Shown: in pieces, positions 1-40,132 of the stretch | Position numbering within the stretch: position 1 is the first letter of the stretch | Layout: each line of letters begins with the position of its first letter | DNA from: Archaeoglobi archaeon | Lineage (GTDB): Archaea > Halobacteriota > Archaeoglobi > Archaeoglobales > Archaeoglobaceae | Length of the DNA stretch: 40,132 nt | Reading direction: 5' to 3' | NCBI GenBank assembly: GCA_029259345.1 | Contig: JAPDIX010000046.1 | Span: forward strand, 1 to 40,132 | Notes under the pieces: generated by a model | The model's database searches: none | What the model was told of the DNA's origin: nothing | What the model saw: only the letters and a program-made list of their open reading frames with translations | Made by a program: the position numbers and the translations under genes

Positions 1-26
1 TACATCTTTTATGCAAAAATCACAAG

Positions 27-38
27 ATTTATATATGA
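27..38 (+). promoter_or_regulatory. TATA box of the SCP2-like gene
   Basis: An AT-rich box (atttatatatg) lies about 40 bases before the ATG at 76. The ribosome binding site gaggtga sits just upstream of that ATG. The layout fits an archaeal promoter with a short leader. Confidence 0.55.
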
Positions 39-75
39 AAGAATCCCATGATGAGATACTTAAGAGGTGATGTGA

Positions 76-426
76 ATGAGTGAGGTAAAGGATTTGATTA
101 AGAAAATGTGTGAACTCCAGAACAGCACTGAAGAAATCCAGAAAGAATTGGCTGGATGGAGTGGAGTTGTGCAGTACAAACTCGATGGTGAGGAGTTCTA
201 CGTTGAATACAAGTCAGATGGAACCTGCGAATTTAAAGAAGGTGTCCATCCGTCTCCAACCTTCGCAATAGTTGCCCCGCCAGACTATTGGCTTTCAGTC
301 ATGAAGGGGCAGGAGGATCCTGTCAGCGGTTTCATGATGGGCAAATACAAGATCGAAGGAAACGTAATGGAAGCCCAGAGGCTTGCCGGAATCGTCAAGA
401 AGTTCCAGGGCAAGTTCGACCTCTAA
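76..426 (+). CDS. SCP2 sterol-carrier-like domain protein
   Basis: A 116-residue soluble protein that is essentially one SCP2-like domain. The middle and end match the fold's usual pattern: a strand region around residues 30-50 (VQYKLDGEEFYVEY), a segment near residues 62-75 containing the APPDYWLSVMKG stretch, and a closing helix (GKYKIEGNVMEAQRLAGIV) typical of the end of SCP2 domains. Such proteins bind hydrophobic ligands; the ligand in archaea is not known. The ATG is preceded by gaggtgatgtga, a strong ribosome binding site. It appears monocistronic and is followed by a T-rich terminator. The domain call is by pattern recognition only. Confidence 0.7.
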   Translation: MSEVKDLIKKMCELQNSTEEIQKELAGWSGVVQYKLDGEEFYVEYKSDGTCEFKEGVHPSPTFAIVAPPDYWLSVMKGQEDPVSGFMMGKYKIEGNVMEAQRLAGIVKKFQGKFDL

Positions 427-440
427 TTTTTTCTTTTTTT
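427..440 (+). terminator. T-rich terminator after the SCP2-like gene
   Basis: Immediately after the stop codon come two T runs separated by one C (ttttttcttttttt). Archaeal RNA polymerase terminates at such oligo-T tracts without a hairpin. Confidence 0.5.
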
Positions 441-482
441 AAAACCAAAGACTTTTTAACCTCTGAATTTTCAAGTTAGAGA

Positions 483-1286
483 GTGGCCAAGTGTGATATT
501 TGTGGTAAGGAAATAACGCTCCCTTTCAGATGCAAGTACTGTGGGGGTACGTTTTGTGATGAACACAGGTTGCCGGAAAGTCACGATTGTGATGGCCTTG
601 ATGAGTACTGGAACGTCCCTGTGAATGTCAGGAGAAGGCTGTCGTCAACTACAAAAGGTGGTGGTTTCAAGATACCAAACTACGGAGCAAACAACACAGT
701 GTTGATAATTTGCACAATTCTGTTCTTTATCTCTCTAATAGCACCATTTCAAATGGTGAATCTCTTTGCTCTCCACCCTCGAATTGAAGTCCTCTCAACA
801 AGACCATGGCAGATTATTACGAGCATGTTTCTCCACGTTGAGTTCTGGCATTTCTTCGTCAACATGTTCGTGCTGCTTTTCTTTGGCACAGAACTTGAAA
901 GAAGGCTTGGGGACAGAAAGTATCTTGAGATTTTCTTCGCTGCAGGTCTCGCAGGAAATTTTGGGTATATCGCCTATTCCTACGCTGTTGGAAGCTTTTC
1001 TCCAGCACTTGGGGCATCTGCTGCAATTTTTGGTGTCATGGGCTGTTTGGCGATTATCGCTCCTGAGATAAGGATAATAATATTCCCTATTCCAATACCA
1101 ATTGGTATAAGAACTGCTCTTCTAATCTTTGCAATTTATGACTTCTCTATGATGTTTGCCAGTTATACTGGAATTTCTTACACAAATGTCGCCAACATCG
1201 CCCACCTTGCAGGACTTGCAGTTGGACTGTACTATGGAAACAGGATTGGCAGGAGGGGTAGAGTTAGGCATGGGTTCTTTTACTAA
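483..1286 (+). CDS. Rhomboid-family intramembrane protease with N-terminal AN1 zinc finger
   Basis: A 267-residue fusion. Residues 1-38 form an AN1-type zinc finger with ligands visible at C4, C7, C17, C20, C25, H28, H34 and C36. A linker leads to about six membrane segments from residue 72 on. The rhomboid core shows the HFFVN loop motif (H123, N127), the catalytic serine in GASAAIFG (S179) and the catalytic histidine in IAHLAGLAVG (H241). The protein should cleave membrane helices within the membrane, with the zinc finger facing the cytoplasm. The start is GTG at 483; a TTTTTAAC box about 28 bases upstream suggests a leaderless transcript. The end overlaps the next gene, so the two are probably co-transcribed. 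Confidence 0.88.
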   Translation: MAKCDICGKEITLPFRCKYCGGTFCDEHRLPESHDCDGLDEYWNVPVNVRRRLSSTTKGGGFKIPNYGANNTVLIICTILFFISLIAPFQMVNLFALHPRIEVLSTRPWQIITSMFLHVEFWHFFVNMFVLLFFGTELERRLGDRKYLEIFFAAGLAGNFGYIAYSYAVGSFSPALGASAAIFGVMGCLAIIAPEIRIIIFPIPIPIGIRTALLIFAIYDFSMMFASYTGISYTNVANIAHLAGLAVGLYYGNRIGRRGRVRHGFFY

Positions 1287-2205
1287 ACCGGCAGTCTGGA
1301 GGGAGAAGGAGAGGCTGGATGGCAGAATAGTTGATTGTGCTACAATAATACTTCGCACGAGAGGGTGTAGATGGGATAGCTGCTATATGTGTGGATACAC
1401 GAATGATGCCTATCCCGCAACGAGAGATGAGCTCATCCAGCAGATTGATATGGCTCTGGAAGGCGTTAGTGCAGAGGTCGTCAAGATATTTACTTCCGGC
1501 AGTTTCTTTGATGATGCTGAAGTTCCCAAAGAAGTTCGCACGTATTTGCGTGACAGGATTAAAGATGTGGGAGCTAAAAAGCTGACAGTCGAGAGCAGAC
1601 CAGAGTTCGTGGAAAAGGAGAAGCTGGATGATTTCAGGGGAGTGAACCTTGAAGTTGGGATAGGGCTCGAGACTGCGGATGATGAAATCAGGGAGCTTTG
1701 CATAAACAAAGGCTTTAGTTTTGAGGACTTCGTGAGGGCTGCTGAAACTCTCAAAGAGATGGGGTTCAGGACTAAGTGCTACCTGCTTTTGAAGCCCCCA
1801 TTCCTTTCGGAGAGAGAGACAATCGAGGATGCTGTCAAATCCATAAAGGCTGTTAAAAAACATGCCGATGTCATCTCCCTCAACCTCACGAATGTTCAGA
1901 GAGGCACACTCGTCGAGAAACTGTGGAGAGCAAAGCTCTACCGACCCCCATGGTTGTGGAGTGCGGTAGAGGTTCTTAAGAAAGGAAAGGATATAGGAGT
2001 TGAGATTATCTGCGACCCGGTTGCTGCTGGAAAAAAGCGAGGCCCGCACAACTGCGGAAAATGTGACGCTGATATGTCCAAGGCCATACGAGACTTTTCT
2101 CTTACCCAAGATGCGAAAAAGCTTGAAAATATTAAGTGTGAGTGCATTTTAAAGTGGAGAAAGGTTCTGGAGCTTGAGAATTATTCAAGGATCCCTCTGC
2201 TGTAA
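1270..2205 (+). CDS. Archaeosine biosynthesis radical SAM protein, RaSEA-like
   Basis: About 311 residues from the chosen ATG. A longer reading from 1156 lies inside the rhomboid gene and lacks support, whereas this ATG has aggagggg 12 bases upstream. The cluster-binding motif near the N-terminus reads GCRWDSCYMCGYTND, a CX4CX2C spacing that departs from the classic CX3CX2C radical SAM motif. The later GVNLEVGIGLETADDEIREL segment is typical of Elp3-like radical SAM folds, and a cysteine-rich C-terminal part (NCGKCDADMSKAI, KCEC) follows. RaSEA works with ArcS to convert lysine-modified preQ0 in tRNA position 15 to archaeosine. The family is recognised by memory of this motif pattern; ArcS is not in the window. 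It overlaps the upstream gene by 17 bases. Confidence 0.78.
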   Translation: MGSFTKPAVWREKERLDGRIVDCATIILRTRGCRWDSCYMCGYTNDAYPATRDELIQQIDMALEGVSAEVVKIFTSGSFFDDAEVPKEVRTYLRDRIKDVGAKKLTVESRPEFVEKEKLDDFRGVNLEVGIGLETADDEIRELCINKGFSFEDFVRAAETLKEMGFRTKCYLLLKPPFLSERETIEDAVKSIKAVKKHADVISLNLTNVQRGTLVEKLWRAKLYRPPWLWSAVEVLKKGKDIGVEIICDPVAAGKKRGPHNCGKCDADMSKAIRDFSLTQDAKKLENIKCECILKWRKVLELENYSRIPLL

Positions 2206-2240
2206 TTTAACTATTTAGACCAGTGGCAATGGGGGGGAAA

Positions 2241-2684
2241 ATGAACTTATACTTCTTCACCTACACTGGCAACAGTAGGAGGATTGCGGAAATCGTAGCG
2301 AGTAAGCTAAATGTCAAGCCGAAAGAAATCAGGACATACAGATTTCCCTATCCTATCTGGCTTCTTTTATCCTTCATCCCATTTCTGGGGGTCAAAATAG
2401 ACGTGGATGAACCTGATGATGACAGAATCCTTCTCTGCTTCCCGAAGTGGACTTTCAACTGCCCCCCAATTACAGCCTTCCTAAAAAAGTTCGCCAGAGG
2501 CAGGGAAATCCTTATGATAATCTGCTACGGTGGTTTCGACGAGAGAAGGTATGCAGAGTTTTACAGAAAATTTGCCCTGAAGTGTGGAGCGGTTAAGGCA
2601 GATTACCTGATAATTAAACGGAGAAAGCTAAAAGAGAGCCCAGCAGATGTCGAGAAAGAGATTTTAGAATGGCTTAACCCTTAA
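2241..2684 (+). CDS. Flavodoxin-like protein
   Basis: A 147-residue protein starting at the ATG that follows gggggg; an earlier GTG at 2223 is possible. The N-terminus MNLYFFTYTGNSRRIAE is the FMN phosphate-binding loop pattern (TxTGNS) of flavodoxins. The rest has alternating strands and helices (DRILLCFPKWTFNCPP, ILMIICYGG), matching the other two FMN loops. The likely role is single-electron transfer or an NAD(P)H:flavin partner; the redox partner is unknown. It might serve the neighbouring radical SAM enzyme, which needs an electron donor, and it lies only 35 bases downstream of it, but that is inference. The 3' end overlaps the convergent AcnX gene by 11 bases. Confidence 0.7.
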   Translation: MNLYFFTYTGNSRRIAEIVASKLNVKPKEIRTYRFPYPIWLLLSFIPFLGVKIDVDEPDDDRILLCFPKWTFNCPPITAFLKKFARGREILMIICYGGFDERRYAEFYRKFALKCGAVKADYLIIKRRKLKESPADVEKEILEWLNP

Positions 2685-3795
2685 CTACCTCCTCAACACA
2701 TCTTTTCAGGTCACCAAACGCCACATTAACCTTTCTCATTGATGGAAGATAATTGAAAGCCTTGCCCGAGTTCACCATAACACACTCAAATCTCTGTGTT
2801 GCAGGAGAGACCACCATGCAGGTGTCGTTGAAAACCTTCACACCCAATGCTTCGAGCTTCCTGACCACATCCCTCTTTTCGGAAAAAACTCTGCGTGAGG
2901 TAAATATCCAAAACTCCTTTTTCACCCTTCTTCCATCCAGCAACTTAAGAACCATCTCTAACTCCTGACCAGAGGTGTGGGGACAGCCAACTGTGATTAA
3001 ATCCGGTTCACATTCAGCTTTAAGCTCTCCAGAAATCTCTATCTTCTCCGAAGGTCTCTCAAAATCCTTCCATTCTGGCGTGATTCCTTCAGCATGAAAC
3101 ATCACAGTGTTGCCGGATGCCGCAAGTGCCGCTCCTAACAGCTTGAGTTCCCACTCTTCTACCTCTCTCTCGAAAACAAAGTAGGGAATCTCATCTTTAA
3201 GCTCTTTTCCCCCGATATATCCCGCTGCTGCAAGATTTCCTTTGACTTTAACTGTAATCGTTGGAGATCTGTTCTCCTTTATGTGCATCCCGTAGTAGGG
3301 TGTTTTTCCTATCATCGCTGCGGCTAATGCACAAGGCCCGCATTCTCTGTTTGTTCTCGCCCCTATAATTGAATTGGCATATACTATAGCGGAGCTCTCA
3401 GCCCATGCTATGTGCTCCCCAAAATTTGGCCTTGAAAGGTAGTAGGGGGTGCAGGTCAAAACAATCTCCACCCCAAGCTTTTCGAACACTCCCAATACCC
3501 TCATCTGCTTTTCATAAAAATCCTCACTTATACCCATCTCCCTCCATCTTTTCAAATCCATTCCGGCTGGATTCAGAGTGGTCGGAACTCTAACCCTCCC
3601 ATCCAGCGATTCGAGCCACTCTAAACCCGCATCACCGATATTATCATAGCTAACACCAGAAATATGTGCAGAGGTTATTTCAACCAGCCTCTCAGCGTCA
3701 TTAGTCTCCCCTACTGCAACAAGAATCTCCATACACTTTCTGATGGTTTCATTCTCACTGTTAAGCATCCTCTCTTCGTCTTTTGTCAGATACAT
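2674..3795 (-). CDS. AcnX-family protein; phosphomevalonate dehydratase large subunit
   Basis: About 373 residues of the aconitase X catalytic (DUF521) family. The N-terminus MYLTKDEERML, the SAHISGVSYDNIGDAGLEWL block, the TTLNPAGMDL block and the cysteine motif NRECGPCALAAAMIGKTPYYG, which probably holds the iron-sulfur ligands, are characteristic. In archaea this subunit pairs with a small DUF126 subunit to dehydrate (R)-5-phosphomevalonate to trans-anhydromevalonate phosphate in the modified mevalonate pathway. No small subunit is seen here. The chosen ATG overlaps the speE stop codon by one base and has ggaggtgg upstream, so the two genes are translationally coupled. An alternative start eight codons earlier lies inside speE. 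Confidence 0.85.
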   Translation of the reverse strand: MYLTKDEERMLNSENETIRKCMEILVAVGETNDAERLVEITSAHISGVSYDNIGDAGLEWLESLDGRVRVPTTLNPAGMDLKRWREMGISEDFYEKQMRVLGVFEKLGVEIVLTCTPYYLSRPNFGEHIAWAESSAIVYANSIIGARTNRECGPCALAAAMIGKTPYYGMHIKENRSPTITVKVKGNLAAAGYIGGKELKDEIPYFVFEREVEEWELKLLGAALAASGNTVMFHAEGITPEWKDFERPSEKIEISGELKAECEPDLITVGCPHTSGQELEMVLKLLDGRRVKKEFWIFTSRRVFSEKRDVVRKLEALGVKVFNDTCMVVSPATQRFECVMVNSGKAFNYLPSMRKVNVAFGDLKRCVEEVVKG

Positions 3796-4595
3796 CACTC
3801 CACCTCCTTCTTGAGCCATTCGGGTAAAGCAAAGGCTGCTTTATGAACTTCGGGATTGTAGTGCTTCGTTTTACCCCTAAGTCTCTCGAATCTCTCCTCT
3901 AACCTGCCAAAGTCAAAGTTTCCAGCAATTATGAAGCTCCACAGTGCAAGCGGATAGGTGGGTATGCAGGAGGTGTAAACTTTCCTCTTCCCGAAAACCC
4001 TCGAATTTTCGATTAGTTTTTTGAAATACTCCTTTTGGATCAGAGGGGACTGGGACTGGCAGCAAAATACGCCACATTTCTTGGCAGCAAGTTCGAAGAA
4101 TTCTTTATCAAAGAGCGTGTCACTAACACCAACCGGATCGGTGCTGTCCACAATAACAACATCAAACCTTTCGCAATTTGCGAGAAATTCCTTGCCATCG
4201 GAAATCACAACCTCAACCCTTTCATCCTCAAAAGCTTTCTTGTCAATCCCAATATACTTTCTGCAGAGGTCTATTACGTTTCTGTCTATATCTACCAAAA
4301 CAGCCCTCTCAACATCATGCTTCAGAACTTCCCTCAAAGCTCCGCCATCTCCCCCTCCAACTATTGCCACCTTTTTTGGATCAGAATGGGAAAGCATGGG
4401 AACGTGAACAAGCATTTCATGATAAATTGCTTCATCAAACTCAGTAAGCTGAATCTTACCGTCTATTACAAGCATCTTTCCGAAGGACTCAGTTTCATAA
4501 ATCTCAATTTTCTGAACCCCACTTGCTTCGTAAATCTTCCTGCGGAGTTTAATGGTCAATCCGCATCCATTGTAATACTCAACAAACCAATCCAT
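3795..4595 (-). CDS. speE: Spermidine synthase-family aminopropyltransferase
   Basis: A 266-residue protein of normal family length. The glycine-rich nucleotide loop VAIVGGGDGGALREVLKH binds decarboxylated S-adenosylmethionine; the acidic VLVDIDRNVIDLCR strand follows, and FDVVIVDSTDPVG carries the catalytic aspartates. The N-terminal beta region contains the YETESFGKMLVIDGKIQLTE signature. It transfers an aminopropyl group to putrescine, agmatine or a longer polyamine; archaeal members often prefer agmatine or make long polyamines, and the substrate cannot be read from the sequence. A TATA-like box (cttttataa on the minus strand near 4618-4628) is about 25 bases from the ATG, suggesting a leaderless transcript. 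Confidence 0.9.
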   Translation of the reverse strand: MDWFVEYYNGCGLTIKLRRKIYEASGVQKIEIYETESFGKMLVIDGKIQLTEFDEAIYHEMLVHVPMLSHSDPKKVAIVGGGDGGALREVLKHDVERAVLVDIDRNVIDLCRKYIGIDKKAFEDERVEVVISDGKEFLANCERFDVVIVDSTDPVGVSDTLFDKEFFELAAKKCGVFCCQSQSPLIQKEYFKKLIENSRVFGKRKVYTSCIPTYPLALWSFIIAGNFDFGRLEERFERLRGKTKHYNPEVHKAAFALPEWLKKEVE

Positions 4596-4596
4596 A

Positions 4597-4629
4597 AGTT
4601 AATAAAGAGGTTGTGGAATTATAAAAGGT
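4597..4629. promoter_or_regulatory. Compact divergent promoters, speE and isochorismatase-like gene
   Basis: Only 34 bases separate the two start codons. One TATA-like box (ttaataaag, 4600-4608) is properly spaced for a leaderless plus-strand transcript. Another (ttataattc read on the minus strand, 4617-4627) is properly spaced for a leaderless minus-strand transcript. The two promoters therefore interlock. Confidence 0.5.
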
Positions 4630-5145
4630 ATGGCTCTGGTGGTTGTAGACTTCCAGGAAAAACTCGTCCCACATATTGATGGAATTGACGACATACTGAA
4701 AAATGCGGTTAAGCTAATAAAAGCTTCGAAGACTCTAAAAATTCCCATTCTGGTTACAGAACAGATAAAACTCGGAAAAACTGTTGATGCTGTGGCAGAT
4801 GTGTTAGAGAGTGAGGCAATCGAGAAAGCGACCTTCAGCTGCTTCAAAAACAGGGAATTTAAAAAGAGACTGGAAGATACTAACGCGAACAGAGTAATTC
4901 TTGTTGGAATAGAAGCACATATATGCATTCTTCAGACAGCAATTGATTTGAAAAAGGCAGGATATGAGGTTTATGTTGCAGCAGATTGCACGGGATCGAG
5001 GAAAAGCTACGACAAAGAAATAGCCATTATGCGGATGCAGAGTGAAGGAATAAAGCTCACAACATCAGAGAGTATAATCTACGAACTCATGGAGAGCGCT
5101 AAACATCCAGCCTTCAAAAAAATTTTGGAGATCGTAAAAGGTTAA
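4630..5145 (+). CDS. Isochorismatase-family cysteine hydrolase
   Basis: A 171-residue protein with the family's catalytic triad: D7 in ALVVVDFQE, K66 in EKATFSCF and C99 in GIEAHICILQTA. The EAHICI motif is the form found in YcaC-like and related amidohydrolases rather than classical nicotinamidases. Substrate unknown; family members hydrolyse nicotinamide, N-carbamoyl compounds, isochorismate and other amides. It is divergent from speE, and the pairing with polyamine synthesis is suggestive only. Its stop overlaps the convergent hydrolase gene by four bases. Confidence 0.82.
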   Translation: MALVVVDFQEKLVPHIDGIDDILKNAVKLIKASKTLKIPILVTEQIKLGKTVDAVADVLESEAIEKATFSCFKNREFKKRLEDTNANRVILVGIEAHICILQTAIDLKKAGYEVYVAADCTGSRKSYDKEIAIMRMQSEGIKLTTSESIIYELMESAKHPAFKKILEIVKG

Positions 5146-5885
5146 AGTTTCTTTAAAAACTCCTTAACTGCCCTGTTGAACTCTTCAGGTTTTTTGAGCA
5201 TTACCATGTGTCCCGCTTCTGGTATAACCACCATCTCGGAATTCGGTATATGTTTCTTTAAAAATTCCGAGTACTTTACTGGCGTCAGCAAGTCCTTCTC
5301 CCCAACGATTATCAGCGTGGGAACGTCAATCTTAACTTCTCCGCTTCTGTATCTCTCTAGAAGGTCAAACCTGTCGCAGATAGACAGATCTTTCAGAAGA
5401 ATAGAGGCTCTCTCCGCAAATACCTTTGAAAACTCATCTGCAAGCTTTTCATCTGAAAAAGCATACTTCGACATCATCCTTGCGGTCTCTTCAGGTTTCT
5501 CCCTCAATCCTTCGAGAATCTGTGGCAGAACTCTAAGTCTGACACCTGTCCCAACCAAAATCAGACCTTTTACTACCTTTGGATGGTTCAGATAGATCTT
5601 TTGGGCTACTGCCCCTCCAAGACTGTGTCCGGCAACAATAGCTTTACCCAGTATTTTCTTTACAGCCTTTGCAACGAAATATGCGTAGTCATCAATACCC
5701 ATAATTTCAGCCTTGCAACTCTCTCCATGATTTGGCAAGTCCACAGCGTATCCACCTATGTCTGAAAGCTGACTCTCCCACAAAGTTGCGTCACAACCCG
5801 AACCATGGATATAAACGATGTCTGCATCCTTTCCTTTAAGAAAGGATAGCTTGACAGCATCTACATCCACCTCAAACCTCTCCAT
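5142..5885 (-). CDS. Alpha/beta-fold hydrolase
   Basis: A 247-residue protein with all three catalytic elements of the alpha/beta hydrolase fold. The nucleophile elbow is AGHSLGGAVAQK, the acid is in LIIVGEKDLLTPVKYSEF, and the histidine is in PEAGHMVMLKKPEEF. An oxyanion-hole segment is visible near the start (VYIHGSGCDATLWE). It is probably a cytoplasmic esterase or lipase-like enzyme; substrate unknown. It stands alone on the minus strand between two plus-strand units. Confidence 0.85.
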   Translation of the reverse strand: MERFEVDVDAVKLSFLKGKDADIVYIHGSGCDATLWESQLSDIGGYAVDLPNHGESCKAEIMGIDDYAYFVAKAVKKILGKAIVAGHSLGGAVAQKIYLNHPKVVKGLILVGTGVRLRVLPQILEGLREKPEETARMMSKYAFSDEKLADEFSKVFAERASILLKDLSICDRFDLLERYRSGEVKIDVPTLIIVGEKDLLTPVKYSEFLKKHIPNSEMVVIPEAGHMVMLKKPEEFNRAVKEFLKKL

Positions 5886-5939
5886 ACAACAAGTCTATTT
5901 TTCAGGATATAAAATTTAATATGGTGTTCCACCAACGCA

Positions 5940-5952
5940 CAATTTATTAAAC
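5940..5952 (+). promoter_or_regulatory. Candidate TATA box of thi4
   Basis: An AT-rich stretch (caatttattaaac) centred about 27 bases before the ATG at 5973, the spacing expected for a leaderless archaeal transcript. Only 87 bases separate the two genes and no TPP riboswitch is visible. Confidence 0.45.
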
Positions 5953-5972
5953 AATGTTGCATTAAAGTCAGC

Positions 5973-6728
5973 ATGGAGGCTGAAATTACACGGGCGATAA
6001 TCGAGAGTGCATCTGAAGAGTGGGTCGAACTTGCTGAATCTGACGTAATAGTTGTTGGAGCTGGCCCTTCAGGATTAACTGCCGCAAAATACATGGCAGA
6101 GAGGGGGCTCAGAACGCTCGTCCTCGAAAGAAGGTTGAGCTTTGGTGGCGGTATTGGTGGAGGAGGTATGCTCTTTCACAAGGTTGTAGCTGAAAAAGAG
6201 GCAAAAGAGATTCTTGATGATTTCAATATAAAATATAAAGTTCGCAGAAATCTCCTTGTCATTGATGCAGCCGAAATAATGGCCAAGCTTGCTGCCAAAG
6301 CCATAGACAGCGGGGCGAAAATCATCCACGGTGTTTCGGTAGAGGACGTGATTTTCAGAGAAGACCCACTTGCTGTAAAAGGTGTCTGCATTCAGTGGAG
6401 TGCTGTTGAAATTTCCGGTCTGCATGTTGATCCTATCTTCTTAAGAAGTAGAGCGGTTGTTGATGCCACTGGCCACGATGCAGAGGTAATATCAGTCGCT
6501 TCGAGGAAGATTCCTCTTGATGTGCCAGTTGTTGGAGAGAGGTCAGCATATTGCGAGGTTGCAGAGAAAGAGATTGTGGAAAAGACGGGCAGAGTTGTGA
6601 AGGGTCTTTATGCTGCTGGTATGGCAGTGGCTGCAGTCCATAACCTGCCTAGGATGGGGCCGATATTCGGCGGTATGCTCATGAGCGGAAAGAAGATTGC
6701 GGAGATAGTTGCTGAAGACCTCTCATGA
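5973..6728 (+). CDS. thi4: Thiazole synthase, archaeal sulfide-dependent Thi4 type
   Basis: A 251-residue Thi4. The dinucleotide-binding motif [14 protein letters not shown] (residues 25-38), the [18 protein letters not shown] loop and the C-terminal [19 protein letters not shown] segment are diagnostic. Thi4 builds the thiazole half of thiamine from NAD and glycine. Yeast Thi4 gives up the sulfur of its own cysteine, so it turns over once; here the equivalent place (GLHVDPIF) has histidine H151, as in methanogen enzymes that use free sulfide and iron catalytically. Catalytic use is therefore expected. The stop overlaps the next gene's start in an ATGA, so the two are coupled. Confidence 0.9.
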
Positions 6729-7537
6729 AGGTAGTTTTAACCTCTCACAGAGTTGAAAATCTTCCTTTTATTAAAGAAGAGTTTGAAAAGGCTAACATAA
6801 TCATACTGGAGGAGCCAAAAAATGATTTGCTCTATGACGCTATTGAGGGGAAACTGGAGATAGATGAGTACGTGAGAAGGTTGGACACCCCATTCCCAAT
6901 CTACACAAAAAAGCTCATAGAGATGCTTAGGAATTTGAAAGGCAAAGAAATTTTACAGATTGAACCTTATCTCGAAGAGGTAGAGAAGCTCAGAACTTTC
7001 AATTCTGGAGACGAGCGAGTTAGAGAGATGGAAAGGAAGGTCAACATGACTTACATTGATTACGCTGAATCCTTTCTAAAATCAGACTTTGACGAGATTG
7101 TTGAGAAGGTTCTAAGGTTTGCACAAGCTGACGCGGAGAGGACTGTAATGAGGGACAGAATGAGGGCTGATGCAATCGAACCGGTAGATAGTCAGGTCAT
7201 TGAGGCTGGATTAATGCACAGAAAGCTTGCTGAATTTCTCGATGCTGAAGTTGTAAGTATTCCAGAGATGATAGCAGAGAAGATCAGAACAGAATATCTT
7301 GAAAGCCCAGGCAATATGCTTACACAGGCATTTATAAATGGTGAAGAGTGCGACTTCAATTTGCTTGCTGCGAGAAGTCTCGTTTTTGTAACCCTCCTTG
7401 AAAAAAAGGAGATAGTGCCTGACTTTGAGGGTGATTTTCCCCACTTCATCCACGAGCAGAAACTCGCGAGGTTTGTGAACAGGCTTGACTACGAGAAATG
7501 CAGAAAGGTTTTCACCAAATTCTGGACTCACAAATAA
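6725..7537 (+). CDS. Conserved-looking protein of unknown function, coupled to thi4
   Basis: Not recognised. A 270-residue soluble protein with no signal peptide or membrane segment. It begins [21 protein letters not shown], has a helical centre with [26 protein letters not shown]-like charged character, and ends with a cluster of histidine and aromatic residues ([22 protein letters not shown]). Four-base ATGA overlap with thi4 argues for translational coupling, and codon use looks like its neighbours. A role linked to thiamine synthesis is possible from position only. A new promoter lies right after it. Confidence 0.7.
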
Positions 7538-7546
7538 GCTCAGCAA

Positions 7547-7557
7547 GGTTTATATTT
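7547..7557 (+). promoter_or_regulatory. TATA box of the aspartokinase operon
   Basis: The box gtttatatttc is about 28 bases before the ATG at 7581, giving a near-leaderless transcript. It begins the aspartokinase / DHH nuclease / pcc1 operon. Confidence 0.55.
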
Positions 7558-7580
7558 CCTGCCAAAATTAGGCCAGAAAG

Positions 7581-8969
7581 ATGAGAATCATAATGAAATT
7601 TGGAGGAGTCAGCGTAAAGGATGGTAAGAACATACTTCATTGCGCTAATCTTGTCAAAAAGTTCTCAGAAGGTAATGAAATTGTTGTAGTGGTATCAGCG
7701 ATATCTGGTGTTACTGATTCACTCATAAAGGCTGCAAACAAGTGCTGCTCAGAGCCATCAGCAGGATACATAAAGATGTTCATTGCTGAGATGATGAAAA
7801 AGCATTACGAGGCAATTGAATACGCGGTGAAGAATGAAGAGATTAAAGCAAAAGTTATTTCAGCCACTGAACGTCTTTTGGATGAACTTGAAAAGGTTTT
7901 GCTTGGAATAAGCTATCTCGGAGAGCTTACAAGGAGGAGCGAAGACTACATAATCTCTTTCGGAGAAAGATTGCTGGCTCCGATATTCTCAGCCACACTT
8001 CTTTCAATCGGTGTTGATTCTGTCGCTTTAACAGGCGGTGATGCGGGCATCCTGACAGACAAGAACTACGGAAGAGCAAAGCCAATTCCAGGTGTTTACA
8101 AAACGATAAAGAGCAGGCTCGAACCCCTATTGACTATAAAAAAGACGGTTCCCGTTGTCACGGGATTCATTGGGGCAACTGATGACGGAAACATAACGAC
8201 ACTTGGAAGAGGAGGTAGTGATTTCACAGCAACGATTTTAGCTGCGGCATTAGATGCAGATGAAGTCTGGCTTTGGAAGGAAGTTGATGGAATTATGACC
8301 TGCGATCCTAAGTATGTTCCCAACGCCAAGGTTATCCCTGAGATATCTTATCAGGAGGCGATGGAGCTTTCGCATTTTGGGGCAAAAATTCTGCATCCAA
8401 GAGCTTTAGAGCCAGTAATGAGAAAAAATATACCGGTTAGGATCAAAAACACGTTTAATCCAGACTCTCCTGGCACCGTAATCGGAAGTAGAACTGAAGA
8501 AACAACAGACATAGTAAAGGCACTTAGCCTGATAACCAATGCGGGCATTGCAAACGTGAGCGGAGCAGGATTTGATTTTGCAGAGATAATGTCTGAGGTT
8601 TTCAGAAGACTTGCCGATGAGAAGGTAAATGTGATCATGGTCGCCCAGAGCTCTTCAGAACTGAATCTATCCATTGTAGTTGATAGCAAAGACCTTGACA
8701 AGGCATACAAAACTCTAAGGAAGCTTGAGAATGGAACTATAAAGGTTGACAAGTTGACAGATGTAGCGGTGATAAGCGCTGTTGGGTCAGGCATGGCCGG
8801 AACACCTGGTGTTGCAGGCAAGATATTCTCTGCACTCGGTAAGAACAAGATAAATGTTATAATGATAAGCCAGAGTTGTTCTGAGTTTAACGTTTCGTTT
8901 GTCGTAGATGGCAAGGATGGAGTAAGTGCTGTGAGAGTTGTTCACGATGAGTTCAAACTCGGGGATTAG
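7581..8969 (+). CDS. Aspartate kinase
   Basis: A 462-residue monofunctional aspartokinase. The kinase domain begins with the MKFGGVSVKDG phosphate-binding motif (residues 5-15), and continues through VVVSAISGVTDSL, the TLGRGGSDFTA loop and the ELSHFGAKILHP motif. Two ACT domains follow (around 320-390 and 395-462: NVSGAGF, VISAVGSGMAGTPGVAG, VIMISQSCSEFNVSFVVDG), which bind lysine or threonine as feedback inhibitors in the family. It makes aspartyl phosphate for lysine, threonine and methionine synthesis. Its 3' end overlaps the next start codon by 23 bases. Confidence 0.93.
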   Translation: MRIIMKFGGVSVKDGKNILHCANLVKKFSEGNEIVVVVSAISGVTDSLIKAANKCCSEPSAGYIKMFIAEMMKKHYEAIEYAVKNEEIKAKVISATERLLDELEKVLLGISYLGELTRRSEDYIISFGERLLAPIFSATLLSIGVDSVALTGGDAGILTDKNYGRAKPIPGVYKTIKSRLEPLLTIKKTVPVVTGFIGATDDGNITTLGRGGSDFTATILAAALDADEVWLWKEVDGIMTCDPKYVPNAKVIPEISYQEAMELSHFGAKILHPRALEPVMRKNIPVRIKNTFNPDSPGTVIGSRTEETTDIVKALSLITNAGIANVSGAGFDFAEIMSEVFRRLADEKVNVIMVAQSSSELNLSIVVDSKDLDKAYKTLRKLENGTIKVDKLTDVAVISAVGSGMAGTPGVAGKIFSALGKNKINVIMISQSCSEFNVSFVVDGKDGVSAVRVVHDEFKLGD

Positions 8970-10263
8970 TCTGCTTAGAGAAAGGGCCAGAAAGGCAGCC
9001 AATCTTGTTGAAAGGCACGATTTTGTCAGAGTATATACTCACCACGATGCAGATGGAATATCCGCAGGGGCGATTATCGCCAAGGCACTTCTCAGGGCAG
9101 GAAAGAACTTCCACATCTCCTTTTTAAAAGGTTTGAACGAAAGTTTTGACTACGAAAAAGGCGATTTACTAATTTTTGCCGATATGGGAAGTGGTTACGC
9201 TGACCTAATGTCTGAAGTTGACACCGACCTCGTAATTCTCGACCACCATACTCCAAACGGAGAAATCAGTCCAAAAAGAGGTTTTGCCCACGTTAATCCT
9301 CATCTTGTGGGTATGGATGGAACCTACGAACTTTCAGCAAGTGGTGTATCTTATCTGTTTGCAACCGAACTCGGCAAAAACAGGGATCTGGCTTCGATGG
9401 CTGTCATCGGCATGCTCGGTGACAAGCAGAAAATAGTTGGCGGTAATGCGAAAATCATCAGGGAAGGGATTAAAGCTGGAGTAATTGCGGAGAAAAGGGG
9501 GATAGCGCTACATTCGGGTAAGCTCAGGGATTCTTTAACTAAAAGTCTTGAACCCTATCTTGATTTTTATGGTAAAAAGGAAGAACTTGAAGAATTCCTT
9601 AGAAAAGCCAAGCTCGATGGGGACAAAGCTGTTGACGATTTAAGCGAGGATGAGATCAGAAGACTCTCGGATGCAATTGTTCTGAGACTACTTCAAATGA
9701 AAGCATACACTGGCGTCTTTGAGCAGGTTATCGGCAAACAGTTTATTTTGAAAAACATGCTTGTAAAGAACTCGATAATGTTAACAGACGTTGTCAATTC
9801 ATGCGGAAGGGCTGGAGCAATGAGTTTGGCTCTTTCACTGCTACTCGGAGACGTTGACTCGCTAAACAGGGCACTGAAAATTAACGAAGAGTACGTCATC
9901 CAGCTTCTTGAGGAACTTAAAAAGAGGAGGAATGAGGTCAGAGAGGGATTCTGCATCCGATACCTTGTTATGGAGAACGGTCTTTCAGCCAGCCATATAG
10001 CAACAACCTTCTCCCGCTACCTTATGGCCGATAAACCGCTTGTAGTGATCAACATCAAAAATGAGCACGCCAAAGTTTCGGCAAGAACAAACGAGGATTT
10101 AGCAAAGAGGGTTGATCTTGCCGAGGTTATGAAAGCTGCAGCAGAGAAGGTCGGAGGGAGAGGAGGGGGGCATAGAGTTGCTGCGGGTGCTAACATATCT
10201 GCAGAGAAAGTTGATGAGTTTATAAAGGAGGTAGATAGACTTTGCTGTGCCATGCTCGCTTAG
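8947..10263 (+). CDS. DHH-family RecJ-like nuclease (GAN-like)
   Basis: About 438 residues from the ATG at 8947; a TTG three codons earlier is possible. DHH-family metal motifs are clear: RVYTHHDADGISAG near the N-terminus, LLIFADMGSG, and VILDHHTPNG for which the family is named. A DHHA1 domain at the end carries GGRGGGHRVAAGANIS. The gene size and motifs fit archaeal RecJ homologues such as GAN, which works with GINS at the replication fork, or related RecJ-like 5'-3' and 3'-5' nucleases. It overlaps aspartokinase upstream and pcc1 downstream. Confidence 0.85.
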   Translation: MSSNSGISLLRERARKAANLVERHDFVRVYTHHDADGISAGAIIAKALLRAGKNFHISFLKGLNESFDYEKGDLLIFADMGSGYADLMSEVDTDLVILDHHTPNGEISPKRGFAHVNPHLVGMDGTYELSASGVSYLFATELGKNRDLASMAVIGMLGDKQKIVGGNAKIIREGIKAGVIAEKRGIALHSGKLRDSLTKSLEPYLDFYGKKEELEEFLRKAKLDGDKAVDDLSEDEIRRLSDAIVLRLLQMKAYTGVFEQVIGKQFILKNMLVKNSIMLTDVVNSCGRAGAMSLALSLLLGDVDSLNRALKINEEYVIQLLEELKKRRNEVREGFCIRYLVMENGLSASHIATTFSRYLMADKPLVVINIKNEHAKVSARTNEDLAKRVDLAEVMKAAAEKVGGRGGGHRVAAGANISAEKVDEFIKEVDRLCCAMLA

Positions 10264-10457
10264 AAATTGAAGTGGATGATGCAAAAAAAATTGTAGAGGC
10301 GCTGAAGCCCGATGATCCTGAATGGTGCAGATGTTACGCTGAAAATGAAAGAATAATCATAACTGTTGAGGTGGAAAAGCTCGGAACGCTTCTTTCAGCA
10401 CTTGATGATTATCTCATGAACATAAAGATGTGCGAAAAAATACTGGAAGTTCTTTAA
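10242..10457 (+). CDS. pcc1: KEOPS complex subunit Pcc1
   Basis: A 71-residue protein of normal Pcc1 length. The pattern [19 protein letters not shown] at the start and [24 protein letters not shown] in the second half match the Pcc1 beta-alpha-beta-beta-alpha fold. In KEOPS, Pcc1 is the dimerising subunit that supports t6A modification of tRNA. The start is TTG, chosen because a clear aaggaggt lies eight bases upstream and no ATG is in frame; this puts the start inside the nuclease gene, a 22-base overlap. The rest of KEOPS is not in the window. Confidence 0.85.
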
Positions 10458-10642
10458 ATTTCACCCTTCATCCTCTCCAGTCTTGACCTTATCTGCGATA
10501 ACTCATCCTTTGTCACGCTCACCCTTACACCTACTTCTCTCAATTCTCTGTTTAGTGCTCTCAGTTTTTTTATCAACATCAAATTCAAAATTATGCTTAT
10601 CAAAAGAAGTATTACCAGTAGGTACTCAACTACGCTCTCCAT
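10454..10642 (-). CDS. Small membrane protein with coiled coil, downstream of MinD-like gene
   Basis: Not recognised by family. A 62-residue protein: residues 5-24 ([20 protein letters not shown]) form one membrane segment, followed by a charged heptad-like helix ([16 protein letters not shown]...[15 protein letters not shown]) that should be cytoplasmic. The start has ggtgatct a few bases upstream and lies four bases after the minD-like stop, so the two genes form one transcript. It could be a membrane anchor or partner for the MinD-like ATPase (inference). Its 3' end overlaps the convergent pcc1 gene by four bases. Confidence 0.65.
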
Positions 10643-10646
10643 CAGA

Positions 10647-11456
<810 letters not shown>

Positions 11457-11528
11457 TTATCCCCTATGCTCATCATTATTTCACCATATTTAAACATTTT
11501 CAAGTTTTCACCTAAGGCTTGCAGTAAG

Positions 11529-11540
11529 GTTTTTAATAAG
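11529..11540 (+). promoter_or_regulatory. TATA box of the RNase P RNA gene
   Basis: The box gtttttaataag is centred about 27 bases upstream of the first paired base of helix P1 at 11562, the spacing expected for an archaeal promoter whose transcript starts at the RNA's 5' end. Confidence 0.5.
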
Positions 11541-11561
11541 TGTTTGATATTATTTAATTGA

Positions 11562-11797
11562 GAGCGGCGGTGGGCGGCTGACCGAAAGGAGGAAAGTCCC
11601 CCCACCCGTATTGGCGGAGAGTCCCCGAGAGGGGATGGAGGAGGAGCAGAAACGATACCGGAATGGGGAAATGCGATGAGTCTGAGAGGATGAGATCACC
11701 CATTCCGGATGAAACGAACTCCTCCCCGCCGGGTGCAAGGCCTTGAGCCGCTCAGACTAATGCCGCCAGAACAGAAGGGGGCTTACCACCGCCACTC
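11562..11797 (+). ncRNA. rnpB: RNase P RNA
   Basis: The conserved 5' core gaggaaagtcc (11590-11600) and the conserved 3' core agaacagaagggggctta (11767-11784) are both present. The ends pair: ggcggtgg at 11566-11573 is exactly complementary to ccaccgcc at 11786-11793, with three further pairs outside, forming helix P1. Length about 236 nt matches Archaeoglobus RNase P RNA. The RNA is the catalytic core that matures tRNA 5' ends. The 11700-11718 strand pairs back to about 11657-11677 (accggaatgggg / cccattccgga), an obvious internal stem. Confidence 0.93.
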
Positions 11798-11835
11798 CCA
11801 AAATTTTTTGAACCCACAGCAGCAAATTTTTAAGC

Positions 11836-12741
11836 ATGCGAAAGCTGGCAATCATTCTGCTACTTGCCATACTTTTACTGGGATGCAGTCAATCCGAGCA
11901 GCCGGAAAAGATTAGAGTGGGAATACTGCCAATAGAGGACTCTCTTCCCATAGTGGTTGCAGATGAACAAGGATTTTTCGAAAAGAATGGGCTTGACGTT
12001 GAGGTGATTCAGTTCTCAAGTGCTGTTGAGAGAGATGCTGCGCTAACTGCTGGAGAGGTTGATGTGGTTGTAACTGACCCGCTTGCAGTGATACTGCTGA
12101 GAGACAAAGGCTATGACGTCAGAATTGCGTCACTGTGCCTCGGAAAGACGCCCAAAGAGGGTGTTTTCGCAATACTCGCCTCACCAAACTCGGAAATCGA
12201 AACAGTGGAAGACCTGAACGGAAAGGAGATAGCTGTATCGCTTAACACGATAATAGAGTATGCACTGGACGTCATGCAGTCTGAATACAACGTAAGCTAC
12301 ACCAAAGTCTCCATTCCGAAGATACCGGTGAGAATGCAGGCACTGCTGAACGGAAACATTGAGGTCGCAGTCCTGCCAGAACCCCTGGCGAGTTATGCTG
12401 TCAGCAAAGGTGCCAGGTTAATCCTGAGTGATGCCATGCTGAACGAGAGCATCACCCAGACGGTCATGGTCTTCAGAGGGGACGTTGAGAAAGAAAAGGT
12501 TCAGAAGTTTTTGGAAGCATACAGAGAAGCTGTGAAGGAGATAAACTCGAATAAGGAGAAATACAGAGAAAAGTTCATTGAGATTGCACGAGTTCCCGAA
12601 GATATTGCGGGAAGCTATCCAATTCCCGATTACCCAGAGCCACAGCAGCTACCAAAGGAGTACTACGACCGCTACCTTGAGTGGGCCATGCAGAAGGGGC
12701 TGATTGAGAAGGAGGTGCCCTACGAAGAGGCTATCATATGA
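11836..12741 (+). CDS. ABC transporter substrate-binding lipoprotein (NMT1/SsuA-like)
   Basis: A 301-residue binding protein. Residues 1-17 are a lipoprotein signal with lipobox LLGC, cysteine 17 being the lipidation site. The mature part IRVGILPIEDSLPIVVADEQGFFEKNGLDVEV is the standard opening of the NMT1/SsuA/TauA family, and AALTAGEVDVVVTDPLAVI and VAVLPEPLASYAVSKGARL are typical ligand-lobe segments. Ligands in the family include sulfonates, nitrate, taurine and pyrimidine precursors of thiamine; this one is not assignable. The stop overlaps the ATPase start by four bases, so it is the first gene of a three-gene importer operon. Confidence 0.88.
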   Translation: MRKLAIILLLAILLLGCSQSEQPEKIRVGILPIEDSLPIVVADEQGFFEKNGLDVEVIQFSSAVERDAALTAGEVDVVVTDPLAVILLRDKGYDVRIASLCLGKTPKEGVFAILASPNSEIETVEDLNGKEIAVSLNTIIEYALDVMQSEYNVSYTKVSIPKIPVRMQALLNGNIEVAVLPEPLASYAVSKGARLILSDAMLNESITQTVMVFRGDVEKEKVQKFLEAYREAVKEINSNKEKYREKFIEIARVPEDIAGSYPIPDYPEPQQLPKEYYDRYLEWAMQKGLIEKEVPYEEAII

Positions 12742-13469
12742 TTTCAGTAAAGAACATTTCAAAATTTTTTGAGGACATAAAAGCCCTGGATGGCGTAACC
12801 TTTGAGGTTGAAAGAGGAGAAAGCTGCGCCATTATTGGCCCTTCGGGCTGTGGGAAGTCAACACTCCTGCTGATTATGGCAGGGATCCTCGAACCCTCAG
12901 AAGGAGAAGTAAAGGTTGATGGCAAAACAGTCAACTCCCCTCTGAGAAGCGTTGCTCTAATTCTCCAGGATTTTGGACTCTTTCCCTGGAAGACCGTTTA
13001 CGATAACGTTGCTCTTGGTTTGAGGCTCAGAGGTGTTGATAGAAAAACTGAAAAGAGAAGGGTTGAAGAACTCCTCAAAAAATTTGGTCTTCTTGGCTTT
13101 GAGAGGGCTTATCCCAAACAGCTAAGTGGTGGGATGAAGCAGAGAGTTGCCATAGCCAGAGCAATAGCCATTGAACCTCAAATCTTGCTGATGGATGAAC
13201 CCCTGTCCTCGCTCGATGCTCTGTCGAGAGAGGAAATGCAAAACTTCCTTCTCAAGCTCTGGAAAGAAACAGGAACAACAATGGTTCTGGTGACGCACAG
13301 TATAGAGGAGGCGGTGTTTCTGGGAAAAAAGATAGTGGTTCTGACAGAAAGACCAGGGAAGATTAAGGCGGTTGTGGAGAATAAAGAGGTTGGAGATGAA
13401 AGTTACAGGCACGAAGAGGTGTTTTTTGAAAGATGCAAGCTTCTGAGACGAATTATAAGGGCTACCTGA
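12738..13469 (+). CDS. ABC transporter ATP-binding protein (SsuB/TauB-like)
   Basis: A 243-residue nucleotide-binding subunit with every motif intact: Walker A GPSGCGKST, Q-loop LILQDFGLFPWKTVYDN, signature LSGGMKQRVAIARA, Walker B ILLMDEPLSSLD and switch histidine in LVTHSIEEAV. The Q-loop FPWKT form is typical of the nitrate/sulfonate/taurine importers. It powers uptake through the permease encoded next. The ATGA overlap with the upstream gene and a 37-base overlap with the permease gene show a tightly packed operon. Confidence 0.92.
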   Translation: MISVKNISKFFEDIKALDGVTFEVERGESCAIIGPSGCGKSTLLLIMAGILEPSEGEVKVDGKTVNSPLRSVALILQDFGLFPWKTVYDNVALGLRLRGVDRKTEKRRVEELLKKFGLLGFERAYPKQLSGGMKQRVAIARAIAIEPQILLMDEPLSSLDALSREEMQNFLLKLWKETGTTMVLVTHSIEEAVFLGKKIVVLTERPGKIKAVVENKEVGDESYRHEEVFFERCKLLRRIIRAT

Positions 13470-14167
13470 TAACTCTGCTCTCCCTTCTCCTTCTGTGGGA
13501 AGTTGCAAGCTACTTAATTAGTAATCCAGCTCTACCAAACCCAATTGACGTGCTGGCTCTGATGCTATCTCGCAGAGGGCTATTAAGCCACACAGCGATG
13601 AGTTTACTTAGAGTTATCTACTCTCTTGCCCTAGCCCTTTCTCTCGCGTTTCCTGCTGGGATATTCAGCCGTGAGAAGATCGTTGATACTGCAATCTCCC
13701 CAGTAATCTACCTTCTCTACCCCATCCCACATATAGTTCTTCTCCCCCTTTACATCCTCATTTTCGGAATAGGTGACCTTTCGAGAGTTCTGCTCATCGC
13801 AACCATTCTTTTCTTCCAGATTGCAGTCACGACCAGAGACGCGGCAAAGCAGGTGAGCGATTACTATATATACTCAATCTTGTCACTGGGAGCTTCAAAG
13901 CTCGACATTTACAGACATGTCATTATTCCAGCAGTCATGCCAAAAATCATGACAGCTTTAAGAATAAGCATAGGGACTGCGATAGCAGTTTTATTCTTTG
14001 CCGAAAGCTTTGCCACGACGAGCGGGTTGGGGTATTTGATAATCGACTCCTGGAGCAGGGCGGATTACAAGATGATGTATGCGGCAATAACCACAATGGC
14101 TCTTCTCGGCTTCATCCTATATGTTATTGTGGAGAGCATTGAAAGAAGAGTTTGCAGGTGGATGTAG
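13433..14167 (+). CDS. ABC transporter permease (SsuC/TauC-like)
   Basis: A 244-residue integral membrane protein with about six hydrophobic segments (for example residues 8-25 and 52-72). The cytoplasmic EAA loop reads SLGASKLDIYRHVIIPAVMPKI, the coupling helix that contacts the ATPase. It ends with a final membrane segment around ALLGFILYVIVESIERR. It forms the channel of the importer. The start at 13433 lies inside the ATPase gene; a later start would lose little of the protein. Confidence 0.9.
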   Translation: MQASETNYKGYLITLLSLLLLWEVASYLISNPALPNPIDVLALMLSRRGLLSHTAMSLLRVIYSLALALSLAFPAGIFSREKIVDTAISPVIYLLYPIPHIVLLPLYILIFGIGDLSRVLLIATILFFQIAVTTRDAAKQVSDYYIYSILSLGASKLDIYRHVIIPAVMPKIMTALRISIGTAIAVLFFAESFATTSGLGYLIIDSWSRADYKMMYAAITTMALLGFILYVIVESIERRVCRWM

Positions 14168-14184
14168 CCAGTATTATCATGTAT

Positions 14185-14457
14185 TCACGTCTCCCTCCCC
14201 GCCAGAGTCTTAAACCTCTGGATTGTCTCTTGAAGTTCCCTTTCAAGCTCCTCAGCTGAGAATTTCTGTCCCTTCATATCCCTAAGAAGGTCTAGTTCCT
14301 CCTCTTCCTTTATTTCAACTTCCCTTGCAATGGTTGAGATTAAATCCAAGATTTTCTGGCCAATTCTGCTCAACGCCTGACAAGCGGAGACGTATAAAGG
14401 CTGTAACACGTCTGAGTGTTTTGAAGTCACATGAGTTTTTACAGAGCTTATGTTCAA
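14185..14457 (-). pseudogene. Chimeric relic of archaellum-operon genes (arlJ piece joined to the acidic protein's C-terminus)
   Basis: An open 90-codon reading frame that is almost certainly not an original gene. Its C-terminal half matches the end of the 216-residue acidic protein at 26545-27195: the stretch REVEIKEEEELDLLRDMK and what follows is nearly identical, and 56 bases are identical (14264-14319 versus 26615-26670). Just upstream, bases 14346-14378 match arlJ at 27853-27886 apart from one missing T and one substitution (ALSRIGQKIL here, ALSRIDQKNL in ArlJ). About 1.15 kb that separates these parts in the intact locus is missing. The first 26 or so codons match neither. It is inferred to be a remnant of a duplicated archaellum operon fused by deletion. 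Confidence 0.75.
14264..14319 (-). repeat. 56-bp exact repeat, copy 1
   Basis: Identical to 26615-26670 inside the acidic membrane-protein gene. Similarity continues at lower identity on both sides (to about 14200 and about 14345). Confidence 0.9.
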
Positions 14458-14483
14458 CTCAAAGTGCCAAAATCCCTCAACAA

Positions 14484-14491
14484 GATTTTTT
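14484..14491 (+). repeat. Target site duplication, left
   Basis: The octamer gatttttt directly precedes the left end of the insertion sequence and recurs directly after its right end at 15743-15750. Confidence 0.85.
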
Positions 14492-15742
14492 GGCCCTGTT
14501 TCATCATACTTGGAATTTCACCTCCACCATATAACCCTTACCAACTAACTCCCGAATAAACGACTCATACCTCTCCCTTTCAGCATACCTTCTCAGCAGC
14601 AAATTCAGCAGATTTCTGGCACCTCTAACACTCCAAGACATCCATTTATTCTTCATCCTCTTCGCTATCTCGCCCATTAACCTCTCCATCCAGTTGTTGT
14701 GCCAAGGAATTGCTATCCCTTCAAGCCTCTTGTATGCAAACAAAAGAATGTTCTTCATATGCCTTTTGAAGAACCTTGAAACCCTCCAATAACCTTTCGA
14801 TTCCATCTCCTCAGCAAATTCACTCAGAGCCTTCTCTGCTTTCTTAATTCTGCTCTTTAGATCTGACTTGTCAAGAGAGTTCTTAAGCCTCAGCAAAATC
14901 CCTTTAACTTCATTCACATACCTCTTTCTCGTTTCGAGGTCAACTCCATGCTGCCATAGCTTGTAGTTAACTTCTCTCCAGACGTGAATCAAGTCGATCT
15001 GCCTTTCTTCAAAGCAGCTGAGGTCTTTGTCGGCATCTCCTACGACTGCTGCTTTGATGTCGTGATTCTCCTTCATTTCCCTATAGCCTTCGTTGACTCC
15101 AACGATGACACTTCTTCCAGCGATAACCTTTACATCGAGCTTTCCTGAACCAGAGTTGGGATTAACATGGAGCTTTGTTCCATCAGCTGAAACGAAGCTT
15201 TCGTATTCAAACGATTCTTTTTCTCCTTCCATTCCAAGCTCCTGCACCCTCCTCCATATCGTGAGATGGGATGGAGACTCTGTTATTCTCTCAAGTCTCT
15301 GCCTTGATTCCTTTAGCATGGATAAAGCATAATCGACAGCTATTGCAGCTATGTCTGGTTGATATAGCCTTCTCTCATCGAATTCTATCAGGTTATAGAG
15401 AGGGCAGAAAGTTCTGCCACTCGATTTTTCCTTGACTCTTGTAACGCTGAAGGTTGTCTTTCCAAGCTGCGTTACAATCGTCCTCTCTTCCTTGCTGTGC
15501 TTGTGGTAATCGTTTTTTCCGTATCCTTTCTGCATTGAGGAGATCAGAACGCTGTCTATTTCCTCCAGAACTCTTCCCAGAATTGCAGCTTCAATTCCCT
15601 TTAAAGCAGATGTCAGCTCCTGAATGGGAATCTTTTTATTCTGGATGTCTATTGTTAGCTGTAGTGGAATTTCTATTTGCAGCTGCATGGGTGGGGTTGA
15701 ATCCCTGCCCTTTTTAATTTCCAAGGAAGATGTAACAGCACC
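14492..15742 (-). mobile_element. Insertion sequence, ISH6-like, complete
   Basis: A 1251-bp element. The ends are imperfect inverted repeats of 24 bp, 14492-14515 and 15719-15742, agreeing at 19 of 24 positions and both beginning GG. An 8-bp direct repeat (gatttttt) flanks it. One transposase fills it on the minus strand. The 8-bp duplication and terminus type fit the ISH6 family as I know it; a database comparison would settle the family. Intact ends, flanks and reading frame point to a fairly recent insertion next to the archaellum relic. Confidence 0.88.
14504..15724 (-). CDS. Transposase, ISH6-like DDE type
   Basis: A 406-residue transposase occupying the insertion sequence. A candidate DDE triad is visible: D in FVSADGTKLHVNPN, D in KAAVVGDADKDLSCF, and E in NNWMERLMGEIAKRMKNKW near the end. 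An N-terminal region with SHLTIWRRVQELG resembles a helix-turn-helix that would bind the ends. The frame is uninterrupted, so the enzyme may be active. The reading frame covers parts of both terminal repeats, and the stop codon lies 12 bases inside the left end. ISLre2 (UPF0236) is the alternative family, but its members usually make 9-bp duplications. Confidence 0.85.
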   Translation of the reverse strand: MEIKKGRDSTPPMQLQIEIPLQLTIDIQNKKIPIQELTSALKGIEAAILGRVLEEIDSVLISSMQKGYGKNDYHKHSKEERTIVTQLGKTTFSVTRVKEKSSGRTFCPLYNLIEFDERRLYQPDIAAIAVDYALSMLKESRQRLERITESPSHLTIWRRVQELGMEGEKESFEYESFVSADGTKLHVNPNSGSGKLDVKVIAGRSVIVGVNEGYREMKENHDIKAAVVGDADKDLSCFEERQIDLIHVWREVNYKLWQHGVDLETRKRYVNEVKGILLRLKNSLDKSDLKSRIKKAEKALSEFAEEMESKGYWRVSRFFKRHMKNILLFAYKRLEGIAIPWHNNWMERLMGEIAKRMKNKWMSWSVRGARNLLNLLLRRYAERERYESFIRELVGKGYMVEVKFQV

Positions 15743-15750
15743 GATTTTTT
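15719..15750. repeat. Right terminal inverted repeat and right target duplication
   Basis: Bases 15719-15742 are the right 24-bp inverted repeat (partner 14492-14515); 15743-15750 is the second gatttttt target copy. Confidence 0.85.
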
Positions 15751-15915
15751 AGTCCCCTATTAAATAGAGTTCATCCTGAAAGACGATAACAAATAAATAA
15801 GTATATCTTCATTGAGAGTGGAACTTTTGTAGTGTTAACCATCCATTCTCTCCATTAGCCCATAGCCTATACAAAACTGTCTTGAATTTTATCACTTAAA
15901 TATAATAAAAAATTA

Positions 15916-16401
15916 CTAAGCAGTCGCCGATAGCTCTTCAGTCATCAGTAGCTCTTCCTCACTCAGCACCTTACCCAGATCAATCAGGATTAGCAGTCCA
16001 TCTGGTAGCTTCCCAACACCTCTGAGGAATTTCGATTCCGCTCTTGATGTGATAATCCCTGGAAGTTCATCTATGTTTTCCTTCGAGAGGTATTTCACCT
16101 CTGTCACAGTATCAACCATCATGCCTATTATGCTCCCGTTGTGCTCAAACACTATTATTCGCGTGTCGTTGTCTATGGGCTTTGGCTCCATTCCGAAGCG
16201 CTTTCTGAGGTTGACGATGGTGGTTATCTGCCCTCTCAGGTTTATGACTCCCTCTATGAACTCTGGAGCGTTTGGTATGGCTGTTATCTCCTCAACCCTG
16301 ATTATCTCCTTGACCTGAGATGTCTCGACTCCGTATCTCTCGTTGTCGAGGTTGAAGATTACTACCTGTATCGTGGAATTCTGAAAGTCCATCTGGAGCA
16401 T
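15916..16401 (-). CDS. cheW: Chemotaxis adaptor CheW (receptor-linked copy)
   Basis: About 161 residues. The CheW signature is complete: VVIFNLDNERYGVETSQVKEII, ITAIPNAPEFIEGVINLRGQ, TTIVNLRKRFGM and the final DGLLILIDLGKVLSEEE. CheW bridges receptors to the CheA kinase. The ATG at 16401 follows ggtggtgaca; an in-frame GTG three codons earlier is possible. It sits 10-20 bases after the soluble receptor gene and is probably co-transcribed with it. It closely resembles the second CheW at 25243-25719, especially in the INLRGQITT(I)NLRKRFGM block. After its stop, 15751-15915 shows no recognised gene, only AT-rich sequence with a T-run terminator on this strand. Confidence 0.93.
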   Translation of the reverse strand: MLQMDFQNSTIQVVIFNLDNERYGVETSQVKEIIRVEEITAIPNAPEFIEGVINLRGQITTIVNLRKRFGMEPKPIDNDTRIIVFEHNGSIIGMMVDTVTEVKYLSKENIDELPGIITSRAESKFLRGVGKLPDGLLILIDLGKVLSEEELLMTEELSATA

Positions 16402-16419
16402 TGTCACCACCTTAAAAAA

Positions 16420-17538
16420 TTAAGAGAGATCTCTAAATCTCTTTACCAACACTTCCAGATTATCCTGTGCCATCTGTAGCAATCTTTCAGACCCGTTGGC
16501 TATCTGCTGAACCGCAGCGGTCTGCTCCTCTATTGCTGCAGAGGACTCTTCACTCGCAGCAGCAGACTCTTCGGCAGTTGAAGCAACCTCCTCGATATTC
16601 TTCACGAGAGCTTCGAGTTTCTCAATTCCCCTCTGAGATTCTGCAGCTATATCGTTGAGCATTCTGTCTATTTCAGCCACCATCTTCCCTATTTCTTCAG
16701 ACATTTTCAGAGCCTCATTAATCCTCTCTCCACCTTCATTTGATTCTGTTTTCACCTTTCTTACAGCATCTATAACTCTCTGAGTTGCCTCTGTAACGCT
16801 TGCAACTATCTCAGCAATCTCGTCGGTGCTCTTCCTGCTCTCCTCTGCAAGCTTTCTAATTTCATCTGCAACAACAGCAAACCCCCTTCCGTGCTCTCCA
16901 GCCCTCGCAGCCTCTATGGCTGCATTCAAAGCGAGGAGGTTGGTCTGGTCTGCAATGGACTTTATCCTCTCCGTTACTTTGCCAATGTTTTTGACGGTCT
17001 CGTTCAGATCCTCGACAATTTGCCCTGCAACATCAATTTCGTTCATCACTTCCTGAAGCTTGTTGATGGCCGCCTCCCCACTTTCTCTCGACTTTCCAGC
17101 GTACTCCATGGCGTTGTTTGCATACTTGCTCGACTCACCTATGTTTGAGTTGAGCACTTCAAACAAATCCATGGTCTCCTTAACCAGAGCGTGTGAGCTG
17201 TTCGACAATCTCGATAAATTCTCTGCTCCGGTGGCTATTTGCTGGGAGGCTGAGCTTATCTGCTGCATTCCAGCATTTAACTGGTTTATCGCCTCCATGT
17301 TTTCCTTAGCCAGATTCTCAGTCTCCTTCATAGCCTTAACTGTCTCCTTAAACACACTTCCGAGATCTGCTGCAAGGGTGTTTACAAGCTCAAAAATTCT
17401 TGCATAATCTCCATCTTTAACCTTTTCAAGTCTGACGTCCCAGTTTCCTGATATTATCTCCTTCAGAGCATGCTCCAACTGGATCAAATACTGCCTGTGG
17501 TGGTCTTCATGCCCCATTTCCAGAACTTCCGAGCTCAT
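16420..17538 (-). CDS. Soluble methyl-accepting chemotaxis protein
   Basis: A 372-residue receptor with no signal peptide and no membrane segment, so it is cytoplasmic. An N-terminal helical region ([25 protein letters not shown]) resembles a short HAMP-like or linker segment. The rest is the long four-helix coiled coil with the signalling tip [20 protein letters not shown] followed by [20 protein letters not shown]. Gln/Glu-rich methylation-type sites flank it ([20 protein letters not shown]). No PAS or other sensory domain is visible, so the input is unknown; it may sense an internal signal or work through a partner. A gggggtggta ribosome site precedes the ATG. Confidence 0.93.
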
Positions 17539-17850
17539 ATTACCACCCCCGTATTCTTTTTTTAAATTTCGATTATAGATTACTTTCTTGAATCTCGTAT
17601 ATAATTATTTCCTACATAAAACAAATTACATTTTAGAAGTTGTCAGAAAGGAATTATAAAAATCTATGGTCTTCCCAACATCACCACTCTGATACGCACG
17701 TCACTTTGTGACGGCGCGCCGTTCTGCGAACGTGCGACCTCTGAATAACCCTCTTTTCACTGAAACCCAGCTTAATCGTCATCCCCGTCAGCAGGACAGA
17801 AATAGAATACCTATTTTTAATCGGCTCGTAATCATAACAGTGCAAATCCT
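17539..17850. other. Gene-free interval with a GC-rich cloverleaf palindrome
   Basis: No gene is supported here. The receptor's promoter probably lies around 17560-17640, which is very AT-rich. At 17695-17736 there is a 42-base GC-rich palindrome described separately. The remainder up to 17850 contains only short open stretches that I cannot assign. Confidence 0.6.
17695..17736. repeat. 42-base perfect cloverleaf palindrome
   Basis: The outer arms cgcacg and cgtgcg pair over six bases and enclose three further self-complementary units with no base left over: tcac-ttt-gtga, the ten-base palindrome cggcgcgccg, and ttc-tgc-gaa. An alternative single structure is the 12-base palindrome at 17711-17722. 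The surroundings are AT-rich, so this is a compositional island. It may be a transposon end, a recombination site, a structured RNA or a protein-binding site. Confidence 0.7.
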
Positions 17851-18067
17851 TCAAACTAAACGCTTCTTTCCCCAGTTTATTATGTTCTCTACTATAGCCT
17901 TAAACTCTTCAGATTTAGCTTTAATCCTTAAAATAACCTTTTTACAGCTTATACCTCTTCATCTCCCTTTCTACGTTCCTGGAGTTAAAGATGAACAGAG
18001 GATAACTAATTAAACCTTTAAGCATCTCAATACTGAAGCTTTTCTTTGGAATTATCAGGAGGGGCAC
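17851..18067 (-). pseudogene. Small gene with one frameshift, downstream of the winged-helix regulator
   Basis: Not recognised. From a GTG nine bases after the regulator's stop, in the same frame, 41 codons run to a stop at 17942-17944 (ending REMKRYKL). Reading continues sensibly in the next frame (KKVILRIKAKSEEFKAIVEN...) to 17851. Removing one base near 17938-17944, beside a T run on the plus strand, gives one 71-residue frame (216 bases). It could be a broken gene, a sequencing error or a frameshifted gene. Position argues it is co-transcribed with the regulator. Confidence 0.5.
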
Positions 18068-18076
18068 TACAGAGCT

Positions 18077-18376
18077 TCAGCCCTCCTCCACATCCTGAAC
18101 TTCATTTAACACTTCTAATAAAATACGCAGTATCCGATCACCCCTCGGTGTCAGGACATAATTATTATTTTCTTTTTCGATTATATCGTAGCTGGACAAA
18201 GATTTCAGCAATCTGCTAAGGACACTCGGACTGAGCCTCGACTCGAACATCAGCTCACTGAAACCCGCTGGAGTTTTACGTAAGATTATAAGAATTTTAA
18301 GTGAACCGGGATGGGTTACCGTTTTATACACATCCATCTTTCCGTTGAGTTCACACACCCCCATCATTTCGATCAT
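18077..18376 (-). CDS. Winged-helix transcriptional regulator
   Basis: A 99-residue protein whose body is one winged helix-turn-helix. The opening KTVTHPGSLKILIILRKTPAGFSELM, the recognition-helix region SRLSPSVLSRLLKSLSSYDII and the wing KENNNYVLTPRGDRIL match ArsR/PadR/MarR-like archaeal regulators. No metal-binding cysteine pair or ligand domain is visible; the single cysteine is at the N-terminus. It faces the VapBC-like pair across a 122-base divergent promoter region and probably controls its own operon or that pair (inference). Confidence 0.8.
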   Translation of the reverse strand: MIEMMGVCELNGKMDVYKTVTHPGSLKILIILRKTPAGFSELMFESRLSPSVLSRLLKSLSSYDIIEKENNNYVLTPRGDRILRILLEVLNEVQDVEEG

Positions 18377-18385
18377 CTCTGCTTG

Positions 18386-18410
18386 TTGTACTAATTTGTA
18401 TTGACTACAA
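18386..18410. promoter_or_regulatory. Possible operator in the regulator/vapB divergent region
   Basis: The five-base arms ttgta and tacaa flank an AT-rich 15-base centre just upstream of the winged-helix gene. The symmetry is weak beyond the arms. It is a reasonable candidate for autoregulation, no more. Confidence 0.3.
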
Positions 18411-18498
18411 GGTCATAAATTTTACTTTTGATGCATTTCAAAAAGTAATTCATTATGTATAAACAAAAACATTTAAAAAATCCGGAGAATAAATTAAC

Positions 18499-18693
18499 AT
18501 GAACAGGGAAAGAAAGGATGTGATAATCTCCTTCAGGATTCCTGAATACCTTAAATCGGAAATGGACAAGATAAACATTAATTGGAGTGAGTATCTGAGG
18601 AAAAAAATAGAGGAAAAGCTTAGGCTTGAAGAAATGAGAGCTATTTTGTCAGAAATCGAGGCTTTAAAAATTCGTCCTGGAGGTAAAACATGA
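18499..18693 (+). CDS. VapB-like antitoxin
   Basis: A 64-residue protein. The N-terminal half (KDVIISFRIPEYLKSEMDKININWSEYLRKKI) has a beta-strand followed by two helices, the ribbon-helix-helix or CopG pattern of many VapB antitoxins. The C-terminal helix would wrap the toxin. A ccggag ribosome site lies 12 bases upstream. Its stop overlaps the toxin start codon in an ATGA, the usual coupled arrangement for antitoxin-toxin pairs. Confidence 0.75.
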   Translation: MNRERKDVIISFRIPEYLKSEMDKININWSEYLRKKIEEKLRLEEMRAILSEIEALKIRPGGKT

Positions 18694-19100
18694 TAGTTGA
18701 TGCATCTGCTGTCGTTGAAATTTTGTTTGGTAGTGATATTTATCAGAATATCTTGGAAAAAGTGACAAGTGGAGAAATTAGACTCAGAACGTCTGAAGCT
18801 GTCAAATTCGAGGTATGTGATAATCTCAGCAAAAATGAGGACATAGACTCTGAACTTCTTCAAGAATTGTTACCACTCGCCATCAGATTCCTGGACCACA
18901 TAACGACAAAAATGAGCTCTGATCAGCTTTCAAAAGCTGCCAAACTTTCCAAAGCACTGAACTTAAATTTTCCACCTGCGACCTGCGTTATTCTTGCTCT
19001 CTCATTGGGAGATGTTTACATAACGGCCGACGAGTCTATATCAAATAAACTGAAGAAAGAGGGGTATCCAGTTTTGCACCTTGATGAATTAATTTTTTAG
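18690..19100 (+). CDS. PIN-domain VapC-like toxin
   Basis: A 136-residue PIN domain. It opens with MIVDASAVVEIL (first catalytic aspartate, D4), has the second acidic residue in TSEAVKFEVCDNL, and ends with YITADESISNKLKKEGYPVLHLDEL, the usual TxD block. PIN toxins cut specific RNAs, often tRNAs. The usual third acidic position, in a DAxxxALA-like helix, here reads FPPATCVILAL, with no aspartate where one is expected. The nuclease may therefore be weakened. It is translationally coupled to the antitoxin gene. Confidence 0.83.
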   Translation: MIVDASAVVEILFGSDIYQNILEKVTSGEIRLRTSEAVKFEVCDNLSKNEDIDSELLQELLPLAIRFLDHITTKMSSDQLSKAAKLSKALNLNFPPATCVILALSLGDVYITADESISNKLKKEGYPVLHLDELIF

Positions 19101-19173
19101 TTTAGCCTTTTTTACTCTGGATGTCTGGAAATTAAGATATGATACTCACGTTGGCGGTATAATAAAAATTAAT

Positions 19174-19977
19174 TCAAATTTTTTTATAAATTTTTTCCCT
19201 TAAACTAACGCACTCGAATTTATCCTTAAACCCAGCGGGAAGGGTTTCACTTTTACCTATTATCAGGTATCCTCCTTCAACAAGGGCGTTGTAAAAGTCA
19301 TTAACAGCCTTGGCCTTCTGCTGCTCACTGAAATAGATCATCACGTTTCGACAGAAAACTACATCCAGATACCTCGACACCGGACCTTCTGTTGTTAAAT
19401 CGTGTTTTTTGAATCTGATGTGCTTCTTCAGAAAATTCTTTACCCGATATCCATCTCCTTCTTTATCGAAGTATTTGTTGATAAGCATCTTGCTCAGATT
19501 CTTAAGCTGAACAGGTCTGTAAAACCCATCTCTCGCCATCTCAAGACAGGTATCATCAATGTCTGTGGCGTAGATGGAGATAAGCCACTCCTCCCCCAGA
19601 ACTTCAAGAGCACATATAGCTATACTATATGGCTCTTCACCGCACGAACATCCAGCACTCCAGAAACGAATTATGTTGCTATTAACTCTCTTTTTTCTGC
19701 TTGCTATCTCTGGCAGTATATTCTTCATTAAAAACTCAAAGGGTGTTTTGTCCCTCATGAACTCCGTGACGTTTATTGTTATCGTGTTTACCAGCTTTTG
19801 GACCTCTCCATCTCCATCATTCCTAAGCAACCTGAGATATTCTCCATAATCTCTTAAGCCGAGCATTTTCATCCTTAATTCGATTCGTCTTCTGAGATAT
19901 CCTTCTCTGTATTTTGTTAGGTCTATTCCTGATTCTCTGCTCACAAGATCAATCAGGCTTTTGAAAGCTAAATCCAC
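19174..19977 (-). CDS. cheR: Chemotaxis protein methyltransferase CheR
   Basis: A 267-residue methyltransferase that adds methyl groups to receptor glutamates from S-adenosylmethionine. The N-terminal helical CheR domain has the typical YRRRIELRMKMLGLRDYGEYL stretch. The SAM domain shows FWSAGCSCGEEPYSIAICALE, the DIDDTCLEMAR acidic loop, and VVFCRNVMIYFSEQQKAKAV. It opposes CheB. The start is GTG after gaggtggtgaact, and it overlaps CheD by ten bases. It ends the main che operon. Confidence 0.94.
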   Translation of the reverse strand: MDLAFKSLIDLVSRESGIDLTKYREGYLRRRIELRMKMLGLRDYGEYLRLLRNDGDGEVQKLVNTITINVTEFMRDKTPFEFLMKNILPEIASRKKRVNSNIIRFWSAGCSCGEEPYSIAICALEVLGEEWLISIYATDIDDTCLEMARDGFYRPVQLKNLSKMLINKYFDKEGDGYRVKNFLKKHIRFKKHDLTTEGPVSRYLDVVFCRNVMIYFSEQQKAKAVNDFYNALVEGGYLIIGKSETLPAGFKDKFECVSLREKIYKKI

Positions 19978-20441
19978 AGTTCACCACCTCTGCTATACCT
20001 AACAAGCATTCTCCCATCGTTCGTAAAAAAATAGACGGTTCTGCCCTGATCTCCCCCTAAATCTTTGGAAACCAGCCGTATACCAAAGTCATCCAGTACC
20101 GAAGTGATAGCCTCCACATTTCTATCACCAATCCTCAGCATGTCCATCGTCATGTGTTTGAATATCTGCGCCCCTCCAGCCATCTTCGCAACCACTCTGT
20201 CTCTCTTTCCTCCAAGCCTCTCCATAGCTTCAATCATCATTTCAACAGCTTGATCAGCATACTTTGCACTTCTCTTGGTTCCATTGGATTGAGGGAGCAT
20301 TACATGGGCAAGTCCCCCTACCTTCACTACTGGATCATAGAGGGCAATACCTATACAGGAACCAAGCCCCACGGTTTTCAGCACAGCTCTCTTAGCCACC
20401 CTGAATTCACCGATGCCCACCAAGACCTCATTTTGCATCAT
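19968..20441 (-). CDS. cheD: Chemoreceptor glutamine deamidase CheD
   Basis: A 157-residue CheD. The catalytic set is visible by alignment from memory to the bacterial enzyme: T23 and C29 in LKTVGLGSCIGI, and H46 in GGLAHVMLP. The KYADQAVEMMIEAMERLG and KMAGGAQIF blocks are typical. CheD converts receptor glutamines to glutamates and is regulated by CheC, encoded just upstream with a four-base overlap. Confidence 0.94.
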   Translation of the reverse strand: MMQNEVLVGIGEFRVAKRAVLKTVGLGSCIGIALYDPVVKVGGLAHVMLPQSNGTKRSAKYADQAVEMMIEAMERLGGKRDRVVAKMAGGAQIFKHMTMDMLRIGDRNVEAITSVLDDFGIRLVSKDLGGDQGRTVYFFTNDGRMLVRYSRGGELWI

Positions 20442-21046
20442 TCCACCATTCCGAGGAGCTGGAAGATGTATTCCACGAATTTCTCATTTGGAAATAGCAT
20501 CACGAAAATCTCAATCTCATTCTCATTCTCTTCAAGCTTCGTTTCAAAGATTACGACATAGTCACTTTTCTCAGCAAGCTGGGAAACTATTGCATCTACG
20601 ACAGCGATTGCGATATCTTTTGCGAAACTCGGTGGAGTTGGAATCAGAATTTTATTCAACATCTCAGCCGTAGCATCGCAGAAAGCTGATGAAAGAATAT
20701 TTCCAATCTCCATCAGTGTTGAATCAACCATCTCCTCATCGCTCGTATCTCCAAGAAGTGCTTCTGCAAGCTTGAGCGAAGATTGTTCTGGAAAGTTGAT
20801 GTACAGAAATCCTGCCTGCCCATCATCGACGTCATCAAGGCCTGTAACAACCCCCGCGACAATCTTGTCCACATCAATCACGTTGTGGAGTTCCTGAACT
20901 TTAACCACCTTGACCACTGGTACAGACATTTCAATGACCTTGCCGAGCATTTGTGAGAGAGACGTTGCAGCCATCCCAACACCTATATTTCCCAGCTCCC
21001 TAAGGGCGTCAAGTTCTATTTCGCCCAAATCCTCAATACTATGCAA
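20438..21046 (-). CDS. cheC: CheY-P phosphatase CheC
   Basis: About 202 residues. Both phosphatase motifs of the CheC family ([DS]xxxExxN) are present: DALRELGN (about residues 13-20 of the form used here) and STLMEIGN near residue 109, so both active sites look intact. CheC removes phosphate from CheY-P and binds CheD. Start choice: the ggaggtga ribosome site at the end of cheA fits a TTG at 21046 best; a GTG three codons earlier (21055) overlaps that site. Confidence 0.92.
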   Translation of the reverse strand: MHSIEDLGEIELDALRELGNIGVGMAATSLSQMLGKVIEMSVPVVKVVKVQELHNVIDVDKIVAGVVTGLDDVDDGQAGFLYINFPEQSSLKLAEALLGDTSDEEMVDSTLMEIGNILSSAFCDATAEMLNKILIPTPPSFAKDIAIAVVDAIVSQLAEKSDYVVIFETKLEENENEIEIFVMLFPNEKFVEYIFQLLGMVE

Positions 21047-22997
21047 GCCTATCACCTCCTAACAAACTTGAAATATCAATAATGGGCACAACCCTCCCAT
21101 CTCCAAGAATTGTCACACCGCTAAACCCCTTTATTTTGGCGAGATAGCCTGTAAGGGGTTTTATAACAATTTCCTGCTGCTCCGCTATGGTGTCCGCTAT
21201 CAAAGCATATTTCTCACTCTCTTTCTCAACAATAATCCCCACCTCCCTTTCAGGTTTGCCATTCACAACGTTGAAAAGTTCTCTAAGCTTGAATGCTGGA
21301 ACAAGCTTTCCACGAACGATTAAAAATGGATTTCCGTGAATTACCTTCCAGTTCTCATCGGTGACATACAACGCCTCCACTACGCTGGAGATTGGGATAG
21401 CATAAGTCTCATCTCCTACTTTGACGAGCAGCGATTTAATTATAGCAACCGTGGGTGGCAGATGTATTCTTATCCTTGTTCCCTCTCCCCTCTTCGAGCT
21501 TATTCTTACGCTACCTCCAAGTCTCTCCACTGTCGTCTTAACTACATCCATTCCAACACCTCTGCCTGATATCTCCGTTGCATTATCCTTAGTTGAGAAG
21601 CCAGGAGCGAATATCAGCATCTTGAGTTCATCCTCACTCATCGAATCTGCCTCAGTTTGAGTTACTATGCCTCTTTCTATTGCTTTCTGCTTGATCTTCT
21701 CCACATCCAAGCCCTTTCCGTCATCTTCAAGCTCAATTATAATATTGTTCTTCTCTCTCCAAGCAGCAAGCCTTATTCTTCCAGTTTCGCTCTTTCCTGC
21801 TGCAACTCTTTCTTCGGGAGTTTCTATACCGTGATCAACTGCGTTTCTCACAAGATGAACGAGTGGGTCACTGATTTCATCGAGAACTGTTCTGTCAAGC
21901 TCTGTATCGAGCCCTTCCATTACGAATTCAACCTTCTTGCCGAGCTTCCTTGCCAAGTCCCTAACCATCCTTGGGAATTTGTTGAAGATTCTCTCAACCT
22001 TCACCATTCTTATCTGCATTACCTCGTCCTGAAGGCTCGTAATGGATTTGTCCATAATGGATACCGCCTCTTTTAGCTCAGGAATATCGTATTCGCTTGC
22101 AATTTGCAAAAGTCTTCCCTTGCTTATGACAAGCTCACCAACGAGGTTCATTATGGTATCAAGCTGGGCTATGTTGACCCTGATGCTCTCAAGCTTTTTG
22201 TCCTTCTTAACATCCTTTTTCACACCATCTTTGACAACTTTGCTCCTGTCTTTTTCTTTGTTTTCCACTTCTGTTTCAACCTCTTTTTGCTCCGCTTTGT
22301 CCTCACTTTTTTGCTCAAGTGGGGAGATCTCGAATTTATCAACTTCAGCTACTTTGCTCATCACTTCTTCGATCTTATTGATGTCTGATGTTTTTATAAA
22401 TACAACAAAATGACCGTCAAAATCTTCCTTCTCCATATCATTTTCATCAGGGATGACAGTTAAAATCTCAGAAACTTCACTCAAATTTTCGACAACAAGA
22501 GCTGCTCTAACACTCTTCATTATACAGTCTTCACTCAGGTACACGTCAACTCTTACGTTAGCACCTTCAAAACTTTCCTTACTTAAATCGACCTCTTTCA
22601 TCTCTTTTTCATCTTTTCCTTCCTGCATGAATTCACCAAGAGCGTTGATAATTTCGGATACATCAACGTCATCACTGTTCTCCTCTTCTATCTTGTTGAT
22701 TGTCTCTTCAATCGCATCCACCGCTTTTAGCATGACATCAACAACATCACTCGTGATTTCGATTTCCCCGTCTCTAACCCTACCCATCGCACTTTCGAGC
22801 TTGTGGCATAGCTCTTCAAGGTTTTTGTAGCCCATAAAACCAGCCATTCCCTTTATGGTGTGGGCTACTCTAAATATCTCGTTTATAGCATTTAAATCTC
22901 CATTTTCAAGTTTAATGAAGTTCTGGTTCATCAGATCAAGATACTCTCTTGCCTCCTGTATGAACTCTTGCCTATACTCCTCCATATCACTCTCCAT
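21039..22997 (-). CDS. cheA: Chemotaxis histidine kinase CheA
   Basis: A 652-residue kinase with the standard domain order. The HPt domain has the phosphorylated H46 in FRVAHTIKGMAGFMG. A CheY-binding-like region spans about 145-240, followed by a charged linker rich in Lys and Glu. Dimerisation helices start near 270 (IRVNIAQLDTIMNLVGELVISKGRL). The ATPase shows VHLVRNAVDHGIETPEER (N box), IELEDDGKGLD (G1) and GRGVGMDVVK (G2). The C-terminal CheW-like domain starts about 520. It phosphorylates CheY and CheB. ggaggtga precedes the ATG, which overlaps cheB by 11 bases. Confidence 0.96.
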   Translation of the reverse strand: MESDMEEYRQEFIQEAREYLDLMNQNFIKLENGDLNAINEIFRVAHTIKGMAGFMGYKNLEELCHKLESAMGRVRDGEIEITSDVVDVMLKAVDAIEETINKIEEENSDDVDVSEIINALGEFMQEGKDEKEMKEVDLSKESFEGANVRVDVYLSEDCIMKSVRAALVVENLSEVSEILTVIPDENDMEKEDFDGHFVVFIKTSDINKIEEVMSKVAEVDKFEISPLEQKSEDKAEQKEVETEVENKEKDRSKVVKDGVKKDVKKDKKLESIRVNIAQLDTIMNLVGELVISKGRLLQIASEYDIPELKEAVSIMDKSITSLQDEVMQIRMVKVERIFNKFPRMVRDLARKLGKKVEFVMEGLDTELDRTVLDEISDPLVHLVRNAVDHGIETPEERVAAGKSETGRIRLAAWREKNNIIIELEDDGKGLDVEKIKQKAIERGIVTQTEADSMSEDELKMLIFAPGFSTKDNATEISGRGVGMDVVKTTVERLGGSVRISSKRGEGTRIRIHLPPTVAIIKSLLVKVGDETYAIPISSVVEALYVTDENWKVIHGNPFLIVRGKLVPAFKLRELFNVVNGKPEREVGIIVEKESEKYALIADTIAEQQEIVIKPLTGYLAKIKGFSGVTILGDGRVVPIIDISSLLGGDRLA

Positions 22998-24036
22998 TCA
23001 ACTTCACCTCCAGAAATCTGACTACTTCCTCAGCAATTTCAAAAACAGGTTTGACTGATACTATGCCGCCGATCTCTATCGCAGCCTTTGGCATACCAAA
23101 AACAACGCACGTATCTTCGCTGCATGCTATTGTCAACCCTCCCCTGTCCTTTATCATCTTCATACCGTATGCCCCATCTTCGCCCATTCCGGTCAGTATA
23201 ACTCCAACGACGTTGCCACCGTAGGCCTGAACAACCGAATCTGCGGTTACATCAACCGAGGGTTTCACTGCATTGACTGGCTCCCCATCAACAATCTTTA
23301 TTCTAACAACGTTGGCGGCTCTTCTGACCTTCATGTGATAACCGCCGGGTGCGATGTAAACGACACCATCCTTAACTCTCTCGTTGTTTTCAGCCTCTTT
23401 AACTTCGACTTCGGAGATACTATTGAGTCTCTCGGCAAGTTGCTGTGTGAAGTCAGGTGGCATGTGCTGAACCACAAAGATCGGTGCCGGAATGTCTGCA
23501 GGCAGCCTGGGGATTATCATTTCCAAGGCTGAAGGTCCGCCAGTGGACGAGCCTATTAAAACGCAGACATCCTTTGTCTTTACCCCCCAACTGCCTCTCA
23601 CGACATCAAGCTTCAGCTTCTTGAGATTATGAATTCGCATGAGGTTTGGAGATGTTCCTGCAACTATCTTGACTTTGGTCACAAGTTCTTTTTCAATGGA
23701 TGAAAGATCAACAAGTGGACCACTTGGCTTTGTAACGAAATCAACGGCACCGAGTTTCAGTGCTTCAAGCGTTTCTCTTGCTCCTTCAGTTGTAAGAGTG
23801 CTGAGCATTATGACCGGTGTGGGTTTCTTTTCCATTATCATTTTCAAGGCTGTGAGCCCGTCCATAACCGGCATCATTATGTCTAAGGTTATAACATCAG
23901 GATTCAGCTTCAAAGTTTTCTCGACTGCTTCCTTTCCATTCTTTGCGGTACCAACTACCTCTATCCCTGCTTTAGCCAGTATATTGCTGACTGCCATCCT
24001 GACCAAAGCCGAGTCGTCAACTACAAGAACCCTCAT
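22987..24036 (-). CDS. cheB: Chemotaxis methylesterase CheB
   Basis: A 349-residue CheB. Residues 1-120 form a receiver domain with phospho-acceptor D52 (DVITLDIMMPVMDG). A linker leads to the methylesterase domain with the catalytic serine in LIGSSTGGPSAL, histidine in VVQHMPPDFTQ and aspartate in LTGMGEDGAYGM. It removes methyl groups from receptors and can deamidate them. It lies two bases after cheY and overlaps cheA. Confidence 0.96.
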   Translation of the reverse strand: MRVLVVDDSALVRMAVSNILAKAGIEVVGTAKNGKEAVEKTLKLNPDVITLDIMMPVMDGLTALKMIMEKKPTPVIMLSTLTTEGARETLEALKLGAVDFVTKPSGPLVDLSSIEKELVTKVKIVAGTSPNLMRIHNLKKLKLDVVRGSWGVKTKDVCVLIGSSTGGPSALEMIIPRLPADIPAPIFVVQHMPPDFTQQLAERLNSISEVEVKEAENNERVKDGVVYIAPGGYHMKVRRAANVVRIKIVDGEPVNAVKPSVDVTADSVVQAYGGNVVGVILTGMGEDGAYGMKMIKDRGGLTIACSEDTCVVFGMPKAAIEIGGIVSVKPVFEIAEEVVRFLEVKLNGE

Positions 24037-24038
24037 GG

Positions 24039-24404
24039 CTAACTCAATCCAGCAACCTTCTTAAGCTCCTCAATCACCTTCGGAGCCTGAAATGGCTTTA
24101 CTATGTATCCTCTCGCCCCAAGCTTGATTGCCGCCTTCACCATCTGCTCCTGTCCCACAGCAGTGCACATCACAACCTTTGCATTAGGATCCATCTTCTT
24201 TATCTCCTTTAGTGCCTCAATTCCGTTCATTTCTGGCATCACAATGTCCATGGTCACTATGTCCGGCTTGAGCTGTTTGTAAAGCTCAACTGCCTGCTTT
24301 CCATTCTCAGCCTCTCCCACTATATCAAAACCTCCCGAAAACAATATATTCCTCAAAAGTTTCCTCATAAAGGCCGTATCATCCACAATCAAGACCTTCG
24401 GCAT
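24039..24404 (-). CDS. cheY: Response regulator CheY
   Basis: A 121-residue single receiver domain. The acidic pocket is VDDTAF (D8, D9), phospho-acceptor D53 in IVTMDIVMPEMNG, T in VMCTAVGQE and K in YIVKPFQ. In archaea CheY-P reaches the archaellum motor through CheF and ArlCDE. It lies between cheF and cheB; a gaggtgatgtaga site precedes the ATG. Confidence 0.95.
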   Translation of the reverse strand: MPKVLIVDDTAFMRKLLRNILFSGGFDIVGEAENGKQAVELYKQLKPDIVTMDIVMPEMNGIEALKEIKKMDPNAKVVMCTAVGQEQMVKAAIKLGARGYIVKPFQAPKVIEELKKVAGLS

Positions 24405-24410
24405 TCTACA

Positions 24411-25229
24411 TCACCTCACAGCAGCTTTTTTCATAATATCATTTACGAGAGCCACACCTTTTGGCGTGAGCTCGATTTCCTTTCTTATCTTCACAACTCT
24501 CGCCAAACCCATATCTACGAGCTTATCGTAGAGTTTGTTCAGCTCATCCGTAGTTATGCCGAGAATCGACTCTACACTCACCGAGTCAACTCCAGTATAT
24601 ACCATTGTTAGTATCTGCTCCTCAATCTCAGAAATCCCGTCTTTTGGTTTGTTCTGGTCTATGATGTTCTGGATGTAGTTTTGCAGCATTTCGAGAGTTG
24701 TTTCTGGACACAGAACAAAGCTTGTAATCACCTCTCCGTTTTCAACGTGCGTTATCACAAGCACGACCCTTTGCTTCTTTCCTATGGCTCTGATGTCCTT
24801 TTCCACTGAACCCAAGTTGTCAATTGAGATCCTGATCTGTTTTGAGGATGACAGTAACCACAGGGCTTCGTCAGTTATGCTGAGGTATCCCTTGTCCCAC
24901 CTGCTGTCTCTCACAACAACTCCACCACGTGTGGCGGGAGAGAGGAAGTACACTGCAAATCTGTCTGATTTTAGATTGAATGTCAGATATCTGAAAATCT
25001 GATCCTGACTCTTTCCAAAGGCCACATAATAGTTCTTGTTATCTTTCTTGATTCTCACCGCATCCTTGCCCTCGTATTTCAGCTTCTCAAGGTCTTGGAT
25101 CTCCTTGAACTGGATCGTCGTTCCGGCGAACGATATTGAGGTTTTGGTTATAGCTACCTCTCCCTTCTTCCATCCGCCATCAAAGTATTCTGCTGGTACT
25201 TTGAGCAATACATTGTCCTTGTCACTCAT
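24411..25229 (-). CDS. cheF: Archaeal taxis protein CheF
   Basis: A 272-residue protein of the archaea-specific CheF (DUF439) family. The N-terminal two-thirds are beta-rich (KVPAEYFDGGWKKGEVAITKTSISF and RWDKGYLSITDEALWLLSS are characteristic). The last third is a winged helix-like region (ISEIEEQILTMVYTGVDSVSVESILGI, LTPKGVALVNDI). CheF binds CheY-P and the archaellum switch proteins ArlC/D/E, joining a bacterial-type signalling pathway to an archaeal motor. Placement between cheW and cheY fits that role. Confidence 0.9.
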   Translation of the reverse strand: MSDKDNVLLKVPAEYFDGGWKKGEVAITKTSISFAGTTIQFKEIQDLEKLKYEGKDAVRIKKDNKNYYVAFGKSQDQIFRYLTFNLKSDRFAVYFLSPATRGGVVVRDSRWDKGYLSITDEALWLLSSSKQIRISIDNLGSVEKDIRAIGKKQRVVLVITHVENGEVITSFVLCPETTLEMLQNYIQNIIDQNKPKDGISEIEEQILTMVYTGVDSVSVESILGITTDELNKLYDKLVDMGLARVVKIRKEIELTPKGVALVNDIMKKAAVR

Positions 25230-25242
25230 AGCCTGCCTCTTC

Positions 25243-25719
25243 CTACCTCAACCTCTCTACCTCATCCTCACTCAACACCTTGTTCAGATCAATCATTATT
25301 AATAGCCCGTCTGGAAGCTTCCCCACTCCTTTAAGGAATTTTGCCTCCTCCCTAGCGGTTATTATACTCGGCAAGTCCTCGATGTCTGCTGTAGAAAGAT
25401 ATTTGACTTCATTAACTGTGTCCACCATCATCCCAATTACAGCATTATCGAACTCTACCACGATAATTCTTGTATTGTTGTCAATTGGCTTTGGCCTCAT
25501 TCCGAAGCGTTTCCTGAGGTTGATGATGGTCGTGATTTGCCCTCTGAGATTGATCACACCTTCAACATAATCTGGAGCGTTGGGAATTCTGGTTATCTGA
25601 GAGGGACGAATGATCTCCCTCACCTGAGATATATCCACACCATATCTCTCATCCCCAAGATTGAACACTATTACCTGAACCGTATCACCCCCCCTTACCT
25701 GAACGGACTCGCCATGCAT
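25243..25719 (-). CDS. cheW: Chemotaxis adaptor CheW (operon copy)
   Basis: A 158-residue CheW. It shows VIVFNLGDERYGVDISQVREII, IPNAPDYVEGVINLRGQITT and the closing DGLLIMIDLNKVLSEDEVE. It is close in sequence to the copy at 15916-16401. A gaggtgatgcaca site sits before the ATG. It is the second cistron after the small protein and precedes cheF, and should couple receptors to the CheA encoded downstream. Confidence 0.94.
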   Translation of the reverse strand: MHGESVQVRGGDTVQVIVFNLGDERYGVDISQVREIIRPSQITRIPNAPDYVEGVINLRGQITTIINLRKRFGMRPKPIDNNTRIIVVEFDNAVIGMMVDTVNEVKYLSTADIEDLPSIITAREEAKFLKGVGKLPDGLLIMIDLNKVLSEDEVERLR

Positions 25720-25725
25720 TGTGCA

Positions 25726-25932
25726 TCACCTCACAAAAAGGGAATTATTTTCCATACTCCCACCATTCGCCATTGTCTCTACATAGCTCTCATACACATC
25801 CACACCTTCAGAGTCAAACACCTTAAAGTTCTCTAAGATTATCTGAAGTGTTTCTGTTGCGATTTTGTTCATCCTCTCCATTGCCATGCTAACTTGCTGA
25901 ACTGCTATAGTAGTAGATAATAATAAACTCAT
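25726..25932 (-). CDS. Small unknown protein at the head of the che operon
   Basis: Not recognised. From the preferred ATG (ggtgagatt upstream) 68 residues; an ATG five codons and a TTG nine codons further upstream are also in frame. The first half (SLLLSTTIAVQQVSMAMERMNKIATETLQIIL) is a mildly hydrophobic amphipathic helix that could lie on a membrane or form a coiled coil; the end is acidic and polar (SEGVDVYESYVETMANGGSM). It is followed six bases later by cheW, so it belongs to the chemotaxis transcript. A role at the receptor array is plausible but not shown. Confidence 0.6.
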   Translation of the reverse strand: MSLLLSTTIAVQQVSMAMERMNKIATETLQIILENFKVFDSEGVDVYESYVETMANGGSMENNSLFVR

Positions 25933-25987
25933 AATCTCACCACCCATGATACCACCCAATTGTTGGTTGTTGAAATAAAAAATAAAA

Positions 25988-26041
25988 TTTTCTTTATAGA
26001 GTAAAATTCCTAATAAGAAAATACAAAAGTGAAATCACTTT
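25988..26041 (-). promoter_or_regulatory. Promoter region of the che operon with a 16-bp palindrome
   Basis: Read on the minus strand, a TATA-like box (ctctataaag) lies at about 25990-26001. About 25 bases further upstream is the palindrome aaagtga-aa-tcacttt (26026-26041), seven-base arms around two bases. The placement upstream of the box suits an activator site. Together they suggest an independent promoter for the chemotaxis genes. Confidence 0.45.
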
Positions 26042-26095
26042 AGAAGAACATATGTAATAAACTTTTATGCAGGTATGCTTGTTGCTGCTATAGTT

Positions 26096-26538
26096 TTATT
26101 GATCTTGAGAAGATAGCCACATTTCAAGATATTCGATTGCCCTTGAAAGAACGAGAACCATATCCTTCAGCATCTGAATTGTCTCTTCGTCAGCCTCTCT
26201 TAGATAATACATACGCACAGAAAGAGTCTTCCCAAGAGTGGCAAGGTGATAAGGTACTTGTGCTCTACCCTTTTACAATCACAACTTTTTTTGTGTACAC
26301 TATGTTGAATACTTTCGGACGATACCTCAAGTATCCGCAACTCATAACGTTTTCGCCCATGCGATAGTGTTCAACCCGTTTTACCAGAAACAACAATAGC
26401 TGTGCAGCTTTCATTTTCAAATACTTGATCGCAGAAAAAATCTAGCATCTTCTCTCTGCTGTTAAACATCCACACATTGCTTGAAAAAGTAAATGCCGTA
26501 AAAAGAAGGTCATTTATTCGGTTTAAACTTCGCTGCAC
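26096..26538 (-). pseudogene. Twice-frameshifted gene after the acidic membrane protein
   Basis: Not recognised. Starting at a GTG six bases after the preceding stop, 55 codons read VQRSLNRINDLLFTAF... to a stop at 26371. The next frame continues sensibly (VEHYRMGENVMSCGYLRYRP...KKVVIVKG) to a stop at 26265. A third frame continues (HLATLGKTLSVRMYYLREAD...AIEYLEMWLSSQDQ) to 26096. Both breaks fall at runs of four identical bases (26379-26382 and 26271-26274), and deleting one base at each gives a continuous 146-residue frame (441 bases). The rebuilt protein is soluble, with a helical end. It is either a decayed gene or carries sequencing errors. Confidence 0.6.
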
Positions 26539-26544
26539 ATCATC

Positions 26545-27195
26545 TCACCCCTGCAGAGCTTTCAATCGCTGAAGCGCCTCTTCAAGCTCTTTTTTAAGTT
26601 CTTCTGCTGAGAACTTCTGTCCCTTCATATCCCTAAGAAGGTCTAGTTCCTCCTCTTCCTTTATTTCAACCTCTTTTGCTATGCTTGAAATAAGATCATC
26701 CTCTTCATCAAAATCTACTTCCTCTACCTCCTCTTCCTCCTCATCTTCACTCTCTGGTTCAAGCTTTATTTCGTTCTCCAAGCCACCAACATCCACATCA
26801 AGGTCATAGTTTAGTTCCGGAAGTTCAGGAATATCAGGAAGATTTGTTGTTTCTTCACTTTCAGTTTCTGGAAGTTCTGGTTCGAGAGTGCTTGCAGTTT
26901 CCATTTCTTCAAGCAGATTTTCGTCTATCTGCACAGTCTTAGCAGCATCGTCCAGTGGGACTATTTTCTCCACTACTTTACTCTCTATTTCTTCCCTCTT
27001 ACTAACTCCAGATGATACAACTTCCTCCAGTTTTTCATCCACTTCCTTTAACTTTTCCTCAACCTCTTTTTTTCTCGAAAAACTGAGTTTCGGCATTTTC
27101 AGTCTCTTCAACACATCAATACCCATCTTGTCGTATATATACGGCAGAGCCAGAATGATTGCTGCGAAAACAATACCGACTACCAACTCGATCAT
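26545..27195 (-). CDS. Acidic membrane-anchored coiled-coil protein of the archaellum locus
   Basis: Family not recognised. A 216-residue protein: residues 2-20 (IELVVGIVFAAIILALPYI) form one membrane anchor, followed by a basic patch, a lysine/glutamate coiled coil (SRKKEVEEKLKEVDEKLEEV), a long very acidic and low-complexity section (SEDEEEEEVEEVDFDEEDD), and a C-terminal helix (EVEIKEEEELDLLRDMKGQK to the end). It follows arlJ by 14 bases with gaggtgagaggat before its ATG, so it belongs to the archaellum operon. It might be a stator, scaffold or adaptor between motor and chemotaxis array. Its C-terminus is duplicated in the relic near 14200. Confidence 0.72.
   Translation of the reverse strand: MIELVVGIVFAAIILALPYIYDKMGIDVLKRLKMPKLSFSRKKEVEEKLKEVDEKLEEVVSSGVSKREEIESKVVEKIVPLDDAAKTVQIDENLLEEMETASTLEPELPETESEETTNLPDIPELPELNYDLDVDVGGLENEIKLEPESEDEEEEEVEEVDFDEEDDLISSIAKEVEIKEEEELDLLRDMKGQKFSAEELKKELEEALQRLKALQG
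26615..26670 (-). repeat. 56-bp exact repeat, copy 2
   Basis: Identical to 14264-14319 in the chimeric relic. It encodes the conserved C-terminal helix of the acidic protein. Confidence 0.9.
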
Positions 27196-27209
27196 ATCCT
27201 CTCACCTCC

Positions 27210-28859
27210 TCATGTCTCCATAAATGAGGGTAGAGTAAACGCCCATTTGACGGCTGACGGAACGACAAGTATTAAAATTCCTGACAAAAACAGGAAAATT
27301 ACTGCATAGTACAGATAAAGGTATTTTCCTCCACCCTTAACGATGTTGGCTGAAAGAGTATTCGCAAATGTCAGAGAAACTATTATCATAAGCGAGTACT
27401 GGTTGAGGAGATCAACGGGTATTCCTGAGAATATCCCTATGTTCAACCCCTGCAACCCACCGGGAACTTTGCTGAACACCTCTCCAGTGCCAACACCTCC
27501 AAGTTGGGTGGCGAAAAGATTTGAGATGTATTCCGAGAATATGGCGAGTATTTGGGTTACGAACAGAACGAGAGAAACCATGGCGATGTGGAGCGGAATT
27601 ATTAGGTTTACAAATCCCGAGGATATTAAATCTCTCTTTAACCTCAGCAGAACCATCTCCAGGTTTGATGATGAGACAATCTCTCCAACGACGTCAGCAT
27701 CACCGCCGAGATCGGTTGCATCAACAAATATCGCCGTCAGTTTTGAGATTAGGTAGCTCCCGCTCTCGCCAACAAATTTTTCCCATGAAAATCCTGGATC
27801 CAGACCCATTGAAAGCCTCCTGTAAAGCTGCATCACGAGTTCTTTAAGCTCTCCAAGATTTTTCTGGTCAATTCTGCTCAACGCCTCAGCCACTGAAACA
27901 CCCGCACCAGCCTTTATCGCTCCAAGACTTCGAATAAAGGACGTAAAGGCTTCATCCCTTCTGCTGACCTTAATATCATCAACCCTCGCCAGATATCCGA
28001 TCGGTAGGAGTAAAATCCCTGCTAGAAGGAATCCCAGCCCCCTGTAATCCGCCCCTTGTAGCAATCCGAGATTCAAAATTCCTGTTTCGAGATTAAACAC
28101 GGTTGGTAGGATTGAAAAGAATGTAATCACCATTAAAGAGATCGGGAACAGTACTGGAGCAAGTCGTGAGATCGTAACCTGCTCTTTTGACTTAATCCTC
28201 ATCTCATGAACCTTTCTATCTTTGGGAACTGCTTTGAAGAGCATAAAAACTCCAAACATGGCAATCGCGAAGTTTCCAAAAGCGGAGGCAATTAAAGTCA
28301 TTCCTGGGTCACCTGTACTGTATATGACCACCGAAAGCAGAACCACAACCGATATCAGCGATGCCGAAACAAGAAGGGATGTGTAAGCATCGCTCCATTT
28401 TCTCAGACTTTCGAGGTTTCGCTCGTACTCATCCTTTCTTACTGTTTTGAATGTTCTCCACTCCCTTTCGAGGAACTCATCGTCCGGCTCTCCTGCTGCT
28501 ATCGCATTTGAAAGTCTGTTGAACAGCTTTTTCAACCTCTCATGCTTGATCTTCTCTGCAACCAGTTCACAGGCTGTGGCGTAGTCATAGTGCCATTTCT
28601 GGGTTAAGTCTCTTACCCTTCTGAAATACTTGCTCGGAGCATACTCTTCCTTTTCTGAAGCCATCTCGAAAATCTTGTCTCTACTCAAGTTTGCAGTGGA
28701 TAAAGAAGCCATGTAGGTCAGCATGAATAGTAGGTCATTATCCATTAGAAGTTCCTTACCTGAACTCCTGAGAATATCCAGAATGCGACCTAAGGCTGGC
28801 AATTTTCCGAATTTTTGTCCGGTTAATATCTTTGGAACTTTTGTCGTCTTGAACTCCAT
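27210..28859 (-). CDS. arlJ: Archaellum assembly membrane protein ArlJ (FlaJ)
   Basis: About 549 residues. An N-terminal cytoplasmic part (residues 1-160, with the YFRRVRDLTQKWHYDYATACE region) is followed by about nine membrane segments in clusters and two TadC/GspF-like cytoplasmic loops (SRRDEAFTSFIRSLGAIKAGAGVSVAEAL and FVDATDLGGDADVVGEIV). ArlJ is the membrane platform on which ArlI and ArlH assemble. The ATG at 28859 has ggtgat upstream; two earlier in-frame starts (28865, 28868) lie right after the arlI stop. Confidence 0.93.
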   Translation of the reverse strand: MEFKTTKVPKILTGQKFGKLPALGRILDILRSSGKELLMDNDLLFMLTYMASLSTANLSRDKIFEMASEKEEYAPSKYFRRVRDLTQKWHYDYATACELVAEKIKHERLKKLFNRLSNAIAAGEPDDEFLEREWRTFKTVRKDEYERNLESLRKWSDAYTSLLVSASLISVVVLLSVVIYSTGDPGMTLIASAFGNFAIAMFGVFMLFKAVPKDRKVHEMRIKSKEQVTISRLAPVLFPISLMVITFFSILPTVFNLETGILNLGLLQGADYRGLGFLLAGILLLPIGYLARVDDIKVSRRDEAFTSFIRSLGAIKAGAGVSVAEALSRIDQKNLGELKELVMQLYRRLSMGLDPGFSWEKFVGESGSYLISKLTAIFVDATDLGGDADVVGEIVSSSNLEMVLLRLKRDLISSGFVNLIIPLHIAMVSLVLFVTQILAIFSEYISNLFATQLGGVGTGEVFSKVPGGLQGLNIGIFSGIPVDLLNQYSLMIIVSLTFANTLSANIVKGGGKYLYLYYAVIFLFLSGILILVVPSAVKWAFTLPSFMET

Positions 28860-28868
28860 CTCCATCAC

Positions 28869-30734
28869 CTAAACTTTAACACTCAGCAATCCGCTCTTGT
28901 ATATCTTCGATATCGTCTTGAAGAACTCATAGAAATCGGTAATTCCCTGCTCGTGCAGCTTTTTGATTACCTTTGCTCTCTTTTCAACCTCATCATAGAT
29001 AAGCCTCTTCTTGCTCGGAGGAATACCGAGTCTCGTGGCAATCTTCTGCTCTAAGAGATAGGAGCTTCCGAATCCTGTAAAAACGAATGTATCTGTAACG
29101 GGATCCCACTGGAAAACCTCAATGAAGGACACTCCCCCCTTCTGCGGATTATAGCCTACTATTTCACTCACACTCAGAACTCTTCTGACAAGCTTCCCGT
29201 CCGGTCTTCTAACAGCACTCTGAATGACCACAAAGTTCAGGTTGTCTATGAAGGTTTTGGGAACGCTGATGGGTTCAGTTGTCAGCCTCTGAATGAGTTT
29301 CTCAACCGTTGCAGCATGGAATGTTGACATCACAGGATGTCCTGTCTGCATGGCCTGGAAGGCGATGTTGCCCTCAACACCTCTGATCTCACCAACCAGG
29401 ATGTAGTTAGGTCTCTGCCTCAAGGCAGCCTTCAGCAGGTCGAACATTGTGACATCACTCCCTCCCCCCTCTCCAATACTGCCAGCTCTTGTAGATCCTC
29501 TCGTAACCTCTCTCGTCCAGTTCCTGTGGGGAACCTGCAGTTCGGGAGTATCTTCAATCGAAACAACTTTGGCTTCAGGTCGGATGAAGGCCGTAATCGC
29601 ATTGAGCAAAGTGGTTTTACCGCTCGCTGTTTCACCACAGATGAACCCGCTCATGCCCTCGCTGATCAGCAGCCAGAGGTAGCCGGCAATCATGTAGTCA
29701 AGAGAACCAAACTCTATGAGCTGCAGAACGCTGAATGGAGTCTCGTTAAACTTTCTGATCGTGAAGTTGCTCCCATTCTTGCTTATGTCGCTTCCATAGA
29801 CAATGTTAATTCTGCTCCCATCTGGTAGAGTTGCATCAACTATTGGATCCTTGTACGTTACTGGCTTCCCTATTCTCTCTGCAAGCCTTATTATGAACTT
29901 GTTGAGAGTTTCTTCATCCCTAAACTCTATAACACTCTTCAACCCCTTGAATATCTTGTGTTCAATAAATATTGGCCCAAGACCGCTGCATGAAATATCC
30001 TCAATGTATCTATCCCTTATGTAGGGCTCAAGGATGCCAAGACCAACCTTATCCCTAATCAAAGCATACTCCAAGGCCTTGTACTGCTGCGGTGTTACCC
30101 TTATTTTACCCCTGAACCCATCTTTACTGTTCTTGAAGAATCTCAGTTTTAACTTAGGCAGGAGCTTCAGTTCACCCCTGCTATCCTCCATGAAAGAACT
30201 CCTGCCATCAGTGATCTCGCAGACTTCTCTCAAAGCCTCTTTGAGAATCTTTATTTTCTCCTCATTGTCCTCTGGATCGAACTCAATGTCCGTAATGTAG
30301 TCAACCAACCTTATCTCGACTTCCCTCAACAGCTCATCAACTCCAGTCAGCAGCGTTGGCTCGATGGGGATATAGAAGTTCCTCATATCATTTTTGTCCG
30401 GATAAACGTGGATGTATATCTGCTCATCTGCTGGATAAATCAGGTTCGGTCTTTCCAGATTGCCATGCTTCTTCCTGTCGAGCTTCGGAGCAAACCTGGG
30501 TATGCCAATTCTGTCGAGGGGGATAATATGGAGGTATTCAAGGAGATGGAGATTCTTCTCAACTTCTTTCTTCATCCTGTCGGGGAGTAGCTTGTAAATG
30601 CCGCAGGTTACGATGTTGGAATGATCGTGTTCTTCCTCCAGCGCTCTCGGCTTGAATGGAAAGTTAGCCACCACTCCCTGCTTCATACCTTTTGGCTTTA
30701 GGCTGAAATCTAGCTTCTCGATGTCACTCCCCAT
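28869..30734 (-). CDS. arlI: Archaellum motor ATPase ArlI (FlaI)
   Basis: A 621-residue type II/IV secretion ATPase. The N-terminal ~230 residues are the archaellum-specific domain; the core carries Walker A GETASGKTTLLNA, an Asp box around VSIEDTPELQ, Walker B YILVGEIRGVEGN and the His box STFHAATVEKLIQRL. ArlI both assembles the filament and drives its rotation. Slightly longer than many homologues because of its N-terminal extension (GSDIEKLDFSLKPKGMKQG). A gggagggggag site precedes the ATG. Confidence 0.95.
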   Translation of the reverse strand: MGSDIEKLDFSLKPKGMKQGVVANFPFKPRALEEEHDHSNIVTCGIYKLLPDRMKKEVEKNLHLLEYLHIIPLDRIGIPRFAPKLDRKKHGNLERPNLIYPADEQIYIHVYPDKNDMRNFYIPIEPTLLTGVDELLREVEIRLVDYITDIEFDPEDNEEKIKILKEALREVCEITDGRSSFMEDSRGELKLLPKLKLRFFKNSKDGFRGKIRVTPQQYKALEYALIRDKVGLGILEPYIRDRYIEDISCSGLGPIFIEHKIFKGLKSVIEFRDEETLNKFIIRLAERIGKPVTYKDPIVDATLPDGSRINIVYGSDISKNGSNFTIRKFNETPFSVLQLIEFGSLDYMIAGYLWLLISEGMSGFICGETASGKTTLLNAITAFIRPEAKVVSIEDTPELQVPHRNWTREVTRGSTRAGSIGEGGGSDVTMFDLLKAALRQRPNYILVGEIRGVEGNIAFQAMQTGHPVMSTFHAATVEKLIQRLTTEPISVPKTFIDNLNFVVIQSAVRRPDGKLVRRVLSVSEIVGYNPQKGGVSFIEVFQWDPVTDTFVFTGFGSSYLLEQKIATRLGIPPSKKRLIYDEVEKRAKVIKKLHEQGITDFYEFFKTISKIYKSGLLSVKV

Positions 30735-30807
30735 ATTCTCCCCCTCCCATTATTACAATTACCACTATTAACTTACTTATACTTTACTACGCTACGTTTA
30801 TACTCTG
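30735..30807. repeat. arlH-arlI spacer with imperfect tandem repeat
   Basis: This 73-base spacer is the longest inside the archaellum operon. On the plus strand ttatactttactacgctacg (30777-30796) is followed by ttatactctgctacg (30798-30812), an imperfect direct repeat that runs into the arlH stop. Its function is unknown; an RNA processing site or local duplication are options. Confidence 0.5.
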
Positions 30808-31542
30808 CTACGTCCTTGCTTCCGAGACCGGTATTATCTTAAGCCCGAATCCAGGGTGGACCTCAAAGCTGACAATATTACCCGTAGTCTTTCTTGCTCC
30901 TCGTATCTTGGACACTTCAAGCACGCTCACATACCTCTCTCCCACCTGCTCCTTCCTGAGAAAGAGGTGGCAGTCGCATGCAGACCTCACCCTTACGAGT
31001 GTATCCTCCTTGAATGCATGCTGGTGAAGTGTAATCATGATGGTCTTTCCATTGTCACAGAGGTTTTTGAGCTTGGTGAGAAGATCCAGGACGTCATCTT
31101 CAGTGGAGTACGTCGTGAACATAGTAAGAGAGTCAATAATGACAATATTTTCCCTGATATCTCTGATGTGATTCGCAACGAGATTAAGTATGCTTCTCAT
31201 CTGCTCTGTGTTCCAGTCTATCCCCTCAAGGTGAATGGGAAAAACTCTGAGATACCCCCAGGCGTAGAAATCCGAAACGTCAAGACTTAGGGATTCCATC
31301 TGTCTCAGAAAGCTCTTTATCGTGTTCTCCGTTGTGTAATACGCGACGTTATGACCACTTATAAGTCCACCATAAACGAACTGCTGGCAGAGAACACTCT
31401 TCCCAGTGTCGTTCTCACCCTCTACGAGAGTCAGAGAACCGAGCGGTATTCCACCACCGAGTCTCTTATCTATCTCAGAGTTTCCACTTGAAAGGATACT
31501 CCTTTTCTTTTCCTCCTCCAACTCCTTAAGACTTTCAACCAT
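30808..31542 (-). CDS. arlH: Archaellum ATP-binding protein ArlH (FlaH)
   Basis: A 244-residue RecA/KaiC-like protein. It shows LGGGIPLGSLTLVEGENDTGKSVLCQQFVYG with the Walker A (GENDTGKS), and NIVIIDSLTMFTTYS as the Walker B region. ArlH binds ATP and forms a ring that, with ArlI and ArlJ, makes the motor core. A gaggaggtggttgg site precedes the ATG, 12 bases after arlF. Confidence 0.94.
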   Translation of the reverse strand: MVESLKELEEEKKRSILSSGNSEIDKRLGGGIPLGSLTLVEGENDTGKSVLCQQFVYGGLISGHNVAYYTTENTIKSFLRQMESLSLDVSDFYAWGYLRVFPIHLEGIDWNTEQMRSILNLVANHIRDIRENIVIIDSLTMFTTYSTEDDVLDLLTKLKNLCDNGKTIMITLHQHAFKEDTLVRVRSACDCHLFLRKEQVGERYVSVLEVSKIRGARKTTGNIVSFEVHPGFGLKIIPVSEART

Positions 31543-31554
31543 CCAACCACCTCC

Positions 31555-32037
31555 TCATGGAATTGTAAAATCAAAGCTGTCACAAACGGCGTTTGGCGTG
31601 CAAATTAGCAGGATGTAACTGCCGTTTGCAAGCGGCTGCGTGAGGAGCGAATCCATTTTTGCAATTTCGCATGGGTCAAATATGCCCGGATTGATCAGCT
31701 CCTTGACTATGGTATAGCTGGTAGAATTGAGGTAGAACGCCACCATCTCCCCGGTATCGGCTTTACCATAGAGTATTGCATCAAATTCTGAGAATTTTGG
31801 ATATTTCTCTTCTCCCGTGTTCTTGAAGTACGCTGTAACGGTTCCCGTTGAATTGTCGTAGGTTATGTTAAGAATACACATGCCACTTCTGAGCTTCTTG
31901 CCAGTCATCTGTACCGCATCTTTATAGCTCTCAATCGAATACTCAGCAATGGTTGTGGATCCGGCAAGGAAAGTGTACGCCACTGCTACAATTATTGCCG
32001 TGACCATTATAGCCGCAACAACAGTGTCAAAGCCCAT
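31555..32037 (-). CDS. arlF: Archaellum stator-type protein ArlF (FlaF)
   Basis: About 160 residues. The N-terminus MGFDTVVAAIMVTAIIVAVAYTFLAG is a signal-like membrane helix in the form usual for ArlF, and the remainder is a beta-sandwich with polar strands (ITYDNSTGTVTAYFKNTGEEKY). ArlF binds the S-layer and, with ArlG, anchors the motor in the cell envelope. The ATG at 32037 is chosen because ggtgat precedes it and homologues start MGF; in-frame starts at 32043 and 32049 overlap arlG. Order G then F is the arrangement of the second archaellum cluster type. Confidence 0.8.
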   Translation of the reverse strand: MGFDTVVAAIMVTAIIVAVAYTFLAGSTTIAEYSIESYKDAVQMTGKKLRSGMCILNITYDNSTGTVTAYFKNTGEEKYPKFSEFDAILYGKADTGEMVAFYLNSTSYTIVKELINPGIFDPCEIAKMDSLLTQPLANGSYILLICTPNAVCDSFDFTIP

Positions 32038-32042
32038 CTGCA

Positions 32043-32531
32043 TCACCACGAGAAGTAGTCGGTAGCTTTAACCCCGTTGTAAAGAACGAAAGTTAGCAGG
32101 TACTCGTCCTGTGGTATTTGGTCTGTATCTATGTTTTCAATAGAGAATCTCAAAGTTTCTCCTTTTTCCCAGTAGTTGTCTCCATCTCCGTTCTCTATTG
32201 CAAACGATACGCCGGAATCTGATGGTGTGAAGTGCAGGTAAGCTGAGCTTGAGGTTAAAAATATGTCGCTCATTTGAATTAAATCGGTATTCAGCTTCGT
32301 GCTACCGGTATTTTTCACCCAGAAATAAACGTTGACAGTCGTTGGTTCACTAACAACCTTAACGAAGATTATTTCCATATCTGTTTCAACTTTCTCGTTC
32401 AGATTTCCAGAAACTGAGGTATAAGAATGGGCTAAATCTTTAACAGCGGGCAAAATAACCATAATGGCAGCGGTAATCGCTACTACTGTTGCTATCATCA
32501 GAATAGATGTAGATATCACCTCCCGTGCCAT
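32043..32531 (-). CDS. arlG: Archaellum stator-type protein ArlG (FlaG)
   Basis: A 162-residue protein with an N-terminal membrane helix (STSILMIATVVAITAAIMVILPAV) and a segment NLNEKVETDMEIIFVKV that resembles the TDIEII motif of ArlG. The rest is a beta-sandwich (NVYFWVKNTGSTKLNTDLIQ). ArlG forms a filament capped by ArlF and supports torque generation. ArlF and ArlG are similar in plan, so the two names could be exchanged; the motif and N-termini favour this choice. Confidence 0.78.
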   Translation of the reverse strand: MAREVISTSILMIATVVAITAAIMVILPAVKDLAHSYTSVSGNLNEKVETDMEIIFVKVVSEPTTVNVYFWVKNTGSTKLNTDLIQMSDIFLTSSSAYLHFTPSDSGVSFAIENGDGDNYWEKGETLRFSIENIDTDQIPQDEYLLTFVLYNGVKATDYFSW

Positions 32532-32563
32532 TGCTATACCTCAACGCAGCCGCTCTCACAGCC

Positions 32564-33298
32564 TCACAGCCTCTTGTCCAGTTTCAGACTCAGCACCTTT
32601 GAATCCATGCTTGTATCCTCAGGATTCATCAGCCTGTAAAGTCTGTAAAGCTCCCAGACAATATCCTCGTATCCATCGTTAAACGTGATGAGATCTGCAA
32701 CCTTCGTCACGAACTCTCTCTCTTCTTCAGAGATGTATCCTGCAGACTCGAAGATCTCAAGCATCAATCGCAGTGAATCCACAGTGTACTTCTCAAGCAT
32801 CCCCTTGACCCACTCCATGAGATTGAACAATGTAACGATATCGTATTTTACGCCCGTAGTCCTTTTCACCATCACCTTTCCTTCCAAAGGCTGCGTTTTT
32901 TTTTCTTTAACACTATATACCTGTTCACCCACTACATCACTCTCTTCTTCAGATATCACCTCCACATTTTTATCTACAGCCTCCTCCTCAACCTCATTTT
33001 CCTCCTTCTCTGCCTCCTCCTGCTCACGAGGAGGCTCCGGAGGCTGGGCGGGAATGACCTGAACTTGCTGTACGGGTGGCTGGTGCATGGGCAGCGCCCC
33101 CTCTGCAAGGTTCTGGAGATTCTGGAACGGGTTTTCAATGTTGTTTAGAGTCTCTCTCAAATCAAGTAGCAATTTTTTTACAGATCCCTTAAGAACGTCG
33201 ACCTCCTTTTCCAGCTTGTCGAGCCTGTTCTCTGGAGTATCGGCTTCAGCACTTGCAAGAATCTCATCGATCGCTGCCTGATCAACAGTCTCACGCAT
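32564..33298 (-). CDS. arlD: Archaellum switch protein ArlD/E (FlaD/E)
   Basis: About 244 residues. The N-terminal third is helical (ENRLDKLEKEVDVLKGSVKKLL), the middle is proline-rich then acidic (PPVQQVQVIPAQPPEPPRE, EEAEKEENEVEEEAV), and the C-terminal third is the ArlD/E domain with YDIVTLFNLMEWVKGMLEKY and SEEEREFVTKVADLI. This protein receives the signal from CheY-P and CheF and links it to the motor. No separate arlC is seen; the coiled-coil N-terminus may do its job (inference). The ATG at 33298 has ggtgat upstream, a better fit than the one at 33310. Confidence 0.88.
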   Translation of the reverse strand: MRETVDQAAIDEILASAEADTPENRLDKLEKEVDVLKGSVKKLLLDLRETLNNIENPFQNLQNLAEGALPMHQPPVQQVQVIPAQPPEPPREQEEAEKEENEVEEEAVDKNVEVISEEESDVVGEQVYSVKEKKTQPLEGKVMVKRTTGVKYDIVTLFNLMEWVKGMLEKYTVDSLRLMLEIFESAGYISEEEREFVTKVADLITFNDGYEDIVWELYRLYRLMNPEDTSMDSKVLSLKLDKRL

Positions 33299-33337
33299 TC
33301 TATCACCCATAAAAAAATTTAAATAAATATTAAAAAT

Positions 33338-33940
33338 TTACCTAAGCAATACCATCACATTGTCAATGGCTGGTGGAGCCTTGAGCTCGATTGGATAGGT
33401 AGCACCTACTGGTGGTTTAACCTCAACTATGAAGTTCTGGTTCGGGCCGATGTTAAGGCCTGCCTGTTCAACGTAAATTGTGACTTCTGCCTTCTCATAT
33501 TCTTCAAGATAGTCGTCAGGAGATTCATCCAAGCTGTAGACCCAGCTGACATAATACTCTTCGGCCTTATTTAAGTCAGAATTTGTATCCTCATACGTCA
33601 GTTCCTTGTAGGTACCCTCCTCTGGAACAAGCACTGTGATTAGGGTATCGTTGAGATCAATTGGCTGACCACCAGCAGCAAGCTGGAGGGTGAAAGTAAC
33701 ATTTGCGATTTTGTTTGAGCTTGTATTTCCATATGCTACAATGCTTCCAACAAGCTCTAAGCTGCTCGTCGCCTGCTTGACACCAGTATGCACTGTCTCC
33801 TGACCTTTCTGGGTTGCGAAGAAGCCTGCTCCCAACAGAACGTAGCTGAACACTGCCGCAACTGTGACAAACGCTATCAGCACGATTGCTGCCTCAAGTC
33901 CTGTGAAACCTTTCCTATCTCTAACAAACCTGCGCGTCAT
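33338..33940 (-). CDS. arlB2: Archaellin (second copy)
   Basis: A 200-residue archaellin. The class III signal MTRRFVRDRKG/FTGLEAAIVLIAF should be cut after glycine 11 by the archaellin peptidase ArlK. A long hydrophobic helix (VLIAFVTVAAVFSYVLLGAGFF) forms the filament core, and the rest is the surface beta domain with potential N-glycosylation sites (NTS, NVT, NDT). It is about 60 percent similar in the first 60 residues to the upstream archaellin. A gaggtgatggaaa site precedes the ATG. Confidence 0.92.
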   Translation of the reverse strand: MTRRFVRDRKGFTGLEAAIVLIAFVTVAAVFSYVLLGAGFFATQKGQETVHTGVKQATSSLELVGSIVAYGNTSSNKIANVTFTLQLAAGGQPIDLNDTLITVLVPEEGTYKELTYEDTNSDLNKAEEYYVSWVYSLDESPDDYLEEYEKAEVTIYVEQAGLNIGPNQNFIVEVKPPVGATYPIELKAPPAIDNVMVLLR

Positions 33941-33951
33941 TTTCCATCACC

Positions 33952-34593
33952 TCACACATATGTCAGATTCGTAAAGCTCGGTGGCAGTGTCTTGGTTACA
34001 GACAGCGGTGCACCAATTGGTGGACGGACTTCAATAGTTACCTCATCGCCCGGATTCAGTTGTCCAATCTCGTCCCAAGCCCAAACCTCATCATTGCTAA
34101 CGTTTATCAAAATCTTGTACTTCTCGTTCTGCTCGACTACATTATCATTATCACTAACTACACCCTCATACCACCATGGACAGTAAAAACCGCCCGTTCC
34201 CATTGCGCATCCGGTTTCATTATAGAATATCTGCTGATATCCCTGCTCAGTGGTTACTGCTACAGATGTCTTATTGAGGTCAACCGGGGTACCACCAGCA
34301 GTCTGGGTTACGTAGAAGTACACAAGTCCCGCATGACCGTCTGAACCAGTACTACCACCTGCAAGACTGCTGCAGTTCAGGTAGATGTACTGCCCGTCCA
34401 GCGTAAGGCTGCTCGAAGCCTGCTGTACTCCGGTGTCAACGACCTTCTTTGACTTCTGTGTGGTGAAGAAACCCGCTCCCAGCATGACGTAGCTGAACAC
34501 TGCAGCAACAACTACGAACGCTATCAGCACGATTGCTGCCTCAAGTCCCGTGAAACCCTTCTCGTCCCTTCTTATTTTCAAAACTCCCCTCAT
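33952..34593 (-). CDS. arlB1: Archaellin (first copy)
   Basis: A 213-residue archaellin with the signal KIRRDEKG/FTGLEAAIVLIAF, cut after glycine 14. The same hydrophobic core helix follows (VLIAFVVVAAVFSYVMLGAGFF). The surface domain has several NxS/T sequons (NCS, NKT, NET, NVS, NLT). Being promoter-proximal, it is probably the major filament protein. The start has gaggtgatggc upstream. Confidence 0.94.
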   Translation of the reverse strand: MRGVLKIRRDEKGFTGLEAAIVLIAFVVVAAVFSYVMLGAGFFTTQKSKKVVDTGVQQASSSLTLDGQYIYLNCSSLAGGSTGSDGHAGLVYFYVTQTAGGTPVDLNKTSVAVTTEQGYQQIFYNETGCAMGTGGFYCPWWYEGVVSDNDNVVEQNEKYKILINVSNDEVWAWDEIGQLNPGDEVTIEVRPPIGAPLSVTKTLPPSFTNLTYV

Positions 34594-34634
34594 GCCATCA
34601 CCTCACTTCACAATCTTCAGAAAACCCGTTAAAT

Positions 34635-34651
34635 GAAAATATATATAAGAA
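34635..34651 (-). promoter_or_regulatory. Promoter of the archaellum operon
   Basis: On the minus strand a strong TATA box (ttcttatatatattt) lies about 45 bases before the arlB1 ATG, preceded by a purine-rich gaaaaaa that could be the B recognition element. The leader carries the ribosome site gaggtgatggc. It would drive at least the two archaellin genes and probably the rest of the operon. Confidence 0.65.
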
Positions 34652-34696
34652 TTTTTTCACATGTTGAAATTACTTTTTTCTAAGTTGGAATTTCTT

Positions 34697-35877
<1,181 letters not shown>

Positions 35878-35909
35878 AAAAATTGAGAAAAGTGACTTAA
35901 TTTAAATTT

Positions 35910-36266
35910 TCATCTTCTGTAAACTTCACCGATATCCAGCTCGATTTTCTCGCTTATCAGATCAACTATCTCACCAACCACCGAGAGCAACCTGTTGTAT
36001 GATTCTATGAACCTTACAACACTCTCTCTTGCATTAAGCTTTGACTGTAATTCAGTAAGCTCACCAAGTAAATCCTGATCATACTCACCCGAAAGCTGCT
36101 TCGTCACAAAATCCTGCTGCTTCTGCTGAAATTCAACAAGCAACTCTTGGGCAACTTCATCCTCTTTAAGCAGCTTCTCCATTTCAACAAACTCCTTATA
36201 CTCCTCCAAACCCTTAATGCTTTCAGCCAGTTCGACTGCTTTGGTTTTTACACCTTCATCCAACAT
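35910..36266 (-). CDS. YlbF/YmcA-family protein
   Basis: A 118-residue all-helical protein. The pattern AVELAESIKGLEEYKEFVEMEKLLKED, EFQQKQQDFVTKQLSGE and SYNRLLSVVGEIVDLISEKI matches the YlbF/YmcA (DUF964) family. In Bacillus these proteins form a complex that guides RNase Y; the archaeal role is unknown. A ggtggttt site precedes the ATG and a TATA-like box (aattaatatag) lies about 50 bases upstream. It stands alone between the CcdA-like and radA genes. Confidence 0.78.
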   Translation of the reverse strand: MLDEGVKTKAVELAESIKGLEEYKEFVEMEKLLKEDEVAQELLVEFQQKQQDFVTKQLSGEYDQDLLGELTELQSKLNARESVVRFIESYNRLLSVVGEIVDLISEKIELDIGEVYRR

Positions 36267-36387
36267 TTAAACCACCTTTTTTAATTTCAACCCCTCTTTT
36301 TACACACTATATTAATTTTTCCCCATCTGAAAAATAATTCACAGGAGTGTGTCAAGGATGTTGAGGACACTGAGGAGCTAATAGAAG

Positions 36388-37392
36388 TTATTTTTTCTTT
36401 CTTTTTCTTTTCTGCTCTTCCTCCGCGTCCTCTATGCCCCTTTCCGTTACTTTGAATATTGCCTCTCCTTCCGGAAGATGAGGTGAATCAATTAATCTTG
36501 CTATTCTCAAATCTCCCTGACTTTTCTTGAGGTAAACTCTGAAAGTTGCCGTGTGGGCGACAATATGTCCACCAACAGGCTTCGTTGGATCGCCGAAGAG
36601 AATATCGGGTCTTGCCATAACCTGATTTGTCACGACGATGGCAGCATTGTAGAGCTCACCAAACTTCATCAGATCGTGCAGATGCCTGTTCAGTTTCTGC
36701 TGCCTATCCGCCAGAGTTCCTCTGCCGACATATTCCGCTCTAAAGTGGGACATCAGCGAGTCAACGATGATCAGCCTTACAGGTTTGCCCTCTTTTTTGA
36801 GTTTCTCAGCAAGCTCCTTAGCGTTATCAACCAGCAGCATCTGATGGTTTGAATTGTAGGCCTGTGCTACATAGATGTTTTTCAGAACCTCATTTCCATC
36901 CAATCCCTTTGCCTCTGCCATCTGGATTATCCTCTCAGGTCTGAAGGTGTTCTCTGTGTCAATAATGACAGCAGAACCATTCAGTCCCCCCTCTTCTTCA
37001 GGAAGCTGCACATTTACGGCAAGTTGATGGCATATCTGCGTCTTACCACTCCCGAACTCTCCAAAGAACTCTGTTATAGCCTGGGTCTCAACTCCCCCAC
37101 CCAGCAACTCATTGAGGTCTTTACTACCAGTCGTTATTTTCTTCACAGTTTTCCTTCTTTCAAACACCTTGTCTCCACTTTCAAACCCACCGATATCAGC
37201 GAGTTTTCTTGCCGCCTGAACAATCTTGGCAGCATTCCCTTCCGAGATTCCTGCAGCGCTTGCCAGTTCAGATGGGGATGCCACAGCAACTGCCTCAATT
37301 GTCGAAAAACCTGCATCTCTTAATTTTCTCGCCGTTTCCTGTCCTACACCTGCTATATCCTCAAGATCCACAATTTTGGATTCTTCACTCAT
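36388..37392 (-). CDS. radA: DNA repair and recombination protein RadA
   Basis: About 334 residues. An N-terminal helix-hairpin-helix domain ([44 protein letters not shown]) precedes the RecA core with Walker [10 protein letters not shown], Walker [17 protein letters not shown], the ATP-cap region [16 protein letters not shown] and L2 loop sequences near [13 protein letters not shown]. RadA forms filaments on single-stranded DNA for strand exchange. The tail is strongly basic (KRKRKKK). Three consecutive ATGs are possible starts; the third (37392, MSEESK) is used because the other two crowd the aagg site. Confidence 0.94.
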
Positions 37393-37425
37393 CATCATCC
37401 TTAAGGCACAATCCATTAAATTTTT

Positions 37426-38010
37426 TTGGTTATTATCAGAAAATCCCCCGTGTCATCCCATGATGAAAAACACGTTGAGAGAGTGGTAAGGCTGGCGAAA
37501 TTTATCGCCAAAAAGGAGGGGGCAGACCTTGATGTCGTTCTCACAGCAGCAAGGCTCCACGATCTTGCGAGAGACTGTAAAAACCACGCTGTTGAGTCAG
37601 CTGAGAGGGCAAGAGAGATTCTTAAAAAGACGGGGAAGAAAAAAGAGTTTATTGAAGCTGTAACCCATGCTATCGAATCCCACTCTTTTTCATCGGGTAC
37701 AGAACCGAGAACGCTCGAAGCCAAGGTGCTCAGCGATGCGGACAAGCTCGATGCGATTGGAGCAATTGGTGTGGCGAGGGCTTTTCTTTACAGTGGGGAA
37801 AAGGGGAGAGGAATTGAGGAAACCTTGAAGCATTTTGAAGAGAAGTTGCTCAAACTCAAAGATTTGCTTTACACAGAAACCGCCAGAAACATTGCAGATG
37901 AGAGACACGAATTTCTTAGGCTTTTTTACGAGCAAATAAAAAAAGAGTTACATCAGCTGGAAACCGAAGAGAACGCTGAATCCGATGTAAGCGATGACAA
38001 GCATTATTAG
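37426..38010 (+). CDS. HD-domain phosphohydrolase
   Basis: A 194-residue metal-dependent phosphohydrolase. HD motifs are visible: H in [18 protein letters not shown] in [12 protein letters not shown] in [13 protein letters not shown], and D in [15 protein letters not shown]. The family includes YedJ/YpgQ-like enzymes that act on nucleotides. The start could be TTG at 37426 or GTG at 37450; both are weak. Its last 63 bases overlap the convergent TadC-like gene, so the C-terminal part ([14 protein letters not shown]) is also read on the other strand. Confidence 0.84.
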
Positions 38011-39903
38011 CGAATGCTTCGCTCCAGCACTCAGGCTCCCTTCACCCATAACTCCCGCGACCATCCCTGCGAATATTCCCTGAAATATTGCAGCATGCAT
38101 GAACACATTTCTGTAAAGGTTCACATCTACTCCCTGAAGCATTGAGAAACTTTGTCCTGTAGCCTGAACCTTTGCAGCACTTTCCGCAAGTGTCGAAAGA
38201 AATGTGGACGAGATGATGTATACGATTCCGATGAAAACGAAGAAGGCGATGTAGACGATGACAACATACATGAACATATTGGTCATTCTTTCCCTTCTCA
38301 GAAGTTCTGCGCTCGTCGCATCTTTTGCTGAAATCATCAAAACCTCTGTAACGTTCCCGGTTGACTTCAGTGCTTCATTGAGCAGTGTCATTGTTCTCGA
38401 AATTTCGAAAACCTTAAGCCTGTTTGCAAATCTGACAAGGGCATCTGTTAAACTTACCCCCCAGTCCAGATCCGATTTGATCTTGCCAATCTCCTTTTTC
38501 AGCGGACTGGTGTCAGTTTTGGCAATCATGTTAATTGCCCTGTAAATAGGCATACCACTCTCGTTCGCAGAAGCGAGCTTGTTCAAGAAAATTGGCGTGA
38601 GACGCATGTATGTTTTTACATTTCTCCTCCCCCACTCGAAAAAGATGGCAAAAGGAACGAGAATTACAATGAGTGCTATGAAAATATAGTCGTCAATTGC
38701 GAAGAACCAGTTCCTTAAGTCCATTCCGGGTATGTACGGGTTAGAGAGAAATCCGTAGGCAACAAGAACTATCCCAACCGGAATAGAAAAGGCAAATGTG
38801 TAGTAGGGGTTATCTCTTATTAGTTTGAAAGGATTTTTGAGCTTTTTCTTCAACTTGTATCTGTTCACCTTCTTTTTAATGGATTTTAATTCCTTATCGT
38901 CAACTTCTGAAGACCTCCTCACATACACATACCTTTCTCTGAGTCTGGGAGGTTCTCCCTCCTCACCCGGAGTTAGCAGCTTTATCACCATCGCAAACAT
39001 AAAAGAGCCGATCGGAATCACGAAGTAGATTATCGCAAAAATGGCTATGTCGTTGGTCTGTCCCATGACCGACATAACGGTCTGGATAATTATCAGGAAA
39101 AGCGGCCCGGCTACGAAGGCTGTGATATAGGTTTCGGCCATCAAACCAAGAAACTCAAGAAAACCCTTCTGATCCTGTCTTGCCCTTTCAAAGTAGAATT
39201 CTGCCCTCTCCTCAAAATACCTTGTAACGTCTCCTCCACTGTCTATTATTGTTATTAGCCCGTGTAGAAATTCCTTGAAGTTCTCTGAGGGTGAGTTTTC
39301 AACTGCTTCTGCCAGAGCCGTTCTTAAGTCCTTTCCAAGCCCCTCCACCTCCCAGAGTACTCTCGAAGCCTCTCTCGAAGCTTCACCATAAACTTCGAAA
39401 TTGTCGGCAAGAGACTTTAGAATTTGTACAAGACTCATTCCACCTTTGCTCAGCGAGTACATGAATGTTATGGCATGTGGAAGAACCCTGTCTATCTTAC
39501 TCTTCCTGTCGCTTATGACTGTTGAGGGATAAATTGCGAAAATAAGATTGCCAATGTAGTAAAGGATCAAGGTTATCACTATGGCGAGAATTCCGGCATA
39601 GACGAAGGGGCGGTAAATTAGCCAGTAGGTGGCGATCGGTTCTGGGAGGCGGACTGCAAACAATGGAGGGATTCCGACAAACTTTACGAGTATGAAAGCC
39701 GCAATCAATCCGAGAACTGCTCCTATGATGCCGAAAAGTAGAGAGAACATCCTTGCGGTTGCGATATACATTTCGGGTGGCATCGAAATCATGGCTTTTT
39801 TAAGAGATCTCTCAAGTTCGAAGTATTTCATCTCCTTTTTCCTAATTTCCTCCCCAAACAGCCTATATCCAAGATACGTTAACGAGTTTGCTTCTTTGAA
39901 CAT
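37948..39903 (-). CDS. Two-domain TadC/GspF-like pilus assembly membrane protein
   Basis: A 651-residue membrane protein related to ArlJ but belonging to another assembly system. It holds two GspF/TadC modules, each with a membrane hairpin flanking a cytoplasmic helical loop: module 1 includes RVLPHAITFMYSLSKGGMSLVQILKS and the REASRVLWEVEGLGKDL stretch; module 2 includes MRLTPIFLNKLASANESGMPI and KTDTSPLKKEIGKIKSDL. About ten membrane segments are visible. It should form the platform for a type IV pilus-like filament. Its ATPase gene lies immediately upstream, three bases away. No prepilin is in the window. Confidence 0.88.
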   Translation of the reverse strand: MFKEANSLTYLGYRLFGEEIRKKEMKYFELERSLKKAMISMPPEMYIATARMFSLLFGIIGAVLGLIAAFILVKFVGIPPLFAVRLPEPIATYWLIYRPFVYAGILAIVITLILYYIGNLIFAIYPSTVISDRKSKIDRVLPHAITFMYSLSKGGMSLVQILKSLADNFEVYGEASREASRVLWEVEGLGKDLRTALAEAVENSPSENFKEFLHGLITIIDSGGDVTRYFEERAEFYFERARQDQKGFLEFLGLMAETYITAFVAGPLFLIIIQTVMSVMGQTNDIAIFAIIYFVIPIGSFMFAMVIKLLTPGEEGEPPRLRERYVYVRRSSEVDDKELKSIKKKVNRYKLKKKLKNPFKLIRDNPYYTFAFSIPVGIVLVAYGFLSNPYIPGMDLRNWFFAIDDYIFIALIVILVPFAIFFEWGRRNVKTYMRLTPIFLNKLASANESGMPIYRAINMIAKTDTSPLKKEIGKIKSDLDWGVSLTDALVRFANRLKVFEISRTMTLLNEALKSTGNVTEVLMISAKDATSAELLRRERMTNMFMYVVIVYIAFFVFIGIVYIISSTFLSTLAESAAKVQATGQSFSMLQGVDVNLYRNVFMHAAIFQGIFAGMVAGVMGEGSLSAGAKHSLIMLVIAYIGFSVLFGFQLM

Positions 39904-39906
39904 ATA

Positions 39907-40132
39907 CTACCCCTCCGAAATCGCTTCAAGAACTTTATCCGGCTTGGTCTGGTAAGTATGGATTATATTGCTTACCCTCTTGAATTCTCTGATGTTGTGA
40001 TTTAGCATAAACTCCAGCACCCTCCTCCTCCTCTCCAGCTCCTCGTTCAGATCCTTCACACTCCAGCCTCTCTGCCTTCTTATCTCCTCCAAGGCTTTGG
40101 AAGTGCCAACCATCGCGTGTTCATCCCTAACG
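39907..40132 (-). CDS. C-terminus of a type II/IV secretion ATPase (partial)
   Basis: The frame is open to the window edge, so only the last 74 codons are seen (VRDEHAMVGTSKALEEIRRQ... to DKVLEAISEG). The helical tail with RRQRGWSVKDLNEELERRRRVLEF and the phase relation to the TadC-like gene (three bases apart) fit the C-terminal arm of a GspE/TadA-like ATPase. The motor domain is outside the window. Confidence 0.75.
   Translation of the reverse strand, partial: VRDEHAMVGTSKALEEIRRQRGWSVKDLNEELERRRRVLEFMLNHNIREFKRVSNIIHTYQTKPDKVLEAISEG

Follow-up and report, generated by a model that had tools for sequence, protein, structure and literature searches.

In Archaeoglobales, archaellum loci are reported to have been displaced by transferred ones (PMC4858521). 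In the displaced or duplicated archaellum (fla/arl) loci of Archaeoglobales and Methanosarcina, two divergent copies meet in one lineage, and one of them may be lost (PMC4858521, PMC1914349). When a pseudogene and its functional paralogue undergo gene conversion, they come to share an identical tract, to either side of which they diverge. The locus described here resembles both situations. Unlike the whole-locus cases of Archaeoglobales and Methanosarcina, however, the losing copy is kept as 195 bp only, and a short tract was exchanged with the other copy; and unlike in ordinary conversion between a pseudogene and its paralogue, the copies appear to be xenologues with different species affinity.

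The window analysed is the whole stretch of 40,132 bp of contig JAPDIX010000046.1 (assembly GCA_029259345.1, an Archaeoglobi archaeon). Its own genome (G000) comprises 88 contigs and is ~80% complete. Seven congeners were searched for comparison; the labels G001 to G006 are used for relatives, among which G003 is the sister genome. The acidic 216-aa gene directly downstream of arlJ is called arlX here for convenience. We estimate, with a probability of roughly 0.6, that positions 14171-14378 are the dead remnant of a divergent (xenologous, G002/G006-type) second arlJ-arlX end, which would formerly have coexisted with the resident one and then have been converted and deleted at a rearranged site. 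A former second copy is proposed because two non-adjacent pieces keep their native order and orientation and because a conversion tract is present.

Two archaellum gene fragments in native order

The resident arlJ is identified as ArlJ/FlaJ by NCBIfam (751.8 bits, cut-off 570). Parts of arlJ and arlX reappear in a scrap far to the left of the operon (Table 1). Positions 14197-14346 align without gaps to the 3′ end of arlX (26548-26697), with 122 of 150 positions identical (81%, E 5e-37), and the match spans about 50 codons through to the stop codon of arlX itself. Within it, 14264-14319 and 26615-26670 form one unbroken identical run of 56 bp, so that the identity reported in a preliminary description of this DNA is reproduced exactly by base-by-base comparison. 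The arlJ piece named there (14346-14378) also stands, matching the interior of arlJ (27852-27886) at 33 of 35 positions with one gap (E 9e-9). The two pieces keep the order of the operon and its minus-strand orientation, and the 1,155 bp of source sequence absent between them agree with the distance of about 1.15 kb given earlier for the intact locus. The recognisable arl sequence amounts to 195 bp (33 bp of arlJ and ~162 bp of arlX), in which ~1.34 kb of source is represented. Beyond these arlX and arlJ matches, the scrap has no significant match in its own genome (88 contigs, ~80% complete).

A chance or low-complexity match was considered and rejected on the E values, the ~50-codon span and a chance test of the arlJ piece, in which 1,000 random 33-mers from the window gave no comparable score elsewhere in it (best 42.8 versus 51.8 bits). 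The low-complexity explanation, raised in advance as a possible objection, does not apply to a similarity that covers ~50 arlX codons through the stop.

Table 1. Features at the scrap, its flanks and the resident source genes (positions in the window).
Feature	Position	Strand	Remarks
ABC importer permease	13433-14167	+	Left flank of the breakpoint
arl-derived stretch (scrap)	14171-14378		208 bp
Junction stretch	14171-14184	n/a	Between the end of the ABC permease (TAGCC, common to G003 only) and the arlX stop codon of the scrap
arlX′ fragment	14185-14346	-	Final ~53 codons, including the stop, of a putative second arlX copy; free of internal frameshifts and stops
Gene-conversion tract	14264-14319	-	56 bp, identical to 26615-26670
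arlJ′ fragment	14346-14378	-	33/35 to 27852-27886; 1-bp deletion in an A-run; overlaps arlX′ by 2 bp
Winged-helix pseudogene, 5′-truncated part	14379-14491	+	Internal deletion of ~24 bp
ISH6-family insertion sequence	14492-15742	-	1,251 bp; ~27-bp imperfect terminal inverted repeats; splits the winged-helix pseudogene
Transposase ORF	14504-15724	-	ISH6 family, NF041731, 243.7 bits (cut-off 240)
Winged-helix pseudogene, remainder	15751-15820 (end approximate)	+
Resident arlX	26545-27195	-	216 aa; N-terminal hydrophobic segment, acidic middle; G005-like outside the tract; conversion partner
Resident arlJ (archaellar assembly protein ArlJ/FlaJ)	27210-28868	-	G002/G006-like

The scrap is homologous to parts of arlJ and arlX in their native order, and neither an intact gene nor a functional frame is predicted at the site, which appears to hold only fragments and a chance chimeric frame. 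Judged from its sequence, it is a putative pseudogene or relic of arlJ-arlX, well preserved as an evolutionary fossil but not a working gene. It is a relic of the ordinary kind, unusually legible in that conversion tract, breakpoint and insertion can all be read. The preliminary description had treated 14185-14483 as one archaellum relic; this holds for 14171-14378, whereas the sequence from 14379 on belongs to a decayed winged-helix gene.

The 90-codon open frame described earlier does exist (14185-14457, minus strand). Its first ~27 codons run antisense through the winged-helix pseudogene, after which it passes through frameshifted arlJ to the arlX stop; the arlJ piece is one base shorter in an A-run, which puts the frame into that of arlX by chance. 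No family match was obtained, a conserved 90-residue protein was looked for in the relatives and no homologue except arlX itself was found, and no relative came up when named genomes were scanned with the 90-aa ORF. The frame is therefore best regarded as fortuitous, with no predicted function. That it is a real chimeric gene is highly improbable: the frame is open and stops at the arlX position, and its arlX part differs from that of G002 mostly at synonymous positions (11 synonymous and 6 non-synonymous codons), but such an excess is expected anyway if the copy died recently, the start lies inside an antisense pseudogene, the arlJ part is out of frame, and family match and homologue beyond arlX are both wanting. 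Consequently, the ORF should not be called a gene in annotation.

The 56-bp identical tract

A codon-true alignment of the arlX sequences from the scrap, the resident operon and the congeners has 56 columns inside the tract and 82 outside it. Scrap and resident arlX are identical over the 56 columns, and agree at only 67% and 69% on the two flanks. An identical run of 56 was reproduced by none of 100,000 permutations of the mismatches, and the next-longest identical run for any other pair of distinct arlX sequences is 26 bp. Outside the tract, G005 is the nearest sequence to the resident arlX in 96% of resamplings and groups with it at a support of 0.95; the scrap groups with G002/G006 (support 0.93; G002 or G006 nearest in 99% of resamplings), an affinity that rests on 82 columns. 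Inside the tract, scrap and resident arlX are the same and both group with G006 (0.92). The run is thus over-long and has flanks of differing affinity. Because the identical block has divergent flanks with different species affinity, we attribute the 56-bp identity to gene conversion, and not to a young duplication; the two divergent copies involved would once have been present in one genome. Transfer from the second copy to the resident arlX is the more likely direction; with so few columns outside (82) and inside (56) the tract, the direction and the donor are only moderately supported.

These data bear on the earlier claim that the genome once held a second copy of this end of the operon, later deleted down. 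The claim is sustained for a copy of the arlJ-arlX end, for which the native order and the conversion tract speak, but not for a plain duplicate of the present operon, given the 67-69% identity outside the 56 bp and the grouping with other species. An intragenomic duplication could still be proposed in another form, in which the scrap was copied from its own operon while arlX was still G002/G006-like (as arlJ is today) and a G005-like allele later took the place of the resident arlX; the scrap would then preserve the allele that was resident before. Mosaicism is seen in the present operon too, which is G002/G006-like from arlJ to arlF and G005-like in arlX, and the arlJ piece matches the resident arlJ (33/35) more closely than it matches that of any relative (31/35 for G006). 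However, this piece is too short to decide, and the identical 56 bp within divergent copies are left unexplained, so that conversion is needed here too. We consider this account unlikely, though not negligibly so.

Rearranged and interrupted flanks

Two features escaped the preliminary description: the scrap lies on a rearrangement breakpoint, and next to it is a second pseudogene, which is interrupted by an insertion sequence. In the sister genome G003, the importer is followed by rps17e-dapA (contig C46), where the name rps17e is presumed from the sequence of a short ORF, and a 182-aa gene is followed by the winged-helix gene and cheW (contig C21). In the genome under study, the importer, the scrap and the winged-helix/cheW genes follow one another in the window, and the 182-aa gene adjoins rps17e-dapA at C45:8558-8663. 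The flanks are each contiguous with other sequence in G003 and the two junctions form a reciprocal pair; the position of the scrap is exactly that of a breakpoint in the rearranged chromosome. The importer ends in TGGATGTAGCC, bases that are common to G003 and absent from G001, G002, G004 and G006, and therefore the break is placed at 14170/14171. At the reciprocal junction, between the 182-aa gene and rps17e-dapA, lies a filler of 104 bp (C45:8559-8662; locus L095 of G000), which has no match among the sequences compared.

A simple two-break inversion was considered as the full history and is not established; the history is more complex than one inversion, because the 182-aa gene has in its own genome also been parted from its other usual neighbour, MBL. 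At the archaellum cluster's upstream end, G004/G006 carry the 182-aa gene next to a YlbF-like gene (G006 L046:974-1931), and in G003 the 182-aa gene adjoins wHTH-cheW at the opposite cluster end (L039:3597-4466). From this opposite placement, the whole arl-che island therefore appears inverted between congeners.

The position on the breakpoint raises the question whether a second operon copy was ever present. Both arl pieces might instead have been copied into a double-strand break by template switching in end joining, leaving only ~195 bp of patch DNA at the joint. PriSL, the archaeal primase, uses microhomologies of 2-4 bp to join strands, and it also polymerises across discontinuous templates (PMC12019639); primase-dependent end joining of this kind could make such patch DNA. 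The scrap does consist of short pieces with a 2-bp overlap and lies exactly on the breakpoint. Nevertheless, a G002/G006-like arlX template, now gone from the genome, would be needed, and the native order and orientation of the pieces, their divergence and the conversion demand extra assumptions. We regard templated filling as improbable.

On the right, the 5′ truncation of the winged-helix pseudogene falls at the joint with the arlJ piece. Its counterpart of 93 aa is intact in G003 (L039:4185-4466), and a paralogue of this gene lies at window 18077-18376. The element that splits the pseudogene is flanked by 8-bp target duplications, GATTTTTT, at 14484-14491 and 15743-15750. The ISH6 family duplicates an AT-rich 8-bp motif (PMC3942029), and the duplication here fits the published motif AANATNTT only in part. 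With a transposase of the family above the NCBIfam cut-off, imperfect terminal inverted repeats and an AT-rich 8-bp target duplication, the element is like ISH6-family insertion sequences (p-MULT 2, PMC3942029), and unlike the haloarchaeal plasmid ISH6 in that its transposase is only ~30% identical. A second, truncated copy of this element lies elsewhere in the genome (C4:37303-37795; 81% over ~500 bp).

The left flank differs in its affinities from the sequence before it. The window is 85-94% identical to G003 over 2.2-11.5 kb, and the importer (11836-14167) is 86-92% identical to G004/G006 and ~70% to G003; this difference from G003 points to a xenologous replacement in one of the two. G003, otherwise the closest genome left of the importer, has an importer at the equivalent place. 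Arrival of the scrap together with the G004/G006-like importer was considered and is not supported: the last bases of the importer revert to the G003 type before the scrap, and G004 and G006 carry no arl sequence after their importer.

Proposed history of a second copy and state of the resident locus

For the divergent second copy, we infer the following order of events. A foreign-like copy, at least the ~1.34-kb arlJ-arlX end and presumably acquired by transfer, would have coexisted with the resident operon; during this time, conversion would have carried a short part of arlX from one to the other, more likely from the second copy to the resident. The second copy would then have been reduced by an illegitimate, microhomology-type deletion (2-bp overlap), by which 33 bp of arlJ were joined to ~162 bp of arlX, and the scrap would have ended up on the breakpoint between the ABC importer and the decayed winged-helix gene, which the ISH6-family element may have split later.

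A second archaellum operon as such, as first proposed, is not borne out. The seven congeners searched have one arlJ and at most one arlX each, none of them a second; no importer beside an archaellum was found in the other genomes compared, and related genomes, checked for a second operon near the importer, have none there and the importer elsewhere. In the own genome (~80% complete), there are no convincing further arl fragments of a second copy; the only matches were to an arlI-like ATPase on C3 and, weakly, on C65. Neither an intact copy in relatives nor more remnants of the operon were thus found; a complete second operon is unproven because no congener has a second arlJ or arlX, and since only 195 bp remain, a large second operon is indistinguishable from a ~1.3-kb duplicate.

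The best-matching congener changes repeatedly along the window, and the island is strongly mosaic between species: the closest congener is G005 for arlX and G002/G006 from arlJ to arlF, and the chemotaxis block is mostly 92-95% identical to G003 with divergent patches. Interspecies exchange is therefore common at the archaellum/chemotaxis locus. The scrap is probably a physical trace of archaellum-locus exchange between related archaea, comprising a transient second copy, ~56 bp of conversion and a deletion at a breakpoint, and through such traces the proposed displacement of archaellum loci in Archaeoglobales becomes testable at base level. A more specific and tentative reading, which we hold to be possible at best, is that an archaellum-locus swap between species was caught midway and left the scrap as its footprint: an operon imported beside the resident one would have given it the arlJ side and part of arlX before being deleted. 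In that case, conversion in a merodiploid cell, and not simple allelic replacement, assembled the mosaic archaellum of this genome.

The arlX protein has no family match in Pfam and NCBIfam and carries a conserved C-terminus, E-L/I-D-LLRD-x-KGxKFSAEEL. It adjoins arlJ in the congeners searched, and a search of named genomes with the arlX alignment found only Archaeoglobus sp. GB_MAG2_100. Its product is a candidate for an undescribed archaellum component of Archaeoglobales. In the congeners, arlX is followed by a ~225-aa gene, a PAS/MCP transducer of >700 aa and cheW. At 25730-26545 of the window, a frameshifted fragment is left of the ~225-aa gene (about 26120-26548), and only the two ends are left of the transducer (102-codon ORF); therefore, the 3′ end of the resident archaellum cluster is also decaying.
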